Shown: positions 1 through 46,396 of the stretch, piece after piece
Numbering within the stretch: position 1 is the first letter of the stretch
Layout: each line of letters opens with the position of its first letter
Notes under the pieces: model-generated
Database searches by the model: none
What the model saw: only the letters and a program-made list of their open reading frames with translations
Told to the model about the DNA's origin: nothing
Translations under genes and position numbers: made by a program
Source: Dehalococcoidales bacterium
GTDB lineage: Bacteria > Chloroflexota > Dehalococcoidia > Dehalococcoidales > BS750m-G39
Length of the DNA: 46,396 bases
Assembly: GCA_016783245.1 (NCBI GenBank)
Contig: JADHWY010000003.1
Location: 1 to 46,396, forward strand
Direction of reading: 5' to 3'

Positions 1-28
1 ACTTTAGTACCAAGATAAGAGGAGAATT

Positions 29-895
29 ATGAGAGAATTTGAATACCTTCGGGCGAATACATTGAAGGAGGCGTGTTCTCTGCTCTCCGAGTATAAGGAG
101 GAAGCCAAAATACTTGCCGGTGGCCAATCTTTACTCACCCTTCTTAAGATGGATATGTTAAGGCCTTCCTACCTAATTGACATCAAGTTTATCCCTGAGC
201 TGAACTATATGGACTTCGATGAGAAAGAGGGTTTGAAGATGGGTGCTTTGACCACCCACCGCGCTGTGGAAAAATCGCCACTGCTCAAAGAAAAATTTCC
301 GGTTCTCCCGGAGACAGAACTGGTCGTGGCCTCAGTTCAAACCCGAAACTGGGGTACTATTGGCGGTACCCTTGTCCATGCTGACCCGATAGGAGATATA
401 GCACCAACGTTAATCGTGTTGGATTCAAAGGCAAAGTTCACCAGTGTAAACGGAGAGAGAACCATATCTCTTACGGAGCTTTTCGTCGACTTCTTCGCGA
501 CCGTTATTGAAGAAGATGAGATACTCTGTGAGATACAGATACCAACCCTACCGGCTCATACCGGCGTTGCCTATCAAAAGTTTAGCACCATCGAAGCCGG
601 CATAAAGATTGCCGGAGCAGCCTCACTGATAAGCCTAGAGGACGGGATATGCAAAGATGCTAAGATAGCACTTAGCGCCGTGGCTCCGGTTCCAATAAGA
701 GCACTAAAGGCAGAGGAAATGCTGAGGGGCAAGCCGGTTGACGATAAGTTGATTGAGCAGGCAGCGCAAATAGCATCAACTGAGGCAGACCCTGTAACTG
801 ATATGCATGCCACCGATGAATACAGAGGAGAATTAGTGAAAGTTCTAGTGCGGCGAGCAACGAAAACGGCCTTAGAAAGAGCTAAGACAACCTAG
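29..895 (+). CDS. FAD-binding (medium) subunit of xanthine dehydrogenase/CoxM-family molybdenum hydroxylase
   Basis: ORF of 288 aa; 'ILAGGQSLLTLLKMDMLRPSYLIDI' and 'RNWGTIGGTLVHADPIGDIAP' typical of the FAD_binding_5 family; SD aagaggag upstream; followed by 2Fe-2S and Mo subunits. Confidence 0.93.
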   Translation: MREFEYLRANTLKEACSLLSEYKEEAKILAGGQSLLTLLKMDMLRPSYLIDIKFIPELNYMDFDEKEGLKMGALTTHRAVEKSPLLKEKFPVLPETELVVASVQTRNWGTIGGTLVHADPIGDIAPTLIVLDSKAKFTSVNGERTISLTELFVDFFATVIEEDEILCEIQIPTLPAHTGVAYQKFSTIEAGIKIAGAASLISLEDGICKDAKIALSAVAPVPIRALKAEEMLRGKPVDDKLIEQAAQIASTEADPVTDMHATDEYRGELVKVLVRRATKTALERAKTT

Positions 896-919
896 CATTA
901 AACAGGAGGTAGCACTAGC

Positions 920-1417
920 ATGGAACTCGCAAAAAAACTGATAAAAGTCGCGGTAAATGGAGAATCCCGTGAGCTGTGGATAAAGCAAAACATCACTCTG
1001 CTTGATTTACTGCGTGATTATCTGGGGCTGACGGGAGCTAAGCTGGCTTGCATCAGCAATTCTTGTGGCGCCTGCACCGTCATTGTTGATGACATGGCGG
1101 TCAAGTCGTGTTCAGTACTGGCAATGCAGGTAGATGGGAAGGAAGTCTTCACTGTTGAGGGGTTGGCCAAGGATAATAAGCTTCACCCTCTCCAGCAGGC
1201 TTTCATTGAGCATGTTGCCTTTCAGTGTGGTTTCTGCACCCCGGGGAAACTCATGTCAGCCAAGGCGCTGTTGGACGAGAATCCCAACCCGACCGAGGAG
1301 GAATTGAGGAGAGATATGGAAGGTAACTTATGCCGCTGTACCGGCTATAAAAAGTATATTGAAGCTATAATGGATGTAGCACAACATCCAGAGAAATATA
1401 GCGCAAAGGAAGGTTAA
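920..1417 (+). CDS. 2Fe-2S (small) subunit of molybdenum hydroxylase (CoxS-like)
   Basis: CISNSCGACTV...C and QCGFCTPG...NLCRCTGY motifs for two [2Fe-2S] clusters; SD aggaggt. Confidence 0.95.
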   Translation: MELAKKLIKVAVNGESRELWIKQNITLLDLLRDYLGLTGAKLACISNSCGACTVIVDDMAVKSCSVLAMQVDGKEVFTVEGLAKDNKLHPLQQAFIEHVAFQCGFCTPGKLMSAKALLDENPNPTEEELRRDMEGNLCRCTGYKKYIEAIMDVAQHPEKYSAKEG

Positions 1418-1419
1418 AA

Positions 1420-3786
1420 ATGGCAGATTATCGTGTTGTCGGTAAAGGGATACCACGAAAGGACAGCATAGAAAAGATTACCGGGCAGGCGAAGTATACT
1501 TTCGATATAGTACTGCCTGAGATGTTGCATGCCAAAATCCTTCGCAGTCTGCATGCCCATGCCAAGATTGTAAACATCGATACCAGTGAGGCAGAGAAGC
1601 TACCTGGAGTCAAGGCAGTAATCACGGGGAAGGATACATGGGGGATGAGATTCGGTTTCGTTGATACCCCGCGTTACCCCTGTGAGCAGCCCGTCATAGC
1701 TGAAGACAAGGTGCGTTTTATCGGTGAGTCGGTAGCAGCGGTAGCTGCTGTTGATGAGAACACGGCTAACGAGGCTTTAGACCTGATTGAAATAGAGTAT
1801 GAACCTATTCCTGCAGTGTTTGACCCTGAAGAGGCAATGAAGGAAGGTGCGCCTCAAATCCACGGGGAACAAATCCCAGCACCGGGCAGGAAGTGTGCCT
1901 GGCAGGATTGGGGGGTGGCTAGGGTAGCACGCTCCTATAATCCGGTAAACAACATCGGTGCTACAGTTAATTTAAGCTACGGTGATAGTGAAAAGGGATT
2001 TGCTGAAGCAGAATATATTAGGGAGGATACTTGGGTTGTTCCTCGGACAAGTCATGCCGCAATGGAACCTCACGGTGCAGTAGCCAGTTACAATCCTCTT
2101 ACCGGGTATCTGGATGTCTGGCTAAGCCACATGGGCTATGAGCTTAAGCGGTATTGGATATCTAAGACTTTAGGAATACCAATAAGTAAGATAAGGGTTC
2201 ATAAAACCTTTATCGGTGGTGCCTTCGGCGGCAAGGCTCAGGTATTTGACCATGAGATAATAGCTTCCTTTCTCTCACGCAAGACCGGTAAACCAGTAAA
2301 ACTAATCCTCACTAGGGATGAGGTGTTTACTTCTACCAATAATAGTATCGCCTTAAAGATTAATGTCAAGAAAGGCGTTAAGAAAGACGGAACCATAGTG
2401 GGGCAGCATGTGAAACTAATCAGTGATATGGGGGCATATCGAGGTAGTGTTCCGGTATGCCTGTTTCTCTGTCATTCCATGCGCGATGCCATATATAACA
2501 TACCTAACCTGACTCATGAGGGTGTGGGAGCCTACACTAATAAGTCAACAACTATGGCTAAGCGAGGGCATGGGTCACAGCAGATGACTACTGCCATTGA
2601 GTCCCAGATGGACTGGATAGCTGAAGACTTGGGGCTGGACCCAGTGGAGTTCAGGTTGAAAAACCTGAGGCAGAAAGGCGATGTTCTTCCCAACAGGGAT
2701 ACGCTGAATAGTTACGGTCTTCCTGATTGTATCAAGAAGATAGTTGAGGCTTCAAACTGGAAGGAAAAGAGAGGGAAGTTGGGCCCTGGCCGTGGCATAG
2801 GCTTAGCGGTGAGTGCCATGTTCAACGGTTCTGGATACTGGCCATTCACTGCTGGCTCTATAGTGAGGATGAACCACGATGGAACCGTTACCCTTTACAT
2901 GGGTCAGGCGGAGTTTGGCCAAGGGCCGACTACGACGACATGCCAGCTAGTTGCCGAAGAGCTAGGACTGAACGTAGAGGATGTAAATCTCGTTGATGGC
3001 GATTCCGAACTCTGCCCACTCGACTACAGCAACTTCCTTAGCGGCGGTATGTTTGTCAGCTGCAAAGCTGGCTTGGTTGCAGCCCAAGATTTGAGGCAGC
3101 AAATACTGAAGGTTGCCGCTGAGATGCTGGAAGAAGATGTTGAGGACCTGGAGACTATGAATCGTCGTGTCTACATCAAGACAGACCCTGAAGAGGGTGT
3201 AGCTTTTGATGAGATACTTAGATATAGCATCCAGAAGCATGCTGGAGATCTTCTTATGGGGAAAGGATTCTGCAAGCCGGTGCCGGAGATAGAGTTCTAC
3301 CCCAGCCTGTCAAAAGGGTCGGGTAGATGGACAGATGCTTACAGTTTCACCGCCTCCATCGCTGAGGTAAGTGTAGATGCTGAGACAGGAAGGACAAAGG
3401 TAGACCATATATGGATAGGCGATGACTGCGGCCGCGAAATAAACACTGCAATATGTGAAGGTCAACTCCAGAGCCAGGCAGTTATGGGAATGGGAGATGC
3501 GCTATTTGAGGAGGTCATGTTTTCCGAGGGGCGAACGATTAATGCTAACTTTGTCGATTACGAAATCCCACGGGCTTTTGATATTCCTGAGATAACAACA
3601 ATTGATGCTTCTGACCCTGACCCTAATGGACCCTTCGGCGCCAAAGAGATTGGAGAGTGCGCTCGTGCAGCAGTGATTGGGTCTATAGTCAATGCTGTCT
3701 ATGATGCAACAAAGGTCAAGATTACGAGTCTCCCCCTACATCCAGAGAAGATTTTCCGAGGGTTAGAGGAGAAGGCAAAGTCGTGA
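1420..3786 (+). CDS. Molybdopterin-binding (large) subunit of xanthine dehydrogenase family protein
   Basis: 788 aa; 'GGAFGGKAQ', 'GQAEFGQGPTTTTCQL', 'GPFGAKEIGE' active-site Glu region; operon context. Confidence 0.92.
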   Translation: MADYRVVGKGIPRKDSIEKITGQAKYTFDIVLPEMLHAKILRSLHAHAKIVNIDTSEAEKLPGVKAVITGKDTWGMRFGFVDTPRYPCEQPVIAEDKVRFIGESVAAVAAVDENTANEALDLIEIEYEPIPAVFDPEEAMKEGAPQIHGEQIPAPGRKCAWQDWGVARVARSYNPVNNIGATVNLSYGDSEKGFAEAEYIREDTWVVPRTSHAAMEPHGAVASYNPLTGYLDVWLSHMGYELKRYWISKTLGIPISKIRVHKTFIGGAFGGKAQVFDHEIIASFLSRKTGKPVKLILTRDEVFTSTNNSIALKINVKKGVKKDGTIVGQHVKLISDMGAYRGSVPVCLFLCHSMRDAIYNIPNLTHEGVGAYTNKSTTMAKRGHGSQQMTTAIESQMDWIAEDLGLDPVEFRLKNLRQKGDVLPNRDTLNSYGLPDCIKKIVEASNWKEKRGKLGPGRGIGLAVSAMFNGSGYWPFTAGSIVRMNHDGTVTLYMGQAEFGQGPTTTTCQLVAEELGLNVEDVNLVDGDSELCPLDYSNFLSGGMFVSCKAGLVAAQDLRQQILKVAAEMLEEDVEDLETMNRRVYIKTDPEEGVAFDEILRYSIQKHAGDLLMGKGFCKPVPEIEFYPSLSKGSGRWTDAYSFTASIAEVSVDAETGRTKVDHIWIGDDCGREINTAICEGQLQSQAVMGMGDALFEEVMFSEGRTINANFVDYEIPRAFDIPEITTIDASDPDPNGPFGAKEIGECARAAVIGSIVNAVYDATKVKITSLPLHPEKIFRGLEEKAKS

Positions 3787-3876
3787 TTTCTTTGAGATTT
3801 CCCTGATTACTGTTTGGAGTAACTCTTGATATCTGAAGGGTAGTCTTCAAAATCACGGAGCATATACCCTAAGCCA

Positions 3877-5268
3877 TCATCTGCCGATAGCCCTGACGAT
3901 TTCCCCATATCTAACTAGACCTGCCAGACCAGTAATCGCCCTCTCGGGAAGGGGATAAGTAGGAATACCGCTATCCTCAAGTGCATTTATCTCAGCATAA
4001 GCTGCTCCACCGGGGGAATCAAGACACACTGCTATCGGCTTTTCCTGGTATCTGGTTATGTCAATCACTGCCCTCATCAGCTCTATATTTGAGCCGTAGA
4101 AGACAGCGGCTACGGCTACCACATCAACACCGTCATCGTCCAAAACAACCCTCAGCATTTCCCGACAGGCATCAAATTCGTTTAATTTCCACGCCAGGTC
4201 AACCGGGTTATCCACAGCATTAAGTGGCGATACTAGCTGCCTAAGCCTGCGCCTTGTCGTTGGTGAAAACTGAGCCAGCCTCAAGCCCAATTGCTGACAT
4301 TTATCAGCCATAATTATTCCCGGACCAGCCTGAGCCGAGAAAATGGCTACCCGGTTACCGACTGATGGTGGTTGAAAGGTCAGCGCCTTGACTATGTCAA
4401 CCAAATCAGTCATATCGCCAACAGTAATTATACCAGCTTGAGTAAAAGCGGCTTTATAGAACTCGTATTTGCCAGCTAAGGCACCGGTGTGCGATAAAGT
4501 AGCCTTATCTATACCCTCACTCCCACCCCCCTTATAGGCTACAATCGGCTTTTGTTTCACCACCTGCCTGGCAGCATTCATAAGTAGTCGGGGTTGTTCT
4601 AAACCTTCCACATATAAAACTATTACCCTGGTCTCATTATCCTGACCCAAGTAGGTTACCACCTCATCAAAATCAAGGTTGCACCTGTTGCCCAACCCCA
4701 TAGCTTTACTAATACCCACATTGTGGTTGTTCAAAGCATGGACTATGTAAACACACATTCCCCCACTTTGAGCAGCTACCCCCACACTGCCAGCCTTAGT
4801 TAAACTGGCAGTTTGCTGAAATGAGGCATTAAGGCCAATCGTGGAATTAACAAATCCCACAGTATTTGGCCCTATAATCTTCATCCCACCTCTATCAGCT
4901 ATATCCCTAAGCTGAGCCTGCAAATCTGAACCAATCTCCGTGCCCACCTCCTTGAAACCACCGCTAATCAGAATAGCCCCCTTTATTCCCTTAGCAATAC
5001 ACTCCTCTATGGTAGATAAAGTGAGCTCGGCGGGAATAGCAACGATAGCTAAATCAACCTCCCCTGGAATAGCTGTAACCGAAGGATATACTCTTAGCCC
5101 AAAAAGCTCAGATAGGCCGGGGTTAACTGGATAAACCCTGCCCCCAAACCCACCTTCGAGCAGGTTGCCGACACACATGAAACCCACCTTCTCTGGATTA
5201 GCTGAGGCACCGACTACAGCAATGCTTCTGGGAGAGAAAATATGGTCTAACTGCTCCACCAAATCCAT
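3877..5268 (-). CDS. CoA-binding / ADP-forming acyl-CoA synthetase alpha-subunit-like protein
   Basis: 'FSPRSIAVVGASANPEKVG', 'GPNTVGFVN', and 'SHTGALAG' (phosphohistidine region of the ADP-forming acyl-CoA synthetase alpha domain). Confidence 0.85.
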   Translation of the reverse strand: MDLVEQLDHIFSPRSIAVVGASANPEKVGFMCVGNLLEGGFGGRVYPVNPGLSELFGLRVYPSVTAIPGEVDLAIVAIPAELTLSTIEECIAKGIKGAILISGGFKEVGTEIGSDLQAQLRDIADRGGMKIIGPNTVGFVNSTIGLNASFQQTASLTKAGSVGVAAQSGGMCVYIVHALNNHNVGISKAMGLGNRCNLDFDEVVTYLGQDNETRVIVLYVEGLEQPRLLMNAARQVVKQKPIVAYKGGGSEGIDKATLSHTGALAGKYEFYKAAFTQAGIITVGDMTDLVDIVKALTFQPPSVGNRVAIFSAQAGPGIIMADKCQQLGLRLAQFSPTTRRRLRQLVSPLNAVDNPVDLAWKLNEFDACREMLRVVLDDDGVDVVAVAAVFYGSNIELMRAVIDITRYQEKPIAVCLDSPGGAAYAEINALEDSGIPTYPLPERAITGLAGLVRYGEIVRAIGR

Positions 5269-5270
5269 AA

Positions 5271-6899
5271 CTAATTGACCTCCAAAATCCAGTGAGGCTC
5301 AACCGAGACTTCATTTAGCATAGCGAAACCTAGAGGACTTAGGTCATACCCCTTAATATAGGGCTTGACCAGAAAATAATTCTGTCCAAACCACAAGGGT
5401 AGACAGGCAGCATCCTCAATTAGAAGTTGCTCAGCCTGTTGATATAGTGCCAAGCTCAGGTTATTATCTTGCTCCACCCCTGTCCTCTCCAGCAGAGCAT
5501 CTACCTCAGGGTTGCTATACTCGCTGTAGTTATTATCAGCACCAGTATGAAACAAAACATCCAAAAAATCCTGCGGATGAGGGTAATCGGCAATCCAACC
5601 CATATAGAACATCTCATCCTTCTCCTGCTTAAGGTGATAAAGGAATCTCTGTGGCTCTAATTGCCTGACCTCAACCTCCACCCCCAGGTTGCTTCGCCAC
5701 TCCTGAATGATAGCTTCCAGCTCCTGCGATATTAATCCTCCCCAGCCTATAGTGGTAATGGCGATAGGCGGCAATTGGGATACGTCACCATAACTAGAAT
5801 TGGCAATCAACTCCCTTGCCCCATCTATATCATAGTCCAGCCCAAGAAGCCCCTCATTATAACCAGGCATGCCAGGCGGTAGGATGCCATCTGCCTGCTG
5901 CATCATGCCCTTGAATACCAAGGAAACTAACTTATCCTTATCAATCGCCTGAGAGAAGGCACGGCGGATATTGACATCGTCAAACGGTGGCTTGGTAGTA
6001 TTAAAACCAATGTAGAAAAAGCTCAACTCAGGCGTTATCCTTAAATCTGTGTAAAAGGGACCTGCTTCATCGGTAGCCTTCTCAATATAATCACGGTAAA
6101 CGCTGGTGATATCAATCTTGCCCGTCTCATACATATTCATAGGCACGCCGCCCCACAACTGAAAGACAACAAGATTGACCTTGGCCACCTCTCCATAGTA
6201 AAGCTCGTTCTTCTCTAAAACAAGCAAGCTATTTTCATCCCATTGCTTAAGCTTAAACGGACCGGTGCCATTGGGACTACGCCACCATTCCCCACCCGAC
6301 TCCACATCAGCTCTATCCACCACAAAGGCGGTGGGATAGGTTAACTTGGACAAGAAATAAGATTTGGGGGCATCTATAGTTACCTGAAGAGTATAATCAT
6401 CAATAACCCTGACACCACTAATCTCCTTACTTTCACCAGATAATACTTCCTTCACCCCGACAATATCGCCCAGATAGGTGGCTGCTGTCTGAGACCCAGT
6501 TCCAGGGTCACAGGCCCGCTCCCAGGAATATTTAAAATCCTCAGCTTTAACCTGCCTGCCATTATGAAACATAACATCCTGCCGCAGATAGAAGGTATAG
6601 GTCCTGCCATTATCGCTGACCTGCCACGACTGGGCTATATCAGGCGTTGGCTTCAGGTTATCATCAAGGCTAACCAGCCCGCCAAATAGCTGCGTTACAT
6701 ATTCATGGGAAGTCATCTCACCGGAGACCGCCGGGTCAAGGGTTAGCGGGTCAATACCATACAGGCTAAGAGTATTTTCTCCAGCACCAGGGATTGGCGC
6801 TTCTTCCTGCCCAAACTGGCAGCTAACACCGGGATAGTAGAATACCAGCAGACTACATACCAGTACTACTGAAAGAAAGACATATAAGATTCTTTTCAT
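5271..6899 (-). CDS. Peptide/solute ABC transporter substrate-binding protein (SBP family 5, OppA/DppA-like)
   Basis: N-terminal signal sequence; 'LDPAVSGEMTSHEYVTQLFGGLVSLDDNLKPTPDIAQSWQVSDNGRTYTFYLRQDVMFHNG' typical of SBP_bac_5. Confidence 0.92.
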   Translation of the reverse strand: MKRILYVFLSVVLVCSLLVFYYPGVSCQFGQEEAPIPGAGENTLSLYGIDPLTLDPAVSGEMTSHEYVTQLFGGLVSLDDNLKPTPDIAQSWQVSDNGRTYTFYLRQDVMFHNGRQVKAEDFKYSWERACDPGTGSQTAATYLGDIVGVKEVLSGESKEISGVRVIDDYTLQVTIDAPKSYFLSKLTYPTAFVVDRADVESGGEWWRSPNGTGPFKLKQWDENSLLVLEKNELYYGEVAKVNLVVFQLWGGVPMNMYETGKIDITSVYRDYIEKATDEAGPFYTDLRITPELSFFYIGFNTTKPPFDDVNIRRAFSQAIDKDKLVSLVFKGMMQQADGILPPGMPGYNEGLLGLDYDIDGARELIANSSYGDVSQLPPIAITTIGWGGLISQELEAIIQEWRSNLGVEVEVRQLEPQRFLYHLKQEKDEMFYMGWIADYPHPQDFLDVLFHTGADNNYSEYSNPEVDALLERTGVEQDNNLSLALYQQAEQLLIEDAACLPLWFGQNYFLVKPYIKGYDLSPLGFAMLNEVSVEPHWILEVN

Positions 6900-6932
6900 C
6901 TGAGCTAACTCTCTCCCTATTTTGTAGCTGGT

Positions 6933-7340
6933 TTATACCAAAACGATTCCCCAATCTTTGTAGCCCTGCTGAATAATAGCCAGGTATTCCTTTGAAGGCT
7001 GTGTCTCTTCTGATTGTTCGACCTTGACATAGGTTACAGCTTCCATCCGGTTGCCAAATCCATCTGTCACTATTACATTTACTCTGGTATAAATATCAGG
7101 ATAGCCTTCATACTTATCCAACTGTCTCAAACCTCTTTCTGAAAGTTCGTAAATAGCGCCGATAACTCTCTCTCCCCTAAATGGCTTGATACTGGCAACT
7201 CCACCATGCCACTTTCTTGACCAGCCAGCGAATATCAGCTTGTAATTGGGGAGAGTAGCTACGAATTTTGGCTGGGCATCAGGGCAGCGTTCCGACATCT
7301 GCTTACGACTAAGATTAGAAGCATAGGCAAAATAATACAT
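6933..7340 (-). CDS. Gamma-glutamylcyclotransferase-like protein
   Basis: 'MYYFAYASNLSRKQMSERCP' and 'GAIYELSERGLRQLDKYEG' GGCT-family signatures. Confidence 0.85.
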   Translation of the reverse strand: MYYFAYASNLSRKQMSERCPDAQPKFVATLPNYKLIFAGWSRKWHGGVASIKPFRGERVIGAIYELSERGLRQLDKYEGYPDIYTRVNVIVTDGFGNRMEAVTYVKVEQSEETQPSKEYLAIIQQGYKDWGIVLV

Positions 7341-7367
7341 TCTGCTCTCTCTAAATCCGCCTAATCC

Positions 7368-8060
7368 TTAAAACAGACCTTCCCTTTTCAGGCTCAGGTA
7401 GTTTTTATCACCGATAATGATGTGGTCCAGGACATCTATGCCCACAATCTCCCCAACTTCGGTTAGTCTTTTGGTTAACTTTATGTCATCTTCTGAGGCT
7501 CCAGGGTCGCCTGAGGGGTGATTATGCACAAAAATAACTGAGGTGGCACTGGCAGATATTGCCTCTTTGAATACCTCCCTGGGGTGAACAATACTGGTAT
7601 CTAAGCTGCCGATTGAAATTTCTGACACCCTTATCAGTCGATTCCTGGTATCTAACAAGATTGCCAGAAAGTGTTCCCTCTTTTTACCCTTTAATTTACC
7701 CCTCACCAAGCTCACCACATCTTCAGGGGTCTTAACTATTGGCTTGTCTTCAGCCTCAGAATAACCCTCCAGCCGGCTGGACAATTCGAAAGCCGCCTTA
7801 ATCTGAGATGCCTTGGCAGGTCCAATCCCCTTCACCTGTGATAACTCCTCAACCGAGGCACTGGCGATACCTTTGAGATTGCCAAACTGGCTTAACAGCC
7901 TCTGGGCAGTCACCATCACCGATTCGCCAGCAACGCCGCGACCAAGAATCACAGCCAAAATCTCCTGAGACGATAGAGCTTCCACCCCTAATTTTTGCAG
8001 CCTCTCCCTGGGTCGCTCAGAAAGAGGCAAATCATGAATAGTGAATGATTTCTTTGCCAT
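7368..8060 (-). CDS. radC: RadC family protein (JAB/MPN domain)
   Basis: 'HNHPSGDPGASEDDIKLTKRL' JAMM motif with N-terminal HhH region 'LSQVKGIGPAKASQIKAAFEL'. Confidence 0.95.
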   Translation of the reverse strand: MAKKSFTIHDLPLSERPRERLQKLGVEALSSQEILAVILGRGVAGESVMVTAQRLLSQFGNLKGIASASVEELSQVKGIGPAKASQIKAAFELSSRLEGYSEAEDKPIVKTPEDVVSLVRGKLKGKKREHFLAILLDTRNRLIRVSEISIGSLDTSIVHPREVFKEAISASATSVIFVHNHPSGDPGASEDDIKLTKRLTEVGEIVGIDVLDHIIIGDKNYLSLKREGLF

Positions 8061-8070
8061 CTCCTCGCTT

Positions 8071-9222
8071 TCAATAGCCAGTAGTCGCTAGTGCAGGGCA
8101 CATCCATTCCTCCGTAGTCGATTGGTATTGCTGAGCGACATAATCCCGCCATAAACTATCCAGACCATCCATATCAAAGCCATAAACCCTTTCCAGGGCT
8201 GCATCGTAACTACTACCCTCCCTGAAGGTATTCAGCAGCTCGAGCATCTTACCCTGTCCATAATTGGCGATAAGAAATTCAACCAGACTATAGCTTTGAG
8301 CATAGGAAAGGTAAGCCTCCCCAGCATAAGCGGAGAAGGGGCTAGATAGGCTCTGCACTGAGATAAGGCTATCCTCAGCTATTGCCCTACTAAGATGACT
8401 GGTAAGTTCTAGGCCCAGCACCCCTTCATTATGCATAGCTAGACCTTCATCAAGCCAGGTAGGCAGGCTATTATAAGGATTAAGGGTCATCTGGTGGATA
8501 ACCAGATGTGTCAGCTCATGGGCGATTGCCCTCTTGCCCCAGTTGATATTACTAGGAGCTATGCCAATAGCTATAATGCCATGCCTGGTAAAGGCTACCC
8601 CACCAGTCCACTCCTGAGGATAAATCATAGCCCCCTTTAAATCCTTGGCGTCGGCGTAGACATAGAGCTTGGCAGATTTCCCTAGATAAGCGCCAGTATC
8701 CTCAGCCAGCCTCTCCAATGCCTCTTGAGCCGCTACCATCAGCTCCCGCGCAAAAGAATCATCCCCTTTATACCAAAAAATAGTTACCTTCCCTTCGGTA
8801 AAACCGCGCCATGAATAGCGAATGTCATCAAGCCGGACTTGAGCTGGAGCAGTTTCCACTCTGTTGCCATTGGTATCCTCTACTTTCCACCAGTATTCCA
8901 TGCTGGAGCCGGGTGGTAGCCCACCAATTTTCACCATTTCCAAAGTCCAGCCGACATCAACAGTAGCACTGGGCATAAATTCAATATAGGCCTCACTGGT
9001 TACCTGAGCAAAGCTTGCTCGGTCAACGGTATAGCAGAGGCGAATATCAATGATATTGACATTGCTCTGGGCTGACAGATTGAAGTTGAGCCTGGAAGGG
9101 AACTCTGCCTGAGCCGAGCTATCCAGTATGGTTAACTCACCTTGGGCTTGAACCAGACCGGGACTCGATATAGCTAATAAGAAGCAAAAAAATAAAGTTA
9201 ACAGGATGGTTTTCTTAATCAT
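8071..9222 (-). CDS. Secreted gluzincin-like protein (peptidase MA-like domain)
   Basis: Signal peptide; zinc-protease-like 'AIAHELTHLVIHQ' with 'LPTWLDEGLAMHNEG'. Confidence 0.75.
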   Translation of the reverse strand: MIKKTILLTLFFCFLLAISSPGLVQAQGELTILDSSAQAEFPSRLNFNLSAQSNVNIIDIRLCYTVDRASFAQVTSEAYIEFMPSATVDVGWTLEMVKIGGLPPGSSMEYWWKVEDTNGNRVETAPAQVRLDDIRYSWRGFTEGKVTIFWYKGDDSFARELMVAAQEALERLAEDTGAYLGKSAKLYVYADAKDLKGAMIYPQEWTGGVAFTRHGIIAIGIAPSNINWGKRAIAHELTHLVIHQMTLNPYNSLPTWLDEGLAMHNEGVLGLELTSHLSRAIAEDSLISVQSLSSPFSAYAGEAYLSYAQSYSLVEFLIANYGQGKMLELLNTFREGSSYDAALERVYGFDMDGLDSLWRDYVAQQYQSTTEEWMCPALATTGY

Positions 9223-10311
9223 CCTTCTTCACCTAGATTAGACCGGAGGTAGGCTGTTATCAGACCATCCAGTTCCCCACCTAATACGGCATCTGTATTG
9301 CTGGTTTGGTAATCAGTTCTATGGTCCTTTACCATCTTATAGGGATGGAGGACATAACTTCTAATCTGGTTACCCCAGCCGGCAGCAATACGCTTCCCCT
9401 TGAGCCTGGCCCTCTCTTCAGCTCTCTTGACCAACTCCAAGTCCAAAAGGCGAGAGCGAAGTATCTTTAAGGCGATTTCTTTATTCTGGTGCTGAGAACG
9501 CTCACTCTGACTAGTAACCACCAGCCCCGTGGGTAGATGGGTCAACCTGACAGCACTACTCGTCTTCTGCATATGTTGTCCTCCTGGTCCGCTAGACCGA
9601 AATACATCAACCTTCAAATCATCAGGCTCTATCTTCACATCAACATCTGCTTCAGCTTCAGGCATAACTTCCACCAAGGCAAAGGAGGTATGCCGAGCAT
9701 GGTCAGCATCAAAAGGGGAAAGGCGAACCAGCCGATGAACACCATGCTCTGATTTCAGGTAGCCACAGGCATAATCACCGTTAACCCCGATGACTGCGCT
9801 CTTTATCCCTGCCTCCTCACCTGGCGAAATATCTAATAGCTCAGCTTTATAACCACGGCGCTCAGCCCAGCGAAGGTACATCCTCATTAGCATCTGCGCC
9901 CAATCCTGAGATTCTGTACCCCCAGCCCCGGCATGGATAGACAGAATAGCATTTCTGGAATCATACTCACTGCTAAAAGCTGCCTCCAGTTCCAGCTCAT
10001 CAAGGCGAGAAGCCAACTTCTCCACCTCGGACTGAATCTCCGCTTCGAGCGAGCTGTCCCCCAAGGAGACTAATTCAGCAAGGTCAGCCGCTCTTTCCTC
10101 CAGCTCCCGCCACCGGTTTACCACTTTCCTCTGCTCAGACAAGAGGCGCATAACATTCTGTGCCTTAATCTGGTCTAACCAAAAGTCAGGCTGGGCTGAC
10201 TGCTTCTCTAACCTGGCAATTTCCTCTTCCCTAGCAGCGATGTCAAAGATGCACCATTGCCATAGAGATTCTAGCCTGTAAATCCTTTAATTTGTCCCCT
10301 AACTCTTGCAT
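9219..10311 (-). CDS. prfB: Peptide chain release factor 2; needs a programmed +1 frameshift at CTT TGA C near 10248-10242
   Basis: GGQ motif 'RSSGPGGQHMQKTSSAVRLTH'. The 310-aa ORF lacks its N-terminus. A 22-codon 5' ORF (MQELGDKLKDLQARISMAMVHL) starts at 10311 and ends in CTT-TGA-C; skipping one T joins DIAAREEEIARLEKQSAQPDFWLDQIKAQNV to MRLLSEQ. Confidence 0.95.
10240..10252 (-). promoter_or_regulatory. prfB programmed +1 frameshift site (CTT UGA C)
   Basis: Minus-strand ATGGTGCATCTTTGACATC; in-frame UGA after CUU followed by C, with a weak SD-like GGTG just upstream. Confidence 0.92.
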
Positions 10312-10315
10312 CTAG

Positions 10316-11035
10316 CTAAAAAACCTCCCTTGATATCCTGCCTTGGGGGTCAGGGGGGTCCCTTTCTCTCCCCAGATTCCCACCGGCTGCCAAATGGGCA
10401 AGCCGAGTAGGCTCAGGTAAACGATAACCACGGCAGCACTCCAGCACCCAGTAGATGGCAGCTTGAAGGTCAACCTTATGACCAATGGAAACATAGATAG
10501 GCTTTGTCCCTAGCTTGGTTCGCAGGGCTGCCCCTATAGTCTCACCCCCATCCACTACTTCAGTGTAGCTCCCAAGCTCATCCCCCGGCTCCCCATGCTG
10601 ACCACAAAGCAGTGATTTAGCACAACCAATCGTCGGCGTATTTAAAAAAAGCCCCAAGTGAGAGGCAAGCCCCATGCGCCTAGGATGAGCAATCCCCTGT
10701 CCATCAACCAGGATAAGGTCAGGAGTAAGAGTAAGTCTTTGGCAAGCAGCCAGGGTTAACGGTGCCTCTCTAAAGGATAAAAGACCCGGAACATAAGGAA
10801 AGCCAAGTTCCCCATTTACTATTTTTGTTTCCACTAGTCTAAGCTCGGGATAGTTTAAGACAACCACTGCCCCTGTAGCCATCCCTTGTGCTCTGTTTAC
10901 CGATATATCTACACCGGCTATAAACCGGGGGGTAGCCACCTCATTACTTCGGGAAACCTGTGATGCCAGCCTAAGCTGTATGTCTAAAGCCTGAGCAGTG
11001 CTAACCTGCCAACTGTGTAATATCTCTACCTTCAC
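10316..11035 (-). CDS. nfi: Endonuclease V
   Basis: 'FIAGVDISV', 'GLLSFREAP', 'DLILVDGQGIAHPRRMGLASHLGL' endonuclease V motifs. Confidence 0.93.
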   Translation of the reverse strand: MKVEILHSWQVSTAQALDIQLRLASQVSRSNEVATPRFIAGVDISVNRAQGMATGAVVVLNYPELRLVETKIVNGELGFPYVPGLLSFREAPLTLAACQRLTLTPDLILVDGQGIAHPRRMGLASHLGLFLNTPTIGCAKSLLCGQHGEPGDELGSYTEVVDGGETIGAALRTKLGTKPIYVSIGHKVDLQAAIYWVLECCRGYRLPEPTRLAHLAAGGNLGRERDPPDPQGRISREVF

Positions 11036-11200
11036 ACCCTGATTATAGACACAATAGGCTCCGCTGACAACTATTGTTTTAACAAAGTTGTTTGGCGACC
11101 TATCTCCCTGACCCCCCTTCCCCCATTAAGGGAAAGGTGGTGTAAATAAGAAGGGAAGATTAAGGGAGTGAGGTTAGCAAAGAGTCTCTCTTAGCCACCA

Positions 11201-11230
11201 TTGACAAGTCACACAATTATAGCGCATAAT
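11201..11230 (+). promoter_or_regulatory. Sigma70-like promoter for the rpsP operon
   Basis: TTGACA (11201-11206), 18-bp spacer, CATAAT (11225-11230). Confidence 0.65.
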
Positions 11231-11255
11231 AGCCTATAAAGAAGACTGGATAAAA

Positions 11256-11618
11256 TTGGTAAAGATCAGATTACGCCGCGTAGGAGCCAAGAAAAAGCCG
11301 AGTTATCGCCTAGTAGTAGCTGATGCTCGAACTCCCCGGGATGGAGCATTTATTGCCATTATTGGTCACTATAATCCTCTGACCAACCCGGAAACAGTAA
11401 TTATTGATGAGGAAAAAGCACGCCACTGGCTAAGCCAGGGAGCCCAACCCACAGATACCGCCGCCAGGCTGCTGGCTAAAGCCGGCATTATCGAAGAACC
11501 CGAAGCCGGCATCACCGAAAAACCCAAAGCAAGTAAGAAGAAAACCAAGGTTGGTGTCACCGAAAAACCCGAAGCCAGCATTACTGAAGAACCTGAAACA
11601 AGCAAGGAGAAAACATGA
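11256..11618 (+). CDS. rpsP: 30S ribosomal protein S16 with a repetitive C-terminal extension
   Basis: '[41 protein letters not shown]'; TTG start. Confidence 0.96.
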
Positions 11619-11842
11619 AAGAACTAATTGAATACATCGCCAAATCCATTGTAAATTCACCTGATGATGTGGTAGTTACCGAGGAGACCGATGAGCAGGG
11701 CACAACGTTCAAATTACAGGTCGCTGATGATGATAAGGGAAGGGTTATCGGCAAGCAAGGTCGTGTAGCTCAAGCCATACGCACCTTGATCAGGGTAAAA
11801 GCAGCTAAACAAGGCACCAGGGCTAGTCTCGAGATTCTCTAA
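11615..11842 (+). CDS. khpA: KH-domain RNA-binding protein (KhpA/YlqC family)
   Basis: '[21 protein letters not shown]...[28 protein letters not shown]'; overlaps the rpsP stop. Confidence 0.93.
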
Positions 11843-11862
11843 GAATAGCTCAATAACCAGGA

Positions 11863-12378
11863 ATGAAATCGCCTGGGTTGGAATTTATAATCATTGGTCA
11901 AGTTGTAGCCCCACGGGGTATTAAGGGCAAACTAAAGGTAGAGGTAGTAACCGATTTCCCTCAACGCTTTGCCCCTCGTTCCCAGATCTACATTAACCGA
12001 GAGCCTATGACTATTGCCAGCACCGAGTGGCATAAGGGGAAGGCAATAATCAAGCTAGACACCATTGATAGTATTGAAGAGGCTGAAAAGCTGCGGGGGC
12101 AAGCAATAGAAATACACCATAGCCAACTTCAGCCTCTCCCTGAAGGGCAGTATTACCACTTTCAACTCATCGGGTTGGAGGTATGGACAACCCAAGAGGA
12201 ACTGCTGGGAACTGTCACTGAAATCCTAACTGCAGAGAGTAATGATAACTATGTAGTTCGTGGAGCTAAAGGAGAGATTCTTATTCCAGCCATTGAGGAT
12301 GTAGTAAAGTCCGTTGACCTTGATAAAGGGCGTATAACCATTGAAGCTATTGAGGGATTGCTAGGCTTAAATCGTTAG
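11863..12378 (+). CDS. rimM: Ribosome maturation factor RimM
   Basis: 'IIGQVVAPRGIKGKLKVEVVTDFPQRF' and PRC-barrel region 'PEGQYYHFQLIGLEVWT'; rpsP-khpA-rimM order. Confidence 0.93.
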   Translation: MKSPGLEFIIIGQVVAPRGIKGKLKVEVVTDFPQRFAPRSQIYINREPMTIASTEWHKGKAIIKLDTIDSIEEAEKLRGQAIEIHHSQLQPLPEGQYYHFQLIGLEVWTTQEELLGTVTEILTAESNDNYVVRGAKGEILIPAIEDVVKSVDLDKGRITIEAIEGLLGLNR

Positions 12379-12383
12379 CCAGA

Positions 12384-12803
12384 TTAGACTCCGGGCTTTC
12401 TTTTCCTCCTCCCCACCACCTTGAGGCGGGCAAGAGAGCGACGCAGCGCTGCCTCAGCCTGAGCTGTATCTACCTCAGGAGCATGGCGGCTAAGTAGCTC
12501 CTCAGCTCGGCGCTTTGCCTCCTCAGCTCGAGCTATGTCAATTTCCTCAACCCTCTCAGCAGCATCAGCCAGAACTATAATCCTGTCAGGGCGCACCTCA
12601 AGGAAGCCTCCAGAAATGACTAAGGAGAACTCCTCCCCACCCCTCCTTATCCGAAGCTCACCGGGCAACAACATGGTCATCAGAGGTGCATGATGGGGTA
12701 GGATTCCCAATTGACCCTCAACCCCGGGAGCAACAACCACATCCACATCCTCTGAGAAAACCACTCGCTCCGCAGTAACAATATCAAGCCTTGTAGTAGC
12801 CAT
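12384..12803 (-). CDS. atpC: F1Fo ATP synthase epsilon subunit
   Basis: '[40 protein letters not shown]'; operon position. Confidence 0.95.
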
Positions 12804-12808
12804 CGACC

Positions 12809-14475
<1,667 letters not shown>

Positions 14476-14490
14476 TAGTAAACCTCCTTT

Positions 14491-15348
14491 CTAAGCTAGA
14501 GCCGCAGCTCCGCCAGTAATGTCTAGGAGTTCTTTAGTTATTGACTCCTGTCGTGCTTTATTATACATGAGGGTTAACTCCTCAATAAGCTCGTTAGCAT
14601 TATCAGTGGCATTCCGCATCGCCACCATCCTGGCTGACTGCTCACTGGCAATGGATTCCAGAATAGCATGATATACTTGCATCTCCACAAATCTTGGTAA
14701 AAGCTCGCCTAATACTACCGCAGGACCTGGTTCATATATATAGTCTACATTCTGTGCCCTGGGTATAGCTGCCGGTTCAACAGGAAGTATCTGCTGCATA
14801 ATTGGTCTCTGGACCATTGTGGAAACGAATTGAGCATAAACTAAGTAGACCAAGTCTATAATGCCACTAGTGTAGTCATCGATAATGATACGAGATATAG
14901 GCAGGGTGTCCAGCAAGCTGGGTCGGTCGCCAAGCGCAGTAAACTCAGCACGAATATCTCGACTATATCGCTTCATAAAATCCCTCCCCTTACGACCGAC
15001 AGTAATAAGGGCAACTGGTATACTCTGCTCCAGGATAAAGCTTGCTGTCCTGCGGCTGATACTAGTATTAAGCCCGCCACACAAACCGCGGTCAGGGGTA
15101 ATATGCACTATAGCGATTTTAGTTACCGCTCTACGCTGCAACAACGGATGCTGTGCTTCACCCTCCCGGGGCAAAGCAGCTAGGTCTGCCATCACCTGGT
15201 GAATCTTCTCAGAATAAGGTCGCCCAGCCAAGCCACGCTCCTGCGCCCGCCTCATCTTCGAGGTGGCAATCATCTCCATAGCCCGGGTAATCTTGGCTGT
15301 AGACTGAATGCCACGTACTCTACGACGAATTAAGCGAATATTAGCCAA
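14491..15348 (-). CDS. atpG: F1Fo ATP synthase gamma subunit
   Basis: 'RRRVRGIQSTAKITRAMEMIATSKMRRAQ', 'DRGLCGGLNT', C-terminal 'YNKARQESITKELLDITGGAAAL'. Confidence 0.98.
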   Translation of the reverse strand: MANIRLIRRRVRGIQSTAKITRAMEMIATSKMRRAQERGLAGRPYSEKIHQVMADLAALPREGEAQHPLLQRRAVTKIAIVHITPDRGLCGGLNTSISRRTASFILEQSIPVALITVGRKGRDFMKRYSRDIRAEFTALGDRPSLLDTLPISRIIIDDYTSGIIDLVYLVYAQFVSTMVQRPIMQQILPVEPAAIPRAQNVDYIYEPGPAVVLGELLPRFVEMQVYHAILESIASEQSARMVAMRNATDNANELIEELTLMYNKARQESITKELLDITGGAAALA

Positions 15349-15356
15349 TCTTTAAC

Positions 15357-15445
15357 CTCTCCCCCTTAATCCCCCTCTCCATAATATGGATATATATTCC
15401 TATCATGGGGGGACATGGTTCTTGAAGGGGCAAAGCCCCTTCAAG
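15357..15445 (-). repeat. REP/MITE-like repeat copy 2 between atpG and atpA
   Basis: CTTGAAGGGGC-AAA-GCCCCTTCAAG (15421-15445); reverse complement resembles the 24284-24362 copy, including a ...GATTAAGGGGGAGAGGTT end. Confidence 0.55.
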
Positions 15446-16969
15446 CTATCCCGAATAATGGCCCTGTTTAAACTCTGAAATAGCTGCTTTTAATGCCTCT
15501 TCAGTCTCAGGGCTAATATCCTCCTCCCTAGCGATAGTCTCACCTATCTCAGGGTGATTTGCCTCCATAAATCTATGGAAGGCAGTCTCAAAAGCAGTGA
15601 TTTTATCTACAGGTGTATCATCAAGATAACCGTTAATAGCCGCATAAAGAATCATAACCTGCTTTTCCAATGGCATAGGGACATGCTGAGTTTGCTTTAA
15701 GATTTCAGTGATTCGCTGACCACGCTCAAGCTGGGCTCTGGTTGACTTGTCCAGTTCGGTAGCGCCAAATTGAGCAAAGGCAGCTAACTCCCGATATTGA
15801 GCCAGCTCCAGTCTGAGTCTACCCGCCACCTGCTTCATCGCCTTAGTCTGAGCCGCGCTACCAACCCTAGATACTGACAAGCCTACATTTAATGCTGGCC
15901 TGATACCAGCATTAAATAGGTCTGTTTCCAGATAAATCTGACCATCAGTAATAGAGATAACATTAGTTGGGATATAGGCAGATACATCACCGGCCTGTGT
16001 TTCAATAATAGGTAAAGCGGTGAGAGAGCCACCACCATATTCAGGGGCATATTTAGCTGCCCTCTCAAGCAAGCGACTGTGCAGATAGAAAACATCACCA
16101 GGATAAGCCTCCCGCCCAGGTGGACGGCGCAGCAAGAGTGAAAGCTGCCGATAGGCCCAACCATGCTTAGAAAGGTCATCATAGATAACTAAAACATCCC
16201 TTCCCTGCTCCATGAACTCCTCGCCCATAGCGCAACCGGCATAAGGGGCGAGATATTGCATGGCAGCCGAATCAGCGGCATTAGCCACCACTACTATGGT
16301 ATGCTCCATAGCCCCATGAGCCTCTAAGGTAGCTACTACTCGTGCCACCTTGGATGTTTTCTGACCAATGGCAACATAGATACAGATTAAGTCGCCACTC
16401 TTTTGATTGATAATGGTATCAAGGGTAATAACTGTCTTCCCTGTTGAGCGGTCGCCGATAATAAGCTCTCTTTGCCCCCGACCTAAAGGAATCATACTAT
16501 CTATAGCCTTAATACCGGTTTGCACTGGGGTATCCACCGACTTACGCAGCGTAACATTGGGAGCCACCCGCTCCATAGGTCGAGTCTTATCAGTCTTTAC
16601 CAAACCCTTGCCATCCAAGGGACGACCTAAGGAATCAACCACCCTGCCAATAAGGGCTTCACCTACAGGCACCTCTGCTATTCGACCTGTGCAACGCACC
16701 TCATCCCCTTCCCTAATCTCGGTATAATCACTAATGACAATGGCGGCAACACTATCTTCCTCCAAGTTCAGGGCAATCCCCATAATCTCGTTGGGAAATT
16801 GAAGTAGCTCATTATACTTGGCTGCTGCTAGACCATGAATCCTGGCAATACCATCGCCAATCTCAATCACGGTGCCGACATCTACCATGGTTACCGGTGC
16901 ACCAAACTGCTCAATCTGCTGTTTGATAACAGAAACAATGTCCTGCCCTCTTATTGTCACTTGGGCCAC
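15446..16969 (-). CDS. atpA: F1Fo ATP synthase alpha subunit
   Basis: '[18 protein letters not shown]'; '[20 protein letters not shown]'. Confidence 0.98.
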
Positions 16970-16985
16970 CTCCTTACTAGCTTCC

Positions 16986-17528
16986 TCATCTTACCTCCCC
17001 ACTGGCCAACTCGTTTTTTAACGCCATCAGTTTACTATGGGTACTACCGTCCAGCAACTTGCCACCAATCCTAGCTATAATCCCACCTACTAGGCTAGAG
17101 TCTACTTTAGGCTTGAGCACCACCTTCTTGTCAACCAAAGCCCCAAGATATTCTTCCAACCTCTGCCTATCTTCGTCATCAAGCGGAATAGCGGTAATAA
17201 CCTCAGCCTGTTCTATACCACGATAGCTATCCAATAGACGCTGATACTCGTCAGCAATATCACCTGCCATATCCAGTCTGCCTCTAGTTACTAATAAATA
17301 AGCCAGATTCAACGCTAGGGGGTTTATATCATCCAGTCGTTCGGATAACAGCCTAGCTTTATCCTCAAAATGGACCTTAGGATTCTCCAGTAGAGCAACA
17401 AATGTGGCATCCTCACCCAGACTGGCAATCTTTCTCAGGTCAGACTGCCATCTATCTAACTCATTTCTCTCCAGGGCAATGCTGAACACTGCCCGGGAAT
17501 AGCGCCTAGCATAACTCCTTCTCGCCAC
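16986..17528 (-). CDS. atpH: F1Fo ATP synthase delta subunit
   Basis: '[25 protein letters not shown]'; C-terminal '[26 protein letters not shown]'. Confidence 0.95.
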
Positions 17529-17578
17529 GCTATCTCCTCAAATAAGATGGCTAACCTTTTTAAGGTTGTTTATCAACC

Positions 17579-18088
17579 TCAACCCTTTTTCAGTTGGGTG
17601 CTTTCTTCCAGCACCCTATCAATAATCTGACGGTGGGCTTTTTTATCTAAAGAACGGTCAATCACCTTCTCCGCCGCCAGTATAGTTAGGTCGGCAAACT
17701 CCTTACGCAACTCACCAATAGCCTCATCTCGCTCTCGCTGAATCTCAGCGCGTGCCTTAGCAATAAGGGATTCGGCTTCCTGTCTAGATTGTTGCTCTGC
17801 CCCCCGTCTAACCTCCTCCCCGGTTCGCATCGCTCGTGCTATTACCTCCTGCCCTTCCTTACTAGCTGCCTCGATCCGCTCTGCTGCCTCCTCCTCGGCA
17901 CGCGCCGCTTGCTGCTTAATAAACTCTGTCCGCTCCATACTCTCCTTGATCTTCCTGGAACGCTCATCCAGCATCCTCATAATCGGCTTATAGGCAACCA
18001 GATATAAAAGACCGAAAAGGATAACAAAGTTTATAATCTGTGCCAGCAGCGTTGGCATGCTTATGCCAAGACTTGCTAGACCTCCCAT
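17579..18088 (-). CDS. atpF: F1Fo ATP synthase b subunit
   Basis: N-terminal TM followed by a long charged helix 'KPIMRMLDERSRKIKESME'; operon position. Confidence 0.95.
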   Translation of the reverse strand: MGGLASLGISMPTLLAQIINFVILFGLLYLVAYKPIMRMLDERSRKIKESMERTEFIKQQAARAEEEAAERIEAASKEGQEVIARAMRTGEEVRRGAEQQSRQEAESLIAKARAEIQRERDEAIGELRKEFADLTILAAEKVIDRSLDKKAHRQIIDRVLEESTQLKKG

Positions 18089-18107
18089 TTTCCACCTCCC
18101 TAGTGCA

Positions 18108-18218
18108 TTATAATGCTAAAAACATCACCGCAATTATTAATCCAATGAGAAACATCGCTCCCACAATCACCCCTACAAATAAAACCGCTATTGACATAGG
18201 TATTCCATTTTGTTCCAT
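18108..18218 (-). CDS. Putative 36-aa single-TM microprotein between atpE and atpF
   Basis: Not in the ORF track (too short). Minus-strand ATG at 18218, stop TAA at 18110-18108: MEQNGIPMSIAVLFVGVIVGAMFLIGLIIAVMFLAL. AGGAGAG SD just upstream (taagaggagagaaattATG). Confidence 0.6.
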   Translation of the reverse strand: MEQNGIPMSIAVLFVGVIVGAMFLIGLIIAVMFLAL

Positions 18219-18240
18219 AATTTCTCTCCTCTTATCCTTA

Positions 18241-18471
18241 CTATACAATCATGGCCAGGATGATGGCTATAATCAGGGCATAAATGCCGATAGCCTCAGC
18301 GAAGGCAGTAACCAGAATCATGTTGGTCATTATAGGACCACTTGCCTCAGGGTTGCGAGCCAACCCTTGCAAAGCCGAATAGCCGATAAGTCCGATGGCC
18401 AATGCTGGTCCCAATAACCCCAGACTAGCCGCCAACCCTACCGCTAATAATTTCATTACTTCTGGTTCCAT
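18241..18471 (-). CDS. atpE: F1Fo ATP synthase c subunit
   Basis: 76-aa helical hairpin 'GLARNPEASGPIMTNMILVTAFAEAIGIYALIIAIIL'. Confidence 0.97.
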   Translation of the reverse strand: MEPEVMKLLAVGLAASLGLLGPALAIGLIGYSALQGLARNPEASGPIMTNMILVTAFAEAIGIYALIIAIILAMIV

Positions 18472-18507
18472 TTTTCTCCTCCTTTCATAATTGGATATGA
18501 AACAGAA

Positions 18508-19467
18508 TTAAGCTGCTTCCCCTCCGTGAGAGGCAACAGCAACGGTAAGAAACACCAGGGTTAACCCACCAAAGATAAGGGCCTGGACAAAGCCGACAAG
18601 TAACTCAAGCCCGTAGAACGGTAAGGCAAATAACCATGGGATAAGGAACATCGCCATCAGAAGCAATATCTCGCCAGCCGTCATATTGCCAAAAAGACGG
18701 AAGGTAAAGCTAACGATACGCACTAATTCGCTCAGCGCCTCCAAAAAACCAACAAAAATGTTGATGGCTCCAGTGATTAATCCACTTAAGCTAGCACGGA
18801 GCCCGCCTCTAAATAGCTGGCCTATACTTCTGAAGAACTGACCTACATTGACAAACTTTCCCAGATAATGAAAACCGCGCGACCTTAGACCAAAGAACTC
18901 GACAAAGACAAAGGACATGAGAGCCAAAGCCAGAGGCATATTGATATCGGTATTGGCACCCCGTAGCAAATGCACCTCACCCTCTGCTGTTTCAACAGTT
19001 ATTGAGCCAAACCCGGGAAGTAGACTCAGCCAGGCATTCAGGGCAACAAAGAGAAAGATAGTAGCCACCACCGGAAAGAATCGGCGCCCATTTTTCTCAC
19101 CGGCGACACTCTGGCAAAAGTTATAGAGCCAACCAAGGAAGGATTCAAAAAGGCTTTGCAATCTGGAGGGGATAAGCTTCATCCGACGAGTAACTGCGTA
19201 TGAAAATCCCACCAAGAAGATAATAGTAAACCAAGCACCGATAACACTATTAGTAATGGGAAAGCCAAACAGGTGGAAAACCACCTCAGCAGGAAGCTCA
19301 GGGTGTGGTTGGTCAACAGCGAGCCAGCTAGGTAGCCCCAAATCGCCAAACATGCTCTTGCCTAAGGGACCTATGGCAAAACCAACTACAAAGAGAACAA
19401 GGAAGACAAGCAAAACCCCAACTATAACAGGGAAAGAGCAACCTAAGCAGCCCTTTTTTTCTGGCAC
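18508..19467 (-). CDS. atpB: F1Fo ATP synthase a subunit
   Basis: Multi-TM; 'LVRIVSFTFRLFGNMTAGEILLLM', C-terminal 'LLVGFVQALIFGGLTLVFLTVA'. Confidence 0.96.
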   Translation of the reverse strand: MPEKKGCLGCSFPVIVGVLLVFLVLFVVGFAIGPLGKSMFGDLGLPSWLAVDQPHPELPAEVVFHLFGFPITNSVIGAWFTIIFLVGFSYAVTRRMKLIPSRLQSLFESFLGWLYNFCQSVAGEKNGRRFFPVVATIFLFVALNAWLSLLPGFGSITVETAEGEVHLLRGANTDINMPLALALMSFVFVEFFGLRSRGFHYLGKFVNVGQFFRSIGQLFRGGLRASLSGLITGAINIFVGFLEALSELVRIVSFTFRLFGNMTAGEILLLMAMFLIPWLFALPFYGLELLVGFVQALIFGGLTLVFLTVAVASHGGEAA

Positions 19468-19691
19468 TAGCTATTCTCCTTGTCTCGCTTGTCACGCATG
19501 AGAGGTAGAAGCATCTGATAAACGCCATAGAAAGCAACAATTATGCCTAATAGTAAACCGACAATCACTAAAAAAGGTTCAGTATTAAACTTGCTATCAG
19601 CCCAAAGACCAGCAAATACACCCCCAGCAATTGCACCGCCGATGAAAAAGCCTACACCTGTTAGCCTTAAAGCTGCAACCAACCTGCTCAC
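19467..19691 (-). CDS. AtpZ/AtpI-like small membrane protein
   Basis: 74 aa, two TMs 'GGAIAGGVFAGLWADSKFNTEPFLVIVGLLLGIIVAFYGVYQM'; first in the atp operon, overlapping atpB. Confidence 0.85.
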   Translation of the reverse strand: MSRLVAALRLTGVGFFIGGAIAGGVFAGLWADSKFNTEPFLVIVGLLLGIIVAFYGVYQMLLPLMRDKRDKENS

Positions 19692-19745
19692 GCCTTGAGC
19701 AGCATATCAAATCTACTACCTTTGGTCAAGCTCGCCCTTGGTCAC

Positions 19746-19785
19746 TAAAAAAGCCCTAGACCTTCTATTCCCAGGGCTCTTTATT
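19746..19785 (-). terminator. Rho-independent terminator-like hairpin
   Basis: Minus strand AGAGCCCT...AGGGCTTTTTT: inverted repeat followed by a T-run, downstream of the 19804-20145 minus-strand gene. Confidence 0.65.
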
Positions 19786-19803
19786 ATCAAACTCACAGAT
19801 TGC

Positions 19804-20145
19804 CTATTTCCGACTAAAAAGTCGAGAAATGTCTCCACCAAAATCCTTTAAGAAATTATGCATATCTAGCACCTCATCAGCCGTTAGCTTACCCTCATTC
19901 CTGAACTTATCTAATTCCACCTCAGTGAGGTCAGTAATAACCTCAGGCATTCTTCCTTCTCTGATTACTGCTGCCACTAAATACTGGGTATGGCAAGCTG
20001 AACAAAACACCTTCAAAAACCACAAATCTTCCTGGTAACCTAGAACACTAATATTATCTGGCTCATAACACTGCCCGCAAACGCCACACTCCATTGAAGC
20101 CATCACCCTCTTAATAAGACCTTCTTCCATCAATTCAGCCCCCAA
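19804..20145 (-). CDS. Hypothetical protein with a zinc-ribbon-like motif
   Basis: CGVCGQC...CSACH cysteine pairs in a 113-aa ORF. Confidence 0.7.
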   Translation of the reverse strand: MGAELMEEGLIKRVMASMECGVCGQCYEPDNISVLGYQEDLWFLKVFCSACHTQYLVAAVIREGRMPEVITDLTEVELDKFRNEGKLTADEVLDMHNFLKDFGGDISRLFSRK

Positions 20146-20173
20146 ACCTGCCTAAGGCGGAAAAAGTCCTGGG

Positions 20174-20758
20174 CTAAGATTTATGCTTATCAAAGTCCTC
20201 TAAATCAAGGGTGTTAATGAAATCATAGAAAGCGGACATCTTTTTTATCTCTTCTTCACTGACCTTCTTGTCTCCGCCACCAGCCTCACCCATTTCCCCC
20301 TCTTGGGAGATAGGTTTACCCGTCTCCTTGTCTAATAAGATGCCTGCTTTATCTAAGACCACCTCCTCAGCATAGATAGGCACATCCGCCCTTACCGCCA
20401 ACGCCAGTGCATCACTGGGGCGAGAGTCGACCTCCATTTGCCCCCCATCTACATTAAGAACAATCTTGGCATAAAAGGTATCATTCTTAAGCTCGCTGAC
20501 GATGATAGAGTTGATAGTAGCCCCTAGGGCATCAATGACCGAGCGCAATAAGTCATGAGTTAAAGGTCTTGGTACAGTAACATCCTGAAGTTTTACTGCG
20601 ATAGCATCTGCTTCCGCCGGACCTATCCAGATAGGTAAGTAACGATCTGCTATCTTTTCTTTCAGAATCACTACCCGTTGATAGTTCATCAGGCTAACCC
20701 TAATACTATCAATAGTCATCTCTATCATAGTCACACCTCCTCTACTTCTCACCAGCAT
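20174..20758 (-). CDS. Bifunctional nuclease family protein (DUF151)
   Basis: 'RYLPIWIGPAEADAIAVKLQ', 'RPLTHDLLRSVIDALGATINSIIVSELKNDTFYAKI', 'SRPSDALALAVRADVPIYAEE'; likely start is the internal Met of MIEMTIDSIR. Confidence 0.93.
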   Translation of the reverse strand: MLVRSRGGVTMIEMTIDSIRVSLMNYQRVVILKEKIADRYLPIWIGPAEADAIAVKLQDVTVPRPLTHDLLRSVIDALGATINSIIVSELKNDTFYAKIVLNVDGGQMEVDSRPSDALALAVRADVPIYAEEVVLDKAGILLDKETGKPISQEGEMGEAGGGDKKVSEEEIKKMSAFYDFINTLDLEDFDKHKS

Positions 20759-20847
20759 CTAAATTTTACCCCACATCACCTCCACTGTCAATAAGAAAGA
20801 CCTCAAGGTTACCCCCTATAGCATTTAGCTAAATCGCCCCATTATGG

Positions 20848-20853
20848 TATAAT
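20848..20853 (+). promoter_or_regulatory. Possible -10 element (TATAAT) upstream of ppsA
   Basis: TATAAT with only a weak -35 (TTAGCT region); next to the palindrome TTTAGCTAAA. Confidence 0.35.
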
Positions 20854-20967
20854 AAACAATAATTATAAAGTAGAAACTTCAATTCGCCCAAGCCAAAAAC
20901 AGTGAACAAAAGCTTGCCATTTGGTTCCCTAATCCCCCATAAAAGATAGGTGTAAGGAGGTATAACT

Positions 20968-23214
20968 GTGCATCAAGGCCAAAAGGCTATCGTTTGGTTC
21001 AATGAGGTCACCAAAAAGGATGTGCCCACCGTCGGTGGCAAAGGAGCAAATCTTGGTGAAATGACTAATGCCAACATACCTGTCCCCACAGGCTTCATTG
21101 TAACCGCAAACGCCTATTTTGACTTCCTGAAAAAGTCGGAGCTTACCGATAAAATTCGCAACCTGCTACAGCCATTAGACCCCGGCAATAGCAAACAGCT
21201 TCAGCAAATTGCTGCTGAGATTAAACAGCTAATTCTAGACGCCGCTATGTCACCGGAATTAGCCAAGGAGATTCAAGAAGCCTATAGTAAGATGGGCAGA
21301 GGTTTAGTTGCAGTGCGCTCCTCAGCTACTGCTGAAGACCTGCCTGAGGCTTCCTTTGCTGGTCAGCAGAGCACTTTCCTCAATGTGCAGGGGGGAAAAG
21401 AAGTAGTAGCTGCCGTCCAAGAGTGCTGGGCATCCCTCTTTGAGGCAAGAGCTATCTTCTATAGGGTGCAACAGGGTTTCGACCACCTCAAGGTTGGCAT
21501 CGCTGTCCCGGTCCAAAAAATGGTGCAATCCGAGGCTTCCGGAGTTATGTTTACTCTAGAACCAGTAACCAGTGACAAAAGCAAGATAGCTATTGAGGCG
21601 GTCCTGGGACTTGGCGAAATGATTGTTTCGGGGGATGTAACCCCTGACACATATATTGTTAGCAAGGATGGGCTAAAAATTAGCAGCAAGAAGATTGCCC
21701 AGCAGGAGTGGAAACTTATAAGGAGCAAGGAGAGTAAAAACAAGGGTGCTAATATTAAAGTGCTCCTCACTCCTGAGGAGCAAGCACAGCAGAAAATAAG
21801 TGATGATGACATAATTACTCTGGCTAAACTGGGAAAACAGCTAGAGGACCACTATCAATTTCCCCAGGATATTGAGTGGGCAAAGGAAGATAAGACAATC
21901 TTTATCGTCCAGACCCGCCCGGTAACTACTATTAAGGAGATAACTGAGGTCGCGCCTGAAATTACTGCCCCGGTACTCCTATCAGGGGCGCCTGCCAGCC
22001 CTGGTATAGCATCGGGACCGGTTAAAATAATACCTGATGCCTCCCAGATAAACAAGGTAAAAGACGGTGACATTCTGGTTGCTGAAATGACTACCCCTGA
22101 CTTTGTACCAGCCATGAAACGGGCAGCAGCTATTGTCACCGACCGTGGCGGTAGGACTGCCCACGCCGCCATTGTCAGCCGAGAGCTTGGTATACCCTGC
22201 GTTGTCGGTGCCGGGCAGGCTACTTCTATCCTGACTGATGGACAGATAATCAGTGTAGATGGTTCAACAGGTAAGATTTACGAAGGCAAGGTAGCTATTA
22301 AGGAAAAGATAACTGATGCTTATAAAGAAAAGATTAAGACCAAGACCAGGGTCTATGTAAATCTGGCTCAACCTGAGCTGGCTGAAATTGTAGCTGCCCG
22401 TAACGTAGATGGAGTGGGCTTGCTGCGAGCCGAGTTCATGATTGCCCAGATTGGTGAGCACCCCCGCTTTATGATTAAGCAAAATAGAGGCAATGAATTT
22501 ATTGATAAGCTCTATGAAGGTATTAATACCTTTGCCAAAGCATTTAACCCACGCCCGGTAGTTTACAGAACTACCGATTTCAAGACCAATGAATATAGAG
22601 AGCTTACTGGCGGTCAGGAATACGAAGAAGTTGAAGAGAATCCTATGATTGGCTATAGAGGAGCCTCCCGATATATTACCGACCTAGATGTATTTAAGCT
22701 GGAAATAGAAGCTATAAAGAGGGTAAGGCAGAAATACCTCAATCTGTGGGTTATGATTCCCTTTGTGCGAACCATTGATGAAATGGCTAGGACAAAGAAG
22801 TTCTTAGAAGCTGAGGGGCTAGAGCGTTCCCCCGACTTCAAGCTGTGGATGATGGTTGAGGTACCATCCAACATCTTTCTTATGGAGAAGTTCCTCGAAC
22901 TTGGCATTGATGGCATATCCATCGGCTCAAATGACCTGACCCAGCTTATCCTGGGCATTGATAGGGATAGCGAAAGGTTAGCAGAGACCTTTGACGAGCG
23001 AAATGAGGCAGTACTTATAGCACTAGAGAGAGCCATCAAAGTATCGAAGGCCATGGGTGTCACCTCCTCTATCTGCGGGCAGGCACCATCAGTATACCCA
23101 GAACTTACCGAAAAGCTGGTAGAATGGGGTATCACCTCGGTTTCAGTAAGTCCGGATATGATTGGCACAACCAGAGAGATAATCGCTAAAGCAGAAGCGA
23201 AATTAGGACTTTAA
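20968..23214 (+). CDS. ppsA: Phosphoenolpyruvate synthase
   Basis: 'GGKGANLGEMTNANIPVPTGFIVTANAY', 'TDRGGRTAHAAIVSRELGIPCVVG', 'SIGSNDLTQLILGIDRDS'; GTG start with SD aggaggt. Confidence 0.97.
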   Translation: MHQGQKAIVWFNEVTKKDVPTVGGKGANLGEMTNANIPVPTGFIVTANAYFDFLKKSELTDKIRNLLQPLDPGNSKQLQQIAAEIKQLILDAAMSPELAKEIQEAYSKMGRGLVAVRSSATAEDLPEASFAGQQSTFLNVQGGKEVVAAVQECWASLFEARAIFYRVQQGFDHLKVGIAVPVQKMVQSEASGVMFTLEPVTSDKSKIAIEAVLGLGEMIVSGDVTPDTYIVSKDGLKISSKKIAQQEWKLIRSKESKNKGANIKVLLTPEEQAQQKISDDDIITLAKLGKQLEDHYQFPQDIEWAKEDKTIFIVQTRPVTTIKEITEVAPEITAPVLLSGAPASPGIASGPVKIIPDASQINKVKDGDILVAEMTTPDFVPAMKRAAAIVTDRGGRTAHAAIVSRELGIPCVVGAGQATSILTDGQIISVDGSTGKIYEGKVAIKEKITDAYKEKIKTKTRVYVNLAQPELAEIVAARNVDGVGLLRAEFMIAQIGEHPRFMIKQNRGNEFIDKLYEGINTFAKAFNPRPVVYRTTDFKTNEYRELTGGQEYEEVEENPMIGYRGASRYITDLDVFKLEIEAIKRVRQKYLNLWVMIPFVRTIDEMARTKKFLEAEGLERSPDFKLWMMVEVPSNIFLMEKFLELGIDGISIGSNDLTQLILGIDRDSERLAETFDERNEAVLIALERAIKVSKAMGVTSSICGQAPSVYPELTEKLVEWGITSVSVSPDMIGTTREIIAKAEAKLGL

Positions 23215-24266
23215 TGATCGGTCAGCTTAATATCCGCCAACTAGCTGAAGAAAGAGAGGAGAGCCTTTCCCCTTATGCCGTGAAAAGTAAGTTTTCGCGG
23301 GGCAGGCTTAAACACGAAGAGCCCTGCCCGGTTCGCACTGCCTTTCAGCATGACCGTGACCGCATCATCCACTGCAAATCCTTTCGTCGGCTCAAGCATA
23401 AGACGCAGGTCTTCATTGCACCCTTAGGTGACCACTATGTAACACGGCTTACCCATACACTGGAGGTTTCTCAAATAGCCCGCACTATTGCTCGTGCCCT
23501 GAACCTCAATGAGGATTTGACTGAGGCAATTGCCTTAGGTCACGACTTGGGTCATACCCCTTTCGGTCATGTTGGCGAGGATGTCCTAAATGAGCTCTAC
23601 CACGAGGGCTTTAAACATAATGAGCAAAGCCTGCGCGTCGTTGACCTTCTGGAGAACAATGGTCAGGGACTCAATCTCACCTGGGAGGTGAGAGACGGTA
23701 TCTTGAATCACTCTAAGACAAGGGCAGATATCCTGGGAGAGTACTCAGGAAAAGCAAACACCTTGGAGGGCGAGGTGTGTCAAATTGCCGATGCTATTGC
23801 CTATATCAACCATGATATTGATGACGCTGTAAGAGCCAGCATGATTGTCGAGGGCGATTTACCCCTCTCAGCCATTGCCAAATTAGGTAATTCCCGCTCT
23901 CTTCGTATCAATACTATGGTTTGTGATATCATTGAGCACTCATGGGCAGTAAGGGGTCACAACAAAGAAAATCCTACTATAGGTATGAGCCCTCAGATTC
24001 TGGAGGCAACTAATACCTTGCGTGAATTTCTCTTTGAGCGGGTGTACAACATACGCTCAGCACAGGAGGAAGCAGAAAGGGCAAGAGAAGTGGTTCGCTC
24101 ACTATATGAATACTTCAATGAGCATGGGGACCAGCTACCACCAGAGTATCGTTTTTACAGTGATGAAATAGAACGAAGGGTGGTTGACTATATCGCCGGC
24201 ATGAGCGACCAATATGCCCTGAGGCTTGCTGAAGAGCTGTCATTAACAAAAGGCAAGACTAAATAA
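23214..24266 (+). CDS. dgt: Deoxyguanosinetriphosphate triphosphohydrolase-like protein (HD domain)
   Basis: 'HCKSFRRLKHKTQVF', 'TRLTHTLEVSQIARTIARAL', 'AIALGHDLGHTPFGHVGE'; start overlaps ppsA stop (TAATG). Confidence 0.95.
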   Translation: MIGQLNIRQLAEEREESLSPYAVKSKFSRGRLKHEEPCPVRTAFQHDRDRIIHCKSFRRLKHKTQVFIAPLGDHYVTRLTHTLEVSQIARTIARALNLNEDLTEAIALGHDLGHTPFGHVGEDVLNELYHEGFKHNEQSLRVVDLLENNGQGLNLTWEVRDGILNHSKTRADILGEYSGKANTLEGEVCQIADAIAYINHDIDDAVRASMIVEGDLPLSAIAKLGNSRSLRINTMVCDIIEHSWAVRGHNKENPTIGMSPQILEATNTLREFLFERVYNIRSAQEEAERAREVVRSLYEYFNEHGDQLPPEYRFYSDEIERRVVDYIAGMSDQYALRLAEELSLTKGKTK

Positions 24267-24283
24267 CAAATTATTAAGGGAAG

Positions 24284-24347
24284 CTTAGAGGGGCTATGCC
24301 CCTCTAAGAAACAATCTTTCCCCTTCCCCTTAATAAGGGGAAGGGGA
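24284..24347. repeat. Two adjacent palindromes (REP/MITE-like repeat copy 1)
   Basis: CTTAGAGGGGC-TAT-GCCCCTCTAAG (24284-24308) and TCCCCTTCCCCTT-AAT-AAGGGGAAGGGGA (24319-24347), both perfect stems. Confidence 0.7.
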
Positions 24348-24376
24348 TAAAGGGGATAGGGTTACAAAATAACAAG

Positions 24377-26164
24377 ATGGGCGTTATTGACGAGGTAAAA
24401 CAGAGGACAGATATCGTAGATGTGGTCGGCCAGTATGTTACCCTAACTAAAGCTGGGAGAACCTTCAGGGCGCTATGTCCGTTCCATAGTGAAAAGCATC
24501 CATCCTTCTTTGTCTATCCTGAGCAGCAGAGCTGGCACTGCTTTGGCGCCTGCAACACAGGTGGAGATGTCTTCTCTTTCATTATGAAAAAACAGGGTAT
24601 TGATTTTGGAGAAGCGCTGCGCCTTCTTGCCCAAAGGGCAGGGGTCAGCATCCCATCAAGATTTGAACCAGAGGCTGAAGGCAAGGAGAGACAAAGGTTA
24701 TACCAGGCTAACGAGGCGGCTGCTCTATATTTCCACAATCTGCTGCTTGACTCTTCGGCTGGAGAAAAGGCACGAAGTTATGTCATAGGACGAGGTTTCT
24801 CACCGAAAACCATTGCCGACTTCCAACTGGGCTTTAGCCCCAATAGCTGGGAAGGACTAAAGCAATACCTTACGGATAGAGGCTATTCCGAGAGCGAACT
24901 GCTGAACGCCGGTTTAATAATAGAGGCAGAGACAGGGAAAACCCATGACCGATTTCGCAATCGGTTAATGTTCCCCATACGCGATGCCAGAGGGCATGTT
25001 ACCGGATTTGGGGCAAGGGCACTGGATGATTCATTGCCTAAATACATTAATTCGCCACAGACGCCAATCTTTGATAAAAGCAGCAGCCTGTATGGCATAA
25101 ACCTGGCTATGGCGGCGATTAGACAGCAAAACCTAGCAGTGATTGCAGAGGGGTACATGGATGTTATCACTGCCCACCAAAATGGTTTCCACAATGCAGT
25201 TGCCTCTATGGGAACCTCAGTTACCGAGAAACAGGTGAGCACACTAAAAAGGCTAACCAAAAACATAACTTTAGCGCTCGATGCCGACGCTGCCGGAGAG
25301 GAGGCTATGCTACGGGGTGTGAGCTTTGAAAATACCCTTGGTGCTGAGGTAAAGGTTATCATCTTGCCCAGAGGCAAAGACCCCGACGATGTTATTAAAG
25401 AAGATGCAAAAAGCTGGCAAAAGCTGGTAGAGGAGGCATTGCCTGTAGTTGATTACAAATTCAATGTGGTTACCTCTGAGCTTGACCTGACTACAGCCAA
25501 GGGCAAATCTGCAGCCGCAGATGAACTTCTGCCCATCATCGCTGAGATAAAGGACACGGTACGCCAAGCTCACTATTTACAAAAACTGGCTCACCTGCTC
25601 AAGGTTAGCGAGCACAGTATAGAAGCTGCTGTAACAAGAATCAGACCTAGGCAAGGTAGAGGCAGGGCTGAAGAACCAAAACAAGAGGTTGCGACACATC
25701 TGCACCCACTTTTGTCCAGCCCCATCGAGGAATACTGCTTGGCTCTATTGCTGCAGCACCCAGAGCTCAAGGATAAACATGAAGAGCTCTCGCCTGAATA
25801 CTTTGAAAATAGCGAAAATCGTGAAATCTTTATCGCTTGGCAACGGAGCGATAAAATAGAATCACTCAAAGAGGAGCTTGAGCCTGCAACTCATGAGCAC
25901 CTTGATTCCCTATTAACTAGGAACTTATTAAATACCAAAATAGAGCAAAAATATGCTGAGTGTGTTCTTCGGCTGCGGGAAAAATCCCTCCGCAGTCTGG
26001 CGACAAAAATAGAGGCAGTATTAGCCCTGGAAGCTCAGTCAGGGGGCAGGGCTGCCGACTTGGCTAAACTTAATGAGCAAGGGATAGAGGTCAATATCCA
26101 ATTGGGCAAGGTTTTCGCTCAAAAAAGCCAGAGGAGGTTGGAGCAAAGGGGGGTGAGGAAATGA
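24377..26164 (+). CDS. dnaG: DNA primase
   Basis: '[39 protein letters not shown]' zinc motif; TOPRIM '[12 protein letters not shown]', '[13 protein letters not shown]'. Confidence 0.98.
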
Positions 26165-27711
26165 GCTTAGAAAACAGCGAGGATAATATACGCTTCCCGC
26201 CACAAAATAAGGACGAAGAGAAAATGCCCTTAAATGAGAAGCTGAATGCCGAATCGGAAGGGCCAAGTGGTTTACATGCCCTCTTCCCCGAACCTGCGGA
26301 GGAAACGGAGACTGAAGACGTAATTGAGCCAAGTCCACTATGGCACGAGGCAAGACACCTTGAGATTGAGAAACCGGAGTCCACATTAGATTTGGAGCTA
26401 GAACCGCCTTTAGAGCACATGGAGGAGCAGGAGGTAGTAGATGACCCAGTTCGCATGTACCTTCATGAAATTGGCAGAGTGCACCTTCTCACCGCTTTGG
26501 AGGAAAAGGATTTGGCCAGAAAGATGGAGGAGGGTAGACGCATCAGAGAGATTAAACAAGGCTACCTACAGAGATATGGGAGAGCCCCATCTGCAACTGA
26601 AATAACAATTACTATACTTCAGGAGGTGTCTCAGGCTTCCCACACCGTCCATCTCCTCCAAAAACAGCTCCACCTAACACCTGCTGCCAGCTTTATAGAG
26701 AACATCTCCAACGCTAAATTGCGAGAAAGCATTGATAGCATGATAAGCCCGCAACTAATCCTGGCTATTGCTCAACAGACACATAAATCTCTGCCTGAAG
26801 CAGAACAGCTTCTTACAAAGCTGTCACTAAACATCAACCTGTTGCCAAAGGAAGTCCTCGATGCTATCGGAGACAGCGCCTCTCTGGCTGATATAGAGAC
26901 TCTGGTGACAAAGCCTGATTTCATCAATTCCATTCAGGCTTATGAGAGGCAGCTCCAAGCTTACCTAGAGAATATCGAGCGTGAGGCAGAAAGAGCAGTG
27001 AACCATCTTATTGAAGCCAATCTGCGTTTAGTGGTCAGCGTAGCCAAGAAACATATTGGACGAGGCATGTCGCTCCTCGACCTTGTTCAGGAGGGGAATA
27101 TCGGGCTAATTAGAGCCGTGGAGAAATTCGATTACCGTAAAGGTTATAAATTCAGCACCTATGCCACTTGGTGGATTCGTCAAGCTATTACTCGAGCTAT
27201 AGCTGATCAGGCTCGCACTATTCGCATCCCAGTTCACATGGTTGAGACTATTAATAAACTGCTGCGGATAAGCCGCCGTTTGGCTCAGGAATATGGGCGA
27301 GAGCCTACCGCCAAGGAAATCGGCAAAGAAATGGAAATACCTTCGGAAAAGGTCGGGGAGATAGTCAAGGTATCACAACTAACAATATCGCTGGAGTCAC
27401 CGATGGGTGAGGAGGAAGACAGCCACTTGGGTGACTTTATAGAGGACCGTAGTGCTTTGCCACCTGCTGATGCCGCCTCCAAGCAGCTGCTTAAGGAGCA
27501 AATTGATGCTGTGCTGTCCACCCTCAGCCCTCGTGAGCAACGGGTGCTCCAACTCAGGTTTGGTCTTGAGGATGGGCGAAGCCGTACCTTGGAAGAAGTG
27601 GGGAAGGAGTTTAACGTAACCAGAGAGCGAATTCGCCAAATTGAAGCCAAGGCACTTCGTAAACTACGCCATCCCACCCGAAGCCGCAGATTAAAGGATT
27701 ACCTGGAGTGA
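26161..27711 (+). CDS. rpoD: RNA polymerase primary sigma factor
   Basis: '[25 protein letters not shown]'; '[50 protein letters not shown]'; region 4.2 '[20 protein letters not shown]'. Confidence 0.98.
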
Positions 27712-27717
27712 TAAAAA

Positions 27718-29046
27718 CTACTTAAGCATCCCCATAAAATTGTGGGGCAGTTTACCTCCAATACCCATCTTCATCAGCTTTTGCATCTGACGAAACTGGT
27801 TAAGAAGTTGATTAATATCCTGTGGCTTTACCCCGCTCCCCTGAGCAATGCGACGTCGTCGGCTACCATCAATAATATTTGGATTATGCCTCTCCTCAGA
27901 GGTCATAGAAAGTATCATAGCCTCAACCTTCTTTAGCTGCTTCTCTTCCATGCCAGCAGGCAATCGCCCGGCCAACTGCGATACACCTGGCAGCATCTCT
28001 ACTAGCTGGGCTACAGACCCCATCTTTTTGATATCTCTTAGCTGAAATAGAAAGTCGTCTAAATTGAAGCTGGCAGTTCGCACCTTCTTCTCCAGCTCTT
28101 TGACCCGCTGCTCATCGAAGGTCTTTTCAGCCTTCTCGATAAAGGTCAGCACATCACCCATACCCAGGATACGTGATGCCAAACGGTCAGGGTAAAAAGG
28201 CTCAAAGGCATCAATCTTCTCACCGATACCTATAAACTTGATAGGTACCCCACTAACCCACCTTATAGAAAGAGCTGCACCACCACGAGCATCCCCATCC
28301 ATCTTGGTCAGAATAAGCCCGGTCAAGCCCAACCTAGAATTAAACTCCTCAGCCATCCGCACCGCATCCTGCCCAGTCATGGCATCGACCACCAGCAGTG
28401 CCTCACCAGGCTTTAGCTCCTTTTTAACCCGAGCTAGCTCTTCCATCATCGGCTCATCTATATGGAAACGACCGGCAGTATCAACTATAACCCAGGTAAC
28501 GGCAAGCTCCCTGGCTTTGCTCAAAGCATGAGCACAAACCTCCTTACTCTCAGCGCCAGCAGCCTCCCTATAAACTGGAATGTCAAGTTGCTCGCCCAGG
28601 GTAACTAGCTGCTCTATAGCTGCCGGTCGGCGGTTATCGGCTGCCACTAGCAACGGGCGCTGCCCTGAATGCTTCAGATGAAGGGCTAACTTGGCAGCGG
28701 TGGTAGTCTTACCACAACCCTGCAACCCCACCAGCATGGCTATAGAAGGAAGATGAGACGATGCTCCCAGGCGACTCTGCCCCCCACCCAGGGTAGCAAT
28801 AAGCTCCTCATTGACAATTTTGATTATCTGCTGGGCTGGGGTTAGGCTTCGCAGTACTTCCGCACTAAGAGAGCGCTCCCTCACCCTGGTGGTAAAATCC
28901 TTAACCACCTTAAAATTTACATCTGCTTCCAGAAGGGCTAACCGCACCTGGCGCAGGGCATCATCTATATCCTTCTCCCCGAGTTTGCCTTTGCTGCTCA
29001 GCCCACGAAATACCTTGCCTAACTTATCACTAAGAATCTCAAACAT
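27718..29046 (-). CDS. ffh: Signal recognition particle protein Ffh
   Basis: 'GLQGCGKTTTAAKLALHLK', 'DTAGRFHIDEPMMEEL', 'TKMDGDARGGAALS', methionine-rich M domain 'GSGVKPQDINQLLNQFRQMQKLMKM'. Confidence 0.98.
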   Translation of the reverse strand: MFEILSDKLGKVFRGLSSKGKLGEKDIDDALRQVRLALLEADVNFKVVKDFTTRVRERSLSAEVLRSLTPAQQIIKIVNEELIATLGGGQSRLGASSHLPSIAMLVGLQGCGKTTTAAKLALHLKHSGQRPLLVAADNRRPAAIEQLVTLGEQLDIPVYREAAGAESKEVCAHALSKARELAVTWVIVDTAGRFHIDEPMMEELARVKKELKPGEALLVVDAMTGQDAVRMAEEFNSRLGLTGLILTKMDGDARGGAALSIRWVSGVPIKFIGIGEKIDAFEPFYPDRLASRILGMGDVLTFIEKAEKTFDEQRVKELEKKVRTASFNLDDFLFQLRDIKKMGSVAQLVEMLPGVSQLAGRLPAGMEEKQLKKVEAMILSMTSEERHNPNIIDGSRRRRIAQGSGVKPQDINQLLNQFRQMQKLMKMGIGGKLPHNFMGMLK

Positions 29047-29189
29047 AGCAATTTCATTCTAATTGGGTGGAGCCTTAACCGTCAAGCTAAAATCCTGTCC
29101 TTGTTGCCTCAGAATCAGTGGGAGTATCGCCTGAGTTTACCATTGAGCTGAACAAACCGCTAGTTTGTGTTCCCCACATTGGATAGGAT

Positions 29190-30179
29190 ATGATTGGAAG
29201 CCTAATATGGCAAATAAGCTCAATATCTGCTATTATGAATCAAAACTCTCCAGTAATACATTACCATGAGGAACTGAGATTGACTGAACTGAGTTACGTC
29301 AGGACATCCAAAGATTTAGTCACTCCTATTGATGTGACTCAATCTGGTTTTCTTCAACAGGCCCTCCGCAAGACAAAAGAAGCTAGTCCCTATGTCGACC
29401 GTGCGAAGCAGCTTCTTGATAAGTTGCAGATGGCTCTCGAACCTCAAGAGCTGATAGATATCGAGGAAATTCGTGATGATCTTATTACGGCTGCTGGTTT
29501 CTCAGATAAAGCAACCAGCTATTTCTCCTCCTCCGAACTTGAAAATGCACTGTTAGAGGTATTAGAACAGATTGAGAAGAAAGCTGGCCCCGACTGGCGA
29601 ACAGAGATTATATATCGTTTCCTACTCACTAGGGGAGACACTCTTGGTGGTGTTATGCGTAATATAATGGGTGCAGAGGCCAAAGCCAAGTTTACGGAAG
29701 TCATTTTGAAAGCGCTACAAAACAAGGATATATTGCCCAGTATCATCCACTCGAAGGCTAATATCGATAAGGTGCAACAGATCTCATGGCCTGACCGAAT
29801 ATTGCTTTTTGATAAAAAGCCAAAGCTCATTGGTGGCAAGAACGTTGATGTAATCCTACTGCGTCAATCTGAAAGCCACGTGTCAGTGACTGCACTATTG
29901 GATAGAAAGGATAACTATCTAGTTTGTGGGGAGGTTAAAGGTGGCATAGACCCGGCAGGTGCTGACGAACACTGGAAAACTGCATATGGAGCGCTAGCCA
30001 GAATACGTGAGAAATTCCAAGAAGGGCAACCTAAACTATTCTTTGTTGGTGCAGCCATTGAAAACTCTATGGCTGATGAAATCTTCTCGCAGCTGCAATC
30101 CGGGCTATTAAATCACGCTGCAAATCTTAATGTATCTCAACAAGTTTCTGATTTAGCTGCGTGGTTAGTCTCTTTTTGA
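29190..30179 (+). CDS. Type II restriction endonuclease, AvaI/BsoBI family
   Basis: 'NVDVILL...GEVKGGIDPAGADEHWKTAYGALARIREKF...FFVGAAIENSMADEIF'. D-x27-E-x-K spacing and His at K+11 match my recollection of BsoBI (D212/E240/K242/H253). True start may be an internal Met (MNQNSPVIHYHEELRL). Confidence 0.87.
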   Translation: MIGSLIWQISSISAIMNQNSPVIHYHEELRLTELSYVRTSKDLVTPIDVTQSGFLQQALRKTKEASPYVDRAKQLLDKLQMALEPQELIDIEEIRDDLITAAGFSDKATSYFSSSELENALLEVLEQIEKKAGPDWRTEIIYRFLLTRGDTLGGVMRNIMGAEAKAKFTEVILKALQNKDILPSIIHSKANIDKVQQISWPDRILLFDKKPKLIGGKNVDVILLRQSESHVSVTALLDRKDNYLVCGEVKGGIDPAGADEHWKTAYGALARIREKFQEGQPKLFFVGAAIENSMADEIFSQLQSGLLNHAANLNVSQQVSDLAAWLVSF

Positions 30180-31588
30180 CGACTCCAGACGTAAACACAC
30201 TTCCGTAGTTCCTCGCGCCCGTGTATCCGCATTTGCTGACTGCTGTTACCTTTCCCAATTGGCAGAGCCCATATTACCTGAGTGTCAAAGCCTGCTCGCT
30301 GCGCGATCTCCGATAATATCAAATCAACAGGGATATGTATTCCCTGGTACCTAACGTTGTCATTTACCATAACAAAGCGTGCCCCTGGTTTCAACAACCT
30401 GGCACATTCAAAAATCACGACTGTGAGCTCTTTAAAGTAATTGCGCACCATACGTGGTATTCCGTTATTATTCAACAATCCTTCATTACGACATAGGTCT
30501 AGATACTTGAGTATGAGTCCTAGCAATTCTTGAGACTCAAAAGCCTTGGTAGAATTACTTAGGCGAACTAGGTCAGTTTTTTTGCCCAAGTCCGCTTTCT
30601 CGCGATTCTCCACAGTACAACTTAACATAGCTTGACGGAGAGCTCGGATTTCCTCTTCGCCGATTCCCATCATGGCAAGTTCAAGGGCATAGGTGCGAGT
30701 GTAATCGTATCGGTTACAGTATGGTGGCGACGTAATAATCCCATCGAAGGACTCGTTCTCCAAAGTTGGCAGTATGTCTAGGCAGGAACCCTTAAGCAGT
30801 TGCACTTCACCCGATCTCTGTTCTCCAAATAGATCTGCAAATCTCAGTTGGTCTCCATATATATCTCCCGCAATCTGGTCAAGTTTTGCACATATTGCCG
30901 GGGTAAAGGACTTTATTGTTCCCTTGTGAAACGGCTTCTTTCCTACTCTCCTTCCGGAGCGGTAGTCCCATCGTAGATATTGCCCGTCTTTTCTCGTATA
31001 ACTGACATCCTCAAGTATGCACAAAGTGGCGAAGAATAGAATGCGCCTGAGGCTCTCTTCGTTTACCCTTTCTACCTCATACAAGTAACGACCCAGCTCC
31101 ACTTCTGTCTGCAATGGGAAGGCTCCCCTAGTGATGCGAATATGGGGGAAGTTTTTGCTCTCCCCTGGTCTCTGCCATATGAGGCTTTCCCTGAATCGTC
31201 GAATTCTCTCAGCCATCTGGCTGGCCTCTGCCATTCGCAGTATCTGTCGTACTTCAATAATCTCTGCACTACTTGGCAGCAATTCAATACCCACAGAATC
31301 AACACCAAGTTCGCTTGCGGTGAAAAGGGCAGCACCACAGCCAGCAAATGGGTCAAGAATACGGCCAGAATCTAAAGCGAATCTACGTATAACATAGCGG
31401 ACAAGGTCCGACGAGAATCCCTCCTTATATTTGTACCATCTATGACCATTCTTGGTTTTATTGGCCTGGAAACTTACTAGAGTACGGTCCAAATCATAGT
31501 TAACTCGCAGTTTCTCTCCAAATTTGGCGTGAAGTCTATCGTCGGCTGCTTTTATTTCTTCTAGAATCTTCGTATGGTCACTAGTCAT
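30137..31588 (-). CDS. Cognate DNA amino-methyltransferase (N4-cytosine/N6-adenine type)
   Basis: Motif I 'ILDPFAGCGAALFTASELGVDSVGIEL', motif IV 'GIITSPPYCNRYDYTRTY'; converges with and overlaps the endonuclease gene. Confidence 0.9.
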   Translation of the reverse strand: MTSDHTKILEEIKAADDRLHAKFGEKLRVNYDLDRTLVSFQANKTKNGHRWYKYKEGFSSDLVRYVIRRFALDSGRILDPFAGCGAALFTASELGVDSVGIELLPSSAEIIEVRQILRMAEASQMAERIRRFRESLIWQRPGESKNFPHIRITRGAFPLQTEVELGRYLYEVERVNEESLRRILFFATLCILEDVSYTRKDGQYLRWDYRSGRRVGKKPFHKGTIKSFTPAICAKLDQIAGDIYGDQLRFADLFGEQRSGEVQLLKGSCLDILPTLENESFDGIITSPPYCNRYDYTRTYALELAMMGIGEEEIRALRQAMLSCTVENREKADLGKKTDLVRLSNSTKAFESQELLGLILKYLDLCRNEGLLNNNGIPRMVRNYFKELTVVIFECARLLKPGARFVMVNDNVRYQGIHIPVDLILSEIAQRAGFDTQVIWALPIGKGNSSQQMRIHGREELRKCVYVWSRQKETNHAAKSETC

Positions 31589-31676
31589 TGTCTCTCGTCT
31601 CCGATGGGTTATTCGACATGATTTGCCCTAATAAAGTTTCTAGCTCGTGACGGTCATACAGCCGGTAGTTGTTCAC
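31581..31676 (-). CDS. Putative 31-aa mini-ORF coupled to the methyltransferase start
   Basis: GTG at 31676 preceded by AGGAGG in the RHH gene tail (AGGAGGCGGTAGCTGTG); encodes V/MNNYRLYDRHELETLLGQIMSNNPSETRDND; stop TAG at 31583-31581 overlaps the MTase ATG region (31588). Confidence 0.5.
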   Translation of the reverse strand: MNNYRLYDRHELETLLGQIMSNNPSETRDND

Positions 31677-31678
31677 AG

Positions 31679-31876
31679 CTACCGCCTCCTCTTTGATTTT
31701 CTAGGTGCTTTCTTTTTGCCGGCCTGCTCTGCAACTGAATACTCGCCCAAGCTCTCAGAAATCAACATAGCAACGTAGTCCTGCATAGAGGTATCTTTAT
31801 ATACGCATTTCACCTTCAGTTTCTTGTATATTTCTTCTGGTATTCTCACATGGAGCTGTTTTTCTTCATTACTCAT
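31679..31876 (-). CDS. Ribbon-helix-helix-like DNA-binding protein
   Basis: 'MSNEEKQLHVRIPEEIYKKLKVKCVYKDTSMQDYVAMLISESLGEYS' resembles CopG/Arc RHH proteins. The ORF-track start (31957) would place the promoter inside the CDS, so the start at 31876 is preferred. Confidence 0.75.
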   Translation of the reverse strand: MSNEEKQLHVRIPEEIYKKLKVKCVYKDTSMQDYVAMLISESLGEYSVAEQAGKKKAPRKSKRRR

Positions 31877-31891
31877 ATCTTTACTTCGTCT

Positions 31892-31922
31892 GGTAGAAAT
31901 ATACTTTGGTATAAATATACCA
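31892..31922 (-). promoter_or_regulatory. Operator-like palindrome plus tandem second copy overlapping the -10
   Basis: Perfect 16-bp palindrome TGGTATA-AA-TATACCA (31907-31922); plus-strand 14-mers GGTAGAAATATACT (31892-31905) and GGTATAAATATACC (31908-31921), 12/14 identical, 16-bp period. Confidence 0.65.
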
Positions 31923-31942
31923 TAATATCCTAAAAATGTCAA
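31914..31942 (-). promoter_or_regulatory. Sigma70-like promoter of the RHH-MTase operon
   Basis: Minus strand TTGACA (31942-31937), 17-bp spacer, TATATT (31919-31914). Confidence 0.8.
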
Positions 31943-32021
31943 TAGGTTTATTGCCAAAAATAAGATACGTGATAAATAATCCTCTAATTTATGCTAAAAT
32001 AGGCAAAACGGAGCTTCACAA

Positions 32022-34592
32022 ATGATTCCCATTAAATTAGCATTGCACAACTTTATGTGCTATCGGGATAATGTGCCGCCACTTCATTTTGATGGTATCC
32101 ATACCGCCTGTATTAGTGGCGATAATGGCAATGGCAAATCAGCTCTAATTGATGCTATGACCTGGGCGCTGTGGGGCAAAACCAGGGCTAAGAGCGATGA
32201 TGACCTCATTCATTCAGGGCAGACTGAAATGGAGGTGGAGTTTGACTTCGCCGTAGGGCAACAACCATATCGCATTATACGCAAGCACTCTAAGCCCAAG
32301 CAGCGACGGCGCTCAGGACAAACCCTCTTGGAGTTTCAGGTAGCCGCCGACGACAGTTTCAGGTCAATTACAGGCGACAGTATTACCCAGACACAGCAGA
32401 AAATTATCGACACCCTGCACATGGACTACCCCACATTTATTAATAGCGCCCTTTTGCTGCAAGGTCATGCCGATGAGTTCGCTATCAAGCGACCAGTCGA
32501 GCGCAAGCAGGTGCTAGCTGATATTCTGGGGCTTTCCTTCTACGATGAACTTGAAGAACAGGCTAAAGACCTGGCTAAACAGCAGGAAACAGAAAAATCG
32601 CAACTTGAAAGCGCTATCAAAGATATCAGCGATGAATTAGCCCAAAAGCCAATCTATGAGGCTGAGCTGGAACAGGCGCAGACTGGACTCTCCCAAATAG
32701 AAAAAATAATAACAGAGCAAGAGTCCAGGCTCAACAGGCTGCGACAGGAAAAGGAATCCCTGGAAAATAAGAAGACACAACTAACTCAGTTAGAGGAGCA
32801 TGTAGCAGCCACCAAAAGAGAGTTAGACCGCCGAGACGAAGAAATTAAACAACACCACGCCCGGCTCAAAGAGTACGAAGGGGTAATAGCCCGGCGTTTC
32901 ACTATAGAAGAGGGCTATGCCCAATTAATTAAAGCCCGAAGACAAAATGATGAGCTAAACCAAAAGCTAGGGTTACTGGTTAAATTAAGGGATAGTAAGA
33001 GCCAGTTAGAGATGAGTATAGAGCGGGCACAGGCAGCTCTAATTACGGAGCATAAATTAGCTCAAAGCAGAATCACAGAGTTGGAAGCTATCTCACAGAG
33101 ACTGCCCCTACTTAAAAATGAGCTACAGCAGGTAGAAGTTCAATTGCACCAGTTGGCTGAACAGGAAGAGATGCTAAGCAGAAAAAAGCAGACCAGCCAA
33201 GAGCTAAGAATGCAGGTTCACTATCTAGAATCTAGCAAAACCAGACTAGAACAGGAAATAAAGGAGCTACAAGAAAAGCTCAGCCTCCTGTCAACCCAGA
33301 GCGATGCTACATGCCCCTTATGTGAAACTGAGGTGGGTAGAGATGGTTTAAAACGAATTGAAGTGAAATACACAACTGATAGGGACAGCAAAGCTGACTC
33401 CCTAAAGTCAAATCAAGCCGAGCTAGCCAGTAAGAAAATAGAGCTTGAGTCGCTGGAAAGCGAAATATCACAGCTAGAAGCAAAGCTAAATAAAGATAAA
33501 GCCTCGGCACAGAGTAAAGTCAGCATCCTCAGCAAAGACATTGGTGAAGCCGAAGCGGCAGATAACCAGCTAAACGAGGAAGGAAAACAACTGACTGAGA
33601 TTGAACAGCGCCTAGCCATGAAGGATTTTGCCACTATGGAGCAACAAGCGTTAGCACAACTTGAGGAGGAATTAGCCAAGCTTGATTACGATTCACAGCA
33701 GCATGAGCAAGCCCGCTATCGCCTGACCGAATTAGAACAATATGAAAGCCCCAAGCGAAAACTTGAAGAAGCCGATAGGCTCATCAACCAAGAGAAAGAG
33801 GCTGCTCATAAAGCTGCGGAAGCTAGCCAAGAGCTACGACAGAGGCTGGAGATTGACAATCAAAAAAGGCAAGACCTAAGTGAAGAACTCGGCGCATTCC
33901 CCCGGCTAATCGGTGATTTAACCCAGGCTGAAACCGATTACCAGGCGCTAGCCGCCCAAGAAAAGCAAGCCCAGGAGCTAATGTGGAGCGTGAAGTCAAA
34001 GCTAGAGCGCTGCTCTGAGATGGAGATAAGAAAGAGGGAAAAGGAAAGTCTAATGGGTCAAGCATCACGGGAGGAGAAAATCTATAAAGACCTCGCTCAA
34101 GCCTTCGGCAAAAAAGGGATACAAGCCTTGCTCATTGAGATGGCACTTCCTGAAATTGAAGCAGAAGCCAATAGACTGCTGGGACGGATGACAGATAATA
34201 GAATGCATGTGAAAATTGAAACCCAGCGGGAAACCAAAAAGGGAGATGTTATTGAAACCCTGGATATTAACATTGCTGACGAGCTAGGAACACGAAATTA
34301 TGAAATGTTCAGTGGTGGTGAAGCCTTTCGCATTAACTTCGCCGTTCGTATTGCCCTGTCCAAGCTGTTAGCCAGACGAGCCGGGGCACCACTACCCACT
34401 CTAGTCATTGATGAAGGCTTTGGCACCCAAGATAGCACCGGCATTGAAAAACTTAAAGAGGCAATAAACTCTATTCAAGACGATTTTGACAAGATACTGG
34501 TTATCACTCATATTGAGGAACTTAGAGACGCCTTCCCCACCCGGATTGATGTAATCAAAACCGCTGAAGGCTCAACGCTGGAAGTTAGCTAA
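32022..34592 (+). CDS. sbcC: SbcC/Rad50-type SMC-like exonuclease ATPase subunit
   Basis: N-terminal 'ISGDNGNGKSALIDAMTWALWG', coiled coils around zinc hook 'CPLC', C-terminal 'FSGGEAFRINFAVRIALSKLLA...LVIDEGFGTQD'. Confidence 0.95.
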   Translation: MIPIKLALHNFMCYRDNVPPLHFDGIHTACISGDNGNGKSALIDAMTWALWGKTRAKSDDDLIHSGQTEMEVEFDFAVGQQPYRIIRKHSKPKQRRRSGQTLLEFQVAADDSFRSITGDSITQTQQKIIDTLHMDYPTFINSALLLQGHADEFAIKRPVERKQVLADILGLSFYDELEEQAKDLAKQQETEKSQLESAIKDISDELAQKPIYEAELEQAQTGLSQIEKIITEQESRLNRLRQEKESLENKKTQLTQLEEHVAATKRELDRRDEEIKQHHARLKEYEGVIARRFTIEEGYAQLIKARRQNDELNQKLGLLVKLRDSKSQLEMSIERAQAALITEHKLAQSRITELEAISQRLPLLKNELQQVEVQLHQLAEQEEMLSRKKQTSQELRMQVHYLESSKTRLEQEIKELQEKLSLLSTQSDATCPLCETEVGRDGLKRIEVKYTTDRDSKADSLKSNQAELASKKIELESLESEISQLEAKLNKDKASAQSKVSILSKDIGEAEAADNQLNEEGKQLTEIEQRLAMKDFATMEQQALAQLEEELAKLDYDSQQHEQARYRLTELEQYESPKRKLEEADRLINQEKEAAHKAAEASQELRQRLEIDNQKRQDLSEELGAFPRLIGDLTQAETDYQALAAQEKQAQELMWSVKSKLERCSEMEIRKREKESLMGQASREEKIYKDLAQAFGKKGIQALLIEMALPEIEAEANRLLGRMTDNRMHVKIETQRETKKGDVIETLDINIADELGTRNYEMFSGGEAFRINFAVRIALSKLLARRAGAPLPTLVIDEGFGTQDSTGIEKLKEAINSIQDDFDKILVITHIEELRDAFPTRIDVIKTAEGSTLEVS

Positions 34593-34652
34593 TTTACAAC
34601 CCAAGGTCATCGGCAATCCCTTTCATTGCCTTCAGTCCAACAATTTGAATTC
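34567..34652. repeat. Direct-repeat copy A: sbcC 3' end plus relic of an HD-hydrolase 3' end
   Basis: Minus-strand 34655-34598 reads ...IQIVGLKAMKGIADDLGL*, matching the C-terminus of the 35173-35745 gene (EFIELGLEAMKEIAGELGL*); DNA aligns with 35142-35232. Confidence 0.75.
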
Positions 34653-34655
34653 ATA
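34598..34655 (-). pseudogene. 3' remnant of an HD-domain hydrolase gene
   Basis: C-terminal codons plus stop conserved against 35173-35232, no upstream coding continuity. Confidence 0.7.
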
Positions 34656-34663
34656 ATGGGTGC

Positions 34664-35053
34664 CTACTGAGATTTCCGGCTTTGTGCTTGCTTATTGAGC
34701 TTCTTTATCACTATACCGGCGGCTATGCATGCCAGACCCGGCAGTAACATAACGAATACCCCCCAATACTTATATGGTTCATCAAGACCCATACCATAAC
34801 CGTAGAACGATGAAATATAGGCAACTCCAACTACTATGGACCCTATCCAGAAGTATTTTGTTCTGGTGATGAATCCCCCGATAAGTGCCAGTAATGCGCC
34901 GACAGCACCTGCGCACAATGTAACAAAATACCCAGCACCAGACCCCAATGTCCCCGTACTAACCCATGTCCAAGAAGATGAGAAGGATAGTGGTAAACCT
35001 AGTGCTATAACCAGCAGTCCAAACCAGGCGATAATTATTAATGTCACTCTCAT
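34664..35053 (-). CDS. Hypothetical four-TM membrane protein
   Basis: 129-aa ORF with about 4 hydrophobic segments; basic C-terminal tail. Confidence 0.7.
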   Translation of the reverse strand: MRVTLIIIAWFGLLVIALGLPLSFSSSWTWVSTGTLGSGAGYFVTLCAGAVGALLALIGGFITRTKYFWIGSIVVGVAYISSFYGYGMGLDEPYKYWGVFVMLLPGLACIAAGIVIKKLNKQAQSRKSQ

Positions 35054-35141
35054 CTCACATCCGACTCTTTAGTGATATGTCTCAATACTAACATAACCCT
35101 CAAGGGTAGGCCAATAGCAGGCGACCAGTGAATCCCACAAA

Positions 35142-35232
35142 AAGGCTCAACCATTGAAGTAAGCTAGCTGGCTTAGAGACCTAATTCACCGGCAATCTCC
35201 TTCATCGCCTCCAGCCCCAGCTCAATAAATTC
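35142..35232. repeat. Direct-repeat copy B: relic of an sbcC 3' end plus HD-hydrolase 3' end
   Basis: Plus strand AAA GGC TCA ACC ATT GAA GTA AGC TAG = KGSTIEVS*, matching sbcC EGSTLEVS*. Confidence 0.75.
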
Positions 35233-35724
35233 GTCAAGCTCAAGCCCGATTTTAGCGCATTGAGAGATTTGCTCTCTATTCACCCCAGCAGCAAAGCTCT
35301 TCTCCTTAAACCTCTTCCTCACCGACCTAGCTTCAACTCCAGCCAGCTTTTTATCCGGGCGAACCAGAGCAGCAGCAATTATTAAGCCCGTTAGCGGGTC
35401 AACACAAAACAGAGCTTTATCAAGCTTTGTCTCCAAGGGAATGCCATGGGCTGGGTTATGACATAGTATAGCATGAGCCACGGGCTCACTTGCTCCCAGC
35501 TCCCTTGACAGGTCAGCCCCCAGCCTACTATGGGTGTTCATATCTCCTTCAGTGAGCTCCATGTCTATATCATGCAGCAGCCCAGTAAGCCCCCACTCCT
35601 CCTCACCCTCATCAAGACGCCTGGCTAGAGCCCGCATAATAGCCTCAGTAGCCAACATGTGTTTGATTAGATTTTCATTCTCAATATTAGCTTTAATAGA
35701 GTCAAGTGCTTCTTCTCGGGTCAC
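35173..35724 (-). CDS. HD-domain metal-dependent phosphohydrolase
   Basis: 'HMLATEAIMRALARRLDEGEEEWGLTGLLHDIDMEL'; likely GTG start at 35724 (VTREEAL), overlapping the MFS 3' end. Confidence 0.85.
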   Translation of the reverse strand: MTREEALDSIKANIENENLIKHMLATEAIMRALARRLDEGEEEWGLTGLLHDIDMELTEGDMNTHSRLGADLSRELGASEPVAHAILCHNPAHGIPLETKLDKALFCVDPLTGLIIAAALVRPDKKLAGVEARSVRKRFKEKSFAAGVNREQISQCAKIGLELDEFIELGLEAMKEIAGELGL

Positions 35725-36955
35725 TTTCACCCCCTTTCCCAACATGCGGTTTTAACAGTGATGCCAGTATAATACCTAAAATACCACCTGCAACGCAAAC
35801 CAAGAAGGCTAACTGGTAGCTACCAGTTACATCAAATATGTGACCAGCCAAGATGGGACCAGTAGCACCCCCGATTGCACCGATAAACATAAGACTCCCC
35901 AGGATTACACCGTGGGAACTCAGCCCAAATAGCTCAGCTACTATCGGCGACATCAGTACCGGTATACCACCACCGGCAAAGCCAAGGATAGCGGCAAATA
36001 AGTAAAGCCTCCATACCTCTGTGCCTAATTGCAGCCAGAATAAAGCAACTGACATCAGAATAAAGCAGCTAATAAGAGTTAACCTATTGCCAATTCTATC
36101 ACCAGCACTACCCATTATAATCATGCCGGCCATAGTTAGCCCCCCCATAACAGCTAGAATATTGGCGGCAGTGGTTGCTGGGATTCCTAGCTCGATGGCA
36201 TGTGGGACAATATGCACCATGATAGTTTCGGCACCAAATAGAAAGCAGCACAATATGGCACCAAGCACCCAAAATTGCCTGGTATGAACTGCCTGCTGAA
36301 AGGAAAACCCTTCGGTTTCCGAACTTAAGCTATTTTCCTTCACTCCATTCTCACCGTATGGCAACTGCCCCATTTGACTTGGGTCACGCCTTAGAAATTG
36401 CGCAGCCAAAATAACTAATATCAAGGTTATGATACCTACAATAATATAGGAGGTGCGCCAGCCATAGTCAGAGATGAGACGACTAGCTACCGGGGATACA
36501 ATCATTGTGCCTAAACCCATACCTGAAGCAACGATGCCTGTCATCATCCCCCGCCTCTTGACAAACCACCTGGCTACCGTAGATACCAAGGGAGTAAAAC
36601 TACCACCCATGCCAATAGCTATTATCACCCCATAGAACAGGTACAGTTGCCAGATAGCACTAATCTGTGACATCAATAAATAGCCTAATCCCAAAAAGAA
36701 GCCGCAGGCTACCATAACTATCCTGGGACCAAACCTGTCGGTTAGTTTCCCCATAGTAATAGTAAGAAAACCATTTAAAACAATACATAACGAGAAGGCA
36801 CCTGAGGTCATCGCCCTCGTCCAGCCAAACTCAGTTAGCACTGGTTTAAAAAATATCCCAAAGGTCCTAAATGTCCCCCAGATTACTATCATAATACAGA
36901 TAGCAGCTAAAACTACGATGTAGCCATAAAAGAACCCTGGCTTTTTCGTTTTCAA
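35702..36955 (-). CDS. MFS transporter, oxalate/formate or monocarboxylate type
   Basis: 12-TM pattern; 'FGIFFKPVLTEFGWTRAMTSGAFSL', 'GKLTDRFGPR', 'VGKGGE' tail. Confidence 0.9.
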   Translation of the reverse strand: MKTKKPGFFYGYIVVLAAICIMIVIWGTFRTFGIFFKPVLTEFGWTRAMTSGAFSLCIVLNGFLTITMGKLTDRFGPRIVMVACGFFLGLGYLLMSQISAIWQLYLFYGVIIAIGMGGSFTPLVSTVARWFVKRRGMMTGIVASGMGLGTMIVSPVASRLISDYGWRTSYIIVGIITLILVILAAQFLRRDPSQMGQLPYGENGVKENSLSSETEGFSFQQAVHTRQFWVLGAILCCFLFGAETIMVHIVPHAIELGIPATTAANILAVMGGLTMAGMIIMGSAGDRIGNRLTLISCFILMSVALFWLQLGTEVWRLYLFAAILGFAGGGIPVLMSPIVAELFGLSSHGVILGSLMFIGAIGGATGPILAGHIFDVTGSYQLAFLVCVAGGILGIILASLLKPHVGKGGESDPRRST

Positions 36956-36978
36956 ATCCGAATCCCTTCTCCTAGCCC

Positions 36979-38235
36979 TTAATTTTCCCCTCGCCTACCG
37001 ATTGGTCTTAAAAGAGAGGCCAGCATAATACCTATAACACTGGTTGCAGCAAGGATAATGAAACCAAGCTGATAGCTGCTAGTTACATCAAATATGTAAC
37101 CAGCCATAACCGGACCGATAGTGCCTCCAACTGTACCGATGAAGGTAACAGTGCCAAAGATTACGCCATGTGAACTCAGCCCGAATAGCTCAGCCACTAT
37201 TGGTGAAATCAGTGTAAATAAACTCCCATGGGCGAAGCCATATAGAGCGGCAAAAGTATATAACATCCATGCCTCTTTGGCTACAAGTAGCCAAAATAAA
37301 GCTACACCTAGCATGGCAAGGGTAACAATCAGTGTCAGCTTATTCCCAACTCTATCGCTAGCACTACCCATGATAAATCTACCGGCAATACTGGCTCCCC
37401 CAATAGTAGCCAGAATATTGGCAGCAGTTGCCTCCGCAATTCCAAGGTCGACTACATGCGGGTAAATATGAGTTATAAGCGTGTGTGCGCATAAAACAAA
37501 AAGGAAGTATATTGCACTAAGTATCCAGAATTGCCTTGTATGAATTGCTTTCTTAAGAGAAAATCTGGTGGCTTCTAAATTCAGGTTTTTTCCCTCTGCC
37601 TTGTCCCCATCAGGTAACAGCCCCTTTTGACCCGGGTCACGCCTTAGAAATTGGGCAGCTAATACGCTGAATACCAAAACAACAAAACCGATAACAATAT
37701 AGGAGGTGCGCCAGTCATAGTTAGAGACAAGCCAGTTTGCCACCAAAGGCATAATCAACATGCCCATACCTGCACCAGCTTTGATAATACCGGTCATCAT
37801 TCCCCTCTTCTTAACAAACCATCTGGCTAGCGTGGACAACAGTGAGATATCAGAACCACTCATGCCTAAAGCAATTACCACCCCATAGAACAAATAAAAA
37901 TGCCAAATATCCTCGACCTGAGACATCAGCAGATAACCTAAACCTAAAAAGAGGCCACAGACTGTCATAACCAGCCGTGGCCCAAACCTATCGTTTAGTC
38001 TCCCCACAATAATACCAACCAGACCTATTAGAAGGAAACACAGGGAGCGGGGGCCTGAGGTCATTGCCCTTGTCCATCCAAACTCTGAAGACATTGGTTT
38101 GAAAAAGACGCCAAAGGTGTTGTATGTTCCCCACACTAATAGCTGGATAAGGAATGCGGCCACACCTACAATGTAGCCGTAGAAAAACCGAGGCTTCTCG
38201 CCTGCACCTAAATTCAGAACTTTCTGATTAGACAC
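36979..38235 (-). CDS. MFS transporter, paralog of 35702-36955
   Basis: Near-collinear with the neighbouring MFS protein ('FFYGYIV', 'FGVFFKPMSSEFGWTRAMTSG', 'GRLNDRFGPRLVM'). Confidence 0.9.
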   Translation of the reverse strand: MSNQKVLNLGAGEKPRFFYGYIVGVAAFLIQLLVWGTYNTFGVFFKPMSSEFGWTRAMTSGPRSLCFLLIGLVGIIVGRLNDRFGPRLVMTVCGLFLGLGYLLMSQVEDIWHFYLFYGVVIALGMSGSDISLLSTLARWFVKKRGMMTGIIKAGAGMGMLIMPLVANWLVSNYDWRTSYIVIGFVVLVFSVLAAQFLRRDPGQKGLLPDGDKAEGKNLNLEATRFSLKKAIHTRQFWILSAIYFLFVLCAHTLITHIYPHVVDLGIAEATAANILATIGGASIAGRFIMGSASDRVGNKLTLIVTLAMLGVALFWLLVAKEAWMLYTFAALYGFAHGSLFTLISPIVAELFGLSSHGVIFGTVTFIGTVGGTIGPVMAGYIFDVTSSYQLGFIILAATSVIGIMLASLLRPIGRRGEN

Positions 38236-38344
38236 GATAAGCTACCTTTCATGATGTATCCAGCACAAAAAGATAAGAGAAACTGCTTGAATCTCCATTA
38301 AATACTGGCTGCAAAGATAGAAATGGTATTAACCTAGGTAATAG

Positions 38345-41200
38345 TCAACTGGTCAAAGCATACTCAATATCCTTGCCCAGTACCCGACCCAAATACTGAC
38401 CAGTGGCTGAAGATTTCTCATGAGCTATTTCCTCAGGTGTGCCTGTGGCTACAATATAGCCACCCTGCTCACCGGCTCCTGGCCCAAGGTCAATTATCCA
38501 GTCGGCATTCTTAATCACATCCAGGTGATGCTCAATGACAACCACCGTATTACCAGCATCAACTAGACGCTGCAGCACCTGTAGTAGAGCTGCCACATCC
38601 TCAAAGGAGAGACCAGTAGTTGGTTCATCAAGGATATAAAGAGTCCTGCCAGTAGAACGCCGCGATAGCTCGGTGGCAAGCTTCACCCTCTGCGCCTCGC
38701 CACCAGAGAGGGTGGGCGCTGGCTGACCGAGACGAATATAGCCCAGCCCTACATCACATAGTGTCTGCAGCTTACTCTTTATCCTGGGGAAGTGCTCAAA
38801 GAAGGACAAGGCTTGCTCCACAGTCATGTCTAATACCTCAGCAATGTTCTTATCCTTAAATCTAATCTCTAGAGCCTCACGGTTATAGCGCTTACCCTTG
38901 CACACCTCACAGGGAACGGTCACATCAGGCAAGAACTGCATCTCTATCTGAATAAACCCTTCCCCACGACAGGCTTCACAGCGTCCACCCTTAACATTAA
39001 ACGAAAATCGCCCCGGAGCGTAGCCCCTCATCCGAGCCTCAGGAACAGTGGCAAAAAGCTCACGGATAGGGGTAAAAATTCCGGTGTAGGTGGCTGGATT
39101 ACTACGAGGGGTGCGCCCAATAGGAGACTGGTCAATATTGACTACCTTATCAATAAGCTCAACACCAATGATACCACCACAGTCGCCCGCCCTCTCCCTT
39201 GACCGATAGAAGAGCTGTGACAGCTTCTTATACAAAATCTGGTCAATAAGGGTGCTCTTACCACTGCCTGAAACTCCGGTAATACAAACAAACTTGCCCA
39301 GCGGGATATGGGCATCTATATTCTTGAGGTTATTCTGTCTAGCCCCCTTTATTACTATCTCCTCGCCTGAGCCGGGGCGGCGCTTATGGGGCAGAGGAAT
39401 CTGCTTGGCACCACTGAGATACTGACCGGTTATTGATTCCTTGCAACTCATAATATCAGTTAGATTTCCTGTGGTTACAATCCAGCCCCCATGCTCCCCA
39501 GCCCCAGGTCCCATATCAATAATGTGGTCAGCCGCTCTCATCATGGCTTCATCATGCTCAACAACCAATATGGTATTACCCAGGTCTCTCAACCGCTTCA
39601 AGGTCTCAATCAAACGAAAGTCGTCGGCTGGGTGCAGACCTATTGTCGGTTCATCACAGATATAAAGCACACCCATAAGCCCACTGCCAATCTGGGTTGC
39701 CAGGCGAATTCGCTGTGCCTCACCAGCAGAAAGGGTAGCTGAGGTACGCTCAAGGGTAAGATAGTCCAGACCTACATCCTTGAGGAAACCCAGGCGGGCT
39801 TGAATCTCCTTAATAATTTGGTGGGCTATCATCTGCTCCCGCTCACTAAGCACAGCCTTCTTACCATCACCAATAGCAGCGACCCACTCCAGTGCCTGAG
39901 TAACTGACATTGAGCTAACCTCAACAATGTTTCTGCCACCAATGGTCACAGCTAATGACTCTGGCTTAAGCCTCTTACCCTGGCAAACAGGGCATGGTTG
40001 GGAGACCATATAACGCTCTATATAAGCGCGGGAGTACTCCGACTCAGTGTCCCGGTATAGTCGCTCCAACCGAGGAATTACCCCTTCGTAACCGGCAAAA
40101 TACTGCCTCACCCGCCCGAAGCGATTACGGTAACTTACTAGCTCCCCCCTTTCCCCATAGAGTATCAGCTTCAGTTGCAATTCGCTTAAGTCCTTAACCG
40201 GCGTATTAAAGGAAAAGTCATAGTGCCTGGTCAAATTATCAAGTTGGTCAAAATACCAGAGCTGTTTTTGGTAGGGATGGATTGCTCCTTGAGCTATAGA
40301 AAGTTCCTTATTGGGGATAACCAGCTCAGCGTCTATCTCCAGCTTGACCCCTAAGCCGGTACAGGCGGGGCAGGCACCGTGAGGACTATTAAAGCTAAAT
40401 GTTCTGGGGGCGATCTCACCCAGGCTGATACCACAGTGCACACAGGCAAAATGCTCCGAGAACAACAATTCCTCACCGTCAACAATAGATACCAGCACCA
40501 CCCCAGCCCCGAGCTTGAGGGCAGTTTCCACCGAGTCAGCAATGCGACTCTGGCTTCCAGATTGCCCGATTACCAATCTATCCACCACTACCTCAATAGA
40601 GTGCTTCTTGTTCTTATCCAGTTGGAACTCCTCAGCCAGGTCATAGATATGTCCATCAACCCGAACCCTGGCATAGCCTGCCTTGCGCAAATCATCAAAC
40701 ACCACCTGATACTCACCCTTACGGTCTCTAATCAGTGGTGCCAGAACCATAATACGGCTATTTTCAGGGATATTTTGAATAGCATCCACAATCTGCTGCA
40801 CCGTCTGCACAGTGATTTCTCGCCCGCACTTAGGGCAATGTGGGTGTCCAACGCGAGCAAAAAGCAGCCTCAGGTAATCATAGGTCTCGGTTACAGTGCC
40901 CACTGTAGACCGTGGATTCTTGCTGGGACCCTTCTGGTCAATAGAGATGGCTGGGCTCAGCCCTTCAATATAATCAACCTCGGGCTTCTCCATCCTGCCT
41001 AAAAACTGGCGAGCATAGGCAGACAGAGATTCCACATAACGGCGTTGCCCCTCAGCATAGATAGTATCAAATGCCAATGAACTCTTACCCGAGCCGGAGA
41101 CACCAGTGATAACTACCAGCTTATCACGAGGGATAACCACATCTATATTCTTGAGGTTATGCTCCCTAGCCCCTTTGACAACTATAGCCTGTAATGGCAT
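38345..41200 (-). CDS. uvrA: Excinuclease ABC subunit A
   Basis: '[36 protein letters not shown]'; zinc CxxC motifs; two ABC signatures; 951 aa. Confidence 0.98.
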
Positions 41201-41495
41201 GCACTTATACCCTTTCTATAATCAAATTTTATTGTAGCACTAGACCTAAAGCACAACAAGGGCACAAAAGCTAGCATTAGTAAAATCTTTTGTGCTAAAA
41301 TAAAAAGCTTTAAGTTAGAAGGGGGTAAATTGAAAAGTGACTGTATCAGAGATGCTAACCAGAAATAGACGAATGTATCCCGATGATACAGCGCTTATTG
41401 AACTAAAACCCATTTGACAAGGTGCCACGAAATCCCACTGGTAAGATTGAAAAACCAAAACTAAGACAAAAATACGCTCATCTAGGAGGAGTAAG

Positions 41496-44400
41496 TTGAA
41501 AGAATTAACCATCAGTTCCGACGCACCAGGGGAAAGACTCTTTATGCTCGGCAATGAGGCAATAGCCAGAGGGGTTATTGAGGCTGGGGCTCAGGTGGTG
41601 GCTGCCTACCCTGGTACCCCCTCCAGCGAAATAATGGAAACCCTAGCCGGAGTAGCCAAGAAACTTGACATGTATGTCGAGTGGTCAACCAACGAGAAGG
41701 TAGCCTTTGAAGTAGCTCTAGCCGCCTCACTCTCCGGGTTAAGAGCTATGGCGTCAATGAAGCATGTTGGGGTAAATGTAGCCCATGACCCATTAATGTC
41801 AGCTAGCTATATAGGCGTAATCGGCGGCTTGGTTCTACTCTCTGCAGATGACCCCTGGGCATGGAGCTCACAGGTGGAGCAGGATAACCGGTTTATTGCC
41901 GAGCAGGGTTATATCCCCATCCTTGAGCCCTCTCATGCCGAGGAAGCCAAGAATATGGTGGCTGACGCCTTTGCCCTCTCTGAAGAATTTGGGCATCTCT
42001 TTATGGTCAGGTCAGTAACCAGGATAGGTCATGCCCGCAGCGATGTAACCCTGGGAGAGATATCAAGGGAAAAAAGGAAGGGCTTGTTTAAGAAAGACCG
42101 CTTCCGGTGGGTGCAAACCCCGACTGGCGCCAGGAAAAACCGACCACTTATGATTAAGCGGTTTGAGGAAATAAAGGAACGGGTAAATACACTCCCCTAT
42201 AACCAGCTAAAGCTAGTTAGTGGAGCCAAGCTGGGTATAATCGCCTCGGGAGTACCCTACAGTTATGCCAGGGAGGCAATAAACTGGCTGGGGCTTGACG
42301 ACAAGGTTTCGGTGCTCAAGATTGGAACGCCCCACCCTCTTCCCGAGGAACTGGTAACCAAGCTACTAAGTTCGGTGAGCGAGGTGCTGGTGGTAGAAGA
42401 ACTAGAGCCATTTGTGGAGACTCACGTTAAAGCCTTTGCCCAGGAAGCGAGTATCACGGTCAAAATCCATGGCAAGGATTTGCTTCCGGTAATAGGCGAG
42501 CTATCTACCAGCAAGGTTACCGAGGCTATTGCCAAGTTAACCAACTCCAAACTCCCGGTTAATTTTAGGGAGATAGAAAAACTCTGGGAAGAGACAGCTC
42601 CGCTATTGCCACTACGACCACCAGCCCTGTGCGCCGGTTGCCCGCACCGAGCCTCTTTCTATGCCATTACGATAGCAGCAAGAAAAGTGGCTAGAGACTA
42701 TGGTAAAGATGTACTGCCTATCTATCCAGGTGATATTGGCTGCTATACCCTGGGCTACATCCCTCCGCTAGAAGCTGAGGATGTCACTATCTGTATGGGA
42801 GCCAGCTTTGGTTTGGCCAATGGTTTTGCCCATGCCCAAGATGCACCAGTAATAGCCCACCTGGGTGACTCAACCTTCTTCCATGCCGGCATACCACCAC
42901 TAATAAATGCTGTCTACAATAAGGCAAACATAACTATGGTAGTGCTGGATAACGGGACTACGGCTATGACTGGTTTCCAACCTGATGCCGGCTCAGGCAA
43001 AACTGCTACTGGCGATGAGGCCATACAGCTAAAACCGGAAGAGATAGCCAAAGCATGTGGCGTAAAGTTCATCAAGGTTGTAGACCCCTTTGACCTGAAA
43101 ACAACCACCGATACCATAGAAAAGGCAATAAGGTTTGATGGACCCTCACTGATAGTTTCCCGAAGGCTCTGCGCCCGGATAGCAGAAAGGGAAAAGCGAA
43201 AGCTGGGAGAGAAAGTAGTCCTTTATTATATAGACCAAGAGAAATGCGTTAAATCTAAGAACAAAATAATGCCCTGTGCTGCTACTTGCCCCGCCGGTAA
43301 TGATATACCGGGTTTCACTAATCTGGTCAAGCAGGGAAAAATCAAGGAGGGGCTAGAGTTAATCAAGCAGACTAACCCACTGCCTGCTGTCCTAGGAAGA
43401 GTTTGCTATCATCCCTGTGAGACAGAATGTAACCGTGCTCAACATGATGAGGCAATCGCCATCCATAAGATAGAAAGACTCCTGGGAGACTATGAAATTA
43501 CCCTCCCCAGCGAAGAGGAGGTAAAAGCTAAGCGAGAGGATAAGGTAGCTATTATTGGCTCTGGACCAGCCGGCCTCAGTTGCGGTTACTACTTAGCCAA
43601 GATAGGATATCCGGTGACTATCTTCGAAGCTCTATCCGTGCCCGGTGGAATGTTGGCAGTGGGCATTCCTGAATATCGGCTACCCAAGGACGTGCTGAGG
43701 ACAGAGATTAAGAGAATTGAAGACCTGGGTGTTGAAATCCGCCTTAACACCCCCGTTGGCTCCGATGACGACCTCCTGCAGCAAGGATATAAAGCAGCTT
43801 TCATCGCTGTAGGCGCTCATAAAAGCATGAAGCTGGGTGCGCCAGGGGAGGAGCAGGAAGGAGTCGTTTCAGCCTTGAGCTTTCTCCGCGAGGTTAATCT
43901 AGGTAAGCAAGTAAGTGTCGGAGAGAAGACTGTCATTATTGGTGGCGGTAACGTGGCTATAGATGCCGCCCGCGTCGCTCTCAGACAAGGGGCAAAACAG
44001 GTATCTATCATCTACCGTCGCTCCAGAGCTGAAATGCCGGCTAGCGATGAGGAAATCGAGGCTGCCGAGGAAGAGGGTGTTAATGTTACCTACCTGGCTG
44101 CTCCGACCAAGGTTTTAGGTAACGGTAAAGTTAGCGGGGTAGAATGCATTCGGATGAAGCTAGGCGAGCCAGATGCCAGTGGGCGCCGGCGCCCCATCCC
44201 AATCAAGGGCTCCGAGTTTACTGTTGATGTTGACACAGTAATATCGGCTATTGGCCAGGCACCGGAACTCCCCTTTACTGATAACCAGCTTAAAGTTTCC
44301 CCCCAGGGCACCTTGATAGCTGATGCCAGCACTCTCGCCACTGGCAAACCGGGTATCTTCGCCGGTGGCGACATGGTTACTGGCCCAGCAACAGTGGCTG

Positions 44401-44798
44401 ATGCCATTGGTGCTGGTAGAAAAGCAGCAAACTCTATTGATAGATACCTGAGGGGAGAGGCTCTTGCCATAACCGAGGAGAAAATCCCCACTATCAGCTA
44501 CGAGGAGCTCTCTTTGGCTTGTATCGAGCCAGTACCGAGGGCAAAAGCTAGCAAACTACCTGTAGCTAAGCGGCTGGAGGGGTTCGCCGAGGTTGAAAGC
44601 GGTCTCAGCCAAGAGATAGCTACTGCTGAGGCTAAGCGCTGCCTTAGCTGTGGTGTGGGCAGTGAAAAGTGTATTATGCTGCTAGGCTGTCCAGCAATAT
44701 GGAGAGACGACGGCAAAACCATGGTCGATACCTCCATGTGTGATGGTTGTGCAATTTGTGCCCAAATTTGCCCCTACAAAGCTATAGTGCAGGAGTGA
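41496..44798 (+). CDS. iorA: Indolepyruvate ferredoxin oxidoreductase alpha subunit with an inserted GltD-like FAD/NAD(P) oxidoreductase and C-terminal ferredoxin domain
   Basis: IorA core 'GNEAIARGVIEAGAQVVAAYPGTPSSEIMETL' and TPP region 'GDSTFFHAGIPPLINAVYN'; GltD-like 'GRVCYHPCETECNR...VAIIGSGPAGLSCGYYLAKIGYPVTIFEALSVPGGML...IIGGGNVAIDAARVA'; tail 'CDGCAICAQICPYKAI'. Confidence 0.95.
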   Translation: MKELTISSDAPGERLFMLGNEAIARGVIEAGAQVVAAYPGTPSSEIMETLAGVAKKLDMYVEWSTNEKVAFEVALAASLSGLRAMASMKHVGVNVAHDPLMSASYIGVIGGLVLLSADDPWAWSSQVEQDNRFIAEQGYIPILEPSHAEEAKNMVADAFALSEEFGHLFMVRSVTRIGHARSDVTLGEISREKRKGLFKKDRFRWVQTPTGARKNRPLMIKRFEEIKERVNTLPYNQLKLVSGAKLGIIASGVPYSYAREAINWLGLDDKVSVLKIGTPHPLPEELVTKLLSSVSEVLVVEELEPFVETHVKAFAQEASITVKIHGKDLLPVIGELSTSKVTEAIAKLTNSKLPVNFREIEKLWEETAPLLPLRPPALCAGCPHRASFYAITIAARKVARDYGKDVLPIYPGDIGCYTLGYIPPLEAEDVTICMGASFGLANGFAHAQDAPVIAHLGDSTFFHAGIPPLINAVYNKANITMVVLDNGTTAMTGFQPDAGSGKTATGDEAIQLKPEEIAKACGVKFIKVVDPFDLKTTTDTIEKAIRFDGPSLIVSRRLCARIAEREKRKLGEKVVLYYIDQEKCVKSKNKIMPCAATCPAGNDIPGFTNLVKQGKIKEGLELIKQTNPLPAVLGRVCYHPCETECNRAQHDEAIAIHKIERLLGDYEITLPSEEEVKAKREDKVAIIGSGPAGLSCGYYLAKIGYPVTIFEALSVPGGMLAVGIPEYRLPKDVLRTEIKRIEDLGVEIRLNTPVGSDDDLLQQGYKAAFIAVGAHKSMKLGAPGEEQEGVVSALSFLREVNLGKQVSVGEKTVIIGGGNVAIDAARVALRQGAKQVSIIYRRSRAEMPASDEEIEAAEEEGVNVTYLAAPTKVLGNGKVSGVECIRMKLGEPDASGRRRPIPIKGSEFTVDVDTVISAIGQAPELPFTDNQLKVSPQGTLIADASTLATGKPGIFAGGDMVTGPATVADAIGAGRKAANSIDRYLRGEALAITEEKIPTISYEELSLACIEPVPRAKASKLPVAKRLEGFAEVESGLSQEIATAEAKRCLSCGVGSEKCIMLLGCPAIWRDDGKTMVDTSMCDGCAICAQICPYKAIVQE

Positions 44799-44803
44799 AA
44801 GAA

Positions 44804-45409
44804 ATGATAAAAGAATTCAATGTACTAATCTCTGGAGTTGGTGGACAGGGTGTAATCTTGATGTCAGAGCTTCTGGGGAACGCAGCAGTTAAAGATGGAC
44901 TGCGGGTTAGGGGCTCTGAAGTGCTGGGGATGGCAGTTAGAGGCGGTTCGGTATTCAGCAGTATCAGAATGGGAAGCGATGTATACGGGCCACTACCTCC
45001 CCTGGGAAAGTGCGACATCATAGTTGCACTGGAGCCATCAGAAGCACTACAAAACATTACCTTTCTGTCCAAGTCTAGCGTGGTCATACTCAACACCGCT
45101 ATAGTAATTCCATTCACCGTTTCCCTAGGACAAAGTAAGTACCCTAGCCTGGAAGCAATGCTGGAAAAACTAGGTAAGGCCTCAAGCAAAATAATTAAAC
45201 TGGATGCCTCCCAACTCGCCAGAGAGGCAGGAAACCTGCTAACAACTAATATTGTGATGCTGGGAGCATTATTCGGCACCAATCAGCTTCCGATAAAAAT
45301 AGAAACGGTGAAGGAATCCATCGAGGACCGCTTCCCAGCCAAGGTAATCCCGGTTAACTTTAAAGCCTTTGACCTCGGTTATCAGGCATGCCAAGAGGCA
45401 CTTAAATAA
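44804..45409 (+). CDS. iorB: Indolepyruvate ferredoxin oxidoreductase beta subunit
   Basis: 'FNVLISGVGGQGVILMSELLGNAAVKDGLRVRGSEVLGMAVRGGSVFSSIRMG'; preferred start MIKEF at 44804, just after the iorA stop. Confidence 0.93.
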   Translation: MIKEFNVLISGVGGQGVILMSELLGNAAVKDGLRVRGSEVLGMAVRGGSVFSSIRMGSDVYGPLPPLGKCDIIVALEPSEALQNITFLSKSSVVILNTAIVIPFTVSLGQSKYPSLEAMLEKLGKASSKIIKLDASQLAREAGNLLTTNIVMLGALFGTNQLPIKIETVKESIEDRFPAKVIPVNFKAFDLGYQACQEALK

Positions 45410-45429
45410 TTCGGGGTAAAGTTGTAAAG

Positions 45430-45460
45430 AGCGAGGCTAGCTTCAAGAGCTAGCCTCGCT
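45430..45460. terminator. Perfect 13-bp stem hairpin between convergent genes; possible bidirectional terminator
   Basis: AGCGAGGCTAGCT-TCAAG-AGCTAGCCTCGCT; no T-run on either side. Confidence 0.5.
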
Positions 45461-45493
45461 ACCAGTGCAAGCTTACGGCTTAACCGCTTCTAC

Positions 45494-46396
45494 CTACTGC
45501 AAAAGCTCCATAATATGCATTACCTTTACTGGCAGCTTGTCCCGTATAGTACTGTCAATCAACTGAATTTCACATCCCGGACAGCTACTAACTACAATAT
45601 CAGCCCCGGTTGACTCAATTGCTTCCACCTTCTTATCGGCAATCTTCTTGGACAGGTCATAGTAATAAATGCTAAACGTGCCTGCCATACCACAGCACCT
45701 GTCGGCGTTAGGCATCTCAACATATTCTACACCAGGTATTGACTTTATAATCTGCCGCGGCTGGTCTTTTATCCCCAGATGTCGGACAAGATGACACGGG
45801 TCGTGCCAGGTAACCTTCTTACCCTTAACCTCGGACGCAGGCTGGTAAGCTGACGACGGTAGCTTCAATACATCAACCAGAAACTCAGAAATGTCCTTTA
45901 CCCTTTCGCCGAACTTGGTATAAGCCTCTTTCCGCTCTGAGGTATCAGCCAAAAACTTCACATAGTCCTTCAACGCCGAGGTACAGGTAGCGCAGTCTGA
46001 AACGATGTAATCTACCCCCCCAAAGGCTTTTACATTAGTGTCAGCTAATCTTCTCCCTGTATCAAAATCACCAGCCCCCAGAAACACCGGTGCTCCGCAG
46101 CAGCCTTGTTCCTCGGGCACCACTACCTCTACGCCGTTCCTGGTCAGGAAATCGACTATATGCTTACCCAGTTCAGGAAAGACGAAATCAGTCATGCAGC
46201 CAGTAAAATAGCCCACCTTCATCCTGGTGGCAACACCAGCCGGGGGCTTATTTACTACCGGGACTATCTGCCGTAGAAACTTGGGGGCAATTTCAGGTAT
46301 CTGTCTCCCCTTACCCAGAGCCGACAGGAACATGGATAAATGCCTGATTGTGCCCTCGGTCTTGGGCAGGAAAATCCCCTGAAACCAGGAGGCAAA
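45494..46396 (-). CDS. (Fe-S)-binding oxidoreductase with two CCG domains (GlpC/HdrD/LutA-like), truncated by window edge
   Basis: 'GCCGAPVFLGAGDFDTGRRLADTNV' and 'RCCGMAGTFSIYYYDLSKKIADKKVEAIESTGADIVVSSCPGCEIQL'; frame stays open to the edge (ASWFQGIFLPKTEGTIRHLSMFLSALGKG). Confidence 0.88.
   Translation of the reverse strand, partial: FASWFQGIFLPKTEGTIRHLSMFLSALGKGRQIPEIAPKFLRQIVPVVNKPPAGVATRMKVGYFTGCMTDFVFPELGKHIVDFLTRNGVEVVVPEEQGCCGAPVFLGAGDFDTGRRLADTNVKAFGGVDYIVSDCATCTSALKDYVKFLADTSERKEAYTKFGERVKDISEFLVDVLKLPSSAYQPASEVKGKKVTWHDPCHLVRHLGIKDQPRQIIKSIPGVEYVEMPNADRCCGMAGTFSIYYYDLSKKIADKKVEAIESTGADIVVSSCPGCEIQLIDSTIRDKLPVKVMHIMELLQ

Follow-up and report, generated by a model that had tools for sequence, protein, structure and literature searches.

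The locus described here raises the question of where the electrons go when an indolepyruvate oxidoreductase, known as a ferredoxin-dependent enzyme, carries a flavoprotein module within its large subunit, IorA. The window, by which is meant the whole analysed stretch of 46,396 nucleotides, derives from a Dehalococcoidales bacterium represented by an incomplete MAG (78% complete, 71 contigs) and contains such a gene as a single uninterrupted open reading frame of 1100 codons, with a TTG start at 41496 and a TGA stop at 44796-44798 (Table 1). In alignments this TTG falls at the same residue as the starts of homologues (MKxLTISSDAPG). Residues 14-600 match the IorA family (TIGR03336/IOR_alpha; 763 bits against a cut-off of 650.9), and residues 579-1097 match the GltD-like family PRK12771 (NF009410; 543.8 bits against a cut-off of 516). 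Both matches lie far beyond chance (E-values of 1e-229 and 1e-163), and together with the more than 25 further fused genes that were found when public genomes were surveyed for the insertion, as the first-pass annotation had proposed, they exclude a chance match. An AlphaFold2 model of the protein (pLDDT 91.9, pTM 0.71) is confident within domains and uncertain in domain arrangement; its best matches in the PDB are the GltD-like modules of NfnABC, StnABC, NfnB, GltS, and DPD. The fusion of IorA with a GltD-like flavoprotein that had been read from the DNA is thus borne out by one reading frame, two family models above cut-off, and a fold match. The thiamine-diphosphate site (GDIGC, GDSTFFH, and DN..T.MTG.Q) shows little or no variation across IorA proteins, whether fused or unfused, and the product of the adjoining iorB scores 220.6 bits against the IOR_beta cut-off of 205.8.

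Table 1. Features of the fused iorA locus, in window coordinates.
Feature	Coordinates	Strand	Basis or remark
Deletion scar of AMP-forming acyl-CoA ligase, N- and C-terminal codons joined	41317..41494	+	Intact in L019:2458-4014
Ribosome-binding site AGGAGG	41484..41489	+	Read directly; 6 bases 5' of TTG
iorA::gltD-like fusion gene	41496..44798	+	Open reading frame and family-model matches
POR_N domain, aa 26-190	41571..42065	+	Domain search
TPP_enzyme_C domain, aa 413-554, with conserved GDIGC, GDSTFFH, DN..T.MTG	42732..43157	+	Domain search and alignment
Fer4_20, two [4Fe-4S] clusters (C594, C598, C637, C641, C645, E660), aa 582-667	43239..43496	+	Domain search and alignment
C584, first Cys of IorA ferredoxin cluster I, cut off from the rest by the module	43245..43247	+	Alignment
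Circularly permuted GltD/NfnB-like module, about aa 590-1055	43263..44660	+	Domains, alignment, fold match
Pyr_redox_2, aa 683-974	43542..44417	+	Domain search
Permuted helix and RCLSC, about aa 1020-1054, equivalent to NfnL N-terminus (residues 13-47)	44553..44657	+	Alignment
IorA ferredoxin tail EKCIMLLGCPAI...CDGCAICAQICPYKAI, aa 1057-1100, resembling unfused IorA tails	44664..44795	+	Alignment
iorB, IOR beta subunit, 201 aa from ATG 44804	44804..45409	+	Begins 5 bases past iorA stop
CCG-type Fe-S protein (LdhH/GlpC-like), extends past contig end	45494..46396	-	Conserved iorAB neighbour in unfused relatives

The module had been placed before the ferredoxin tail of IorA; it is present, but its point of insertion lies inside the ferredoxin motif itself, between C584 and C1059. 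Where unfused relatives read IDQDKCNIKCDACIELLGCPAI, the window protein reads IDQEKCVKSKNKI, then the module, then RCLSCGVGSEKCIMLLGCPAI. The cysteines of cluster II in the tail are complete (Fer4 domain, aa 1077-1097), and cluster I is split by the module and has lost one of its four usual cysteines, so that this cluster may be altered or lost. With the eight-cysteine 2[4Fe-4S] run broken in this way, the window protein is an IorA variant and not a standard IorA. The GltD-type N-terminal Fe-S region of the first-pass annotation is likewise present in part, as Fer4_20, but it is incomplete at its N-terminal side; the missing helix and CxxC are found at the C-terminal end of the module, where the opening helix and CxxC of NfnL align, and the module is therefore circularly permuted.

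All ligand columns of the module are occupied, by the Fer4_20 residues of Table 1 together with C1049 and C1052, and the Pyr_redox_2 domain carries the motifs GSGPAG for FAD (aa 688), GGGNVA for NADP (aa 816), YRRSRAEMPA (aa 840), and GGDMVTGPAT (aa 957). By domains, motifs, and fold match it has the two [4Fe-4S] ligand sets, the FAD site, and the NAD(P) site that define a GltD-like module. The FAD, GGGNxA, and YRRxxxEMPA motifs, which are shared with the NADPH-binding NfnL and StnC, are intact, and the coupling to NAD(P)H proposed at first pass survives a check for loss of its binding residues. The best matches of the module in both sequence and fold are the GltD-like domains of StnC and NfnABC (PDB 8oh5, 9bov, 9n5u), which have the same permutation, a C-terminal RCLxC, and FAD and NADPH motifs. 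Those domains are joined to NuoG/FdhF-like domains and feed a NuoEF-like bifurcating pair, whereas the window module sits inside IorA with no such pair linked to it, and the proximal-cluster ligand column is occupied by Glu (E660) in the window and by Lys (K170) in StnC. PRK12771 proteins, the family matched by the module, are not part of a thiamine enzyme, and the tail of the window protein is of the IorA type. In comparison with IorAB (TIGR03336/TIGR03334), the window proteins exceed the IOR_alpha and IOR_beta cut-offs and have the same thiamine domains, beta subunit, gene order, and type of tail; they differ by the GltD-like module of about 465 residues that interrupts cluster I and by the missing cysteine.

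On balance, these features favour the view that the gene product is the larger of the two subunits (IorA::GltD plus IorB) that make up a non-bifurcating, CoA-acylating 2-oxoacid:NADP+ oxidoreductase. The thiamine-diphosphate chemistry of IorA and IorB would oxidize the 2-oxoacid, probably an aryl-pyruvate, and single electrons would leave by the ferredoxin-type tail, enter the module at its two [4Fe-4S] clusters, proceed to FAD, and finally be delivered as hydride to NADP+. The electrons would in this way probably reach NADP+ directly, as motifs and architecture suggest, and free ferredoxin would no longer be the main acceptor. The enzyme is best read as coupled to NAD(P)(H), since its motifs for FAD and NADP(H) are undamaged and, among modules with a known structure, the nearest ones are NADPH sites; this part of the first-pass proposal holds up as a prediction from sequence, whereas its bifurcation part does not. 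The preference for NADP over NAD would follow from the motif. Oxidation is the favoured direction given potentials of about -500 mV for 2-oxoacid/acyl-CoA (the value for pyruvate) and -320 to -380 mV for NADP (PMC9304861).

Pyridine nucleotide is also reduced by another 2-oxoacid oxidoreductase, the 2-oxoglutarate:NADP+ oxidoreductase of Azoarcus evansii. This enzyme and phenylglyoxylate:NAD+ oxidoreductase PadEFGHI, for which reduction of pyridine nucleotide is described (Hirsch 1998, as cited in PMC5109826), are likely the nearest functional analogues, although both consist of separate subunits and belong to another subfamily. The window IorB is not of the PadE type (39.9 bits against the PadE cut-off of 300). 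Por-Bfu, proposed for Dehalococcoides, likewise links a thiamine-dependent 2-oxoacid oxidoreductase to NAD(H) via added flavoprotein subunits (Schut et al. 2022, PMC9304861), but it comprises POR and separate BfuABC (NuoEF-like) subunits and has no GltD insertion in IorA. A search of open-licence papers returned none on an IorA-GltD fusion, including its bifurcation/NuoF context.

GltD-like modules are described as NAD(P)H electron-entry units, with NADPH as the usual donor (PMC8097209), and since they usually send these electrons outward the opposite direction is possible. NADPH electrons, perhaps together with reduced ferredoxin, would then enter at the module, and an aryl- or acyl-CoA would be carboxylated to the 2-oxoacid for amino-acid synthesis. 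A ligase with an IOR is a typical assimilatory arrangement, and in the close relative L019 an AMP-forming acyl-CoA ligase does precede iorAB. In the lineage of the window itself this ligase has been deleted to a scar, however, and carboxylation from NADPH alone would be about 120-180 mV uphill by the potentials in PMC9304861; the GlcD-like oxidase among the downstream neighbours in relatives fits oxidation of a 2-hydroxyacid to the 2-oxoacid, and reductive operation thus appears unlikely. The flavin-based bifurcation suggested at first pass would have the module FAD split electrons, or combine them, between NADP and ferredoxin. The fold is that of NfnB, with which the window protein shares a Glu (E660) in the proximal-cluster ligand column and an Arg (R728), and for Dehalococcoides a link between a POR and a bifurcating Bfu module has been proposed (PMC9304861). 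The same Glu occurs in two stand-alone GltD-like proteins, though, and NADPH-binding StnC has the same fold and Arg without bifurcation at that flavin. NfnB bifurcates electrons together with NfnA, and no NfnA-type partner ([2Fe-2S] and second FAD) lies near the window gene in this 78% complete genome, whose NfnA-like protein adjoins a canonical NfnB of its own on contig 57 and whose other PF10418 protein, on contig 60, is PyrK-like. Neither are NuoE/NuoF-like (StnAB, HydBC) genes present among the annotated genes of the window, and for the window protein bifurcation is not supported and improbable.

The module might instead serve as an electron conduit or have an NADPH:ferredoxin-type side activity, leaving ferredoxin bound at the tail as the physiological partner. 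The IorA-type tail with its complete cluster II is consistent with this, as are four Thermodesulfobacteriota (group iv-a, L208-L211) whose related fusion shares an operon with NuoE/NuoF-type genes and whose module is retained despite a degenerate NADP motif; a module can evidently be kept without NADP binding. In the window, which has no such genes, the NADP motif is undamaged and agrees with those of known NADPH binders, and the damaged part of the tail is its cluster I, so that a mere conduit has little probability. Finally, an artefact of assembly or binning, or a decayed gene, could be suspected from the incomplete MAG, but it is very improbable indeed, given the intact 3.3-kb frame with its ribosome-binding site and the even GC3 along the gene (0.51, 0.50, and 0.47), in which no jump or recent foreign insertion is seen. 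Full-length fused relatives occur in at least three phyla (Chloroflexota, Thermodesulfobacteriota, and a third phylum), and one of those from Thermodesulfobacteriota is carried on a single 4.24-Mb contig, which settles against an assembly join. One such relative from another family is 80% identical, and a third genome has fused iorA and iorB with identities of 82% (thiamine part), 80% (module), and 92% (IorB).

With genomes compared as single genomic regions, iorB adjoins fused iorA at nearly every locus with sufficient flank, and the uvrA-iorA-iorB-FeS site in four relatives (L020, L021, L022, L038) holds an unfused IorA from which the module is absent. On the IorA tree, the fused genes are scattered: a single fused clade is rejected for two Dehalococcoidia groups (AU p = 0.002) and for three groups (AU 2e-111), and four groups require four changes. 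The recipients of the module are firmly placed as scattered, and the pairing therefore arose or spread repeatedly, which is counted as an argument for function. The module tree points, weakly, to several sources: a single origin gave p = 0.33 and 0.085 for the first sets and, later, p = 0.18 for groups i and ii, 0.029 for all fused modules, and 0.049 for group iv alone, all with groups that were named only after the first tree had been seen. It is possible, though we would not yet call it probable, that the IorA::GltD fusions as a whole are scattered, repeatedly formed, pyridine-nucleotide-linked arylpyruvate oxidoreductases, among which the Thermodesulfobacteriota 'Ior-Bfu' branch (NuoE-NuoF-Fer2/GcvH-IorA::GltD-IorB) would bifurcate or confurcate between 2-oxoacid, NAD(H), and ferredoxin, and the branch of the window would be the simple NADP-linked form.

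Annotation pipelines would miss an NADP-linked version of the enzyme, since the match to the IorA model by itself already exceeds the cut-off. If NADPH is indeed made directly, redox-balance predictions change for uncultured Dehalococcoidia and for sulphate-reducer relatives. Together with the scattered distribution of the fusions, the contrast between branches that lack NuoEF genes but have an intact NADP site and the branch that has NuoEF genes but a degenerate site offers a ready comparison of how 2-oxoacid oxidation in anaerobes may be rewired among ferredoxin, NADP, and NAD.

The window fusion gene joins the indolepyruvate oxidoreductase large subunit (IorA) and a GltD/NfnB-like flavoprotein module (about aa 590-1055) in one uninterrupted frame, carried by a 1.03-Mb, 71-contig, 78%-complete MAG whose closest relatives bear the names Dehalococcoidia or Chloroflexota. 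The IorA family model matches aa 14-600 plus a further stretch of the protein (763 bits; cut-off 650.9), and the GltD-like family PRK12771 matches aa 579-1097 (543.8 bits; cut-off 516), which bears out the composition proposed in the first-pass annotation. The Pfam domains follow in the order POR_N, TPP_enzyme_C, Fer4_20, Pyr_redox_2, and Fer4. Because the protein exceeds the IorA cut-off and retains the conserved sites, but does not have an intact ferredoxin, it is an IorA variant, a fusion for which a literature search of limited coverage found no description.

Features of the fusion locus in the window
Feature	Position	Strand	Remark
acyl-CoA ligase deletion scar	41317-41494		adjoins iorA on its 5' side; the ligase's N-terminal codons run straight into its C-terminal ones
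AGGAGG	41484-41489		upstream of the TTG start of the fusion gene
iorA::gltD-like fusion gene	41496-44798	+	single 1100-codon frame without internal stops
iorB (partner subunit)	ATG at 44804	+	starts five bases past the fusion-gene stop

In unfused IorA of close relatives (about 640 aa, 76-82% identical in the thiamine part), the C-terminal end reads IDQDKCNIKCDACIELLGCPAI...CTGCGICAQICPYKAI, whereas the window protein has IDQEKCVKSKNKI, the module, and then RCLSCGVGSEKCIMLLGCPAI...CDGCAICAQICPYKAI. The insertion point thus falls inside the cluster-I motif, with C584 upstream of the module, C1059 and C1065 downstream, and one usual cysteine absent. Past the module the protein keeps an IorA-type tail (up to 67% identity to unfused tails), so group i, the set of fused genes that includes the window, represents an insertion and not a tail swap. 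The earlier placement of the module before the ferredoxin tail therefore needs amending: the module sits inside the tail, between C584 and C1059. Throughout group i it is the second cysteine of this motif that is absent (window aa 584-589 and 1059; 43245-43262 and 44670-44672). In the phylum to which locus L028 belongs, many IorA homologues (in genomes such as G806, G811, and G822) align with the family no further than position 540-560 of 595, and so seem to have no ferredoxin tail at all.

Residues from about aa 592 to 988 of the window protein align to positions 50-473 of Pyrococcus furiosus NfnL (5jca), and the segment that closes with RCLSC corresponds to the NfnL N-terminus (13-47); the module is circularly permuted relative to NfnL. 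StnC shares this permuted order, as do the NfnABC complexes of C. saccharolyticus and T. sibiricus; these are also the module's best sequence and fold matches. K170 of StnC, demonstrated by the StnC authors to be a ligand of the FAD-proximal cluster, corresponds to E660 in the window, to Glu in NfnL, and to Lys in groups ii and iii. Loss of FAD- or NAD(P)-binding residues, which the first reading had named as a possible objection, is not seen in the window module: conservation extends to the FAD and NADP positions and to Arg R728, and the NADP motif is intact here and across most of groups i-iii, L119, L120, and L121 being the exceptions. An AlphaFold2 model of the fusion protein predicts the individual domains with confidence (mean pLDDT 91.9, pTM 0.71). 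Six GltD-like frames (L041, L042, L044, L045, L050, L059) terminate close to one another, around window aa 985-990, with tblastn similarity extending past the stop in most; the stops may reflect a separate tail gene, a frameshift, or a recoded stop.

Fused genes recur in other genomes. Group i also contains L017 (80% identical to the window, from another family of the order), the contig-end fragment L039, and L207 (contig 53 of genome G982, of another phylum), which is 82% identical in the thiamine part, 80% in the module, and 92% in IorB. The L207 contig also carries histidine-kinase, response-regulator (sigma-54 regulator), and glycosyltransferase genes, neighbors that point to transfer between phyla or mis-binning; its fused iorA-iorB is likely a recent transfer or a mis-binned sequence. 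One MAG, CSMAG_2069 (L019 and L039), holds an unfused iorA (76%) together with the end of a fused one (97% identical to the window); either the two are paralogues within a single genome or the bin is mixed. Group ii comprises L018, L034, and L097 from other Dehalococcoidia. Group iii occurs in L028's phylum, in 12 of 195 genomes, among them eight of the nine of its class. Group iv, seen in ten genomes from the phylum that a Syntrophaceae record belongs to, has a module-type tail instead of the IorA-type tail (GCPA motif absent). Within Dehalococcoidia the fusion is rare (3/393 genomes sampled; in a second sample, 1/79 of those matching IorA). An assembly join of two ORFs, raised in the first-pass annotation, is contradicted by the fused relatives in groups i-iv, one of them, in group iv, on a single 4.24-Mb contig, which rule out an artefact.

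Explaining the fused genes on the IorA-domain tree takes three changes, or four with group iv. A single-clade constraint is rejected, with p = 0.002 for groups i and ii and 2e-111 for i-iii, so the module had several iorA recipients. The module tree keeps groups i, ii, and iii apart and divides group iv, with a single origin rejected marginally at most. The module was either captured several times or passed from one iorA gene to another. The fused gene stands in the order uvrA (other strand), iorA, iorB, and a CCG Fe-S gene, the place also occupied by unfused iorA in L020, L021, L022, and L038, which is compatible with either insertion in place or replacement by a fused allele.

An intact AMP-forming acyl-CoA ligase gene (L019:2458-4014) lies 5' of the unfused iorA of L019, and the window scar is 96% identical to it at the DNA level in the N-terminal codons and 91% in the C-terminal codons. 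Downstream of iorAB in L020 (9805-13873) and L039 (1424-6678) are genes for a CCG Fe-S protein, a GlcD-like FAD oxidase, two BcrA/D-type ATPases, and an HGD-D protein, a context that suggests aryl-CoA or 2-hydroxyacyl-CoA metabolism; the window contig stops within the CCG gene. Elsewhere in the window (35702-38235), two adjoining MFS transporter genes of similar sequence are apparently a tandem duplication. The same genome encodes a canonical NfnA-NfnB pair (contig 57) and a PyrK-like gene (contig 60).

In four group iv genomes of Thermodesulfobacteriota (L208-L211; e.g., L208:3480-11395) the fusion lies in an operon NuoE-NuoF-(2Fe2S/4Fe4S/GcvH-like)-IorA::GltD-IorB, whose middle gene encodes a Fer2/Fer4/GcvH-like protein of 434 aa, and the NADP motif of the module is degenerate, with FxR in place of YRR and GGND, GGTD, or similar in place of GGGN. 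This operon is a candidate bifurcating 2-oxoacid complex. No NuoE/NuoF-type genes lie beside the window fusion gene, where the motif is intact. This contrast is consistent with the module acting as the true pyridine-nucleotide site of the window enzyme, a role that a NuoF-type site would have assumed in the L208-L211 branch. Electrons would pass from the thiamine site through the tail clusters and the two [4Fe-4S] clusters of the module to FAD and NADP+. With the 2-oxoacid couple at about -500 mV and NADP at -320 to -380 mV (table in PMC9304861), such oxidation is downhill and needs no bifurcation. Of the earlier suggestion of NAD(P)H coupling, possibly by bifurcation, the coupling agrees with the intact motif; bifurcation is not called for, and the protein belongs to none of the Nfn, Stn, and Bfu complexes. 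By functional analogy, the window enzyme would work like NAD(P)-linked 2-oxoacid oxidoreductases, those of Azoarcus among them (Hirsch 1998, as cited in PMC5109826).
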